Assembly (NCBI RefSeq): GCF_040054535.1
Contig: NC_090778.1
Location: 8,378,001-8,442,000 of the forward strand
Source: Antennarius striatus
Taxonomy: Eukaryota > Chordata > Actinopteri > Lophiiformes > Antennariidae
Direction: 5' to 3'
DNA length: 64,000 nucleotides
Made by a program: the position numbers and the translations under genes. Under the pieces are notes generated by a model. The model searched no databases and had not been told where the DNA came from. It saw nothing but the letters and a program-made list of their open reading frames with translations. Shown in pieces: positions 1-64,000 of the stretch (position 1 is its first letter; every line of letters starts with the position of its first letter).

Positions 1-388
1 CGCTCAGCTGCAGCCACTCCCTAATCAGTCACCACTCTTCATGTACCCAGCTCAGCCTTCAGTTCTCTGCCAGATTGTTAATGTTCGTCCTGACCTTCCA
101 GCGTTCGTCTCTGGCATATTTGGATTGTGTGTTTGACTCTGCCTGTTTCCCCAGACTCTGCGTGCCCCTCCTCGGATTTGTCTGCCTGGTTCATTGGATT
201 GCCTTCAGTGTTTGACCCGCCTGATTACTGGACTCTGCCTGTTTGCTTGCCGTCTGCCTGAGTCTTCTGTTTGGACTGATTCCCCGGTACCAGAGTTCTG
301 CCTGTCTTATTAAACCTGTTTTTGGACTTGACTCGCCTGCTTCACTGTCGTGCTTTTGGGTTCTCACCACCAGTCTTGTTCGAGCCGT
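1..388 (+). mobile_element. Possible LTR-retrotransposon (LTR) remnant
   Basis: This C/T-rich stretch has many short CTGCCTGTT and GGACTG phrases. It contains a TATTAAA polyadenylation-like signal near 308 and ends in GAGCCGTGA. That composition and ending resemble the 3' part of gypsy-type LTRs common in fish. No coding sequence or matching second LTR is visible in the window, so the assignment is by resemblance only. It is directly abutted by a truncated LINE. Confidence 0.35.
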
Positions 389-976
389 GATATATTTAGG
401 GTCAACAGTCCAGAGCAATGGAGATTGTGGAAAAGAGGTGAAGAAGTGTGTACGGGAAGGGTGGAACGGGTGAAGAAAAATGTCAGGTGTGATGTGTAAT
501 AGAAGAGTTTCAGCTAAAATTAAAGGAAAGGTGTACGAAACTGTGGTGAGACCAGTGATGTTGTTTGGTCTAGAGACAGTGTCACTGAGGAAAAGACAGG
601 AGACAGAGCTGGAGGTAGCAGAGATGAAGATGCTGAGGTTCTCTCTGGGAGTGACCAGGAAGGATAGGATCATGAATGAGTACATCAGAGGGACAGCACA
701 TGTTGGAGGTTTTAGAGATAAAGTCAGAGAGGCCAGACTGAGATGGTTTGGACATGTCCAGAGGAGAGATAGTGAATATATTGGTAGAAGGATGCTGAGT
801 TTTGAACTGCCAGGCAGGAGGCCTAGAGGAAAACCAAAGAGGAAGTTTATGGATGTAGTGAAAGAGGACATGAAGGTAGTTGGTGTGAGAGAAGTGGATG
901 CAGAAGACAGGGTTAGATGGAGGCAACTGATTCACTGTGGCACCCCTGAAGGTAAAAGCCAAAAGGAGAAGAAGTC
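389..976 (+). mobile_element. 5'-truncated RTE-type LINE, 3' end only
   Basis: Homologous to the last ~590 bp of the two full LINEs at 27.2 and 34.5 kb: the C-terminal part of the reverse-transcriptase ORF (YETVVRPVMLFGLETVSL, then the RRPRGKPKRKFMDV tail) and the short 3' tail ending CACCCCTGAAGGTAAAAGCC. The frame is broken near 475 relative to the intact copy; the readable part is 480-1022. It is a typical 5'-truncated retrotransposition product and more diverged than the other two copies, so an older insertion. No convincing target-site duplication was found. Confidence 0.85.
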
Positions 977-1022
977 AGAAGCAGCCATGTTCACATGGGG
1001 CAATCATTGCGGCTCCCATTGA

Positions 1023-1956
1023 AGCAAAAGCACAGGTCACTGATCACCTCAGAGGATGATCACATCCATCTCTTCATTGCAACCTTTGCTTAGCCAATAA
1101 AGGTAATTCTAATAGAAGGTTCAGTCGGAATCTACAAAACTGTAAACCATTAGTGCCTCACACACAATCAATCTGTCAGCACAGAAGATCTTAAACACTC
1201 ACTGAAGTTCAAAGGTGGATGCCAAAGAAAAGTATCACCAATTCAGTTATCTGACCAAAGAGTTGAATAATGGCCCGATTCAAGTTTTTGCTACAAGATG
1301 TGCAAACCCTTGGAACAACTTCTGACATAACATTACAGAACTCCACTTGTTGACACAAATATCGCAATGTCTAACATTATGTAAGTTTGGACAAATCCAA
1401 ATATTGGACAAAGAGGTGGAGCACACACATCTTTTTTTGGTATAATCACCCATGCAGGAAGCCATGTTATTTTTTCAGTATTTGTACAAGATGTTCTTCA
1501 AAAGGCAGAAACACCACAAACATGCCCAGGAGGTCGAAACAACTGAGTTCATTGAAAATCAACGCTATTAGCCTCAAAGATCAAAACAGTTTTCATGTCC
1601 GTCAACATGTGTATTTTAGTATGACACTTTTTAAAGAGAGTGACAGTTTTGGCGACAGACTGGGGCTGCAGGTTTAGTACTTCATTATCGGCTTCATTTA
1701 TCAGATACGAAGTTTAGATATGAAGTTCACATCTTTTCTGATTTTCAAAGACCAAATAGAAAGTCAAGAGACTTCTTACCTAAAAGTTGCTACACACACC
1801 ACAAGCCTTGATTTAGTCACACGACTGCCGTACTGGGTCGTCTAACCACTAAGAGGGTAATTAACTGCCAGAAGTTCAATTATTATTGCTAAATATTTAA
1901 GTTACTAACAATTATTTAATAACTCATTAAAAACTTAATGATACTTTTAGTGGTTA
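1023..1956. other. Non-coding stretch, nothing recognised
   Basis: AT-rich DNA with only short open frames and no splice-flanked homologous segment. It may be part of a long slc2a8 intron, because the next expected exons of that minus-strand gene are not found here. Confidence 0.5.
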
Positions 1957-2320
1957 ACTTAACCTTTTAGGCGGCACGGTGGCGCAGTGGGTAGCGCTAC
2001 CGCCTCACAACACGGCGGACCCGGGTTTGAGTCCCGCTCTGTGCGGAGTTCACATGCTCTCCCCATGTCTGTGTGGGTTCTCTCCGGGTCCTCCAAAAGC
2101 ATGCGCTTCAGGTTGATTGGCTGGTCCAAATTGCCCATAGGAATGAGTGTGTGTGTGTGCATGGTTGTATGTCTTTGTGTGTGGCTCCGCGGTGCACTGG
2201 CGTCATGCCCGGAGTGTCCCCCACCTCACCCCTATGCCGCCGAGATAGGTTCCGGCTCCCCGTGACCCACTGCAGCGGATATAGCGGTGGTAATCTGAAG
2301 ATGACTGACTTAACCTTTTA
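1957..2320 (+). mobile_element. tRNA-headed SINE with target-site duplication
   Basis: The element starts GGCGGCACGGTGGCGCAGTGG. It has an RNA polymerase III A-box-like TGGCGCAGTGG near 1980 and a B-box-like GGTTTGAGTCC near 2025. The body is the familiar fish 'CATGCTCTCCCCATGTCTGTGTGGG' type. Identical 13 bp copies ACTTAACCTTTTA flank it (1957-1969 and 2308-2320), which marks retrotransposition. It lies in antisense within slc2a8. Confidence 0.75.
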
Positions 2321-2927
2321 TGGAAAATATAATTGACATGTACTGTATGTTGTAGTGAAATTTTAATTTGATGTATTGTATAAATATACAGTATATCACT
2401 CCATCTTATTAATTACCTTAATTCAAATTTCTAAGTCATGAATTTTTGAGACATGGTCCAAAATATTTTTGTGAGATCACAGTGAGCTTGATATTTAAAA
2501 TCCAATCAGCTCAGCTGATTTCAGCCAAGTGGATGTTTGTGTCAAATAGAATGAAGTTCTGTCCTGGTTATTGTGAAATATCACATTCACAAGTATATGA
2601 TGGATGTACAGACAACCTGACTGATGCCTATTATCTTTTGATATGAGGGTCTTCAGAAAGCTCTTTATGAAAAACCATGTTGTCAGATGTCTGGTGTTAA
2701 AATTAATATAGATTAATACAAATAGAAAAGACAGACTTCCAATTCTGCATTATATAACCAAAGGATGCTGTAAAGTTGTAATGAATGATTTACAGCTTGT
2801 AAACCTCTGTGTTACAGTCATATTGAGGTTATTCTTTACTCTACGTTGTTCCTTTAAACATTCAGCCAGTTTCAGAAAATCAAATTCCCATTTACGACAG
2901 CAGAAGACGTTCAGATGAGCTACATAC

Positions 2928-4889
2928 CAATGAGATAAGCTCCCATGATGCCGAGCACCACCATGAATTGTACACAGCAGCCTAACATCCCACGTACTCG
3001 CTCATGTGCCGTCTCAGAGATATACAGCTGTATAGGGAGAAAAGAAGAAAAATGCAGAACAGAAGGAAGATCAGAATTTCTGACAGAACAGTAATCGACC
3101 AGCACTCAACAATATTTTATTTTATTGATAGAAAAAACAACGAATGAATCTTGAAAACTTGGGATTTATCAAGCAGGGTCATAATAACTACTTTGTTACT
3201 TCAATAGATACATTTTTGAGTTCTACGATTTACAATAATTTTTGTTAATTATTACATTAATTATTTCAATTATTAGTCAACTAACATTAAAACCTGTGAA
3301 CATTTTTTTGAACCTTATGTATTTTAGTCAAGGCTGGCTAAAGGTGGACTTCCAATGTCACGTGATTTTATCAAATTTCTTTTCTATGAGATACCATATA
3401 TTTTATACAATGACCATTTTAATGTTCTCTGTCTCACTCTAAATTTCTCCAATACTTTGATCACCAGCTCCCATACCTGATGCCTCTCATTAGAACGGAA
3501 TGAAAGTTTGTCTGAAAAAAAAAAAACTGATCCAAGTTATTATGATTTACTCTTAAATTTAGCAGCTGCCGTGCTGAGACATGCTTACTCTTCCTCCCAG
3601 TTTCAGGATGATTCATCAATTAGTTTATGTGTAAAACAACCCTTCCACTAAAGTTAGTGAAAAATTGCTAGGTAATTCTTTTGTGATCCTACTAACACGG
3701 AAACATACATACAAGTTACGGAACCAATGACCTGGTAGAGACAAAAGTTATAATTAATTTTTAAACAACACTGAAAAAGAATGACAAATACTTCTTACTG
3801 GGACAGTGAGTGACGTGACTCCACTAGCAAGGCCAGTGAGTGATCTGCCAAGGTAAAGCATCCACACGTTCTGAGCTGCAACGATGAGAGTGAAGCCAAG
3901 GACGAATGGAAGAGAGCAGAACATCAGGCTGAGCTTCCTGCCGACCTTATCCACCATCCAGCCACCCAGCAGGCCACCCAGTGCCGCTCCCACCGTCACT
4001 ATGGACTAAAAAACAGATCTGAATTTAAAAACAACTTCAGGAAGTTAATAAGGCGTTTTACCTTGAGGTTGACTGACACGCCAAAAAATTTAGATCTGCT
4101 AAGGAATCGTGACTTGCTCAGTAATATTCAGTTTGATGCTAATTTCAATTACAGTAAATTATTTACATCATTATTCTAACACCAAAGTAGCACAACCCCT
4201 CAAAAACAAAGCCATTACCGTACAGTGCTGAATGATTTTATAGACACAGAATTTGTTGGAATTACATAGATGGCATGAACAGTAGAAGAGTTACAGTAGT
4301 TCTAAGAATTTAGTCATTTTCCTGTCCCCGGCAACAGTATTCGGTGCTAAAGGGAAAAATTAGAGACATCCGTTAACAAACCAACAAAAAAAAAAAAAAA
4401 AAAAAATTAGATGCTTGTTATGTGACTTTTTAGTGGATCTTACATTAAACTTCCAGCTCTTCTTTTGAAATGATGATCAACCAGAACAATGTAATGGCCA
4501 GTCATCTAACACTGACTGCATCTGAAATTGTGCATAAATCACTATGTATGCACTACAGTATAGCCATCTTCATCTGGAATAGGTTGTGTAGATTTGTGTG
4601 TATTAAGAAGAACAAAACATGAGTCACACAAGTGTCAAAAAGTGACAGTAAATGTGACTCCAAGTCTACTTCCATGAAGAGAGCGTCCACGTGGGTCATT
4701 CTATAAATATAGAATTGGATGAACTAAATTAGAACATATTTCAATTAAGTCAAGCTCTGCTCATATACAGTGTATTATAAAATGGAGGCAGCCTTGTCAG
4801 GCTGTTGAGCCTCTGCCAGAGACAAGCTAACCTTATCAGAATAAACAGAATACTGTACACTGACTGTCTCATGTTACCATCGGAATGAA

Positions 4890-4985
<96 letters not shown>

Positions 4986-5089
4986 ACACACACAAGAACC
5001 CTAAATGACAAACGTTAAGGACTAAATAGAATAAATCTAAGGCTAATTATGGAAAGCTGTGTCACTGTCTTCTTATTTGAGTATTTCAA

Positions 5090-5120
<31 letters not shown>

Positions 5121-6426
5121 GAGTATATATGATCCAGTGAGGATTTAGATACAAATTACATGTCCATGTTTACCTCTAAACACAAATGTTGTCCCCTACA
5201 AGAAATCGAAGTCAACCAAATTCACTTATGCAACTACAGGAGATCTTTTATGTATTTCTTTATATGATGATTACAGGCTTTAAACTGAAGTCAATCCCAC
5301 AGGGTGCATTAGGGAACCATGTGATGACTAACATTGCTGACAAGATAAAACTACAAGTCAGTGAAGTCATGTGACGTCAAATCGTCATGGCTGCCATCAT
5401 ACCCCAAACCAGGAGGCCTGGTCATCGTTCAGCCGCAGCCGAGGGTCTGAGATCTTGGAGAGTTCAGGAATGGCAGGAGAACTGTATCCCAACACGAACC
5501 CAAAACTCATAGGACCCAGGACAGCTGCAAATGTTGCCAGGTACAAATTTTTATTCTTCACTTTACTGCAAAGAGAAAGAGTAACAGAGAGTTATGAAAA
5601 GGTCGAAGGTCAGTGGGATAAACATGAACACAATCAGCAGCTTTCAAAAAATCCTTCTGCACATTAAGAAGTCCCACTTAAAGAGTAGAGTACCACAGGT
5701 TTTTGCATGTCATTACTTAGAATTCATTTATGTTCATGTTCTATCGACATATAGGGTGATCAAAGAGTGTTAAAAGTTCGATAAAACATGTTTTAACAGT
5801 AGCAGAAAGTAAAATAAATGTTAAAGGCATAACTTGATTTCAGTAAACCTTGTACAGAGTAGTCCTGTGATCATGTCTGATGTTATCAAATGGAGCATTA
5901 TAGAGGTAGATGATTTTACTGATGTTGTAATCAAACATATGACTACTTATCAGTGTGTTTGCAAGCTTCAACTCTTAAGACATTTTTTAATATATCTTTG
6001 TATCTTGGCAGAGCAAACCAACTTCTTTGTGCAGAAGGGTAACACCAAAATTATGATGTAACATTTTTAAAATGTCACCCGACTTGATTGGATCCAACTA
6101 GTTGGCAAAAACTAGACACACTGATCTTTCGAAAAACAGAAAAAGTTCATTTTAACGATTTAAATACCTTAGAATTTTTTGCAAAACCACTGACACGGTT
6201 CTTTAACAAAGCATATTTGTATGTACTAGTTCTGATCACATCTGGCTAATCTTTAGAGTTGATTACACTGATTATACAGAATGCAGTTGAAATGATTATC
6301 TCACTATCGTCCTATTCATTTAACAATTGACCTCAGATAAGCCTCCTGCTCGGACATGAGTCCCGTCGGACTCTCATCTTCACCCTCGGAATCCAGCAGC
6401 CTTCTCCTCTCGCCCTGGATGGCCAT
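2928..6426 (-). CDS. slc2a8: GLUT8-type facilitative sugar transporter, exons 1-4 (partial)
   Basis: Major facilitator superfamily sugar transporter of the GLUT8 class, which moves hexoses across endosomal/lysosomal membranes. Exons on the minus strand are 6426-6332, 5565-5403, 4005-3799 and 3027-2928, all with GT-AG borders and matching phases; together they encode the first ~188 residues. Visible features are an N-terminal ERRRLL dileucine sorting motif (residues 6-11), TM1 with [17 protein letters not shown], the DKVGRK loop motif at 105-110, GRSLTG, and PLYISE at 155-160 (the family usually has PVYISE). Residues around these motifs match GLUT8 rather than the related GLUT6. The start ATG at 6426 follows CAGG and begins MAIQGERRR. 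The remaining two thirds of the protein are not found between 1 and 2927, so they should lie beyond the left edge; loss of the 3' part cannot be excluded. Head-to-head with ttc16. Confidence 0.93.
4890..4994. repeat. (CA)n microsatellite
   Basis: About 105 bp of nearly pure CA repeat with one GA interruption, in slc2a8 intron 2. Confidence 0.98.
5087..5120. repeat. (ATT)n microsatellite
   Basis: About eleven ATT units in slc2a8 intron 2. Confidence 0.95.
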
Positions 6427-7468
6427 CCTGACAGCAGCTGAGCGTTCTGGTCAATACTCGTGATCACCTTTCACATGGATCCCGGGTCAGGCTCGTCTAC
6501 AAATCCCAATCAACACTGAATAAATTGACAATTTGCTGTGACACGTGGACGAAATCGAAGGGAATATACTATATCAAAATAAGTCGCAAACAAAACATCC
6601 ACTCTTTTCAAACATCCTAAAATCAGAAAGCAATCTGTACCGTTTAATTCGCCCCCGACCAGACACCTACCGTCGGAGCTTTCCGTGAATGCTGCTCCTC
6701 ACGCCGGTTTTTTCACGACTCGTTTTGTCAACATTTGAGTCATCTGATCATCTGACCGGAAGACGTTGTTTCCTGATTTCAAAATAAAAGTCGCCTCGCA
6801 GAAAGAAGTTATTACAGTACAGTATATACAGTACAGTATATGAAATGTAAATGTGAAACTACCGCTGTGTCCCAATTCAGTGGTCAGATTATTTGAGTAT
6901 TGCATTTGCAGAATTTTGGATTAATTTCTTACAATATTTGTTAAACTGAACATCTGATCCATTATTTAATCAATGCTAAATCGAATTATTGAGCAAATTC
7001 TTGTTTTCACTGACAAGCCGAAGTTTGTCGAAAGAGAGAAACGCCATGACCGCTAAAAATGGAGTCATTTCTAGATGTAAATCAGTCACCCATTAAAGAT
7101 ATTCACTAAATCTGTAACCAGAATCGTATAGAATCTATATGTTTTACGCATATGCAATATTTTGGTTGTACTTTTAAACAATACTAACAGCGGTGCATGC
7201 TATATATGACACTATATAATCTTGGTGGGATTAAAACGACACGGAAAAGACGTGGTGTTATTATCTTGTTCCAAGTTAAAACTCTTTGTTTAAAGACAGA
7301 ACCCCGCCCGCCTTTAGCTCTAGGAGTGCCGTAGTTGGTTTCTATGGTGACATGTCAATTTACCTGACATAAGCAATTATAAGATGCAGCCTGGATGAGA
7401 AATACAGTACTGTACTGTCATATTGAAGGAGTAGCCTTAGAACTAATATTAGCCATTGCATCGAGACA
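6427..7468. promoter_or_regulatory. Divergent promoter region between slc2a8 and ttc16
   Basis: The ~1 kb between the two start codons contains no coding sequence. As the genes point away from each other, both core promoters should lie here. No clear TATA box is aligned with either gene. The 7338-7351 X-box is listed separately. Confidence 0.6.
7338..7351 (+). promoter_or_regulatory. RFX X-box motif upstream of ttc16
   Basis: GTTTCTATGGTGAC matches the X-box consensus RYYNYYWTRRNRAC at all 14 positions. It sits 118 bp before the ttc16 ATG, the usual distance for X-boxes of ciliary genes bound by RFX factors. Function is inferred from motif and position. Confidence 0.6.
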
Positions 7469-10400
7469 ATGGCCACTGCTGCGAAGAGCAATGAACTCAC
7501 GGTAAACAAATGTTTTTTAATTAGCAGAGTTACCAAGAATCTCCAGCTAACAGCTAAGTAAATGTTGAAAAAGAAGATTAAGATATAGTTCTATTAACAA
7601 AAAAAAAAATCTTTCAGTTTGTTCTGTGGTACAGCTCGAGTGTAAAGTTTTTTTCTGAACTGATTTACCCCCACAGGCTGAAAACCTCCGTTTATTTCTC
7701 ACAGAGCAGCGGGAACATGTCCGGAGACCAGGGCTGCAGGGCAGTCAGATCATCCACAGCAGGGCTGCAGAACTGTGAGAAACATAAATTACATTGAGTA
7801 AAGGGTCTTTGCTTTGTTCTGTGTAAACTTCAAACACAAAGCCAATCTTGTGCCTTCTATATGTTGGTTGATATTATTTCCATTACTATTACTACTATTG
7901 ATGTTTTTCTTTGCAGTTTTGAAAGTGGAAAAGAGGCAGCAGGAAAGTCCAACTACGAGAAGGCTGTGATCTACTTCTCTAAAGCTATCTCACTTCAGCC
8001 AAACCAGGTGCCTAATAAAAGGGAAACCTTACCTGTGTGAAATCCTACTGTATTTAATGACTCATGTTTCAACAGTAAATGATGAGTTTAATGAATTTTA
8101 AATTTATTATATTTTTGTTTGTTTTTTTATTTGTTTTTATATCAAGTATGTCAATTTTTTGTGTCAACCAAAAATGGCATTGAATCAATTTTATTTCTAA
8201 GCTGCTTCTGGTTATAATCCAAAACTCTATGCAAATGTTAAAGCAAACATCAGTTCACCGCAGACCCATGTGTGTGACCTCTCTGCTGGTTTCATTTCAC
8301 CAGTGTGTTCACGTTCCTGATGCTGTTGCTCGTGTCTTCTGGTGCGAGATGTTCTATTGCACTCCAGAGGCACTGTTTGTATTTCTGTACTTCCTCTTTT
8401 TACATTGGTATGAAAATAATCACCAATTGCTTTTTAGACTCAGTTACATGTAAGTCAGGCAGAGGCCTACCTTCAGCTGTGTGACTTTCAGTCAGCAGCG
8501 GCCTGCTATAACAGGGCGGAACTCCTGGAGCCCACAGCCTTTAGGACCCGTTTAAGCTTCATCTACTATCTCCAGGTATGACTCTCCAGAGCACATCTCT
8601 GATCAGGTGGGAGTTTAATGCTTTTCCTGAAGTATGGACACAAATATAGTATCAGAACAAATGAGTGACATCCTAATAAACACTAGTAAATGGGTTTGTT
8701 TTTATGAGTAACCTGCTACTCACTGAGAAAGGTACGGCGCTATAGGAAACGCTCAGCTGATTTGTTGATTTAGATAGCCTAAGTAAAATGGTTTATGTCT
8801 GTTTATGATCAAAAATAGTAATGTTGTATACAAGAAATTAAATTATTCATCATAGTAGCATTAACCAAACATTTGAATTGTCTAAACAGATTTGATTTGT
8901 CAGTCAAAATTTAATTTCCAGAGCAGGAAACAATTATTATGTTTCTGTGATTCTGATGATACACTTATTACAAGGCAGCCTTTATGGAAAAAAATCTGAT
9001 AAATGTCTAGACTTCAAAAATTTAATGGGGCTCGTTGTGTTTCGTCTCATCCCCAGGGTCAGTGCTTGTTTGATCAAGGTTTTTACCAGGTGGCCCTGGA
9101 GACCTTTGGCAAAGCTGCAGAGATGAAGCCTGGCTGTAGGGCCTACGAGGTCAGAAGGTCAGGACCCACACTGCTAAACCCAGAGTAAAGTTGTGCTTTT
9201 GTGCTTGGACTGACATAATTAACCTGAAAACAACATTTTGTTGTTATACAGACATGTCCTGTATGTTTCAATATATTACCATAACACATGAAATAAATTA
9301 TAGGACATTTACTCATATTTGAGAAGCTTGAAGTACTGCTGTGTGATAGATTTGATATTTGCAATACAGTTTTGTTATTTATGATTCTCATTCTGGTTTT
9401 GTTTGTAATCGACCCATTTTGCTCATTAATGTATTTTGTATCTTTCAACCCAGACTGGCCTGTCTGACAGCTGCAGGCCACCATGGTGACTGTCTGAAGC
9501 TGGTGAATGACTGGATGCTGTCTGATGGTCACACCTCTGACCTTTACATCCTCAGAGCTAGACTGCACAAACTACTTAACAAGGTTACAAATGCAGGGAC
9601 CGTTTATACTTCAAGCGCCTGATGAACAGCAGTATATGCTCTTTACATTTCATGTTAGCTGGTGTTAATCATGAGTCAAGATAATTCATGAGAGAAAGAT
9701 GAGTATTACCTTGTAAGAGAAAAAGACTATGTTTGTACTGGTCAAAGTTGCATTCTCACTATAAAAAATAAAACAAAGCATGGGCTTTTTCTCATGCAGA
9801 CATTGCTCTGTTATGAAGACATTAAGTCGGCGTTGGCATTGAACCCCACGTGTCCCAATGCTGGAGTCATGCTACTGCAGAGTCATGAAGTTAGTGAACA
9901 GGCTAGACAGAAAGCTGTGGACAGAGCCTTGACTGGTCAGCTGCCTGAAGCCCTCTGCTTGACCAATATTGCTCTGGAGTACTGCCAACAAAACGCATGG
10001 CTCTACATGTTCAGGTGAGTCCAACCAATGTGAAAAATACATGACATTTTACAAATGAGAGTATAGAAGGATGATTCCTGTGGAACACATCTCTCAGTTA
10101 CAAAATCACTCTCTTCTGTGAAGTCTCATCATCTAAGGACAGTGCTCTTGTGGCTCAGAACTTTGACCTTTCATCTGAAAGGATCTCAACAGTATAGCGT
10201 GTATTCTGGGGTCACCCTCTGAGTCACCAGGAACTATCTAGATTTTCCACAATCAACTTGTTTTCCAGGCTGTCCATTCCTTCAGGTGGACAGAGAGGAT
10301 GAGAAATTGATTCGGACAACTTAACAACAATCCTCAACCATTTTCCTCCCACAAAACTTCTGTCCATCAGGGGGATTCTGCATCGGCGCCTTAAAGACTT

Positions 10401-10657
10401 CAGAGCAGCCATTGAAGATCTCATCCAGGCTGTGGAGCTAAGTGAGGAGAAGGAGGAGATCAGAGGTCAATCAGAGGCCTTTGTACAAGAGGAGGCCCAT
10501 TTTCAACTGGTTCTCACCTTCAATGACCTTGCCATTCAGTGCTTCAGCAGACGCCTCTTTGCTGAGGCCACTCTGCTTCTCAACAAGGCCATCGAGGAGG
10601 AGAAGGGGCAGGCAGGCCTCTACTTAAACCGTGGAGGTGAGGTTTGGACTGTGTGTA

Positions 10658-10688
<31 letters not shown>

Positions 10689-13600
10689 TGTGTGTTTATG
10701 GATTAAAACACCTTAATAAATCACAGTGTATCACAGTGTATCATAGCTGTGAATCAGTCTGCTACTGCTGCAGGTAGAAAGTTATTTTTATCTTAAACCT
10801 GCAATGTCTGTTTATGAAAGGGATAGAACATCTAGTGTTGCGTGTGGTACTGAAACAAGTGGAACCCGACAAACCTGATCAACATTCCTTTGCGGTCGAG
10901 TAGACTATACTCTGCAGTAATGTGAAAGGAACACTGCATAACACAAAAAAGAAATTATTCCCTTACTAAATTTATCCTCAGCAGTGGTGATTTTGAAATT
11001 CTTAATACACACTTAATAAAGCACTACTGCTCTATAAGCTAAAATAAAACTTAGCAGAGTTTTGACCTCCATTTAGGCCCAACAGTCACCTTTAATTCAA
11101 AGACGACATCCAAAGTCAAACTGATTTACTGGGTAGATTTAGATAAGCACCAAATTACAAAATGTCACAGATATCAAAGACTTCTAAATTAGCTTGTTTT
11201 CTTTATTATTCCTGAGAATATACATAAATTGCAGAAATGTTCTGTAATCTTGCATTAATAAAAGGGAGACTGGATCTGGCCCTTTATCCACATCAGACTT
11301 TTAAGGGGGTCAATTCTGGGCTCAGACTGATCTCTGTATTTAGTAATCCATTTGATAATCAAAACAACCTATGGAATTAGTTGAATACATGATTTACAGT
11401 TATCTGATTATTCATTAATTAGCTGTTATTTCTTATTGTTGACAATTTTCTGATTTTCACTGTTTGATATTACTGCAAACTTTAGCTTTGGACAAGCCTG
11501 TGCATATGAACCTAGAGCATCTTTCATTGTCGTTTAAAGTTTTAAGTTGTTGTGGACTAACAGATGATTATGTTGGCCAGTAGGATGCATTTATTTGTAT
11601 TTGGGTAGGTATTCAGTTGTGTGTGCATACGTGTGTTTCAGACTGCTTCTTTAAGCAAACCGAGTGGTGGTTTGCTCTGGCTGATTATCGGCAGGCCGAG
11701 GACATGATGCAACCTGATGACCCCACTGTCCGACTTCGACTTGCAGTCCTGCACAACACACTAGGCTTTCTGCATTTCCAGGACGGGTGAGAACATCAGA
11801 AACATGTTCACAGGGGGAAACCCAGAGGGAAAGGTCACCTTAAATTACTCAGATCCCATGTTCATGAGTGTATTTGTGTGTCTGTGCAGGCATTTTCGGG
11901 AAGCAGCAGACATGTTTTCTCTGGCTATCCAATACAATCCTACAGCAAGTCAGTACTATGAGAACAGATCTAAGGCCTACCGGAAACTCCTAAACATGAA
12001 GTGCGCCAGACAAGACTTCATCTGCATGCTGATTCTGGAGCCCACTAATGAAGAGGCTAGTTCTTCATCAGTTCAGACCCACTGATTCATGTGATTCATA
12101 TGAAACTAACACAATGTAACATCAACCTGTCCATCTCATTGTGAGGTCATCAAGGAGATACTAAAGTTATGTAAACGCTAAAGCCTGACGAGTTTGACAA
12201 ATCGTTGTATCTGGATATTTTTTTTCATTTCATTTATTCGTCATTCCATGGTGCTGTAGATATAGCTTTGTTTCATTGAATATTATGGATTCTTAAGTCA
12301 AATACCGTATTGGCCCGAATATAAGACGGTGTTTTTTGCTTTGAAATAAGACTGAAAAAGTGGGGGTCGTCTTACATTCGGGGTCTAGACGTTATATCCA
12401 TTCATAGCACTAGATGGCGCCTGATATCTTTAAAGCGGAGGCTGAACTTAACTCCACAGGCAAACGCGAACCCCTGTCACGAAGAACAAAAATAATAATA
12501 GCGGTAGCACGAAGAACAAAAATAAAAATAGCGGTAAGAAAGAAAAGAGAAGAAAATAAGAGAAGAGATAACAGAAAATGGAGAAACGTAGCGACAATCT
12601 GGAGAAAAGTGGGTCGAAGATCGGCCAGGTTGGCAGCTGAGGAGAAGTTATGATGCAAACTTCAAAATGATGGTGATAAATGAGGCAGAGTCTTCAAACA
12701 ATTGCAAAGCAGCTGTGAAATATGGTGTCACAGAGTGTAATGTACGGAGATGTGCTGTAATTATTAAATTAAATAAAAATTAAATTTGGTGTTCAAAGTC
12801 TTTTTCAAACTTGAGTCTTGAAAAAGAGGGGGTCGTCTTATAATCAGGGTCGTCTTATATTTGGGCCAACACGGTAATACATCTGGTTTGTAAATAATTT
12901 TCTGGTTGATCACATATAATAAATTCTGCTTAATTGTTATTTAGTTAATAATTATATAGTCCTATTAGAAGACTGTGACTTCTGTCGTAATTAACATCTA
13001 TTTTATTTATATACCAAGATTGTGTGACTTTAAAATATTGTCTGTGTGTGTGTCTATGTCTGTATATCTGTATGTAGGTATCCCCTATGCTCATGCATCT
13101 GTTCCCTGGATATAGTGTGTCTGATGTTTTGTCGACCCCAGAAGGACAAGCGGTCAGAGTTCAGCTGATGGACACCATCCAGGCCTGCAGTCCATCCCCA
13201 GATCAACAAAGGTCTGCAACACAACAATAGCTAGAATGCTGGGCCATATCTGTTTTACGTTGACCATGGAACAGCAAAGCAAGTTTCAGTCAGATGCACT
13301 GGTTCACATTAGCAAAATAAATCTGTTGTCAACACTGGATATTCTGAGTGAAGCCTGTTTGCTGCTTGTGCCAGCTGAGAAGCTGGATAGAGGACCCTTT
13401 CTAATTTACTTTCCCCATCATTGTTGCTGATGGTATATGTGTCAAACTGACAGTGAGTGCCTCCAGTCAGGCAGGGCTATGCCAGATGGGTAGAAAAAAG
13501 CACAACGACAATCTGCATGGGCAAACACATTGATAATTCTGATGTTATTTTCTTCCGACATTAATAATATATTTTTTATTACTGTTCTTACTAAAACAAC

Positions 13601-14067
13601 ACTCTGATTGTTGTTGATGGCTGATCTGGTTGTTAATGTGTATAAATGTGGAGCGGCAGTTTGGTTTCCCTATTTTAGACTGCATGTAAAAAGCAGAATG
13701 CTATTGAGTCTTGGGTTCTATGTGTTCCCAGAGTGAATGAAAGTCTCCAGAAGATGACTCTGACAAACACGCTGAGCCCTTCTGAAGAGTTGTCTGAAGC
13801 AGGAAAGGAACTGAAATTGTGTGTGAATCAAGAGGAGATGCAGATGCTGGTGAAGAGCTCAGTGCAGGTACTAAATACAAATTTGCAAATAAATATTAAC
13901 ATAATAATAATAATAATAATAATGAGTGTGTGTGCGTGCTTGTCTGCATCTCTGTGTGGCTAAAAATGGCATATACTGTAAAGTATATTATAACATAAAA
14001 CCAGATGACAAATTCTTATGGAAGTACAGTAGTAAGAAATCTTCTTATTTTTCAGATCTTCTATTAG
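7469..14067 (+). CDS. ttc16: Tetratricopeptide repeat protein 16
   Basis: Thirteen coding exons can be joined in frame: 7469-7501, 7677-7774, 7917-8007, 8438-8575, 9057-9157, 9454-9583, 9800-10014, 10371-10636, 11642-11786, 11890-12055, 13078-13211, 13732-13867 and a proposed last exon 14056-14067 ending in TAG. The product is ~554 residues. Helical TPR repeats run through most of it, e.g. SNYEKAVIYFSKAISLQPNQ in exon 3, GQCLFDQGFYQVALETF in exon 5 and HFREAADMFSLAIQYNP in exon 10. After the TPRs comes MLMHLFPGYSVSDVLST, which aligns with the human TTC16 LFPGMSVEEVLST region. The family is a TPR scaffold linked to motile cilia and sperm; no enzymatic residues are expected. It lacks the long low-complexity C-terminal tail of the human protein. 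Intron 10 appears to use a GC donor. The final four-codon exon is the least certain part. Confidence 0.92.
10651..10697. repeat. (GT)n microsatellite in ttc16 intron 8
   Basis: A short GT tract with TAT and GGT interruptions, beginning 15 bp after the exon 8 donor. Confidence 0.95.
12303..12876 (+). mobile_element. pogo-type (Tc1/mariner superfamily) DNA element, defective
   Basis: The ends are inverted: 12305-12328 (CCGTATTGGCCCGAATATAA...) and the complement of 12851-12874 agree at 22 of 24 positions. Both sides are bounded by TA (12303-12304, 12875-12876), as for the mariner/pogo group. Near 12640-12750 a remnant frame reads RRSYDANFKMMVINEAES followed by NNCKAAVKYGVTECNVRR. This resembles the helix-turn-helix DNA-binding N-terminus of pogo-like transposases (Brinker-type domain). 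No DDE catalytic region remains. It lies within ttc16 intron 10. Confidence 0.75.
13898..13923. repeat. (AAT)n microsatellite
   Basis: About eight AAT units just after ttc16 exon 12. Confidence 0.9.
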
Positions 14068-17000
14068 GTATCAATCCTAAGATTTAATAGATTAAATTTT
14101 TAACAACCTGATTGACACATTCAAGCTTTGATTAGCAATTTGAGATGAAAACAATATTCACATGCTAATGTTGACACATTTCATCAAAATATTCCATACT
14201 TCTTACCGATACACAATCATAGTAGCTGTAACTAAACACTTGGAAAACCCACCGTTATCAGAAATTTATGAGAAACAATCAATCAATTATTAATGTGGAC
14301 TTTACAACAGCTGCAAGTTAATGTTTTTGAAATTCTTATGATTAACTTTTCTGAAATCACTGGTATGTTAATTTTCATCATTTCTTAATGCAACTAAAAG
14401 GAAACTGATAATAACAAATTAAAAATAAAAACACAGAGAAGTGAAGATCTTTGTTCCTGTAATCGTCCACGGTCCACAAAGTGGATATTGAGGAGGTTTG
14501 AAATGTAAAACCATCTTGTCATGATGCTGAACTACAGCTGTTCTTTTGTGTTGGCTATGGCAGGTTAAGGAAACCGTTTCGATCATTTCTCCATGAAGAT
14601 CCAACTGTCCATCACACTGGGACGCCACTCATCACACACCAACACCCTTCACAAAGTGGGACAGGAGCAGTCCATCTTTCCTTGTGGTTTTAATAAAATA
14701 CAACATTGGGGTGTTGCGAGGAGTCCGTCTCATTGGTGATGATGGAATTATGTTCAATGAGTTTTAAGAAATCAGTGACAAATGTTTTATCTACATCTGT
14801 TATGTTTTTATAAACAGCCTTTTCAATCGAACTGTGCAGACTGTTCATGACTTTCAACAATATTTTTCATATTTAAGATCTGGCACAGCAGGAATCCTTC
14901 AATCCAAATTTATTTGAACCTAAACAAGAGACAGACTACAGAGTGTAAATCAGTACTGAAAAATCAATGTGCTACTCCTTTAATTATGACATTACCATTT
15001 ATTACTTATTACAATAGGTGGCAGCAGAAGCACAATTTTAGCGGAAAGCTGTTTCCAGGATTCCCCACTACTGCATTTAACCAGTAATTTCTTGCTTTAC
15101 AAGTGAAATGAGTTCCAAATGTTTGAGTACTTGCGCTACACACTGTATACATTTTACTGCATTCCAGGATGTCTAATTTGATCAAGTTTGCTTAATTATT
15201 TTGAGACCTGAACTGGACACATCAATATTAAACCAAATAAATGATAAATCATCATTTAATAAAACTGTGATGAATACAGTTTAAACTTTTTTCATCCTTG
15301 ACTTTGAGCCAAGCCTTTGGAAACTTTAGTGAACAGCAAACCCCTTTGATATGAGACAAAAGGTGTCTACCAGTTGCTGTTAACTAAAGCCTGCTGAGTA
15401 ATTCCACACAAGTCATTGCCAAACTACAGAATCTCACAGAAATATGCAACCAGAGATAGATACCAGCTTAATTACAGGTTCACTTAATTTTACTTATATT
15501 CTTCTTGTTTTTATCTCTTGATATTCTTCTCTGTCGTCCTCAACGACTTCCTCAATGACATTTTTTGAACATTAATTACAAATGCCTTGCATTTCCCAAA
15601 TGCCAGGCAAAGCTGCACACCAAATCTGTGACACTTGGTCACAACACGGTTTCTTGGACAATTCTGCTTAATAAACAAGATGACATTTGATTGATTGATG
15701 AGGTGCAGCAGGATCTCAGCAAAGTCTCAGCATGCCTTCCAATCCAACAAAAACGCATCATCTGGAAAGTTGATTGAGCTTAAAATAGTGTGCACTGCCC
15801 ATCTTCTGACCACATCTAAAGTCAAAAGTGTTAAGATCTTTAAAAGCTCACAGTTCAAAGGCAGAAAGTTGGTTGTCATAGAGCCTCGCGTAGAAAGCTA
15901 TCTATTGTACATATTGGAATGAAAAACTTACTTTTTTGAGCTGCCATCGTAATGATTCACTTGAAAAGGCAAAAGGTGTTGGGGAGCTTGAGAGAAAAAG
16001 TATACTTTTGTATACTTAAATAGTGTTTAATTGACAAGCGTGTTTAATTCATTCCCCAAAACATGTAGTTGATGTAGTTCATAGACAGAATATTATGGAT
16101 TCTATAATTCATACATTATCATCTCAGCAGTAAGAAAAAGCTTAATAGCTGTATTCTACCACTGTTGTCTGTGAACATAAAGCCTAGCCATGAGGAGAGT
16201 GGGCTTTATGTTAAACTGAGCCCTGTCCACCCATAAGTCTGTAAAATAACTGTCCAGAAATCACTGCATAATAATATGCGTGTGTGACAAATTATTCTTA
16301 AATCAAAGACCACTCACATGTGGAAGGCAGTGGCTCATGATCATGATAATACAAATACAATTTCAGATGCGGGGGTTAAATAAATGTCAGTTGCTTGAAA
16401 AATAATCATAATTATAGTCTGAACTGCAATATTTTATCTCAATTATGAAAAGCTCCATAGACAGATACAAAATTACATTAAATTTTCACCATCTCACCAT
16501 CCACACCATCAAAACACATTCTTGGCATATAGTTTGAGCACAGACTTCATATCTTAGTGTTATAAACACATCTTTTCCATAAACTACCCAATAAAAAGCC
16601 ACATGAACCTATGATCTGCTGGTTTGGGTTTTCAAATTTTCAAGCATTCAAATTATAGATAGATGAGCATGGTAATTAACAGTAATCATTCAGTCATTAT
16701 AGTGTATATGATACAACATACACCATGAAAGTTTAAGTTGTATGTAAACAAATACAGCAGTATATTTGTATTTTGAAAACAGACTTTTTCAAAATGCATT
16801 TCCTAGTACATCACTACGTCAGCAACTTGACAAAGAGGATGGTGGTTTCACCGCTGGGTGCAGGCTTTCCGGGTCATGCATTAAAGGGGAAGTACATTTT
16901 AAAGTACAAAGTGAAGTGAAATTTTGGAAACAGAAGTATGACAACCTAACAGAGCATCTACAAGTGACAATAATATCACAGACACCTTTAAGTTCAATAA

Positions 17001-19501
17001 CAATTTTGAAAATCCATGTCATATATGTACAGTACATGAAACAAGACCGACATAGATTTGATTTCTTTTTCCATGTCAAAAATAAACATAATATGATGAT
17101 CATTTCTCTAATCTGACTCTAATGTTGCTGGTCGATAATGGCCAAAGCAATGACTAACTGGTGCTTAATGCTTAATGGGCCTCACAGGTAACAGGAGTGT
17201 TAGTGTGTTTCTCTAAGAGGCAGCTGATCTTGCAGCATTAGCAACAGCTGTGGCAACAGCTGACACAGAGAGAGGACCTGTGACACAATGAGTCCTGTCT
17301 CAGCGTGTCTGCTTCCTATACCAGAGAACTAAAAGAACAAACATACTGAACACACTGCAGTCTGTGACTTCATGCTGTGCACTGTAGTGCTTTATTAGCT
17401 AATGAAATTGAATACAGTATATTTTCTCTCTGCCTTCTCTGAATGGGCCATAGCATGTGGAATACTGGAATGGGTGTTCTTGTCTGGTATACGTAGAAGT
17501 CATATTTTTTTATTTGTTCAGATGTATTTCTTCATTATATTTCAATACCCACTGAAATTCCACGCCATCGTGGAATGTTGGTACAGACGACCACGGACGA
17601 GACGACCACGCTCAGCCTTGTGTCAATCAACACTTATTGTGTTGACACTGTTAATGTCTGCTGAACAGCGTGACCTGCAGTGGACAGGCCTGAGTTCAGT
17701 CCCTCAAGTTGTATCTGATCCTGTGTTTCTCTTTTCTGAGGACATGTTGTGTTCAAAGGTTGGGTAAATATGGAACTTCTTGGAACTTCACATTGTGATG
17801 CTTCCTACAACAACTTTTAAGGTTAGGCTTTAAAATCTACTTCGACTAGTAGGAGGATCAATTGGTTTTGGTTTTCAAGTTGTAATGATAAGCTACGGCT
17901 TTACAAATATTAGAAAGTTTTCACAGGCATAGCAATACAGTCTGAAATGTGTGTGGGCTTCAGCCCATCAACAGAGCCGTGCGGGATAGACAGTGGTCGT
18001 AAAGGAGCTGAAAAGTGTTTCACACTTTTGCAATAAAAGGCTCAAGTTACTGTCCTGTCAAGGCCGGGAAGCGCAGCCAGCTTGGGTGGTGCCAGTGCCC
18101 CAGCGAGCCAGGTTCCTGAGGCCAGACAAAAACACCTTTTTTCTGGGCATGGGAGCTGGCGGGTTGGCCCCAGCTCAAAATATTCCCTGTCGGAGGAGAG
18201 CTTCATTCACGTTTTGGTAGGAGACTGTTTTGTCTAAAACACACATTTGTAGTTTTTGAGTAGTGTAAGGGTCATATGACATACATGAATGCACATCTCC
18301 ATGTCCTCGAGTAGAAGTGTAAGGGGATATGCAGGTTTTAAATTGGATTAGACTTGCTAGACAGCAGTGAGCCTTGAAGCATGTGCCAGTCAAGAATTTT
18401 CCTCTGGTTAGCTTCTTATGACTGCATTATGATGGCTGATGATGGAGGCTGTTTAAGTAGCATCTATTGATAAATCAGGTTCACAATATTTTCCTTTAAT
18501 TTTTTTTAAAAATTACAGATTGATTTAAAACAAATGCACACTACTGAATATCATCTGTACTGCAATAAATAACAAATAGAAAATTACAGATTAACTTTTT
18601 CACTGGAAACATCACATAGTCTGAGCAACACGCTAGTGACGGAGGGTGTAGACAAAGCTGTTCTGTCAGTGAACCAGAGTTAACAGAGGGGAGTCAGAGT
18701 TCACCTGCTGATCCAGAAACACATTCAGATCTTTCTGAAGAGTTACAGACTGATGTCTGGGCTACCACCTCCTCTTACCTCCCCATGACACATTTGGGAA
18801 CTTGTGTATCTATAAAAACAATAAAATTTGCTTTACAGTCTCGTAAACGATTCCAGCCACGTGGTTTCTTTCCCTGAGAGAGATGGAAAAGAGAAAGAGG
18901 AGGGTGTACAGACAGACAGAGGCGAGTAGACGAAAGGTCTCCCCTGAGGAACATTTCTAAAGACAATTTATATATTTTGGAGAGATAAAACATCTGCTTG
19001 TTTGTTCTTCCCATAAATCTTCCAGTCAGTTTTACTGTCTTGTCTCAGCCACTGTCTCCCTGTTCGTGCTGTGTGTGTTCTTTTGTAGAATTCTTTCTGT
19101 CCTCAGCTTTGGACAAGTGCTTTAGACAGCTGTGTTCCTATTGGGTCTTTGAGGGCAATGCAGACCTGATTCCTCATTTGCTCTTGCCCTTAAATTTTAG
19201 AACCACATCAGGGTGCTTTTGCATCTTTACCTTCTGGCTGTGGTATCTGCTGGATTCCTAAAGTCGTGGGTGACCTTAAATATTCTACCAGCCAAAAATG
19301 ATTTTTTTTTGGAGTAGAAAGGAACGTCCACATGATGGTTGGTTTCCAGCTGAAGTAGATTCATTTACCAGCCACATACAAGTTTATCAGCATTTGCATG
19401 ACAGTTATTTGGTGATTTATCACATTTCCTGCTCTTAGCTGACTCTGCCTGATCTTCAGGATAAAGTCTTCCTACGATAGACGAGTTGTGGGTTATTACA
19501 G
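14068..19501. other. Intergenic stretch between ttc16 and mymk
   Basis: Mostly AT-rich DNA with no recognised exon, RNA gene or full transposon. AATAAA-like signals near 14420 could serve ttc16. One open plus-strand frame (about 18620-18880, acidic and Ser/Thr-rich) is noted under findings. The remainder shows only short chance frames. Confidence 0.5.
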
Positions 19502-19702
19502 TCACTTCCAGCCATTCATCTCTTTAAGCTTGCTGATGCTGGTCCCTTTGATAGGTGTGGAGATCGGGGGATTGTGAAGAGGCAGAGTGGGGGTACTACA
19601 GGCTTGTTTCCATAGCTTTTTAGTGGGGATTGTCCACACTTTCTGAGATGACTTCTTCTTTGGCTTGTCCTTATTGTCTTTAGAAGTAGCAGGGGACATG
19701 GT
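19502..19702 (-). CDS. mymk: Candidate extra C-terminal exon of mymk
   Basis: A 67-codon frame (66 residues plus TGA) follows a strong acceptor (TTGTTCCCTCTTCAG at 19717-19703). A donor GTATGT sits inside exon 5 exactly after TGC TGC TGT (exon end 19799). Splicing over the resulting 96 bp intron keeps frame and replaces the last eight residues by a Lys/Ser/Pro-rich tail beginning TMSPATSKDNKDKPKKKSS. The tail has no membrane segment and would be cytoplasmic. It could be a teleost isoform; I recall that trout myomaker was reported with sequence extensions. It could instead be a chance frame in the 3' UTR. Coding status is inferred from splice signals and frame alone. Confidence 0.5.
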   Translation of the reverse strand, partial: TMSPATSKDNKDKPKKKSSQKVWTIPTKKLWKQACSTPTLPLHNPPISTPIKGTSISKLKEMNGWK

Positions 19703-21299
19703 CTGAAGAGGGAACAATTATGAAGCCGGATCAGAAGGACATGTGGGTTTGATTGTACTGATAATAATGCCTTAATAGATATAATAAATGCAACATACAC
19801 AGCAGCAGAGAGTGAAGCAGCTCAGTTTAGCAGCATTTTGCCCTGTCCCTGCATAGCGGTTCTTCTTTGGCAGCAACAGAATGAAAGACACAGCCAGAGA
19901 CAAATGGTAGAAGCTGTGGACATAGGCGTAGTCCCATTCCTACAATGAAGAGAATACAGCAAAATCTATTTGAGGTGACTTGATTTATTATTAACTTAAA
20001 AACAAAAAAATATATGTAAGTAGGTAACTTCTGCCTTTTACTGTTTCTTTTTAATTTGATGAAGCAGTTCAAATAGAAATTAAAAGGTTATGTGACAATA
20101 TAATACTTGTAAACTGGGCAATACATGAATTATGTGGTTAAATTAAGTAAACTGAAAATATAGCCTTATGGCAAATAATCATACGACCTATGATCCTGAA
20201 ATTTTGTAATACTTGTGTTAGAATTAGTTTTACTTTGATGATATCACCTCAAAGTAGAAACGCAGCATCAGAGCCAGAGCGCCGAAGCAGCATCCTGGAC
20301 CGACCTGCTGTGTGTAGACTGTCTTTTCTGGGTACACTGCCTTTAATTGCTTCATCTTCTGGAGCTAAAATTATACAGTAATGATATCCATAGGTTAGAA
20401 CATGCACATTTGAAGAGGATTGATGGATTTAATAAATGTCAGAAAATGTGAAAGGAATTTAAAAAAATAAGCAGAAGTGAAGGTAGATTAAAAAGGAGTG
20501 CGTGGAATGGTTGATAGGGGAGGTGAGAAAACCAAATGAAGAGAATGCTGGAGAAAAAAGAAGCAGAGAAAATATGAATGGAGAGGGCAAAGGTAAAAGT
20601 GGACTAAGATCATGACAAAGATGTAAAAAAATGGTATAAAGTAGATGGACAACCATTTAGATAAAAGAATAGAATAAACGTAAAAAATGACTGTCATGAA
20701 CAGAACAGATAAGCATTTGGCTATCATTGCATGAAAATGTTTACATACAACATTCAACACCAACTCATACCTGACAATGGATAGTAACTAACCCATTTGA
20801 CAGTGATGATAAACACAGCTGATCCAATGGGCCCAGAGTAGATCCCATAGCCCCAGCAATCCTGGTAAATCCTCACAGCAATTGTCAGTACTCCAAACAT
20901 GGTTATACTTGAGCGTTGGGGTTCATCAAAGTCTCCCAGAGCTGGAGCAAGTACACGCAACACATGTTGAACTGTTTTGTTACTTTTATCTCTAATATCA
21001 GACTGACATGCTAACATTTATTTTCCATTAAACACCGTAAAAATTACTCTCCTAAAAGGATCCCAAAGCTCTCAGATATCCAACAAATCCTGTATTTTCA
21101 TCATGGTGTTTACCAGGAAGGAAAAACACACTTCAAATATAATGTGTGTCCTTTTGAAGCTCTTGAAGAACATGAACAAACATGGATGGATGGATGGATG
21201 GATGGAGTGATGGGTAGGTGGGTGGATGACAGACCACTTAGTAAGGTCAGCTGTTAATACATTTTGTTATATGTTGTAGGACCGCAAGGGAGAAAGGAT

Positions 21300-21368
<69 letters not shown>

Positions 21369-22467
21369 ATATAAAATACCAAGCATGTGAGTTGAAGTCA
21401 AACACAGCATATGCTATCAACAGCTGTTGCAGACTGAGCTGGTAGTAATAGTATTAGTATTAGCCTTCTGTATGGAAAGTGCAGTTGTCAAATATAAACT
21501 AATAGTCAAATATTTCCTTTAATGAAAATACATTTTTCAGAGGGATCAATGAAGTAATTATAATAGGTTAACCTAGTTACATGGTTTACTGCGTGACCAG
21601 TGACAAATGCAATATGTATCAGGGTTAACATCAGAAAGGTGCCAATCATAAAAAGGAGTGAAATAAGTCAAACTGAAGAATTAAAACTTGTAAAATGATT
21701 AAATGATATAGGAGGAAAGAGATGACTTTGTGTAACTGTGAATTCAGACAAAAAAGCATAGGTTTGAAGTTGTTTTAAGAAATTTAGATGCGATTAAGGA
21801 GCCTTCCAGTCTGATCCCAGGTGTTAAAAGTATTACACGAGGACTTACCAATAAGTGTGACCCACATGGAGAGAGCTGTGCCATAAACACTGAAGTACTC
21901 CAGAATGTTGTACCTCATGAAACACAGGATGGAAAGCCCTGGTCCATCACAAGCATGGTAGATCTACCAAAAGACATACATGATCAAGTCAGACAGACAG
22001 AGTCAAAATCTAGGATTTTACTTATGACCTCCAGTTGGACTTTCAGCGGCTCAGTTATACAAAGAGTGCAATCACTAATAGCTGCTTAAATATATATAAA
22101 ACATGTAGCTAGAGATAATTTGTTGTTGTGTGGCAATACAGTATTCAATGCTTGCAATTTCTGAAACTTCAACAATCTACAAAACTGCAGTCATTATATA
22201 GTATTAGATTTAAGCAGTTTTGAAAGACAAAGTCTTCAGGTCATAACCAGAGACATCAGTGCTGTCAGCCACCTGACATTTCCCTCAAACACAAAAAATA
22301 GAATCCTAACAAGAAGAAAAATCCATTCTCACTGCAGTGAAAAACATGGTGAAGAAGTAGACCATAGCCTCCATGTGGAAACCTCTCTTGGCAGCCACGC
22401 TTGCTGTAGGCAGGAACACCAGGCTGCTAACTGTAGGAAGGAGCATCTTGGCAATAAATGCACCCAT
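19502..22467 (-). CDS. mymk: Myomaker, multipass muscle-cell fusogen
   Basis: Myomaker is a seven-pass membrane protein of myoblasts needed for membrane hemifusion during muscle fibre formation. Exons on the minus strand are 22467-22333, 21963-21849, 20941-20793, 20364-20248 and 19939-19772, with GT-AG introns and exact phase agreement. Read this way the product is 227 residues, ending CCCV plus seven extra residues before TAA at 19774-19772; human myomaker is 221. Hallmarks are MGAFIAKMLLPTVSSLVFLP at the N-terminus, YHACDGPG, ILEYFSVYGTALSMW, LGDFDEP, WGYGIYSGPIG and VHSFYH, whose HxxxH fits the metal-binding pattern of the related CREST membrane hydrolases. C-terminal cysteines TLCCC are probable palmitoylation sites. 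The start is in a strong ACCATGG context. An alternative end splices from 19799 to an extra exon 19702-19502 (see separate entry), giving 285 residues. The human neighbour ADAMTSL2 is also the next gene here. Confidence 0.95.
21183..21228. repeat. (GGAT)n microsatellite
   Basis: A short GGAT tract decaying to GGTG units in mymk intron 2, possibly the tail of a lost LINE. Confidence 0.85.
21302..21367. repeat. (GT)n microsatellite in mymk intron 2
   Basis: About 33 perfect GT units. Confidence 0.97.
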
Positions 22468-22701
22468 GGTGAAGAGACAGTAGACACAGCTCACAAGAAA
22501 ACCATGAATTGTAGATGAATGTCCTTCCAAGGCTCCTTGGTCTTAGATATTGAGTAATTGAGAGACTATATTAAAAGTGATGTCACTTAAAAAAGTAGGT
22601 GTCCTCAATTCCTTTGGTTCTTAGTGTCTGTCCAGTGGAACTAATGGTGAGTGGATGAGCTACACACACTCTCATGAAGCAGGATCGCGTGCGCACACAC
22701 A

Positions 22702-22793
22702 CAGCTGTCCAGTTTGGCTCTTTAAAATTTAAATGTCCCCCTGGCTGGCATTTAAATTTTACTTGTATGTGCACTGTCATGGTTGGGCAGCTG
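22702..22793 (-). promoter_or_regulatory. Paired CAGCTG E-boxes upstream of mymk
   Basis: CAGCTG occurs at 22702-22707 and 22788-22793, 235 and 321 bp before the mymk ATG. CAGCTG is the preferred core of MyoD/myogenin, which are known to drive mymk. Between the two lies a perfect 13 bp inverted repeat (arms 22723-22735 and 22749-22761). Function is inferred. Confidence 0.5.
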
Positions 22794-22799
22794 TTTGCA

Positions 22800-25700
22800 T
22801 ACCAGTGCCACATGGGAGAGGCAGCAGGCAGGGTGAGGGAGGACATGCCATATTGTACTATGTCAGTTTCGATCCAGGGATAAACACTATAAAATGATTC
22901 TCAGTGTTTGGTTTGCCTTGTTTTTCAGAACAGACAGAATAGGTTTGGATACGAAGTGAGAGTTTGAGACAATACAGCCTTGAGTAAGATGCAGACTACC
23001 AATCCTGTCTCTAGATAATTATTATGCTTATAAAGCTCACATGGCCTATGTCATGTCTTCTCACCAAATGAGCATACTTTTCTCAGACTTTAAAGTAAGA
23101 TGTCAGGCACAATGGCTTTACAAGGATCTTGGAGTGTTTTGTGGTCATTATTGAAAACCGGAGTTTGGATGCTTTGGTTTTGGTGACCAGTTACAGGGAA
23201 ATGTGACCTGTGAATTTTTTTTAGTGAGGTGACTCCATCACATTGTAACCAGGTCTACCAATATACCTATAATCATACAGTAAGTGTCTTGCTGTAATGT
23301 AAGTCTCCATGGTTTAAAATCAATGAAGAACCTGTTTGTTGTGTGGTGAATGAATCCCAAAGATGCTAATCTTAACATCTTGGTCACAATCTCCTTATGA
23401 AGGACAGTTATGTGGTAAAGTTATGAATGTAGTTTTTCTATGTTCTATAGACCCAGCACTGGGTCTATTAACCAGGGTTAATACTGTCATTGTTTAAAAA
23501 AACCCCAATCTGCTTCTCCGCTTCTGAGAGATTAGTAAATACTGTATATAATACCAGATTTCACTGCCATCGTCTCATCATGAGTCAGATAAAACAGCTG
23601 CCTTTGCTGCTGCTGTTTTGGAATTTGTAAAGCAGACCCCTGGTCAGTACTGAGCTATAAAGGACATTTCCATTCATGCATTATAACATAAATGTATTTC
23701 TAAATGAAAACAATCTCTAGGGCTACATACATCCTATACAAGAGGATGTAGCTGGGCCAAAACAAAAGCAATTCAAACACAACATATGTAAATGAATAAC
23801 AAGTTGAAAAAGTAACCTGATTCCAAATATACCCTATGACAGCTCGACCTAAGAGCAGGTTCACAATGATCCACTAATTGCCAGCAGTACATTTTCACTT
23901 TGGAGTTCGTCAAGATTGCTAACTTCATCATGGTGTCATACTGACATACTAATAAATACAGTAAATAGAACCCTTCTTGACCTAATAAAACTCTAGACTT
24001 GGTATGTAAATTTGCATGTTGTAGGCTGAAAATCCAGAAATAAACAAAAGTAAACAAGTTTTGTCATGTACCATATAAGGCTGATTTCTATTTGCTTCAA
24101 CTCATTGAAACCATATTTGTCCCTGCAGTAGACTGTTGTCTGCTGGGAGGATTTCGGTATGTCTTAAATGATCCCATGATGGGGGGGTGAGGCAGCAGTT
24201 GCCCTCCTCTGCCCTCTACTCAGCTGTTACACCTGCTCACAGGCTTGAAGCAGCAGCACAAAGGGTATAGTATTTCTGAGGACTTTTGCCCCACAGCTAA
24301 GATTCTCAGAGTGTTTCAAGAGTCCGAGAGGCGTGACCATGCCTGGAAACAAACTCTTAGCCGCGATGGTTTTGGAAACATTGCTGTGGTCTAACCACGC
24401 CCTCTGCCGGGAACTTCTCTGCAGATTGAACCCTCCTGTTGGGTTTAAAATGGTTCTGGAACCGTCGTGTTCCCATCTTAACCTGGACAGTATTGTATGT
24501 GTTTCTATTTAACAGACAATGACTGTTTATAAGGTTGTTTGTATTTAGCGATGTGTGCATATTGAATAAAATAAATGTAATTTTTTAACCCAGCTGTGGT
24601 TAAAAAGTTGTGGTTTACCACCACAACATTCTACTACATTCTGTGATAGTAATGTGCATATATCCTTCACCTGTATTGACAAATTAATGTTGAAGTGCAT
24701 TGAGCCTTCAATTTTGCCACTGTTATTAAAGGCTATCAAACCTAACATACCCCACACATGATCTGTTTCAGCACACAGTTATGTTTCTATGTTGTGTGCA
24801 TGGGGAGATGTTGACACCTTTGAAGCCTACAAGTGTAAAGTCCATACTTCTTTAATTATTGGCCATTATTTGTGGGTGAAGAAATTTACACCAACAAGAT
24901 CCCTGATTACAGCTGTATAAACGAAATAACTTGCTGGATTCCTGAAGTTGATACTGATAGAAGAATTTTAAAAAATCTGACACTGGTATAGTGTGGTATC
25001 GTGGTGTAGTGGGCAGCACTGTTGTCTTGCAGAGGTCTCATCTCTGAGGAGTTAACCTGTCCTCCTTTACTTCTGCATGGGTTTCTTTTTCAGTTCAAAA
25101 GCATATTACTTAGGTGAATTGGGTATTTCACATTCTAAAAATGTCAGCGCTCTCTGTTGCTCAAAACATGTAATGGTGACACTGAATTATTTCAAATACA
25201 GTTTGGCCAGCTTATTTGGAAAGACTATTAATTTGTTACTTGGCCAACATGAACAATAATACTTATAGAACATCTACAATAGGTTAACACAGTTTTTTTT
25301 AATATGAGATACATACTGATTTTTTAAGTTAGGCTCAAATTCAAGCTTATTGGAGAGGAATATAGAAAAAGGAAATTCTTATTTGCAATTTGGTAATTAC
25401 AAGATTATCTGGCTGTCATATTTAATAGCTGTGTGTAAACCCTCTGCATAATGTTTGCTATGTACATTTATCAAGGCTTTTCTTATCAAGTTTACATAAA
25501 GAATAAATCCAAGTGATAACCGTTGAATCCTCTTAAATGACATCAACATTTTAAGTACATGATTCTCAAATTTGGAAATCCAGTGAACTAACATTGCTGA
25601 ATGTGCCTACGATTATTCATACAGTAAAAAGTTTGCTTGGGTAAAAAGTATCTGAGGGATCAAAAGAGCTCACTGAAAGAACATGGATATTTTTACTGTA

Positions 25701-26839
25701 AAAGCTCATCCAGTGCATCTTTTAGACTCACTACAGAGTTCTGTGGCCTGTGGTGACTTTCTCTCTAGGAACCCTCAGTCTAAACATGATGGTTTAGTGT
25801 GGGAATGTAGAGCAGATTTCCTGTACACATCTGAAAAAACACAAGGCTTTCTTTTGATTCAGTAATAAATAGCCGTGACCTCTAGCCCTTAGGTCTTCTT
25901 TCACAAATAATTGGAAGGCAGTGCTTATGTTTCAGCCAGCAAATCACACAGGATAAATGGGAACTAGTGGAGTGCTTCACCTCACCTTATGGTGTTTACT
26001 TTACCGTCAGTAAATGGTCTTCTTGACAAATGTTTTTTATTTATTTAATTCAACTTATTATTTTTATTCTTTCTTTTTAATTCAGTCCCCTACCCAGTTG
26101 CTCTTTTAATCAAGGAAAAAAGTCAATGGGGAGGAAATTGTGTTTTTTCCTTCAGTTTCCCTTACAGGAACTTTTGGCTGTTCTCCTCCTTCATCAAATT
26201 TTAATGAAAAGTTAAGCCTTGTTTTTCTCTGGATGCCATTGTTTGAAGGGTTGTTTAAAAATCTCTCAGACCAAAAACAGCTGTAGACCATGAATGAGAT
26301 AATGTTTAAATATCCTTTAAAGAAAAATGGATTAAAAGCACAGCACACTGGTCATTTAAGGTTATGTACAGTATAACAAAGCAATGTAATATAATCCTAA
26401 AAGGAATATTTGCTGTGTTGTAAAGTACATAACCTTTAGATTATAGTAAGACATCATTTCAATTACACCTCCTACTTTGTTTCTTTCCACTTACGGTAGA
26501 TGACTCAAATAGAAAACAAATTGAATTTTGATTCTTTGTGACTAATTATGATCATGTTTGATAGAGTTTCAATGGTTTCATGACGGAAAATGTTGCTTTG
26601 ACAGGCAATCATGTTTTCACAATCTGCGGTGATTCATTCTGGCTCCATGTCATTAATGTCTTCCACTGCAAATGCACTGGAGTAGCTTTCTTTTTTCCAG
26701 GACCATTTTTGAGTAGTACAGGAACTGGTGAATTTAAAATTTACCAGGAAAAAAAATACAGAGACAAGGTTTATATTACCTAATAAATCAAACCAATGAT
26801 CAGCCACTTAACTTATAAGCACTCTTACAGAACATCAGA

Positions 26840-26840
<1 letters not shown>
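22800..26840. other. Non-coding stretch upstream of mymk
   Basis: No exon or complete transposon is recognised. Near 24985-25110 a very decayed SINE head (GTATCGTGGTGTAGTGGGCA) related to the one at 1.97 kb can be made out. The rest shows only short random frames. Confidence 0.5.
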
Positions 26841-26875
<35 letters not shown>

Positions 26876-26878
26876 GTG

Positions 26879-26927
<49 letters not shown>
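26841..26927. repeat. (TG)n microsatellite
   Basis: About 43 TG units with two CG interruptions, followed by an AT-rich ACATA-type tract to about 27035. Confidence 0.97.
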
Positions 26928-26931
<4 letters not shown>

Positions 26932-27238
26932 AAATGCATGAACATAACTAATTGCATGTATATATACATGCATATACATACACATACGTATATGTTCATA
27001 CACATTTGTACATATACTGTACATACATATACATAAAATACAGTATGCATGTCACTGTCATGCTGTGAGGTTCATGGCTGGTGACGCACTGGCGTTCAAC
27101 TAAGTTTTACGAGCCAAAAAGAGTGGTGTATTTGCCATCATACTAGCAGCCTGATATTAAAAACTGGTTAAAAATCATATACAATGCAAATGATTGGACT
27201 ACCAATCCAAACAAGGTTCGATTAATAAATGAAGACCA

Positions 27239-30200
27239 ATGTCAGAGCTCAAAGATTGTGCTTATTGTGCCGGTCCCAAGCCCGGATAAATACAGAGGGT
27301 TGCGTCAGGAAGGGCATCCGGCGTAAAACTTTTGCCAAATCAAAGATGCGAATCAAACCTATGACTTCCATACCGGATCGGTCGAGGCCCGGGTTAACAA
27401 CGACCGCCATCGGCGCTGTTGACCTACAGGGCGCCGGTGGAAATTGGATTACTGTTGGTCGAAGAAGGAGAGGAGGAAAGCGCGTTCGCACGAAGAAAGA
27501 GAAGAGGAACACCAAGAGTATAGGACTGAGAGTAGGGACGTTGAATGTTGGAACTATGACAGGAAAAGGTAGAGAGTTGGTTGACATGATGCAGAGGAGG
27601 AAGGTAGACATACTGTGTGTCCAGGAGACCAGGTGGAAAGGTAGCAAGGCTAGAAGTTTAGGAGCAGGGTTCAAGTTGTTCTATCATGGTGTAGATGGGA
27701 AGAGAAATGGAGTAGGAGTTATCTTGAAGGAGGAGTTTGTTAGGAATGTCCTGGAGGTAAAAAGAGTGTCAGATAGAGTGATGAGTCTGAAGCTAGAAAT
27801 AGAAGGTGTGATGTTCAATGTTGTTAGCGGGTATGCTCCACAGGTAGGATGTGAGCTGGAGGAGAAGGAGAAATTCTGGTCGGACCTTGATGAAGTGATG
27901 CAGAGCATGCCTAGAAGTGAGAGAGTTGTCATTGGAGCAGACTTCAATGGACATGTTGGTGCAGGAAACAGAGGTGATGAGGAGGTGATGGGCAGGTTTG
28001 GTATCCAGGAGAGGAACGCAGAAGGACAGATGGTAGTTGACTTTGCAAAAAGGATGGAAATGGCTGTAGTGAATACTTTCTTCCAGAAGAGGCAGGAACA
28101 TAGAGTGACCTATAAGAGTGGCGGTAGGAGCACACAGGTAGACTACATCTTGTGTAGACGGTGTAACCTGAAAGAGATCAGTGACTGCAAAGTAGTGGTA
28201 GGTGAGAGTGTAGCCAAACAGCAAAGGATGGTGGTGTGTAGGATGACTCTGGTGGTGAGGAAGATGAAGAGGGCAAAGGCAGAGCAGAAGACAAAATGGT
28301 GGAAGCTGAAAAAGGAAGAGTGTTGCATGACTTTTAGGAAGGAGTTAAGACAGGCTCTGGGTGGTCAGGAGGTGCTTCCAGATGACTGGACAACTACAGC
28401 TAATGTGATCAGGGAGACAGGTAGGAGAGTACTTGGTGTGTCATCTGGAAGGAAAGTAGATAAGGAGACTTGGTGGTGGAATGAGGAGGCACAGGAGTGT
28501 ATACAGAGAAAGAGGTTAGCCAAGAGGAAGTGGGACACTGAGAGGACTGAGGAGAGTAGACAGGAGTACAGGGAGATGCAGCGTAAGGTGAAGGTAGAGG
28601 TAGCAAAGGCCAAACAAGAAGCTTATGATGACTTGAATGCTAGGTTGGACAGTAAGGAGGGAGAGACTGATCTATACCGGTTGGCAAGACAGAGAGATAG
28701 AGATGGGAAGGACGTGCAGCCGGTTAGGGTGATTAAGGATAGGGATGGAAGTCTATTGACAGGTGCCAGTAGTGTGATGGGAAGATGGAAAGAGTACTTT
28801 GAAGAGTTGATGAACGTGGAAAATGAGAGGGAACAAAGACTAGAAGAGGTGACTGTTGTGGACCAGGATGTAGCAAAGATTAGTCAGGATGAAGTGAGGA
28901 GGGCATTGAAGAGGATGAAGAGTGGAAAGGCAGTCGGTCCTGATGATATACCTGTAGAGGTATGGAAGTGTCTAGGAGAGGTGGCGGTAGAGTTTCTGAC
29001 TGGGTTGTTCAACAGGATCTTAGATAGTGAGAAGATGCCTGAGGAATGGAGGAGAAGTGTGCTGGTGCCCATTTTTAAGAACAAGGGAGATGTGCAGAGT
29101 TGTGGCAACTACAGAGGAATAAAGCTGATGAGCCATACAATGAAGTTATGGGAGAGAGTAGTGGAAGCTAGACTAAGGGCAGAAGTGAACATTTGTGAGC
29201 AGCAGTATGGTTTCATGCCAAAAAAGAGTACTAAAGATGCAGTATTTGCTTTGAGGATGTTGATAGAGAAGTACAGAGAAGGCCAGAGGGAGCTGCATTG
29301 TGTTTTTGTAGATCTGGAGAAAGCTTATGACAGGGTGCCCAGAGAGGAACTGTGGTATTGTATGAGGAAGTCTGGAGTGGCAGAGAAGTATGTTAGAACG
29401 GTGCAGGACATGTAAGAAGACTGTAAGACAGTGGTGAGGTGTGCTGTAGGTGTGACAGAGGAGTTCAAGGTGGAGGTGGGACTGCATCAGGGATCAGCTC
29501 TGAGCCCCTTCTTGTTTGCCATGGTGATGGACAGGCTGACAGACGAGGTTAGACAGGAATCTCCATGGACTATGATGTTTGCAGATGACATTGTGATCTG
29601 TAGTGAGAGCAGGGAACAGGTGGAGGAGAAGCTAGAGAAGTGGAGGTTTGTCCTGGAAAGGAGAGGAATGAAGGTTAGCCGCAGTAAGACAGAGTACATG
29701 TGTGTGAATGAGAGGGACCCAAGTGGAAGAGTGAGGTTAGAGGGAGAAGAGATCAAGAAGGTGGAGGATTTTAAGTACTTAGGCTCAACAGTCCAGAGCA
29801 ATGGAGAGTGTGGAAAAGAGGTGAAGAAGCGTGTCCAGGCAGGATGGAACGGGTGGAGGAAAGTGTCAGGTGTGATGTGTGATAGAAGAGTTTCAGCTAA
29901 AATGAAGGGAAAGGTGTACAAAACTGTGGTGAGACCAGCGATGTTGTTTGGTCTAGAGACAGTGTCACTGAAGAAAAGACAGGAGACAGAGCTAGAGGTA
30001 GCAGAGATGAAGATGCTGAGGTTCTCCCTGGGAGTGACCAGGAAGGATAGGATCAGGAATGAGTATATCAGAGGGACAGCACATGTTAGAGGTTTTGGAG
30101 ATAAAGTCAGAGAGGCCAGACTGAGATGGTTTGGACATGTCCAGAGGAGAGATAGTGAATATATTGGTAGAAGGATGCTGAGTTTTGAACTGCCAGGCAG

Positions 30201-30377
30201 GAGGCCTAGAGGAAGACCAAAGAGGAGGTTTATGGATGTAATGAGGGAAGACATGAAGGTAGTTGGTGTGAGAGAAGAGGATTCAAAGGACAGGGCTAGA
30301 TGGAGGAAATTGATTCACTGTGGCGACCCCTGAAGGGAAAAGCCGAAAGGAAAAGAAGAATGTCAGAGCTCAAAGAT
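27239..30377 (+). mobile_element. RTE-type LINE copy 1 (near full length, one stop codon)
   Basis: A non-LTR retrotransposon flanked by an 18 bp target-site duplication ATGTCAGAGCTCAAAGAT (27239-27256 and 30360-30377). The element body is 27257-30359. It encodes an apurinic-type endonuclease followed by reverse transcriptase, then a short 3' tail ending CCGAAAGGAAAAGAAGA. It lacks the extra 5' leader of copy 2. It is almost identical to the copy at 34.5 kb, so both are recent insertions. The clade call (RTE) rests on the endonuclease and C-terminal sequence style. Confidence 0.9.
27346..30333 (+). pseudogene. LINE endonuclease-reverse transcriptase ORF, interrupted
   Basis: From the conserved ATG at 27346 (MRIKPM) the frame covers the endonuclease (LNVGTM, QETRW, SGYAPQ, GADFNGHVG, STQVDYILCRR) and the first half of the reverse transcriptase (GNYRGIKLMSH, QQYGFMPKKST, VFVDLEKAYDRVP). 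It stops at TAA, 29413-29415. The intact copy has TAT here, so one base change separates them. After the stop the same frame continues from 29416 to TGA at 30331-30333 and includes the FADD catalytic box. The stop comes before FADD, so this copy cannot make active enzyme without readthrough. The open frame also extends upstream into host flank to 27229 by chance. Confidence 0.88.
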
Positions 30378-30465
30378 CTGCTTCAAACATCAGATTAGAA
30401 AATTATCCTTCTTTTCAAACTGTCATAACTGTGTTATGTCAGGCTGTTTATTTTAATGGCAAACA

Positions 30466-30665
30466 TAGTACAGTGGTTAAGTCAACTGACTTGAATGCAG
30501 GAGGTCGTGGGTTTGAATCCTGGTCAGGGCAAGCACTATCCAGTCAACTTACTTGAATACAGGAGGGTGTGGTTTCGTATGCATGAGGATGTGGTTTCGA
30601 ACCTCAGTCATGGTGAACACTATCCAGTGAGTTTGCATAGGCAAGATCCTCAATGCTACACATCA
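30466..30665 (+). mobile_element. tRNA-like SINE with internally duplicated head
   Basis: A-box-like CAGTGGTTAAG and B-box-like GGTTTGAATCC (30510-30520) are followed by a second diverged unit with GGTTTCGAACC near 30593. The phrase CACTATCCAGT occurs in both units. It is not a tRNA gene: no cloverleaf is formed. It lies just after LINE copy 1. Confidence 0.5.
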
Positions 30666-30803
30666 GATATGAGCTAACACAATAATGACAGAGTTATACG
30701 AGCCGAGTCAGCAAGGTCCGCGTCAGTTCCTAGGGAACCAGGGCAATCTGATGAGAAATGGGTTACTGGATCAAGACATGCTTTGAAAGAACCCAGAACG
30801 TGG

Positions 30804-31165
30804 ACGGCAGTGGCTCAGTGGTAGAACACACAGTAGAGTGGGTTGTCAAAGATCGGCGGTTCAATTCTGGCTACCGCCCAAAAAAACACCTGGAGGTGAG
30901 CTGACAGTGGGAGGTGTCAGGTCACCTCTGGAACACTGCCGAGGCACCCTTGAGCAAGGCGCATTCCCCCTTACAAGTCGCTAATTTGGGGCGCACCACT
31001 AAGGAACTGCCCACCACTCTACCTCCTTTGCATGCGTACAGGCCCCCTTGTGTGTGTGTTTGTGTTCAGGGCCTGTACACACATATATTTGTATGATATA
31101 ATCTAACTAGAGTGTGCCACTAATTTTCCTGCAGGGATTAAAATCAGTATAAAAAAATAAAAAGG
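30804..31165 (+). mobile_element. tRNA-headed SINE (family A copy 1)
   Basis: A-box TGGCTCAGTGGTAGA (30811) and B-box GGTTCAATTC (30858-30867). The body contains CACCCTTGAGCAAGGCGC. The 3' end GTGCCACTAATTTTCCTGC plus AGGGATTAAAATCA resembles a LINE tail. It shares its whole length with the copy at 40565-40945. Confidence 0.75.
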
Positions 31166-31249
31166 CAACCAAAGAAATAGCTGTTAGCCCAGTGTTCCTA
31201 CATCCGTAACCAAAAACTGCCATTAAAACTACAGATTGATGAAATAATA

Positions 31250-34045
31250 CGGCAAGGGGTAGCCAGGACGACAGGTCAGCGTGGTAGTGAAATCAACATC
31301 ACCCCCAAATCCGAGACTGGGTACCAAGCCCCAATAGATATAAACAACTCAATGCAAGAGATGCTGACCTGGGAGGAGAAGAAAAGAGCGTGACCCAGCT
31401 GGAAACCTGGAGCCTCCAACAAATACCGAAGCTGAGTTGTCAAGTACCTTCAGAATATCTGATAGAAGATATTAATGCTGCAAGAACCATCCCCACAGGG
31501 AGACCAACAAGCTGATTCACCATACAGCAACAATAATCCTCGAGATTCTGGGAAATAAGATCAATACAGGGCATAACAAGCAATACCCTCCATGGAAGAG
31601 ATGGTTAGAGGCCAAGATAAAGGTGATGTGGATTGACGTCAGCCAGCTAGCTGAACTGCAGAAAGGGAACATGGTGAATAAAAGGGTACCCAGGAAATAC
31701 AACTAGCTCTCTATACCTGAAGCACTCGAAACTGCCAAGCAGAGACTAACAGCTCTGGCTACTCGACTGAAAAGATACACCAAGGAGAGGCCAGGACAAT
31801 AAACAAGAGCTTCTCGACTCAACCAGCAAAGGCGTACCCTCAGTGGCAGGGAAATAACAGCAGCTGGTCAGACCCACCAAGAGCTGATGTGGAGAAATAC
31901 TGGAAGGGCATATGGGAAAGAGAATTATCACACATCGATGCCCAGTGGCTAGTGGACCTGAGGACTGACCACAGCAGCCTTTCTGAACAAGAACAAGTAA
32001 CCATCTCAATGGCAGACATCCAAGAAAGAGCGTCAAAGATGAAGAGTTGGTATGTACCGGGCCCCGATATAATCCATGCATACTGGCTAAAGAAGCTGAC
32101 AGCACTCCATGATTGCCTAGCAGCAGAGATGAATCAGCTGCTAAGGGTTGGGACTCACCCAGAATGACTGACTGAAGGCAGGACAGTCCTGATCATAAAA
32201 GACCCACAGAAGGGATCCACCTCATCCAACTACTGGCCAATAACCTGTCTCTGTACAACAAGGAAGCTCCTGTCAGACATGTCGTGTCATGGCGGCTAAG
32301 ATGAGTAAGCACATGGTTTAATTTTTGAGTGGAGAACAGAAAGGAGTTGGCAGTAACCAGGGGAGCCAAGCACCAGCTACGTGTGGACAGAGTAGTCCAC
32401 AGAGACTGACTGTACACCGCCTGGATTGACAAGCAGCAAGCCTACGATTCAATGCCACACATGTGGACACTGGAATGTCTGGAGCTGTATAAGATCAACA
32501 AGACACTAAGAGCCTCCATCAAGAACTCAATGGGAAAGTGGAAAACAACCTTAGAGGCCAACTCCAAGCCAACTGCCCAAGTTAACATCAAGTGTGGCAT
32601 ATACCAAGGAGATGCACTATCACCACTGCTGATCTGCATAGGCCTGAACCCCTTCAGTCAGATCATCACAAAGAGTGGTTATGGATACCAATTCTGAAGC
32701 AGGGCAACAATCAGCCACCTCCTCTACATGGATGACATCAAGCTGTATGCCAGGAAGGAGCGAGAAATCGACTCACTGATCCACACCATTGCTATAGATC
32801 CACTGATCTATAGCGACAACAAACATTTGTACGGATTGGACAAATGTGGCCGGATGGTATCGAGAAGAGGCAAGATGATCAGATCTGAAGGGGCTGACCT
32901 ACCAGGGGGAAGGATAGGACACATCAAGGACAGCTACAAATACCTTGGAATCCCACAGGCTAATGGCAATCATGAGGAGGCCTGAAGGAAGTCAACCATA
33001 GCCAAATACCTCCAGAGTAAGGCAAGTGTGAGAAGTCAGCTGAATAGTAGGAAAAAGGTCCGAGCCATCAACATGTATGCACTGCCAGTCATCAGATACC
33101 ATGCTGGGATCGTAGACTGTCCAAAGGAGTAGATAGCCACAGATATCAAAACTAGAAAGCTCCTCACCATGCATGGAGGGTTTCACCACAAGTCCAGCAC
33201 CCTGAGGCTGTACACTAAGCGGAAAGAGGGAGGCCAAGGACTAGTGAGCATCAGGGCTAGTGTCCAGGATGAAACATCGAAAATCCAACAGTACATCAGG
33301 AAGATGGCCCCAAAAGATGAACTGCTCAGTGAATGCCTCAGACAGCAGAAACCTGACAAGAGAGAGGAGGTGGAGGAGAAAACATGGAGGAACAAGCCAC
33401 TATACGGTATGTACCACCGTCAGATAGAGGAAGTGGCTGATATCATGAAGACCTACCAATGGCTGGACAAAGCTGGACTGGCAGATAGCACAGAGGCACT
33501 GAGGCACATGGCAGCACAAGAACTGGCCCTAAGTACAATATGTACCACAGTAGATCTGACCCAAGGTGCAGGCTATGTAAAGAAGGCACAGAGACAGTCC
33601 AGCATGTGTAGCAGGGTGTAAGATGCTAGCCGGGTCAGCATACATAGAGAGGCACAACCAAGTAGTTGTGATAGTGTACAGGAACATCTGTACCCAGTAT
33701 GGACTAGAAGTACCCAAATCCCAATGGGACATACCACCAAAGGTGGTTAAGAACAACAAGGCTGAGATCCTGTGGGACTTCAGCTTACAGACTGACAAAC
33801 AGCTCCTGGCTAACCAACTTGACCAAGTGGTGGTGGACAGAAGAGAGCAGTGGTGATAGATGTGGCAATTCCAGCTAACACTAATATTGTGAAGAAGGAA
33901 CACAAAAAGATTGAGAAGTATCAAGGGTTGAAAGTAGAGCTGGAAAATATGTGGCTAACGTGGTCCCCGGGGTAGTAGGAGCACTTGGGGCAGTGACCCC
34001 CAAACTGGAAGAGTGGCTCCAGCAGATTCCTGGAACAGCATACAC
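31250..34045 (+). mobile_element. Decayed LINE with restriction-like endonuclease (R4/Rex6-like)
   Basis: Homology over ~2.8 kb to the non-LTR group that carries a restriction-enzyme-like endonuclease downstream of the reverse transcriptase. Visible are SWYVPGPDIIHAYWLKKLTA (32044), GIYQGDALSPLL (32602), the catalytic-box variant LLYMDDIKLYA (32722), YKYLGIPQANGNHEE (32936), TMHGGFHHKSSTLRLY (33168), a CCHC-type CRLCKEGTETVQH (33571), and ILWDFSLQTDKQ followed by NQLDQVVVD (33765-33838), where the usual PD catalytic pair has become LD. Stops and shifts at many points (e.g. 32164, 32696, 33600, 33857) make it inactive. The clade could also be NeSL-like. Confidence 0.8.
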
Positions 34046-34066
34046 AGTACAACACACACAGTACAC

Positions 34067-34110
34067 TGTGTGTGTGTGTGTGTGCGTGTGTGTGTGTGTG
34101 TGTTTGTGTG
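34067..34110. repeat. (TG)n microsatellite
   Basis: About 20 TG units at the 3' end of the decayed LINE, facing the (CA)n at 34189. Confidence 0.95.
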
Positions 34111-34181
34111 TAAAAAATAAAAAATCAAACAGGGAAATTACCTTTTTTTCCATCTCCAAATGCTTGCACACGTATACAGTA

Positions 34182-34188
<7 letters not shown>

Positions 34189-34263
<75 letters not shown>

Positions 34264-34268
34264 CACAC
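34189..34268. repeat. (CA)n microsatellite
   Basis: About 40 CA units with one AAC interruption, complementary to the (TG)n tract 79 bp to the left. Confidence 0.97.
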
Positions 34269-34503
34269 CTGCATTATATCGCTGTGAAAACTTGCGGCAC
34301 AAACCGAACCACTACCTCAATCAGGCCATGCCCACATGTAGCCGCATAAGTGCGTTGATCAACACGTTTATAAGCATAACAACACCGACCTTCATCACAG
34401 AGTTCTCCCACCAGCTGGAAGCACATCCCAGTCTGACCCGGAACCACGGTTAGCGAGGAACGTGAATAAATGAATGAATGAATATATAAACTTTATGACT
34501 CAT

Positions 34504-37500
34504 AAAGAAAGAAACAGATGAAATGTAGCCGCAAGAGGACAATGTAGCCGCAAGAGGACACAAGCCAGTGTCTTATTGTGCCGGTCCCAAGCCCGGATAA
34601 ATACAGAGGGTTGCGTCAGGAAGGGCATCCGGCGTAAAACTTTTGCCAAATCAAAGATGCGAATCAAACCTATGACTTCCATACCGGATTGGTCGAGGCC
34701 CGGGTTAACAACGACCGCCATCGGCGCTGTTGACCCACAGGGCGCCGGTGGAAATTGGATTACTGTTGGTCGAAGAAGGAGAGGAGGAAAGTGCGTTCGC
34801 ACGAAGAAAGAGAAGAGGAACACCAAGAGTATAGGACTGAGAGTAGGGACGTTGAATGTTGGAACTATGACACGAAAAGGTAGAGAGTTGGTTGACATGA
34901 TGCAGAGGAGGAAGGTAGACATACTGTGTGTCCAGGAAACCAGGTGGAAAGGTAGCAAGGCTAGAAGTTTAGGAGCAGGGTTCAAGTTGTTCTATCATGG
35001 TGTAGATGGGAAGAGAAATGGAGTAGGAGTTATCTTGAAGGAGGAGTTTGTTAGGAATGTCCTGGAGGTAAAAAGAGTGTCGGATAGAGTGATGAGTCTG
35101 AAGCTAGAAATAGAAGGTGTGATGTTCAATGTTGTTAGCGGGTATGCTCCACAGGTAGGATGTGAGCTGGAGGAGAAGGAGAAATTCTGGTCGGACCTTG
35201 ATGAAGTGATGCAGAGCATGCCTAGAAGTGAGAGAGTTGTCATTGGAGTAGACTTCAATGGACATGTTGGTGCAGGAAACAGAGGTGATGAGGAGGTGAT
35301 GGGCAGGTTTGGTGCCCAGGAGAGGAACGCAGAAGGACAGATGGTAGTTGACTTTGCAAAAAGGATGGAAATGGCTGTAGTGAATACTTTCTTCCAGAAG
35401 AGGCAGGAACACAGAGTGACCTTTAAGAGTGGCGGTAGGAGCACACAGGTAGACTACATCTTGTGTAGACGGTGTAACCTGAAAGAGATCAGTGACTGCA
35501 AAGTAGTGGTAGGTGAGAGTGTAGCCAAACAGCATAGGATGGTGGTGTGTAGGATGACTCTGGTGGTGAGGAAGATGAAGAGGGCAAAGGCAGAGCAGAA
35601 GACAAAATGGTGGAAGCTGAAAAAGGAAGAGTGTTGCATGACTTTTAGGAAGGAGTTAAGACAGGCTCTGGGTGGTCAGGAGGTGCTTCCAGATGACTGG
35701 ACAACTACAGCTAATGTGATCAGGGAGACAGGTAGGAGAGTACTTGGTGTGTCATCTGGAAGGAAAGTAGATAAGGAGACTTGGTGGTGGAATGAGGAGG
35801 CACAGGAGTGTATACAGAGAAAGAGGTTAGCCAAGAGGAAGTGGGACACTGAGAGGACTGAGGAGAGTAGACAGGAGTACAGGGAGATGCAGCGTAAGGT
35901 GAAGGTAGAGGTAGCAAAGGCCAAACAAGAAGCTTATGATGACTTGTATGCTAGGTTGGACAGTAAGGAGGGAGAGACTGATCTATACCGGTTGGCAAGA
36001 CAGAGAGATAGAGATGGGAAGGACGTGCAGCCGGTTAGGGTGATTAAGGATAGGGATGGAAGTCTATTGACAGGTGCCAGTAGTGTGATGGGAAGATGGA
36101 AAGAGTACTTTGAAGAGTTGATGAACGTGGAAAATGAGAGGGAACAAAGACTAGAAGAGGTGACTGTTGTGGACCAGGATGTAGCAAAGATTAGTCAGGA
36201 TGAAGTGAGGAGGGCATTGAAGAGGATGAAGAGTGGAAAGGCAGTCGGTCCTGATGATATACCTGTAGAGGTATGGAAGTGTCTAGGAGAGGTGGCGGTA
36301 GAGTTTCTGACTGGGTTATTCAACAGGATCTTAGATAGTGAGAAGATGCCTGAGGAATGGAGGAGAAGTGTGCTGGTGCCCATTTTTAAGAACAAGGGAG
36401 ATGTGCAGAGTTGTGGCAACTACAGAGGAATAAAGCTGATGAGCCATACAATGAAGTTATGGGAGAGAGTAGTGGAAGCTAGACTAAGGGCAGAAGTGAA
36501 CATTTGTGAGCAGCAGTATGGTTTCATGCCAAAAAAGAGTACTACAGATGCAGTATTTGCTTTGAGGATGTTGATAGAGAAGTACAGAGAAGGCCAGAGG
36601 GAGCTGCATTGTGTTTTTGTAGATCTGGAGAAAGCTTATGACAGGGTGCCCAGAGAGGAACTGTGGTATTGTATGAGGAAGTCTGGAGTGGCAGAGAAGT
36701 ATGTTAGAATGGTGCAGGACATGTATGAAGACTGTAAGACAGTGGTGAGGTGTGCTGTAGGTGTGACAGAGGAGTTCAAGGTGGAGGTGGGACTGCATCA
36801 GGGATCAGCTCTGAGCCCCTTCTTGTTTGCCATGGTGATGGACAGGCTGACAGACGAGGTTAGACAGGAATCTCCATGGACTATGATGTTTGCAGATGAC
36901 ATTGTGATCTGTAGTGAGAGCAGGGAACAGGTGGAGGAGAAGCTAGAGAAGTGGAGGTTTGTCCTGGAAAGGAGAGGAATGAAGGTTAGCCGCAGTAAGA
37001 CAGAGTACATGTGTGTGAATGAGAGGGACCCAAGTGGAATAGTGAGGTTACAGGGAGAAGAGATCAAGAAGGTGGAGGATTTTAAGTACTTAGGCTCAAC
37101 AGTCCAGAGCAATGGAGAGTGTGGAAAAGAGGTGAAGAAGCGTGTCCAGGCAGGATGGAACGGGTGGAGGAAAGTGTCAGGTGTGATGTGTGATAGAAGA
37201 GTTTCAGCTAAAATGAAGGGAAAGGTGTACAAAACTGTGGTGAGACCAGCGATGTTGTTTGGTCTAGAGACAGTGTCACTGAAGAAAAGACAGGAGACAG
37301 AGCTAGAGGTAGCAGAGATGAAGATGCTGAGGTTCTCTCTGGGAGTGACCAGGAAGGATAGGATCATGAATGAGTACATCAGAGGGACAGCACATGTTAG
37401 AGGTTTTAGAGATAAAGTCAGAGAGGCCAGACTGAGATGGTTTGGACATGTCCAGAGGAGAGATAGTGAATATATTGGTAGAAGGATGCTGAGTTTTGAA

Positions 37501-37692
37501 CTGCCAGGCAGGAGGTCTAGAGGAAGACCAAAGAGGAGGTTTATGGATGTAATGAGGGAAGACATGAAGGTAGTTGGTGTGAGAGAAGAGGATTCAAAGG
37601 ACAGGGCTAGATGGAGGAAATTGATTCGCTGTGGCGACCCCTGAAGGGAAAAACCGAAAGGAAAAGAAGAAGAAAGAAAGAAACAGATGAAA
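34504..37692 (+). mobile_element. RTE-type LINE copy 2, intact and full length
   Basis: Flanked by a 20 bp target-site duplication (AAAGAAAGAAACAGATGAAA at 34504-34523 and 37673-37692). The 5' leader holds two perfect 19 bp units AATGTAGCCGCAAGAGGAC (34522-34540, 34541-34559), absent from copy 1. The shared body starts at CTTATTGTGCCGGTCCC (34572). The single ORF is unbroken, making it the only copy here that looks capable of moving. Confidence 0.92.
34657..37644 (+). CDS. LINE endonuclease-reverse transcriptase, intact
   Basis: One open frame of 995 codons plus a stop from the first in-frame ATG (34657, MRIKPM); the frame is open upstream to 34576. Domain order: a short basic region with GGKCVRTKKEKRN, then the apurinic/apyrimidinic-type endonuclease that nicks target DNA (LNVGTM, CVQETRW, VSGYAPQ, VDFNGHVG, VDYILCRR), a Lys/Arg-rich linker, and the reverse transcriptase with KAVGPDDIPVEVWK, CGNYRGIKLMSH, VFVDLEKAYDRVP, GLHQGSALSPFLFAM and FADD (36889-36900). 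The C-terminus carries RRSRGRPKRRFMDVMRED. The endonuclease motif is VDFN where copy 1 has ADFN. No separate ORF1 is seen, usual for this clade. Product acts on its own RNA for target-primed reverse transcription. Confidence 0.9.
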   Translation: MRIKPMTSIPDWSRPGLTTTAIGAVDPQGAGGNWITVGRRRRGGKCVRTKKEKRNTKSIGLRVGTLNVGTMTRKGRELVDMMQRRKVDILCVQETRWKGSKARSLGAGFKLFYHGVDGKRNGVGVILKEEFVRNVLEVKRVSDRVMSLKLEIEGVMFNVVSGYAPQVGCELEEKEKFWSDLDEVMQSMPRSERVVIGVDFNGHVGAGNRGDEEVMGRFGAQERNAEGQMVVDFAKRMEMAVVNTFFQKRQEHRVTFKSGGRSTQVDYILCRRCNLKEISDCKVVVGESVAKQHRMVVCRMTLVVRKMKRAKAEQKTKWWKLKKEECCMTFRKELRQALGGQEVLPDDWTTTANVIRETGRRVLGVSSGRKVDKETWWWNEEAQECIQRKRLAKRKWDTERTEESRQEYREMQRKVKVEVAKAKQEAYDDLYARLDSKEGETDLYRLARQRDRDGKDVQPVRVIKDRDGSLLTGASSVMGRWKEYFEELMNVENEREQRLEEVTVVDQDVAKISQDEVRRALKRMKSGKAVGPDDIPVEVWKCLGEVAVEFLTGLFNRILDSEKMPEEWRRSVLVPIFKNKGDVQSCGNYRGIKLMSHTMKLWERVVEARLRAEVNICEQQYGFMPKKSTTDAVFALRMLIEKYREGQRELHCVFVDLEKAYDRVPREELWYCMRKSGVAEKYVRMVQDMYEDCKTVVRCAVGVTEEFKVEVGLHQGSALSPFLFAMVMDRLTDEVRQESPWTMMFADDIVICSESREQVEEKLEKWRFVLERRGMKVSRSKTEYMCVNERDPSGIVRLQGEEIKKVEDFKYLGSTVQSNGECGKEVKKRVQAGWNGWRKVSGVMCDRRVSAKMKGKVYKTVVRPAMLFGLETVSLKKRQETELEVAEMKMLRFSLGVTRKDRIMNEYIRGTAHVRGFRDKVREARLRWFGHVQRRDSEYIGRRMLSFELPGRRSRGRPKRRFMDVMREDMKVVGVREEDSKDRARWRKLIRCGDP

Positions 37693-37699
37693 AAATAAT

Positions 37700-38045
37700 C
37701 CAGCTGTCAAGCATGTTTATCAACGTGTCTTCGACGTGGAGCTGTTACACATCAGCAAATAGCCGGTTTTAACTCCGTCCATTCTGTGTCCATGTGGACA
37801 TGGGTCAGACACATTAACGTCACAGCGGTTTTTGTCACAGGGAGACGCTGCCTGGATAGAAAAAGTTTCGGTTACAGCGTCCACATGACAATGTAGAACC
37901 GGCGGTTTCAAAAAAACTTTGGACAGCGTTTTCGTCCCAGATTTTTGTGTTGTCATGTGAAAACTGCAACGTGATTCCTTCTGGCAGATGCGCTGTGATT
38001 GGTTGGGCACTTGATTGACAGTTAGTGGGTGGAGTTAAAAGCATG
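37700..38045. mobile_element. Decayed MITE-like fragment (possible)
   Basis: Contains GTCCATGTGGACATGG, GTCCACATGACAATG and GGACAGCGTTTTCGT, which recall the GTCCACACGACAACGC motif of the element at 45438-45906. The ends are not defined. Confidence 0.35.
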
Positions 38046-38122
38046 ACACCGTGAGGTTTTCAAGTGAGCTTATTCAAATATGTAGGTAGGGAGATATCTC
38101 TCTCTACGTGTATATATGGTAT

Positions 38123-40560
<2,438 letters not shown>

Positions 40561-40564
40561 TGGC

Positions 40565-40945
40565 TTGGGGCGGCAGTGGCTCAGTGGTAGAGCGGGCGGT
40601 AGAGCGGGTCATCCAATGTTCTGAGATTGGCAGATTGATTCACGCTCCCACCCAAAAAAACATTTGGAGTGTGAGCTGACAGCGGGAGGTGTAAGATCAC
40701 TTCTGTAACACTGACGAGGCGCCCTTGAGCAAGGCGCCGTCCCCCTTACAAGTTGCTCATTTGGGCACACCACAAAGGAACTCTACCTCCCCCTGCATGC
40801 GTTGACACTCCACCTCCCTGTGTGCGTTTGTGTGTTCAGGGCCTGTACACACATATACAGTATATACAGTATATTCATGATTCAATTCAATTCAACTAGA
40901 GTGTGCCACTAATTTCCCTTCGGGGATTAAAATCATTATATAAAA
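40565..40945 (+). mobile_element. tRNA-headed SINE (family A copy 2)
   Basis: Same family as 30804-31165: CGGCAGTGGCTCAGTGGTAG head, CTTGAGCAAGGCGCC body and a GTGCCACTAATTTCCC plus TTCGGGGATTAAAATCA end. The head is partly duplicated (GCGGTAGAGCGGG). Confidence 0.75.
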
Positions 40946-40974
40946 GAAATTAAAAAAACATTGCCAACATGTTG

Positions 40975-41212
<238 letters not shown>

Positions 41213-41245
41213 CTTTATTAATCCCGGAGGAAATTGTATTATTTG
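41213..41245 (-). mobile_element. 3' end of a LINE/SINE, antisense
   Basis: Read on the minus strand it is AATTTCCTCCGGGATTAATAAAGTA, the typical fish LINE-type 3' end, running directly into the TATG/TATC tail that formed the adjacent microsatellite. Confidence 0.55.
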
Positions 41246-41904
41246 AGTGCTTGTCCACTAGAGAGCGCTTCAAAGATACTAGCAGAATCGACAAATTCCG
41301 AACTTTTAAGCGAGAAAAAACTAAAGACAAAACTGTATTCGTGGAAACATAAAGAATACTGTATATGGTTTTCTTTTTGTTTTTTGCTTTCAAACAAAAA
41401 TCATAACAAAATGTGTCATTTGTGACAAAAATATCTGTTTTGGTCGTTGTTTTCTCTTGTCTGTGTCTCTTATTGCAACTGTGTGGGTTTGTCTATGCTC
41501 TACTTGCCTTGCTTACCTTGTTTTTTTGTGAGCCATTTTGCTTACACTACAGCTGTAGTACCCAATCAGTGTAGCTGGTTGTTATATGGATGTCATGACA
41601 TTATTTCTAATGTGACAAACACACAGGCGAGGTGCATCAAAAAAAGAAAAAAAACATCCACACCTACCCCCAAGATAACTGTGATTTTCCTCTATGTTAT
41701 AACCAAACTCTACAACAAATGTAGCAGTATTAAAAGAAAAATATTACTAAAAACCTTGGGTGCAATTGCAACACTTTTAAGAAAGATGGGTTTGGTTTGT
41801 TCCGTCTCTCAGTGATGATACAAGGTAGTGAGCATTCTCTCTGACCAATCAATGGTTGACAGTGCTTCCATGCTCGCATTTGGTATTGCTTAAGCTCTAT
41901 TGAA

Positions 41905-42205
41905 CTAGGTGATACCAAACATTCTCCAGGTAGCAGGTTCCAAGATTAGAGCCCCATTCTGTATGGGGTTTGCATGCTCTCCCTGTATTTGCGTGGGTTC
42001 TCTCCAGGTTATGCCCACCTCCAAAAAAACAGGCCCTTCAGGTGGATTGGCAAGTATGAAGTTGCCCGTATGTGTGATTGTGTGCGTGAGTGTTTGTCTT
42101 GCTCGGAGTGCCACCTGCCCCGTGCTCCCGGTCATCTGGAATAGGCTCCAGCACACCCCGACCAGCCACAGCAATCAAAATGCAGGTATAGAAAATGGAT
42201 GAGTG
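41905..42205 (+). mobile_element. Diverged tRNA-headed SINE remnant
   Basis: The body phrases GTTTGCATGCTCTCCCTGT, GTGGGTTCTCTCCAGG and TAGGCTCCAGCACACCCCGA match the family at 1957-2320. The A-box part is worn away. It ends in a short GATGAGTGGATGG tail. Confidence 0.65.
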
Positions 42206-42489
42206 GATGGAGCAGGTTCCAAGTTTGTGAAGTAACTGCAAGGTAAATGGAGTAGAGGCGAGGTAAGCTGATACAATTTTATGTAAAAGGCCATTAGTTG
42301 CAGCCAGAGATAAGCTTTCTGGTAAACAACATATTGACATTAAAGATTGAGGTAGGCAGTAGGATGATGTAGTCTTTTTACGTATAATATGAACATGTAA
42401 AACAAATTATTTCAATCTATTTGACTTTAGGTGATAAACTTTAAACTCAGCCTTATTTAGAGAAAAATAGTCAGAGAAAATGAAAGCAG

Positions 42490-42753
42490 AGCAGTCTGCC
42501 AGGCTTTTTAAAAAAAAAAAAACTCCTATGATCCTCCCACCTTCTCCTTTTGCTGCCACTTTGCTGCTCCTGCTGACTGGGGAGAAGGAGGAGGAGGAGG
42601 AGGAAGAGAGATGCCGGGAGCGTACACCTTACCTCCCTCCTTTCCTCTCTTTTTTCCTCCCCTGTCTGTCTCTCTTCTTCACTCCACAGCGACAGCAGCA
42701 CTCACCAAACACACTACAACACACCACCACTGTTGTTGGCACGCTAACACACA

Positions 42754-42805
<52 letters not shown>

Positions 42806-42899
42806 CACACACGCACACACACACACACACTTGCATACTGAGCAGCATCCTCATCCTCATCACAACCCGAGCCGCCCTTGGACTGCTGCAAGCGAGGTG
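42490..42899 (+). other. Candidate 5' non-coding exon, possibly of adamtsl2
   Basis: A C/T-rich and CA-rich stretch ends in CTGCTGCAAGCGAG followed by GTGAGTTGG, a perfect splice donor (exon end 42897). The first coding exon of adamtsl2 begins with an acceptor one base before its ATG, so an upstream non-coding exon must exist. This is the best-looking donor I noticed in the 11 kb upstream. Link to adamtsl2 is inference; start of the exon is unknown. Confidence 0.25.
42746..42830. repeat. (CA)n microsatellite
   Basis: About 42 CA units with TA, CT and CG interruptions. Confidence 0.95.
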
Positions 42900-43132
42900 A
42901 GTTGGTAAATATTTAAAACATTCTGTGTGTGAGTGTGTGTGTATGTGTATGTGTATGAGTGTGTGAGTGTGTTGTGTGCTTTATTTTGTGTTTTGTGTTT
43001 GCATTTGTGTGTATAGTTTTTTGTGTGTCTGTGCAGCTGTGTTCACTATTTGCATGTGCAAGTGTAGACTCTCTCTCCCCTTCTCCTTCTTCTCTTTCCC
43101 TCTCTCTTCTCTTGCTCTCTTGCGCTCTGTCT

Positions 43133-43134
<2 letters not shown>

Positions 43135-43193
<59 letters not shown>

Positions 43194-43210
43194 CGCGTGC
43201 ATGTGTGTGT
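43135..43210. repeat. (GT)n microsatellite
   Basis: About 38 GT units, preceded by a CT-rich tract (43070-43130). Confidence 0.95.
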
Positions 43211-43549
43211 TTGTGTGTGGGTCCGGAAACCTGTCAGCTTTGAGAAATCTCTATATGTGTGTCTATGTTTGCTAACTTGTAGAGGCAAACAGTTGTGCCA
43301 ATGCTACTTGTCAAACAGTGAGTTGTGGTTGTTGTGGCTCTAAACCCTATGTGCGTGTGTGTGTGTCTGTGCGTAGATTGCTCCCTTCAGGTCACACACA
43401 CTTTTAAAGCTTATTTGTACTATATGTACTGGCATTGATATAACACTCACGGCATCAAACACTTGCACCTGAGTAGGCAGATCTACTGAATAGAAAGAAC
43501 TAGATGATCTTTTTATAGTGTAGAATCCCTCATTGATTGATTGATTGGT

Positions 43550-43664
43550 TCATTCATTCATCCATCCATCCATCCATCCATCCACCCATCCATCCATCCA
43601 TCCATCCATCCATCCATCCATCCATCCATCCATCCATCCATCCATCTATCCATTCATTCATTCA
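43550..43664. repeat. (ATCC)n microsatellite
   Basis: About 28 ATCC/ATTC units. Immediately after it, TTTTGATACCGGCTTTTGTCC and a short GTCATGGGTCAC stretch look like an antisense SINE or LINE end, so the tract probably grew from a GGAT-type tail. Confidence 0.95.
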
Positions 43665-44767
43665 GTTTTGATACCGGCTTTTGTCCACTGTCATGGGTCA
43701 CAGTAGTGTAGAATCATGTAATATTTAATCATCCATTTTTTGCTTGTTAAATCTTACTGTTTCACTTTAACTTAAAGTTTTAATTTGAATTTGAATAATC
43801 TACTAGTTCTAATTCTACTATTGGTCTAACAGTGTGTGAAAACTTTGTGGAAAAAACAAAAAACAGGGAACCTTACTAGAAGAACCAGGGGCAGAACTGC
43901 TTGTCACTGTAAAAATTGAAAATGTGTTCAATACAGGCAGCCATTCCAAACTGATAAATGGGAAGAAATGCTTTCTCAATGTAAAGCCTGGCTTTAAAGT
44001 TTTTGTCTGCAGAATATAGTTGTGATCAGTGATGTGCAGTGAGGTTCATGGCTGGTGAGGCACTGATCTCATCATAATTACTGTAGATTTACAAACATAT
44101 GAACCTACAGTGTAGCTTATTCACCATTTAATTATCAACTGTGAGTGGGTTATTTTTAAAGTCTCAGAGCAGAATTATTAGAATTATTTACACGTACAAA
44201 CTGAAACACACAAATAAGCACATTTGATTAAAAAATATGTTATGTTGTTTCCTACATGTTTGTTTATATGTTACGTTTATTTATAAATGAAGTCCATGCG
44301 CCGCTCCTTCTGAACAAAAGCAGCGAAAAGAAATTATATAGTAAGGCAAGGCGAGTGGAAAATAAATGATGGCTGTAAGTGAGCTGTCACTTCTTCTACG
44401 GCCAAGGAAGAAGACTCCTAGACCGAATTCTTTGGATCACCAGCGCCCCCTACCAATGTGGCACGACAGCAGTGCCTTGTCCCAGCGGTTTCAGGACCGC
44501 TCAACTCAACAAAGACATCACACACATGCAGATGTTGACAAAAAAACACTGTAGATTATACACATTACCTAAATTATGGAAATTTAGTTCATAGAGCAAA
44601 TGTGTTTGAACATTTTAATTAGTGCTGTCAGGTGATTAAAAAAATTAAACTAATTAATTATAGGATTTGTAATTAATTAATCTAATTAATCCTATTTTAA
44701 TCTCATACCTGCTAAAGGCCCCCAAATAACATTACAAAATTGTAGTGCATGACTAATCAATAGAATA

Positions 44768-45105
44768 CGGCACGGTGGCGTAGTGGTTAGCACTGCTGCC
44801 TCACTGCTGCCTCACAGCACGAAGGTCAGGGGTTTAAACCCCATCATTTCCAACGTGGCCTTTCTGTGAAGAGTTTGCATGTTCACTCTGTGTCTGAATG
44901 GGGGTTCTCTGGTTTCCCCCCATTATCAGGAAAAAACATGCATCTAAGAAATATTAGGTCATGTTGGACCTTAGTGGCGGAGCACCCAGGGTGCAGCAGC
45001 TCTGGACCAACTATCTGTTGGGCCTTGAAATGTTGTTGTACCATCCCTGTGTGTGTATAATGACAAATAAAGAAAGTTTGACTTTTGACTTTTTGTTTTG
45101 ACTTT
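44768..45105 (+). mobile_element. tRNA-headed SINE nested in the hAT-like element
   Basis: Starts GGCACGGTGGCGTAGTGGTTAGC, with a duplicated CTGCCTCACTG and a B-box-like GGTTTAAACCCC. It ends with AATAAAGAAAGTTTGACTTTTG repeats. A possible 6 bp flank GAATAC occurs on both sides. Confidence 0.7.
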
Positions 45106-45437
45106 GAATACACCAAGGAGAGAAGATTTGAAATCCACATTTTTATTGGTTAAGTGTGCTTTATAAATGAAATTCAAAAGAAAAAAGGCCAAGCACATCA
45201 GCAAACCAATTAGGCCAGGTGCATTTCTCAAAAATGCAATACGAATACAGTTAAAGATAAATGAAATTCAGAAATAAAATAAGGCTGAGTCTCAAATAGG
45301 CACATAAGCAGACTTTCAATCAAAATGAATACTTAAGCTGACTCAATACAGCAATTCAAAATGAATAGTATAACATGCCTCTAAATAAGACACCATCAAT
45401 AGCAAAATGCCAACAGGCATCTCCTTTAAAAGTCTAA

Positions 45438-45906
45438 GGCCCCGTCCACACGATGAAGGTTTTTTTAAAACGCGACTTTTTTGTTGCGTTTACGCCTTCC
45501 GTCCACACGACAACGCAGATATCCGAAACGAAAACGCAACTTTTCGAAAACGCTGGCCTAGGGGGATTTTTAAAAAAACGCTGGGTCTGCGTTGTCGTGT
45601 GCATGTTGTATCCGCAACTTTTAAAAAACGTTGACGTCTTACCTGCGACGAAAAACCACTGTGACGTCGTATTTATGGGCCCGTGTGTTGTGACAACAAA
45701 ACATGGAGGATTCCTATTGGATAAAATTTGACTCAATACTGCCACCACGTGGTTTGGCATGCTTATAGCCGTCTTCGAAAATGCACTGCTGTGTTTACGT
45801 GTGGACGGAGATTTTTTGAAACACTGTCGTGTGGACGCGAATCGTTTTCGATGCGTTATTAAAAAGTTGCGTTTTAAAAAAAATCCGTCATCATGTGGAC
45901 GGGGCC
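45438..45906. mobile_element. MITE with terminal inverted repeats
   Basis: The left end GGCCCCGTCCACACGATGA and the complement of the right end GGCCCCGTCCACATGATGA differ at one of 19 positions. The 469 bp body is rich in AAAACGC and CCACACGAC repeats in both orientations and encodes nothing. Flanks AAGTCTAA and TAAGCTAA agree at only 5 of 8, so exact borders and superfamily (hAT is likely) are uncertain. Confidence 0.75.
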
Positions 45907-46019
45907 TAAGCTAACGTTCAACTCTGTGTCCTTGACATGTTTTGCATTTAAACGATACGTTAGGCTGGAGCTGCTTCGGTGATATGAAAATTCTCTTTTA
46001 CAAAAGGTACATATAATAA

Positions 46020-46330
46020 TTATTGTAATAATAATAATAATGGATTAGATTTATATAGCACTTTTCTGGACACTCAAAGATGCTTTACATCGGATCCATT
46101 ATTCATTCACTCCTCATTCATACTTGGTGATGGTAAGCTCTGTGTGCAGCCACAGCTGCCCTGGGGCAGAATGACGGAGGCGTCTACAGCGCAGAATCAC
46201 TGCGTTTTTGCTGATAGTCTCGTCTTTGTTCTTTTTAGAAATAAACTTTCCGCCCAAAGGTCCAAGTGGGCTTGCCTCGCTCTCCTGTGTCGCGTCCATC
46301 TCTGTTGTCAGTCACCCTGCTTTTGACTAG
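46020..46330 (+). mobile_element. Interspersed repeat fragment
   Basis: TGGATTAGATTTATATAGCAC, then CACTCAAAGATGCTTTACAT and GCCACAGCTGCCCTGGGGCAG form a phrase set found as a dispersed repeat in many fish genomes. The family name is not certain. Confidence 0.45.
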
Positions 46331-46769
46331 TGGCGCAGGTAGGAAGTGACGTCACTGCAACTTACGGGTCCCTCAATGGGCAAAATTTAAAGTGCTTGCG
46401 CATTGACTTGCCCCTCACGATTAATTGCGTTAATTTTAATAGCGCATTAATTTGCAGCGTAATTAATTAATCTAATTTATGCGTTAAACTGGCAGCCCAA
46501 ATTTTAATAGCGACATATAGAGAGATGTATAGCATGCCAGCACACCTAGTCGATCCATTGTGCAATCCACAATGAGGCTCGGCTGGCTGGTGCAGGTCTC
46601 TTCTCCGTGTTTCAGTGGTAAATGCGAAAATTCAGCTATTTTGAGTAAAAAATAACCTAAAATTGGTGATGTTGAATAGAAAATAACTTTATAATACCAT
46701 CACTTGATGAATATTACCATTTCATTTATTTATTCCATCTTTCTTTCTTTTTTTCTCTCATTATGGCAG

Positions 46770-47106
46770 GTGAGACCCGTAATTGTCTCTTCAATCATTT
46801 ATCCGCTTATGTTTGTTTGGGTCATGGGTTTACTGGAGTGGGGTCCACCCATTGACAAGTCGCCAGTTCAGCTTCGGGCAACACATTGACAAACACCCAT
46901 TCACACACACATTCACACCTGTGGCAAATTTGAGTAGTCAATTCACTCAAGTTGCATGTTTCTGGAGTAGTGAGGAAATCAGCGAACCAGAGAACCCATG
47001 CAGACAAGAAGAGAACATCCAATGCTGCACAGAAAGTAGAATTTAAACCAGTGAACTCCTTGCTGTGAGGCAACAGCGCTAGCCACTGTGCCACTATGCT
47101 GTCCTG
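46770..47106 (-). mobile_element. tRNA-headed SINE, antisense copy
   Basis: Read on the minus strand it begins near 47106 with GGACAGCATAGTGGCACAGTGG, then GCTGTTGCCTCACAGCAAGG, the CATGGGTTCTCTGG body, and ends near 46790 with CATGACCCAAACAAACATAAGC. Same superfamily as the element at 1957-2320. Confidence 0.7.
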
Positions 47107-47989
47107 AGTTGACTTTTCACACACTACATATTTTGACAGCAGTCATTGTGAAGTTTAAAAGACACAATTACTTTTTGTGTCTTGTTAAACTTTAAAAAGA
47201 CACAAAAAGATATTTAAAATTTAAAAAAAAATTTTTTTTAAACAACTTGCTCCCAGGAGTCTGGTGGGAAGACCAACCATTAATGGGCTCACCTGCCTTT
47301 AGAAAACCAGCTCAGTAGTCATGTTGTTTTTGTGTTACTGCGAATGAACATGATTTCTGTACTAAGCCTTTTTTCTTTAAGCCTGAGGTTGAGTCATAAA
47401 AAGATCAGAGTTCAAATGGGAGGGGTTTACACTGATTTCCGTCTGCTCAAATTCAACTGAACTCTGCTGACCTCTCAACTTCTCAGACAGCTCTGAGAAT
47501 CTGAAGGCTTCCCCTCCTTCTTTTCCCAACTCTGTATTTATCCATCATCTTTCCAGTTTCTTGATCTATCTGGCAATTCATGTCATCCCAAAACTAAGCA
47601 AAAATGAACAGATATGAACTTTGGAAAACTGGCAGAAACACTAATCTAAATAAGTCCTTTCACTTTTTCATTTAACAACTTAAAAAAGATTTTTTTTTAA
47701 TTCAATGTTTCAACAAGAAAATAAGCAACAAGCTTGCATACACATGCAATGCTAAATCTCTTCACAGAAACTATTCTACTATGAAGTTTGAACCTTGGCG
47801 CTATATACACATACTGTATATCCAGTATGCTGATTTTATTACTGTGACAATACATTGCTGCTTCATCTGTTGAGCCAACATTCTGTTATACAATATTCCA
47901 ATTTAATTCTAACCCTTACTAATTCTTAACTGAATGTTTGAAACAGGTGTGCTTTTTGTGTAATTAATAACTGGATTAAAAAAAGACTA

Positions 47990-48775
47990 ATCCATCACAG
48001 GGGGTGATGTCCTTGAAAAGGTGAAAGAGGTCCTCTCTGGCTGGGCACCAGAGTGGATCAGATTTGTCTTAAAGACCTTAAGATTCACCTTGAGTACCAT
48101 ATTGTTGGAATGCATCTCCAGTATGGCCAGCAATAAATCTAACCTGTTCCCAGTGACATTTGGTCTTTGTCGGTGATTCTAGTTTTCAATAGAATTTCTA
48201 GATACCACAACAGAGTGAAGGGTGTACAGTTTAGGGAATCCAGACTTGCTTCCCTGTTTTTTGCAGACGATACAATACTGTAAGTTTCACAATGCTGTGA
48301 TCTTTGTCTGCCTTTGGAATGGTTTTGCTGCTGCGTATGACATGTCTGGAATTAGAATCAGGACCTCAAAGTCTAAGGCCATTTTTCTCAGTTGGAAATG
48401 GATGGATGCTCCCTTCAGGTCAAGGATGAGTTACTGAGTTTAGGTATCTCAGGGGCTAGCTCGCGAGGGAGGGAGAATTGATAGATGAATTTGGGCAACA
48501 TCTGTGGTGATGCAGGTGATCTACTGGTTTGTTGTGGTGAAAAGAGACTGAAGTCACAAGGCAACAGTACAGTACCTACCTACCTACCAAAAATCCACGA
48601 TGAGGTGAAGTCACGAGTGATGATACGCAAATGTGCGAGGTCGCATTGTATGTCTCTTGGCTGGCCTTGGTGTACCCCCAGAAGAGCTGGAAGACATGGT
48701 TGTGACAGGAAAGTTTGGCGTGCTATGCCATGGATGGATGGATGGACGGATGGATGGATGATAGATGGATGGATA
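47990..48775 (+). mobile_element. Decayed Rex3-like (RTE) LINE 3' fragment
   Basis: The reverse-transcriptase remnant reads LASLFFADDTIL around 48244-48282, then RIRTSKSKAIFLSWKWMDAPF (48357-48417) and the C-terminal SLGWPWCTPRRAG region near 48655. It ends in a (GGAT)n tail (48729-48775). A deletion and many stops separate the parts. The GGAT tail and end sequence suggest Rex3; the name is by resemblance. Confidence 0.65.
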
Positions 48776-50532
48776 AAGAAATAGCTGGACGCAATTGAAT
48801 GAAATTCACCCATGCTTTGTAAGACCCTGAAGACATGCATCTCACAAATGGTTTCCTTATTTTTTTTTATTTCAATCTCTTTTGAACTTTAGGAATTTTC
48901 ACATCAGTTCACTCACATTTACCGATGGTACACGTTATGGTCCACATCCACAGAAGTCACAGAATCATCTGTGTCCCTGCACACAAATTTGGTAGTGATC
49001 AATTTTAACCCACAAAATGTAGATAAAAATTAAAACAGCATCCATTACAAGCTACCAGAGCCTGAGATTAAGTTTTCTAATTTCCTGTTTTCTCTAATCG
49101 ACTGCTCAGAAATGAGGTTAAGGTTGCAACTCAGGTGTCAGTTAGAAAAAAAGTGGTAAACACTCATTCACATTTTTCATGCTTCTTGGATAAATGAATG
49201 TAACGATAATTCAATCATCAAAGGTGATCATGTGATACTGTGTCTGGCTGATGGCAAGCACTTGCTAATAAAGCTCCAGTATTGGTCTGGCATATTGGTC
49301 TAACTACTCCAGTCCAGCCTCCCAGGGGACAGACTACTGTTGTCTGTCTGTCTGTGGAGGTTGCCAGTGCTACAAAAACAAGACAGTGAGGCGAGGGGCC
49401 CCACGGGGCTGTCAGGGTGGGGATGGCAAAGGGGTAAGGGAGAGGGAGACAGTCAGGATGAGGGGACTGTGTTTACTTTTGTCCTCTGTGCTTGCTTTGC
49501 CTGGCTGCCTGGGAAATGACAGTAAGAGGGAGGAGGAAGGAGGAAGACTCTGTCTGGACTAGCAATAGGCAACAGGCCGATTACTGAGCAAGTGTGTTTG
49601 TGTGCATCTATGTGTGTGTTTGTGTGTGTGTGAGAGCGAGAGACAGAAACAGAGAGAGACAGAGAAACAGAGGGAGACACTCAGAATATGAGATGAAAAT
49701 ATGAATTTTGTGTGTTTTTGGCCATGGGTGCATGAAATTCAATATGTGTGAGCTCTTCTATATCTTTCTCTCTGAGGGCTGATTTCTGTTGCATGAAATA
49801 CTTAAGGCCAAGTCCGAATATTTCAGCCAGTTGAAAATACTCTGGTAACATAAATTGTTGTGTCATAAATTTAGGACAAAGTGAAGACAGTCTGATAAAC
49901 ATGTCGCAAATAGAAGCTATTGTGGCCAAAGAAGAGTTTCTAATCAGAAGAAGAATACCATGTTGAAATGAGGAAGATTAACCTAGTGAAGCCCTTCTCA
50001 CAACATGAAGATATTTAAGTGAGGACAAGGAACCCAAATAAGAATGTCTCTTCTGAATAAGGAAACTAAGAAACATTAGAATCTCCTTGGTTTGCCAAGG
50101 ACAGTTTGCCAAGGAGAGTATACTAAGGTGAATTGAGGACGTTATGGTAAAGTTACATAACATAATGCTTTGGAAAACTTAGAACGTGTAAAAATTATAA
50201 CTGTGGCAAGACAATATAATAGGTTGTTGAAATGGAGAACTGTCTTTAAATCCTACATTTCAACCACTTCCCACAGTAGTGGGCCTTTTGGAGCTGGCCG
50301 GAATGTCAGGTAAAGATTGTGACTCAGGTGTCTGTGATAACCAAAGTTATGGTTGTAGCATGGAGAAATGTTGTATTGTACCACTGATGGTCAAAAATTC
50401 TTAAAATCTTAAATTCTTGTGAGCAGCAAACTCAGAAGCCCCTGAGTGAACAGGACTGCGAATATGAGAAAGTCTGTGGCTGTGTGTGGTTTCCTTGTGA
50501 ACTGTATTTGCATACCTGCATGCTCAGTATTC

Positions 50533-50534
<2 letters not shown>
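48776..50534. other. Non-coding stretch
   Basis: No exon or transposon recognised. Purine-rich tracts occur near 49430-49680. Confidence 0.5.

Positions 50535-50611
<77 letters not shown>
50535..50611. repeat. (GT)n microsatellite
   Basis: About 38 perfect GT units. Confidence 0.98.
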
Positions 50612-50613
<2 letters not shown>

Positions 50614-53600
50614 TCAGTCACTACTGCCTGTGTGTATACACATGGGCGGTTGTGTCTGACTGAGTGTCCATCCCCACTCTCTCTCCCTGTATGTGTGCGT
50701 GTGTACGTCTACATGTGTGTGTGTGTGATTTTGTGTGTGCATGTGTGTGTGTTTGGATTTACTCCAGCTGTGTCTGGTTGGATAATGAAGTCCAGGTGTC
50801 TGCTGCGCCTGCTTTAAGACACCTGTCACCAATATTTAGTGCCAGAAAAAGCCAGACTGCAAACAGGGCGAGACGAGCGGCTTGCTTATTTTAACAAGGC
50901 TGCCTAACTGGACCTGTGGACACGAGATGTACTATGAACTGTTTCCTAGAAGGTCTGTATAAGATTATCTGAGGGCAGCCTACAGAAATCGTTCACCTCG
51001 CCACAACTTTTGCTGATGAGGACCGAAACCAAGAGTGTTTCCCTGACTTCAAAAAGTTTAATTTGTGTTTCCTCTTGTGTAGGGAATTTCATTATCATAT
51101 ATTTATTTTGTCTCTTGTTGAGGAATTCACAAATTTTTGATTGTTACAGCACACATCTGTTTATCAATGGTGCCTTGTGTAAGGGCAGTGTGTGTGTGCA
51201 ATATAGTGTGTTTATGGATAAACGATCGCATATATTTGAATCTTTTCCACTTGTAGTTTTGAAAGGTCCTTAAAGTTCAGAGATGAACTCTGCAACCTAA
51301 CTTACTTCTCCAATAATGATTTTTACACATAATAGGTTCAAAATAATTTTTTTTTTGCCAAAATGTGACAAAATACAGAACAGGTTGTTTGTCTGTCTCC
51401 TGTTCTCTTTTGGAGGGTTTCCCTGACAAAATCCTTGTGCAACTTACCTTGTGACCAGACTGGTTTACAGATGTTGACCTAAACAATATTATCATTCAAA
51501 CATATCAAACATTCTTTTATGAAACTAAATAATATACTGTGTGTACTTTTACATTGCATATAGTATGAGAAATTTTGCATGGTAATCTACAAGTGACAAT
51601 GAAATATCTAGTCTTGGGGAAAAGAACCATGCCTGAATTAATTCCCATTTCTGCTTAAATAGTATTTCAATCAAACAAGACAAGTGTTTTTAGTAAATTA
51701 AATTGTTTATTACATCAACATATATGTAATTATTAGTCTGTGGTGTCACAGAGTCTTTAGAATCTCAACTTCTCAGGAATATCTGTCATACCATCTGTCC
51801 TGAGCAGCATAAGATATGTATTCCTCTTTGACTCCAGATATTCGTGATGGTGGCTGATGATTCTGATAAACCTGATGAATGTCCAATTTTTTTTTTATGT
51901 CAGCCTGGATGATGATGGAAAAGTAGTCCATGCACAACATAGTAGCCTTAAAGTAAATAAACAATGGAGAGAGTCATAATTTTAAAAAAAATAGCATAGA
52001 TAATGGTTGACAATATAAGAGTGTTGCTCTGCTATTGGAGAGATTGGTTGATGAGAACCACTGATATCTTGATTGACAACCACGGACAAAGACAGCAGGA
52101 AAGAAAGATTGAGCATGCCGTATAGTTGTGCAAAAATATAGATGACTGAATGTCTGCTGGAGCTTAATTTAATCTCGACTGATTAATTTCCTTCCTCTTT
52201 GACTCAGTTCCCTCCCCAAACCTTCACCTCTTATCCCTCCCTGCTTTCATCAAGCACCATTCATCCTTTCATTTCTCATCCCTTAAGTCCTTTTGGTCCC
52301 ATCATGACAAATCCACAAAGCTGTAAGACAGAAACTTATACAGTATTCCGTTAAATCAAAAGCTTCATTGAATCATTAAAGTCATATACGCAACTATGCA
52401 ACAGGAAAAGGAGGGTACTTGAAGTTCCCTCATTCTCCTGTGTCTGTGCCCGTTCATATAAGCCTTTACATACAGACGTCTAAATTTTGTTGTAGTCTGA
52501 GGAGCCAAACAAAGGACTACCTGTGCAAACCTGTGGAAAACTTACCATCGTTATTCCAGCACATTTAGGCCTGTTTAACTTTTGCATGGGCCCCTCTGCT
52601 GTCCAACTCCTGTCTCCAACACTTGTGCTTCTCAACAGCCTCTCTGTGTCACTCTCCACATGCCAGTGCCAGCCTGCCATTGACTGCCAACAAATTCAAA
52701 TGCCCACAGCTGGCACTCTGATGTAAGCGTTTAAATGCATTGTCTGAGAAAATTCCCTTCACTTGACGTGTCATTGTTCCTTGGAAATCTGACGTTGCAA
52801 ACTTGGTTTCATTCACAACAAGGTGCAAATGATTCTTTAATCCATGACATATTTCAGCTACCAGTTTTGAATGCAGCCACAAGAAACACCTTCAATTCCA
52901 TCAAAGCAATAATTTATGTCAGGCAGGAGCCTTGTACACACAGTTTATGAAACTGTATTTGGGAAACTGCTGGTCAGAGCAAGAATGTCTTCATTGAGGG
53001 TTAGAATAAATAGCCTAAAACATAAGCAGCAATAAATGAAAACATTGTGTTTGTCAACTAATTTTGAATTGCAATGGGATTTATTTATTTTTTACATCAA
53101 TTGCCATTTCTCATCTTTAGATTGCCTTCCCTAGCATGCATGTAAATTTGTATTTTAAAAATGTGTGCAGTGGTAAAACATACAGCAGCTTACGGAGTTC
53201 AGGTAGCCCCTGTTAACAACCGCAGATGCTTTTTGAGGCCAGAAATTTCTCAGGAGAATCAGAGAGGAAATAACATGACCACAATGTGTTCTCGCAGTGT
53301 AAAAAAAAAAATCCAACTTCATACCCTTTTGTGGGTTTGGAAGCTGAGAAGTTTCAATTTAGACAGGGAAAAGACATGAATGAACACCCACATGTCTCAG
53401 CAACATATTCAAAACCACAATCATATAAGTGTCTGGATGTGTGTTGTCTTTTTCAGACTTTGAAAACTCATTAGTGGTTATGATTTTCCTCTTCATATAC
53501 TCCAGACTCATCATGGTGTACTTCCATCCAAAAACAAACAGATTTTTGGCCCAAATTCCCTCCATTAATCATAATGTTGACTGTTCAGTGTTTGGTGAAA

Positions 53601-53954
53601 ACTGTCAAGTGTAATATTAGTTGAGCGCTGAACATTTGAGTGGTTCCTGGCAGGTGAGGCTTTTTCATCATGGAGAGGACATAAGGCAGACGCAGAAAGG
53701 AACATTAGTACTGCATATACACATTACCCTTACATTTGCCTCTGATGGTGGCTTACTGTTAGGCACTGACAAACATGCAATCATTTTAAAACTTAATTTA
53801 GGGTGGTATAAGTTTATTATTTTTTCTGCTATCAAAATCGCAATAGTAATATACAAAGCAGTACTTGATGAAGCTGGTCAGAGTCACATTTCAGATATTT
53901 TGGTGCACATATTAAGTGTCTCTGTCATTATTTTTAACTTTTTTTTCTCTCCAG
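50612..53954. other. Non-coding stretch upstream of adamtsl2 coding exons
   Basis: Probably the first intron or promoter region of adamtsl2. No homologous exon is visible. The open frame that runs into 53954 has no ATG start and no family resemblance. Confidence 0.5.
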
Positions 53955-56900
53955 GATGAGGGTGTGGTCATGGGAAAATTGCAGGGAGATGGTTGTGGTC
54001 CTGTTCTGTTTCCTGTCTCTGGCAGTGTCCATGGGTAACCTGTCCACCAGGGGGTTGCAGGTACACAACACACAGGAAAACACTCTGATAATGCTTTGGA
54101 GATCACATTTTAATTCAGCATTTACTGGCCAAAAAGCTTCTATTATTCTTTAGTTACCTGTTCAGCACAAATTTTGAAATAGCAGCTGTACACAGGTAGC
54201 CCTTTACGAGAGTGAATTAAGACGAAAATTCCCTATACATGTAGTTCAAAAGAGATTGAAATAATAAAAAAAACAACTTTGGCATGTAGATTTAATGATT
54301 AGACCTTTGAAACTATTGAAATACATATTTTCATTAATTACAGAATTAATATTATGAAATTGCTGCACATTTTATGGGCAGCATGATGGCGCGTGGTAAG
54401 TACTGTTGCCTCACAGCAAGAAAGTTCTGGTTCTCCTGCTTCATCTGACCTCCAAAAACATGCTATTTAGGTGAGCTGACTCTAAATTGACCGTAGGTGT
54501 GAGTGGTTCTTTTTCTTTGATTGTGGTTGTCTCAGCTTCAAGAAAGTAGGTGGATGAGTGTCACATTGTCCTGGTTTAAGAGTTTTCCAAAACCAACTGG
54601 TACAAAGAAAAGAACTGCTTCACTTAAGGATTCTTACAATTAAAAATACAAATAACTATGGGAGTATAGACAATGTGACAACTAACATGTTTACTACACT
54701 GGACCTATATTAATGCAAGAAGTTGGCCACTATTGTCACCAATAGTGGCCAACCTCAATTTGAAAGATGTAGAATGCATAGCCAAAACCTCCTACAGTGG
54801 AATTGCCCCAAGCCACTGGATCAAGCATGTGAATGACAGCTGGGTAAAAATGAAAATTTAGGAAAGGGAAGCATTCTCAATGTAGTGGACTGCAGCATTC
54901 AGTTCAAAAAGGAGATTTATTTGACAAAAGAATGTGGCGAGTTGGTGGACCAGATGACCAGGCTGAGCAAGTGAATCGGCAGGAGATAAGTAGTCAAGGC
55001 AGGCAGGCGGGCTGGACGGGTAACAGTCAACAGGCACGGACCGGAACTGGAACATGGAGAGAAAAGAGTTATCAAAAAGTCAAGGTTTGAGTTTACGAGA
55101 GCCACGGTGCAGATATTGACAAGCAGTACAAACGAACTGGAGATGAATGGTGGGAAGCTGGTCCTCATGAAGGTCTGGAGATTGGTGATTGGAGACAGGT
55201 CTGCTGCTCTGCTGCCAGCAACAGCCACACCCAGGTAGGTGGGAGCCAGGAGTGACTCAAAAGAGGAGGGAGAGAGAGAGAAGTAACTGCAAATCCTGAC
55301 ACTCAGGAGGATGACACTCAGGGACAACTGCTTTGGATTTCGGTACTGAGTGGTGCAGTCTGACAGGAACTGAACTGGACCCTCAGTGTTGAATAGAGGT
55401 TTATTGGAAACCCACCCACAGAGACCAATACCTACAATTCGACCCAAAACAGATCACAGAGAGGAAAGGCAAATGGAAAGATGTCATCGCCTCTTACGTG
55501 ACGGGAGTATCATAGAACCTGAAATGGATCTTTTGTCAACACATCATCCATGTAAACTTTAAGCCCACCAACTGTCTTGGAAAGAGGTTGGTTTAACCCA
55601 AGATCATATTCCCAGACATAAGCTGAGTGGTGTAGTACACGCAGTTCAATGCAATGAGTTCTACCAGACTTCTACATTGGGTAGAAAAACACAACTAGTT
55701 CACAAGTGGATGGTGCAACACCTCAGGGCAGGACTCAGAAGTCCATTAGCCTAAAGGACAAAGGCCATTTGTTTGAAGATAACAATGTACGCATCTTGGC
55801 CAAGGAAGACAGATGGTTGGAGAAAGGGTTTAAAGATATGTTAAATATCTGGACTGCCACACCAGCCATTCAGAACTAAAGAAGTCTGTTGGATGGGAAG
55901 CAAAATATCTAGAAGAAGAATCTATTTGAATCTACATTAATCAGCTATGTATTGGTAACAGTTTGGTAACAAACAAAAAAACAATGCAGTTGAAACAGTC
56001 TACCATAACTCTGAATTACTGAAAGTCTCATAAAATTATACAGATGAAATCACATCTGTTGACATTTCATTGTTCAGTTGCTTTTGTACAGCAAGAGGTT
56101 TAATGTAACTTTTCCTCACCTTAATTGTCTTCATAATTCAGTATCAGATCAGTGAAACAAGCAGCGTCAGCTGTAGGCCGGTCCCAAACCCACATAAGTA
56201 CAGATGATCGCAGCAGGAAGGGCATCGTGTGTAAAAAGCTTTGTAAAAATGCTGTGGTGACCCCTAAGAGGACAAGCAACACAAAAGTTAGTTAAGCTTC
56301 AAGGTACTTGTGCTTACCGTCAGTAAAGATACTTTCAGATACTATTTATGTTTGAAATTCAGTTTAGCAATGCTAATCTAAGAAGATCTAGTTAAAAAAT
56401 CTAGTTAAAAAGATGCAAATCAAAGTTATTTCACTCTGTGAGATAGGACTTTATTAAGAAAATTCTCAAGCTATTCAACAGTTAGGTTAATTGCAGTAAC
56501 TAAAAGCAGCTCTACATTTACCAGCTTTGCCAGAAAAGACAGACTTCATCTCAGGTAGGATATCTGCACTTCACCTTTACCTCAATGTCAAAGAACAGCT
56601 ACTGTTTTAAATACATCCTACTTATGTTCATACAAAGAGGACTTACAGAACACAACAAAAGGGAAAGTCCATCTACTGGTAAAAACTGTGAAACAGACAT
56701 TAATTTAAATGATTGTAACTGACCAAAACCAAGTCAATTTCAGGACCAAAAATTACCATTTTTTAAATAAGACTTCATTTGAAAAATCACTGAATAAAAA
56801 AATTATTTAATTATAAGGCAAACTGATTTAATATTAAATTTGAAAGGAACACACGCTATGTGAAAACTGATTTGAAGAAATGAAGTTGCTGACAGACTGA

Positions 56901-58227
56901 CCTGTCTCTTTTCCTTCACTCTCTCTTGGTACCCATCCATCTTTCCCTGTCTCTCTCTCTCTCACTTACGCTGTCTGTCTGGTATTTCCAGTGTCTCTCA
57001 CCCTCCCTTACAGCTGCTTTATCTCACACCTTTACAAGGAGCTCAGTGCACATTCCAGCAGTCACACAGATAAATCTGTCTGAATGAAGTGATGCAGCCA
57101 TCGGCCTGAATTAATGCTGCTCCTGCACATCAGGAATGTGTGAAATGCTGACTCTCTTCACACGTTGGAGCACAAAACACTCTGACCCTTTTTGTCATTG
57201 TTTTTATGCCCCTGCCAATGAGGGCATTTAACTTGCCTCTCTGTACACAAAGCAGAATAGACTATCCACAGCACCTCAAAACAGATGGTCAGAATTCAAT
57301 TACATTTTCCATATGCTTTAAAGGTCACTTAAAAATTGGAATTCAGTAATTGTTTTTTTTTGTAAATTTCTTTTTTTTCTTTTCATTTTTTTTTTAAATT
57401 TTAATTTTAGCATACTCACATTTGAGAGTTTTTACCTGTGGTGTGGATATTGGTGTGCTTGGGCACAAATTCTGTACAGGTATTTGATTTTGACACATTC
57501 TCCCATGATGATTCAATCAACAATTACTCAGTGGAATCAATGTATTAAATATCTTTTAAATAATGCAATATGTTGCTGTTATTTATACAAAAATATATGA
57601 AAACCACAACATGTTTTAAAACTGTTTTTATTCCTATGATGCCTAGCTTTTTGACAACTGCTCCTCCTTTTTTTCTTTCCTTTACTGTAATACAAATTAA
57701 TACCACTCTTCTGAAACTACTTTAGCTTTGGATATGACTGTAACCATCATAGGAGATGTCTAAAAATACAATCAAATGGACCCAACACTAATTAGTTAAT
57801 TTGCTACACGATTTAAGAGCTACGCTTCTTCTCTCCTTCAACTAGTGTAGAAGGATAAGTTATGGCTGATGGAAAACACAGCCAGAGTTCAAGGTTGTGT
57901 TGTTGCCATGTCATCCACCACATTCTGATGGTTTTATTTACACTCTGTTGTATGGGCCAAATGGACTTCAAAAGCACTGGGCCATCATTCACACTGAGTA
58001 TTTAGTTTCATTCTGACATTCTCACAAATCAAAATGCACAGATACAGACATGGTGTGAACAAATGTAAAAAAACAACAACTGAATATTGTTTGATTCATT
58101 ATGTTAGCTGAAAATATGCTCATTTGTATTTTCGATAGAAACCACTGCATCTCTACAGGTCCTAAAAATGTTGATATGTTATGCTATATACAACATATAC
58201 ACAGTACACACACATGCATGCAACCAT

Positions 58228-58296
<69 letters not shown>

Positions 58297-58919
58297 GAAG
58301 CCATAAATATTGTCTATAAGAAACAGATATGTGTTGTTTTTTTTTGTTTGTCTCTTTGTGTGTAAGGAGGAAAGTGTTGCATCCAACAGTCTGGAGGAAG
58401 AGCTGGAGGTGATCACACATTGGTGGGGCGAGTGGGCCAAGTGGACAGCATGCACTCGTACCTGTGGCGGGGGGGTGATGTCACAGGAGAGACACTGCCT
58501 CAAACAGAGGTATGCTACTGCTCCACACCTGGGCTGCACTTCTCAAGTTTTGAGATTTTATCAATAGAATAAAAATAACCAATTTTTACTTAACATATGA
58601 GACTTCATTACCAACTTTGGAACATTTTGCTGTTGATTTTAGCAATGACATTCACCTGTTACTATGTTCATCATTCAGCTGTTTTCATGCACATTTTCTC
58701 ACTCAGACACACAAAAAGCTGAATGGAAATGTTGAAATTAGAAACGCTAATATTAATATTTTTATTACTATTATTATTGTATTATTATTGATATTAATAA
58801 TATAATAATAATATAATGATAATATCAACTCCCCACCTATGTATTTGAATGAGCTTACTTGAAAACCTCATGCTGTCACGCTTTTTAATTCCACCCGAAG
58901 TCAATAATAACAATAATTA

Positions 58920-58954
<35 letters not shown>

Positions 58955-60254
58955 GCCAGTTTAGTATGTTTACAGATAAATGAAACCTAGATTTAAATTT
59001 TGCATATCCAAGTTGCATTATTAGAACATTATTATATTATTATAATATGTTGTTACTACTCCAAATGTTTTGTTGTTGTTCAAAGAAAAAAAGTTGCTGC
59101 TGGGAAGAACAACATGACTTGTACAGGAACTGCTAAGAAATATCACCTCTGCAATGCTAAAGTGAGTCACAGTTAATGTATTATCACTTTGTTAGTAGAG
59201 TCCGGCATCCATGAGTGACATATTATAGCATATTCCCAAGTGTCCCTGAGTAAATGTTTGAAAATAATTTAGTTGTGTACAATTATATAATAGTATAATA
59301 TATAATATATAATATAAAGTGTTGACAAGGCCTCTAATGTCTCGCTGAAGGAATGTCCTGCTGCTGGGAGGAGCTTCAGAGAGGAGCAGTGTTGGTCTTT
59401 CAACTCTCAGCTTTACAATGGGAGGAACTATCATTGGAAATCTTTGTATCCTGGTAATAACATCCATATCATGCACTGCCATCCTCTAATTACTCCATGA
59501 AATGGGTCACAAGTGACCTGAGGTCATTGCAGTCTGTGCTGCAGCAACACAGCCTGCCTGCATCCAAACTAATAGCATCTTTCATATATACTTTGCAAGA
59601 CATCAATCCACTGATACATGGATTTATGTCAGATTGATGTCATTTAGAAGACGTCCCTGTCTGTTCAAGCGGACATTTTTTCACAGTTGTAGTTACTATA
59701 CTGACAAAAAAACTGTTGAAGTTGGTGATCACAACACTTATCCCACAGAGAATTTTTAAATGCATTTGCATCCCAGTATTTTTCAGCTCATAGTTTTTGT
59801 CTGACAGGAGATGCACTGTTCCCATTGACAGCAAACAGCTGTTATCATCAAACAATCTCTGATAAACCCATTGGATTCTGTTTAAAAGCAGTTTAAAATC
59901 CAGACATATTCCTTTTCAGTTGGTGGACAGCAAAACCAAAGCTAAAGGCAGTACAAGCATCTGATATTCAATTTGCAGCAATAATGGAATGAATAGGAAG
60001 TGGTACCAAAGATGTCAGTTGTCCTGGAACATGTGATTAAAGGTAGGACACTGCTTGCTTTGCACTGATAATGATTATCAGACAGTTACCTGTGTTCCTC
60101 CTCCACAGATGACTATGTTCACATCTCCAGTAACCCCTGTGACCTCCACTGCACAACCACCGATGGCCAGAGGCAGCTGATGGTCACGGCACGAGACGGC
60201 ACGTCCTGCAAGTACAGCAGTTACCGTGGTGTCTGTGTGGATGGTAAGTGTGAG
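53955..60254 (+). CDS. adamtsl2: ADAMTS-like protein 2, 5' coding exons (partial)
   Basis: A secreted extracellular-matrix glycoprotein without protease domain; in mammals it binds fibrillin-1 and LTBP1 and tunes TGF-beta availability. Exons are 53955-54060 (ATG at 53956), 58367-58509, 59086-59161, 59351-59453 and 60109-60254, all GT-AG with matching phases, giving 191 residues. The N-terminus has a signal peptide core [16 protein letters not shown] (residues 12-27). Next is a thrombospondin type 1 module, [19 protein letters not shown], through the Cys-rich exon 4 ([13 protein letters not shown]), [19 protein letters not shown] in exon 5 and [15 protein letters not shown] in exon 6. The last exon ends GVCVDGKCE, where the human protein continues into the Cys-rich/spacer part. 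The human protein is 951 residues, so most exons lie beyond 64000. N-glycosylation sequons are seen at NLS and NMT. Confidence 0.95.
54363..54560 (+). mobile_element. Decayed SINE in adamtsl2 intron
   Basis: GGGCAGCATGATGGCGCGTGG and TGTTGCCTCACAGCAAGAAAG are the head of the same SINE superfamily as at 1957; CTCCAAAAACATGC and TAAATTGACCGTAGGTGTGAG come from its body. The middle is deleted. Confidence 0.65.
54870..55440. mobile_element. Possible interspersed repeat, family unknown
   Basis: AGGCAGGCGGGCTGGACG, AACATGGAGAG, GGTGATTGGAGACAGG and CCTGACACTCAGG phrases recall dispersed fish repeats. No ends, coding capacity or second copy are visible. Confidence 0.3.
55540..55880 (+). mobile_element. 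Penelope-like element fragment (GIY-YIG end)
   Basis: Across two frame changes the sequence reads [12 protein letters not shown], then [28 protein letters not shown] and finally [20 protein letters not shown] plus [10 protein letters not shown]. This is the C-terminal GIY-YIG endonuclease region of Penelope/Neptune-type retroelements. The GIY-like VVYAVQC part is recognisable as VVHAVQC; the LYIG half is lost. The reverse transcriptase is absent. Non-functional. Confidence 0.75.
56171..56288 (+). mobile_element. Short RTE-derived element with fused 5' and 3' ends
   Basis: The first ~75 bp (GGCCGGTCCCAAACCCACAT, GCAGGAAGGGCATCGTGTG) match the 5' start of the LINEs at 27.2/34.5 kb. The last ~35 bp (GCTGTGGTGACCCCTAAGAGG) match their 3' tail; the ~3 kb between is missing. 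It looks like a non-autonomous deletion derivative. Confidence 0.7.
56289..58228. other. Intronic stretch of adamtsl2
   Basis: AT-rich with poly-T runs near 57350-57400. No feature recognised. Confidence 0.5.
58229..58294. repeat. (CA)n microsatellite
   Basis: About 33 perfect CA units, ending 72 bp before adamtsl2 exon 3 (starts 58367). Confidence 0.98.
58903..58954. repeat. Palindromic AT-rich and (TTA)n tract
   Basis: 58903-58930 is a perfect 28 bp palindrome centred on CAATAATTATTG, followed by (TTA)n to 58954, in adamtsl2 intron 3. Confidence 0.8.
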
Positions 60255-60464
60255 GTGAGTCCAGCATCTTCTTTACTTTGTCCTTGATTTACACCCCCTC
60301 AAAAGAGCTCACTCCAGTTTTACTTATCAGCACAAGAGAAGCTGTCATGCCTAGCAACACCTGCAGAACCACAGGGAGGAAGCCACTGCTTCATTATCTC
60401 AACTTTCTGACAAACAATGAATGTTTGAGGTACAAATCCATGAAAGTAACTTTATATCTTAACA

Positions 60465-60600
60465 GTTACAGATGATGCAGTGGTTTAAGTGTACCTAATG
60501 TGCAGAGTCCATGTGCAGTGGATGAGGGTTCAACTCTGGTTTGCGGCTCTTGCTGCATATGTTACACTCCGAAAAAGGGGGCATTAAAATCACCACACAA
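60465..60600 (+). mobile_element. Decayed tRNA-like SINE
   Basis: A-box-like GCAGTGGTTTAAGTG and B-box-like GGGTTCAACTC (near 60526) are spaced as in a tRNA promoter, but no cloverleaf forms. Confidence 0.4.
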
Positions 60601-61429
60601 GCAATGCCATGTTTCTTAATCCAGTGGTGTATATTTTTTTAGTTTTTCATCCTTCTGTCCACACAATGCTCGCCAACTTTTTTGTCTGTCTCACTCTCTT
60701 TCTTTTCTCTATTTTTTTTTCTACAAAACCCAGTGAATCTTTCCCATTTTGTCGCAGACCGAACCGATCCATCTTCATATCCATAGATCCGGACATTCTT
60801 AGTCTACACAAATTACACGTAACAGATTTTCATTAAGCAATAAACAAAACTCCTGAAGTGAATAAATAATTGTTATAGCATTTTTTTGTTTCCTCTAACA
60901 AATAAAAACAATGAAATAAACAACAATTGTCCTAACCATGTTTTCTTACAACTGCGATAAACCCAAAATCAATTAAATTAATACATTACATTTGTCATTT
61001 TCTCATATACAAACTATGCCAAAGTATGAATGGTGATTTGAAATTCTAAATTGTGCAATTCATTGAAACAACTGCTTACTTAAATATCACCATATATCAT
61101 AAATCAAACAGTTCCACATTCTTCAGGATGGACATTAATAAACACAAATTTGCATGTATGCTTTACTATTTGTATACTGTTCCTTTTTGTCACGTAATAG
61201 CATTTTTTTAAACTCATAGATTATTACTATCCTGTATTTTGCTTTTTCTTACAACCCAACTACTATCTCCTTTCTTCATCTCTTTACCCAATTTCTATTT
61301 ATTGTACTCATTCCTTAACCTAATTAATATCTCTTTTCTTCATCTCTTAACCTAATTAATCTCTCTTTTCTTTAACTAACCTATTTCACTTGACCGTGTT
61401 GTGATATTTCCTTTAACATCTCTAACAGC

Positions 61430-64000
61430 TTTCAACTTCAAGTTTATTCTTATATATCCCAGATTCACAAAAAATGTCTCAAAGGGCTTTATAATCTGCA
61501 CATGGACGATATCCCTCTGACCTTTGTGTACTGTGAGCAGTACAACCCTCACATCGGATAAGGAACAACTCCCCCCAAAACCTTTTAACAGGGGAAAAAA
61601 ATGGATGGGAGAAACCTCAGGAAGACTGCAGAGGAGGGACCCCTCTTCCAGGAGTGGACAGATGAAGCAATAGATATCACATGTACAGATTAACAACACA
61701 ATAATAGTAACAGTGACTGTAACAATAACAATAATAAATGTATGATAAAGTCACGCTGATCCATCCAGTGGAGTGAGTCACCACCAGCCAATGAAGCACA
61801 CAGAGGTCACCAATTGCACAGGATCCACCACTCTTAGGACAGCCCAAATAATGCCTAAGTCATTGTTCTCAAAAAGTTGCAGTGTATGATTACCCCTGCC
61901 AAAACCCAAAAACCACAGCTGAACCAAATGAGATGGAACCAGACTCTCCTAGTGGATAGTGAAGCAAGTCCATTGTGTAGCTTTTGATATCGCCAGCCAA
62001 GGAAGCAGACAGAGGTCACCGATTGCCAATGATCCACCACACAAAGGCCTGAGGGAAAGAGCAGGAGAGGGAGAGAGATAGAGATAGCAGGGGCGAGAGT
62101 GGTGCAGGAGGGACCAGAATGGCAGAGGATTAATGGGAGACAGGGGCCTAAGTAAGAAATCCTACAGTTTGTTGACTAGGCTAACCTAAACATTGAGACT
62201 GCCCCCCCCCCTCAATATTAGTTATATGTTAGGGAGAACAGATATGTTTTGAGTCTAGATTTAAAGATATCTACGGATTCAGACTTTCTAATATCTATGG
62301 GGAGATTATTCCATAGGAAAGGGGCATGATAGGAGAAAGCCCTCTGGCCAGCTGACTTCTTTTTAACTCTAGGAACACACAAGAGACCTTCACTCTGAGA
62401 GCGGAGAGCCCTAATCGGAGTGTAAGGTTTAACCAGATCAGACAAGTAGGTGGGAGCAAGCTCATTAATGCTTTTGTACATCAATAGAAGTACCTTAAAG
62501 TTGGATTTAACATGAATCGGGAGCCAATGTAATGCAGCTAATACTGTGGTGATATGGTCAAATTTCCTAGTTTTAGTTAATATTCTTGCTGCTGTATTCT
62601 GAACCATCTGAAGGCCCCTAGTACCAGACCGAAGCAACCCCGATAACAGAACATTGCAATAGTCAAGTCTAGAGGACACAAAAGCATGAATCAGAATCTC
62701 TGCATCAGCCATGGCTAGAGAGGACCAAATTTTGGAAATATTACGTAGATGAAAGAAGGTGATCTTTGTCACCTCTTTAATATGCTGGTCAAAGGAGAGA
62801 ATTGAATCTAACGTTACTCCAAGATTCTTGACTGTTGAACTTTGGGTTATTGAACAGTTATCTACAAATATTGTTAGCTGTTTATATTGGTTTCTATGTC
62901 GGGCAGGGCCATTGATTAACGTCTCTGTTTTGTCTGGGTTTAGGAGCAAGAAATAACTGGATATTCCAACTATTCATGGCAGAAAGACAGGCCTCTAGTT
63001 TAATTAATTCAGATTGATCATCTGCTTTTATGGACATGTAAAGTTGTGTGTCATCAGCATAACAATGTAAACTTATTCCAAAGCTGCATATAATTTGACC
63101 GAGAGGTGCAACATACAGGGAGAATAACAAAGGACCAAGTACAGACCCCTGAGGTACGCCGTACTTGACGTCGGAGAAGGCAGAAGTTTTATTATTGTAG
63201 GAGACACATTGTGTCCTATCAGATAGATAAGATTTTAACCATGCAAGAGCTAACTCACAGACACCAAACTGCCTCTCCAGTCAGTCAAGGAGTATACAGT
63301 GATCTATAATGTCAAACGCTGCACGAAGATCGAAAAATAAGAGAACAGAAGTGGCATCAGAGTCCATATTTAATAGGAGATCATTTACAACTTTAGTTAG
63401 TGCTGTTTCAGTGGAATGGTGGGCCCGAAAAGCGGATTACAATGGTTCGAAAAAGCCGCTTAATGATAAATAATCTAAGAGCTGTGGAGTTACTACCCTT
63501 TCTAGTATTTTAGATAAGTGGAAGATTAGAAACTGGTCTATAATTTTTAAAGACTCTTGGTCAAGATGTAGCTTTTTAAGCAGAGGATTAACTACGGCTG
63601 CCTTAAAGCTAATGGGAACAACACCAGTTGCAAGAGAAAGATTAACTACATTTAACATAGTAGGGCCCAGCAATGGCATAATTCTTTCACAAGTTTAGTT
63701 GGGAAAGGGTCTAAGAGGCATGTAGTAGGTTTAGGGGTTTAGACCAACTTTGATAATCCTTCAAGAGAGATGGTCTCAAAGTGTGTTATAAAGAGACTAA
63801 TTGGGTTTTAACACCCAGAAAAGGAACCACATTAAACTTTGATCTGGGTGAAGCTGAAGAAGTAATCTTATGTCTAATGTTATCAATTTTACAGTAGAAG
63901 AAATCTTGGAAATCATGAGCTGTAAATAACAAGCTGCTTGCCGTTGGCTGTTTCTGGGTCAATCTGGCTACGGTGTTAAATAGAAATGGAGGATTGTGTT
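61430..64000 (-). mobile_element. L2-clade LINE, antisense, 5' end beyond window
   Basis: On the minus strand, reverse-transcriptase fragments appear in order: ATGVVPISFKAAVVNPLLKK (63.6 kb), then HCYADDTQLYMSIK with the YADD catalytic box at 63061-63050, then a 243-codon stretch (62949-62218) with the L2-type C-terminus LDYCNVLLSGL, NTAARILTKT, LHWLPI and LWNNLPIDIRKSESVDIFKS. The 3' untranslated part runs to about 61430 with GAGGGACCCCTCTTCCAGG and similar phrases. Frames are broken at least twice, so it is inactive. It lies in the adamtsl2 intron after exon 6. Confidence 0.85.

What the first reader, a model, noticed from the sequence alone, without database searches (positions are those of the whole stretch)
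19502..19939. Myomaker with an alternative C-terminal tail exon
Exon 5 of mymk can be read through to a TAA seven residues past the usual CCxV end, or spliced at an internal GTATGT after TGC TGC TGT to an exon at 19702-19502. The splice is in phase, the 96 bp intron ends in a strong pyrimidine-tract acceptor, and the new exon adds a 66-residue Lys/Ser/Pro-rich tail. The myomaker C-terminus is known to matter for localisation and fusion, so a switchable tail in a fish would be functionally interesting. The splice and frame are seen; use in vivo is inferred.
Basis: partly seen in the sequence, partly recalled or inferred. Interest (0 to 1): 0.75.

Follow-up and report, generated by a model that had tools for sequence, protein, structure and literature searches.

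The report
Ordinary last exon of fish myomaker
The extra tail-coding exon is real, but it looks like the normal last exon that related fishes already carry on the muscle-fusion protein myomaker, so in this fish it is probably fixed and not a switch.

Summary
The sequence observation is correct. Exon 5 of mymk ends TGC TGC TGT|GTATGT, a 96-base intron follows, and exon 6 (19702-19502) continues in phase for 66 residues. The spliced protein is 285 aa, the length published for gilthead sea bream (6 exons) and Chinese perch. The sea bream paper met the same 5-exon/6-exon ambiguity and traced it to an automatic annotation that put exon 6 in the 3' UTR. Of 50 euteleost models tabulated, 40 carry the tail in frame; in 23 of them its last 15 residues are about as conserved as the membrane core. 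The read-through ending is not conserved: 6 models and the window share 7% identity beyond its second residue, which in all seven is one that a splice-donor codon (NGT) can encode. So here the tail is most likely constitutive. The calls also suggest an older history: a shorter homologous tail occurs in bichir, sturgeon, gar, eel, mormyrid, anchovy, carp and catfish models, while 6 of 19 non-euteleost models end at CCCV, in catfish beside the long form. A two-ended myomaker may be the ancestral ray-finned state, lost in euteleosts. No RNA, and no DNA of other fish, could be examined.

The parts
22333..22467 (-). mymk coding exon 1 (starts ATGGGTGCATTT)
   Evidence: conceptual splice; matches Channa myomaker from residue 1
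21849..21963 (-). mymk exon 2
20793..20941 (-). mymk exon 3 (codon 112 = TGC at 20858-20856, Cys where homologues have Arg)
20248..20364 (-). mymk exon 4
19799..19939 (-). mymk exon 5, ending ...TLCCC
19703..19798 (-). intron 5, 96 nt, GTATGT...CCCTCTTCAG; its first bases would read V-CCIYYIY-stop if retained
19502..19702 (-). mymk exon 6: 66-residue C-terminal tail TMSPATSK...ISKLKEMNGWK and TGA stop

Best explanation
This is the mymk (myomaker) gene of a fish close to the spiny-rayed group, with a six-exon layout like that described for sea bream. Exon 6 is the normal, most likely constitutive last coding exon. It appends a 66-residue tail directly after the Cys cluster; in mouse that cluster is cytosolic, palmitoylated and needed for fusion. 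Shown here: exon structure, phase, homology and conservation of the tail, and lack of conservation of the read-through end. Inferred: that splicing is near-complete in muscle. Inferred mechanism of the tail (about 0.4): a disordered, basic linker (14 Lys, 3 Asp/Glu) beside the palmitoylated cysteines strengthens inner-leaflet attachment or trafficking, and the conserved end (KGxSISxLKEMNGWK) is a docking motif for an unknown partner. Also inferred, since no DNA of older fish was read: in this lineage the exon 5 stop after Val was replaced by a codon that improves the splice donor (Val codon = GT of the donor, next codon NGT), so the short ending was lost.
For: Six exons join to 285 aa, the length reported for sea bream (6 exons) and Chinese perch. 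209 homologues at E<=1e-3, 120 listed; the best percomorph models align over 100% of the 285 residues at up to 92% identity. Tail-only search: 16 proteins, best E 2.0e-24. Of 50 euteleost models in the table, 40 carry the tail in frame (38 directly after the Cys cluster, 2 irregular), 3 are composites, 6 are read-through and 1 is out of frame (sorted by hand, recounted). In 23 of those 40, chosen by hand, the last 15 residues match the window on average 0.92 per column (8 of 15 columns invariant), against 0.93 in residues 1-172 (104 of 172) and 0.90 in exon 5 (26 of 47). Read-through ends: 7 of 7 (6 models + window) start with Val followed by G, C, S or R, the residues NGT codons encode (background 0.248, p about 6e-5); mean identity beyond residue 2 is 0.07. 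The stretch is single in the genome.
Against: No transcript evidence. The donor has a poor exonic side (TGT; the CAG consensus is recalled). The first part of the tail is poorly conserved (0.55 for residues 220-244, no invariant column; 0.58 for 245-270, 2 of 26). Six read-through and three composite models exist among 50 euteleost models, so retained-intron transcripts cannot be ruled out. The sea bream mRNA used as 'cDNA' bears an XM accession, which I recall marks a predicted record. The NGT test was devised after seeing the window's donor, rests on amino acids except in the window, and the species are not independent; one unnamed genomic ORF has Trp there (P0122), which is not NGT. Structure models are low in confidence (mean pLDDT 44.1 and 58.5). 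The function of the tail was not tested here, and the Chinese perch paper says it needs study.
Confidence: 0.9

Rival explanations
1. Regulated alternative end in this fish: exon 5 read-through (227 aa, ...CCCVCCIYYIY) and the spliced 285-aa form are both made and serve different stages or membranes.
For: Both frames are open. Read-through models exist for 6 of 50 euteleost models. In channel catfish, outside the euteleosts, both ends are annotated (X1 and X3).
Against: The read-through residues are not conserved (mean identity 0.07) and in 0 of 7 euteleost cases does the end stop at Val. The sea bream authors judged the 5-exon model an annotation error. Five of the 6 read-through models are listed with UniRef as their only source; the sixth, Dallia, is a hypothetical protein in NCBI and UniRef.
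Confidence: 0.08
2. Exon 6 is not coding: the true protein is the short or read-through form and the open frame is chance in a 3' UTR.
For: One automatic annotation in sea bream treated it so.
Against: Protein-level conservation across percomorphs and a cod, tails of the same kind in pike and salmonids, and profile similarity to non-euteleost tails above each of 200 column shuffles.
Confidence: 0.02

Closest known systems
Gilthead sea bream myomaker, 285 aa, 6 exons (PMC9737248; section 2.1 and passages seen)
   Same: Same exon number, same protein length, and a rival 5-exon annotation with exon 6 placed in the 3' UTR.
   Different: Species; that 5-exon product is 232 aa, here 227 aa. Its sequence was not compared letter by letter here.
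Chinese perch myomaker, 285 aa (PMC11394465; passages seen)
   Same: Same length; 65 aa longer than the zebrafish protein at the C-terminus, with a low-complexity part at 225-240.
   Different: Species; the siRNA work there is on the gene, not on the tail.
Rainbow trout myomaker, 434 aa (Landemaine et al. 2019 J Biol Chem; not held, known from citing passages and a recalled abstract)
   Same: Salmonid models carry the same tail with the terminal ISKLKEQNGWK.
   Different: They have a further repeat-bearing extension inside the tail that this fish lacks.
Short myomaker of tetrapods and zebrafish, 220-221 aa; solved chains such as 8t03_A, 221 aa
   Same: The core; Channa myomaker aligns to 8t03_A over residues 1-219.
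   Different: They end just after the Cys cluster (CCCV in the bird and coelacanth models) and have no tail.

Membership tests
Myomaker (MYMK/TMEM8C) | DUF3522 (PF12036) membrane core | tested here: met
   PF12036 at residues 4-185, E 2.1e-48
Myomaker (MYMK/TMEM8C) | Closest relatives by sequence are myomakers, with a Cys cluster after the last membrane helix | tested here: met
   Best hits named myomaker at 92% identity over 100%...TLCCC at 215-219
Myomaker (MYMK/TMEM8C) | Seven membrane helices and fusogenic activity | not testable with these tools
   Long helices appear in a model of Channa myomaker with mean pLDDT 58.5; topology and activity need experiment
Six-exon myomaker with C-terminal extension | Phase-0 junction after the Cys cluster to a tail of about 66 aa, total 285 aa | tested here: met
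   length and exon number compared
Six-exon myomaker with C-terminal extension | Conserved terminus KG.SIS.LKEMNGWK | tested here: met
   8 of the last 15 columns invariant in 23 orthologues; the LKExNGW end found in 43 of 50 euteleost models
Regulated alternative C-terminus | The short ending is itself conserved in relatives | tested here: not met
   0 of 7 euteleost read-through ends stop at Val; mean identity 0.07
Regulated alternative C-terminus | Both transcripts present in muscle RNA | not testable with these tools
   no RNA reads available

The most novel reading that the evidence does not exclude
A short tail exon already present in bichir, sturgeon and gar was spliced optionally, with the Val codon of the CCCV end doubling as the GT of the donor. 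Euteleosts then lost the stop, gained a stronger donor, made the tail obligatory and added a conserved ISKLKE(M/Q)NGWK end. This would place the tail's origin before Euteleostei (the date I recall from the trout paper's abstract) and make catfish or zebrafish the place to test a tail switch.
Probability: 0.35. Interest if true: 0.5.

Novelty: already known. Interest (0 to 1): 0.25.

Why it matters
It removes a false lead: no new regulated isoform is needed to explain the exon in this fish. A model that stops at exon 5 cuts off a conserved tail, as happened in sea bream, and the short mouse and zebrafish proteins are incomplete stand-ins for the tailed myomakers of sea bream, perch and trout. 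The comparison also frames a testable question: what a basic tail placed directly on the palmitoylated cysteines does, in a protein where deleting or changing the last seven residues abolishes fusion in the mouse form (review passage).

Tried and rejected
Chance open frame: rejected by homology. Second copy or repeat: one match in the genome (that search skips simple repeats); the whole-protein search gave 7 matches, 6 on this gene and one weak one elsewhere on the same contig (48% over residues 45-86, E 7.7e-8, L016), probably a paralogue, not followed up. No tandem array of score 50 or more in exon 6. Tail borrowed from another gene: the tail-only search gave seven PF12036 (myomaker-type) proteins and nine unnamed 'lgn' ORFs from 29 candidates. 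The nine looked like possible transcripts, but 8 of 9 read in from upstream non-coding sequence or start at the tail's own Met, and P0122 spans exon 5, intron and exon 6. All nine run on past NGWK into Trp where this gene has TGA, so I take them as genomic ORFs read with TGA as Trp, not RNA evidence. Gar-tail search: found only itself among 2 candidates, so the breadth of the older tail rests. Viral-contig scan for fish DNA: 23 pattern matches, none confirmed, so no codon-level (dN/dS) test. Structure: two AlphaFold2 runs of Channa myomaker (mean pLDDT 44.1 and 58.5) were too weak for a fold search, which was not run. Direct tail comparisons against window, Channa and salmon are weak for bichir (p 0.072, 0.809, 0.337) and modest for gar (0.028, 0.011, 0.001); bichir's link runs through sturgeon (0 of 10000 shuffles). 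Literature (held library only): no paper holds 'myomaker' with 'Euteleostei' or 'actinopterygian'; 'myomaker' + 'C-terminal extension' gave two papers unrelated by title; the 20 listed of 183 in the sturgeon/spotted gar search hold no 'myomaker'; 13 papers holding 'myomaker', 'splice variant' and 'zebrafish' were seen as a listing and not opened. Neighbouring genes (synteny) were not identified.

Full report
What was claimed and what is there. The window holds the mymk gene on the minus strand. Six exons, 22467-22333, 21963-21849, 20941-20793, 20364-20248, 19939-19799 and 19702-19502, join to 858 nt encoding 285 aa. The protein matches PF12036. The close Channa argus orthologue matches solved myomaker chains such as 8t03_A over residues 1-219. 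The exon 5-exon 6 stretch is single in the 548-Mb genome; a whole-protein search found this gene and one weak match elsewhere (48% over 42 residues).

Relatives. A search with the spliced protein gave 209 homologues, 120 listed (89 not seen), with the best percomorph models aligned over the full length at up to 92% identity. I tabulated 72 of the 120: the ray-finned models I recognised by name plus three outgroups (sorting by hand, recounted). Of 50 euteleost models, 40 carry the tail in frame: 38 directly after the Cys cluster, Tetraodon (P0059) with exon 5 skipped, and Sander X2 (P0013) from an internal acceptor. Three (P0009, P0019, P0101) are composites of read-through and tail, 6 are read-through, and 1 (a cod model) is out of frame. 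Of 19 non-euteleost ray-finned models, 12 carry a shorter tail (one truncated), 6 end at CCCV (two of them from one paddlefish species), and 1 is out of frame. The three outgroups (coelacanth, lungfish, elephant shark; 220 aa each) have no tail.

Conservation. In 23 of the 40 tailed models (left out: 9 salmonid/pike, 4 near-duplicates or isoforms, 4 partial or irregular), mean identity to the window per column is 0.93 in residues 1-172, 0.90 in exon 5, 0.55 in tail residues 220-244, 0.58 in 245-270 and 0.92 in 271-285, where 8 of 15 columns are invariant. So the tail's end is under strong constraint and its Lys-rich start is loose in sequence and length.

The read-through end. In 6 read-through models plus the window, the first residue after the Cys cluster is Val in 7 of 7, and the next is G, G, C, S, G, R, C: all residues that NGT codons encode. 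Against a background of 0.248 the chance is about 6e-5. The test was chosen after seeing GTATGT, it rests on amino acids except in the window, and the species are related, so I take it as support for a conserved donor and not as a formal probability. The three composite models also have C, S and R there (not in the test). One unnamed genomic ORF (P0122) has Trp there, which fits G at donor position +5 but is not NGT. Beyond that residue the seven ends share 7% identity. In short, related fish conserve the spliced tail and, by inference, the donor, not the read-through protein.

What is published. The sea bream paper (abstract and outline, section 2.1 whole, other passages by search) reports the same ambiguity: an Ensembl 5-exon model of 232 aa, corrected to 6 exons and 285 aa by aligning a cDNA record with the genome. 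It also says that the zebrafish, trout and yellowfin seabream genes have six exons. The Chinese perch paper (passages) reports 285 aa, 65 aa beyond the zebrafish protein, a low-complexity part at 225-240, and says the effect of the extension needs study. From recall of the abstract of Landemaine et al. 2019 (not held), trout myomaker is 434 aa and fusogenic, a first extension of about 70 aa was dated to Euteleostei, and a second, minisatellite extension to salmonids and pike. The finding is therefore known in kind.

An older tail. Profiles of euteleost and non-euteleost tails match. Twenty-six percomorph/cod tails plus the window against 11 non-euteleost tails (of 12; the truncated one left out) give E 1.4e-7, score 36.9 against a maximum of 15.3 in 200 column shuffles; five salmonid/pike tails against the same 11 give E 1.5e-10, score 56.4 against a maximum of 20.4. 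The shared core reads about (R/K)(S/T)(I/V)W..P...PW.RAC.P.LPL (my reading). Sturgeon against salmon: 1 of 10000 shuffles reach the score; bichir against sturgeon: 0 of 10000. Bichir directly against euteleost tails is not significant, and gar is modest (p 0.001 to 0.028). Short or read-through models end exactly at Val in 6 of 6 non-euteleosts and 0 of 7 euteleosts (Fisher p 5.8e-4; not corrected for kinship; composites and out-of-frame models left out). Catfish has both ends as X1 and X3. This fits an optional tail in early ray-finned fishes that became obligatory when euteleosts replaced the stop with a better donor. These are predicted models; no RNA or DNA of those species could be read.

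How it may work. A review (passages) states that the mouse C-terminus is intracellular, carries three palmitoylated cysteines, and that deleting or changing residues 215-221 abolishes fusion; another (passages) ties palmitoylation to Golgi trafficking and membrane localisation. In this fish a tail with 14 Lys and 3 acidic residues follows those cysteines directly. In two models of Channa myomaker the tail is mostly below pLDDT 50; both draw a short helix at 275-281, itself at low confidence (about 50). I infer a flexible basic linker near the inner leaflet plus a terminal docking motif; this is inference.

Verdict. Observation confirmed; 'switchable' not supported in this fish, though RNA was not seen; the exon is most likely the known, constitutive last exon of percomorph-type myomaker.

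Noticed in passing
window 20858-20856 (minus strand), mymk codon 112: Codon TGC gives Cys where Arg stands in 117 of 117 homologues that cover the residue, from sharks to mammals (of 120: two have no aligned residue and one model that skips the region is misaligned). It may be an allele, a species change or an assembly error.
   Followed up: partly
window 27229-30333 and 34522-37644 (+): Two similar non-LTR retrotransposon frames by eye. The first has endonuclease and reverse transcriptase domains and is split by a stop; the second is open. A further fragment of the same kind lies at 474-1022 (+).
   Followed up: partly
window 10303-10716 (+): Exon-like open frame with weak tetratricopeptide-repeat matches, below the curated cut-offs.
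   Followed up: no
P0121-P0129 (unnamed 'lgn' proteins): Nine database ORFs over fish mymk exon 6 read on past the tail's end into Trp where this gene has TGA, as if predicted with a TGA=Trp code.
   Followed up: no
Sander, Perca and pipefish-group models (P0007, P0011, P0014, P0016, P0023, P0029): The Lys-rich start of the tail is lengthened by short repeats (e.g. GTTKEKT, EKKDTP) outside salmonids too, which suggests repeat growth inside exon 6 more than once.
   Followed up: no
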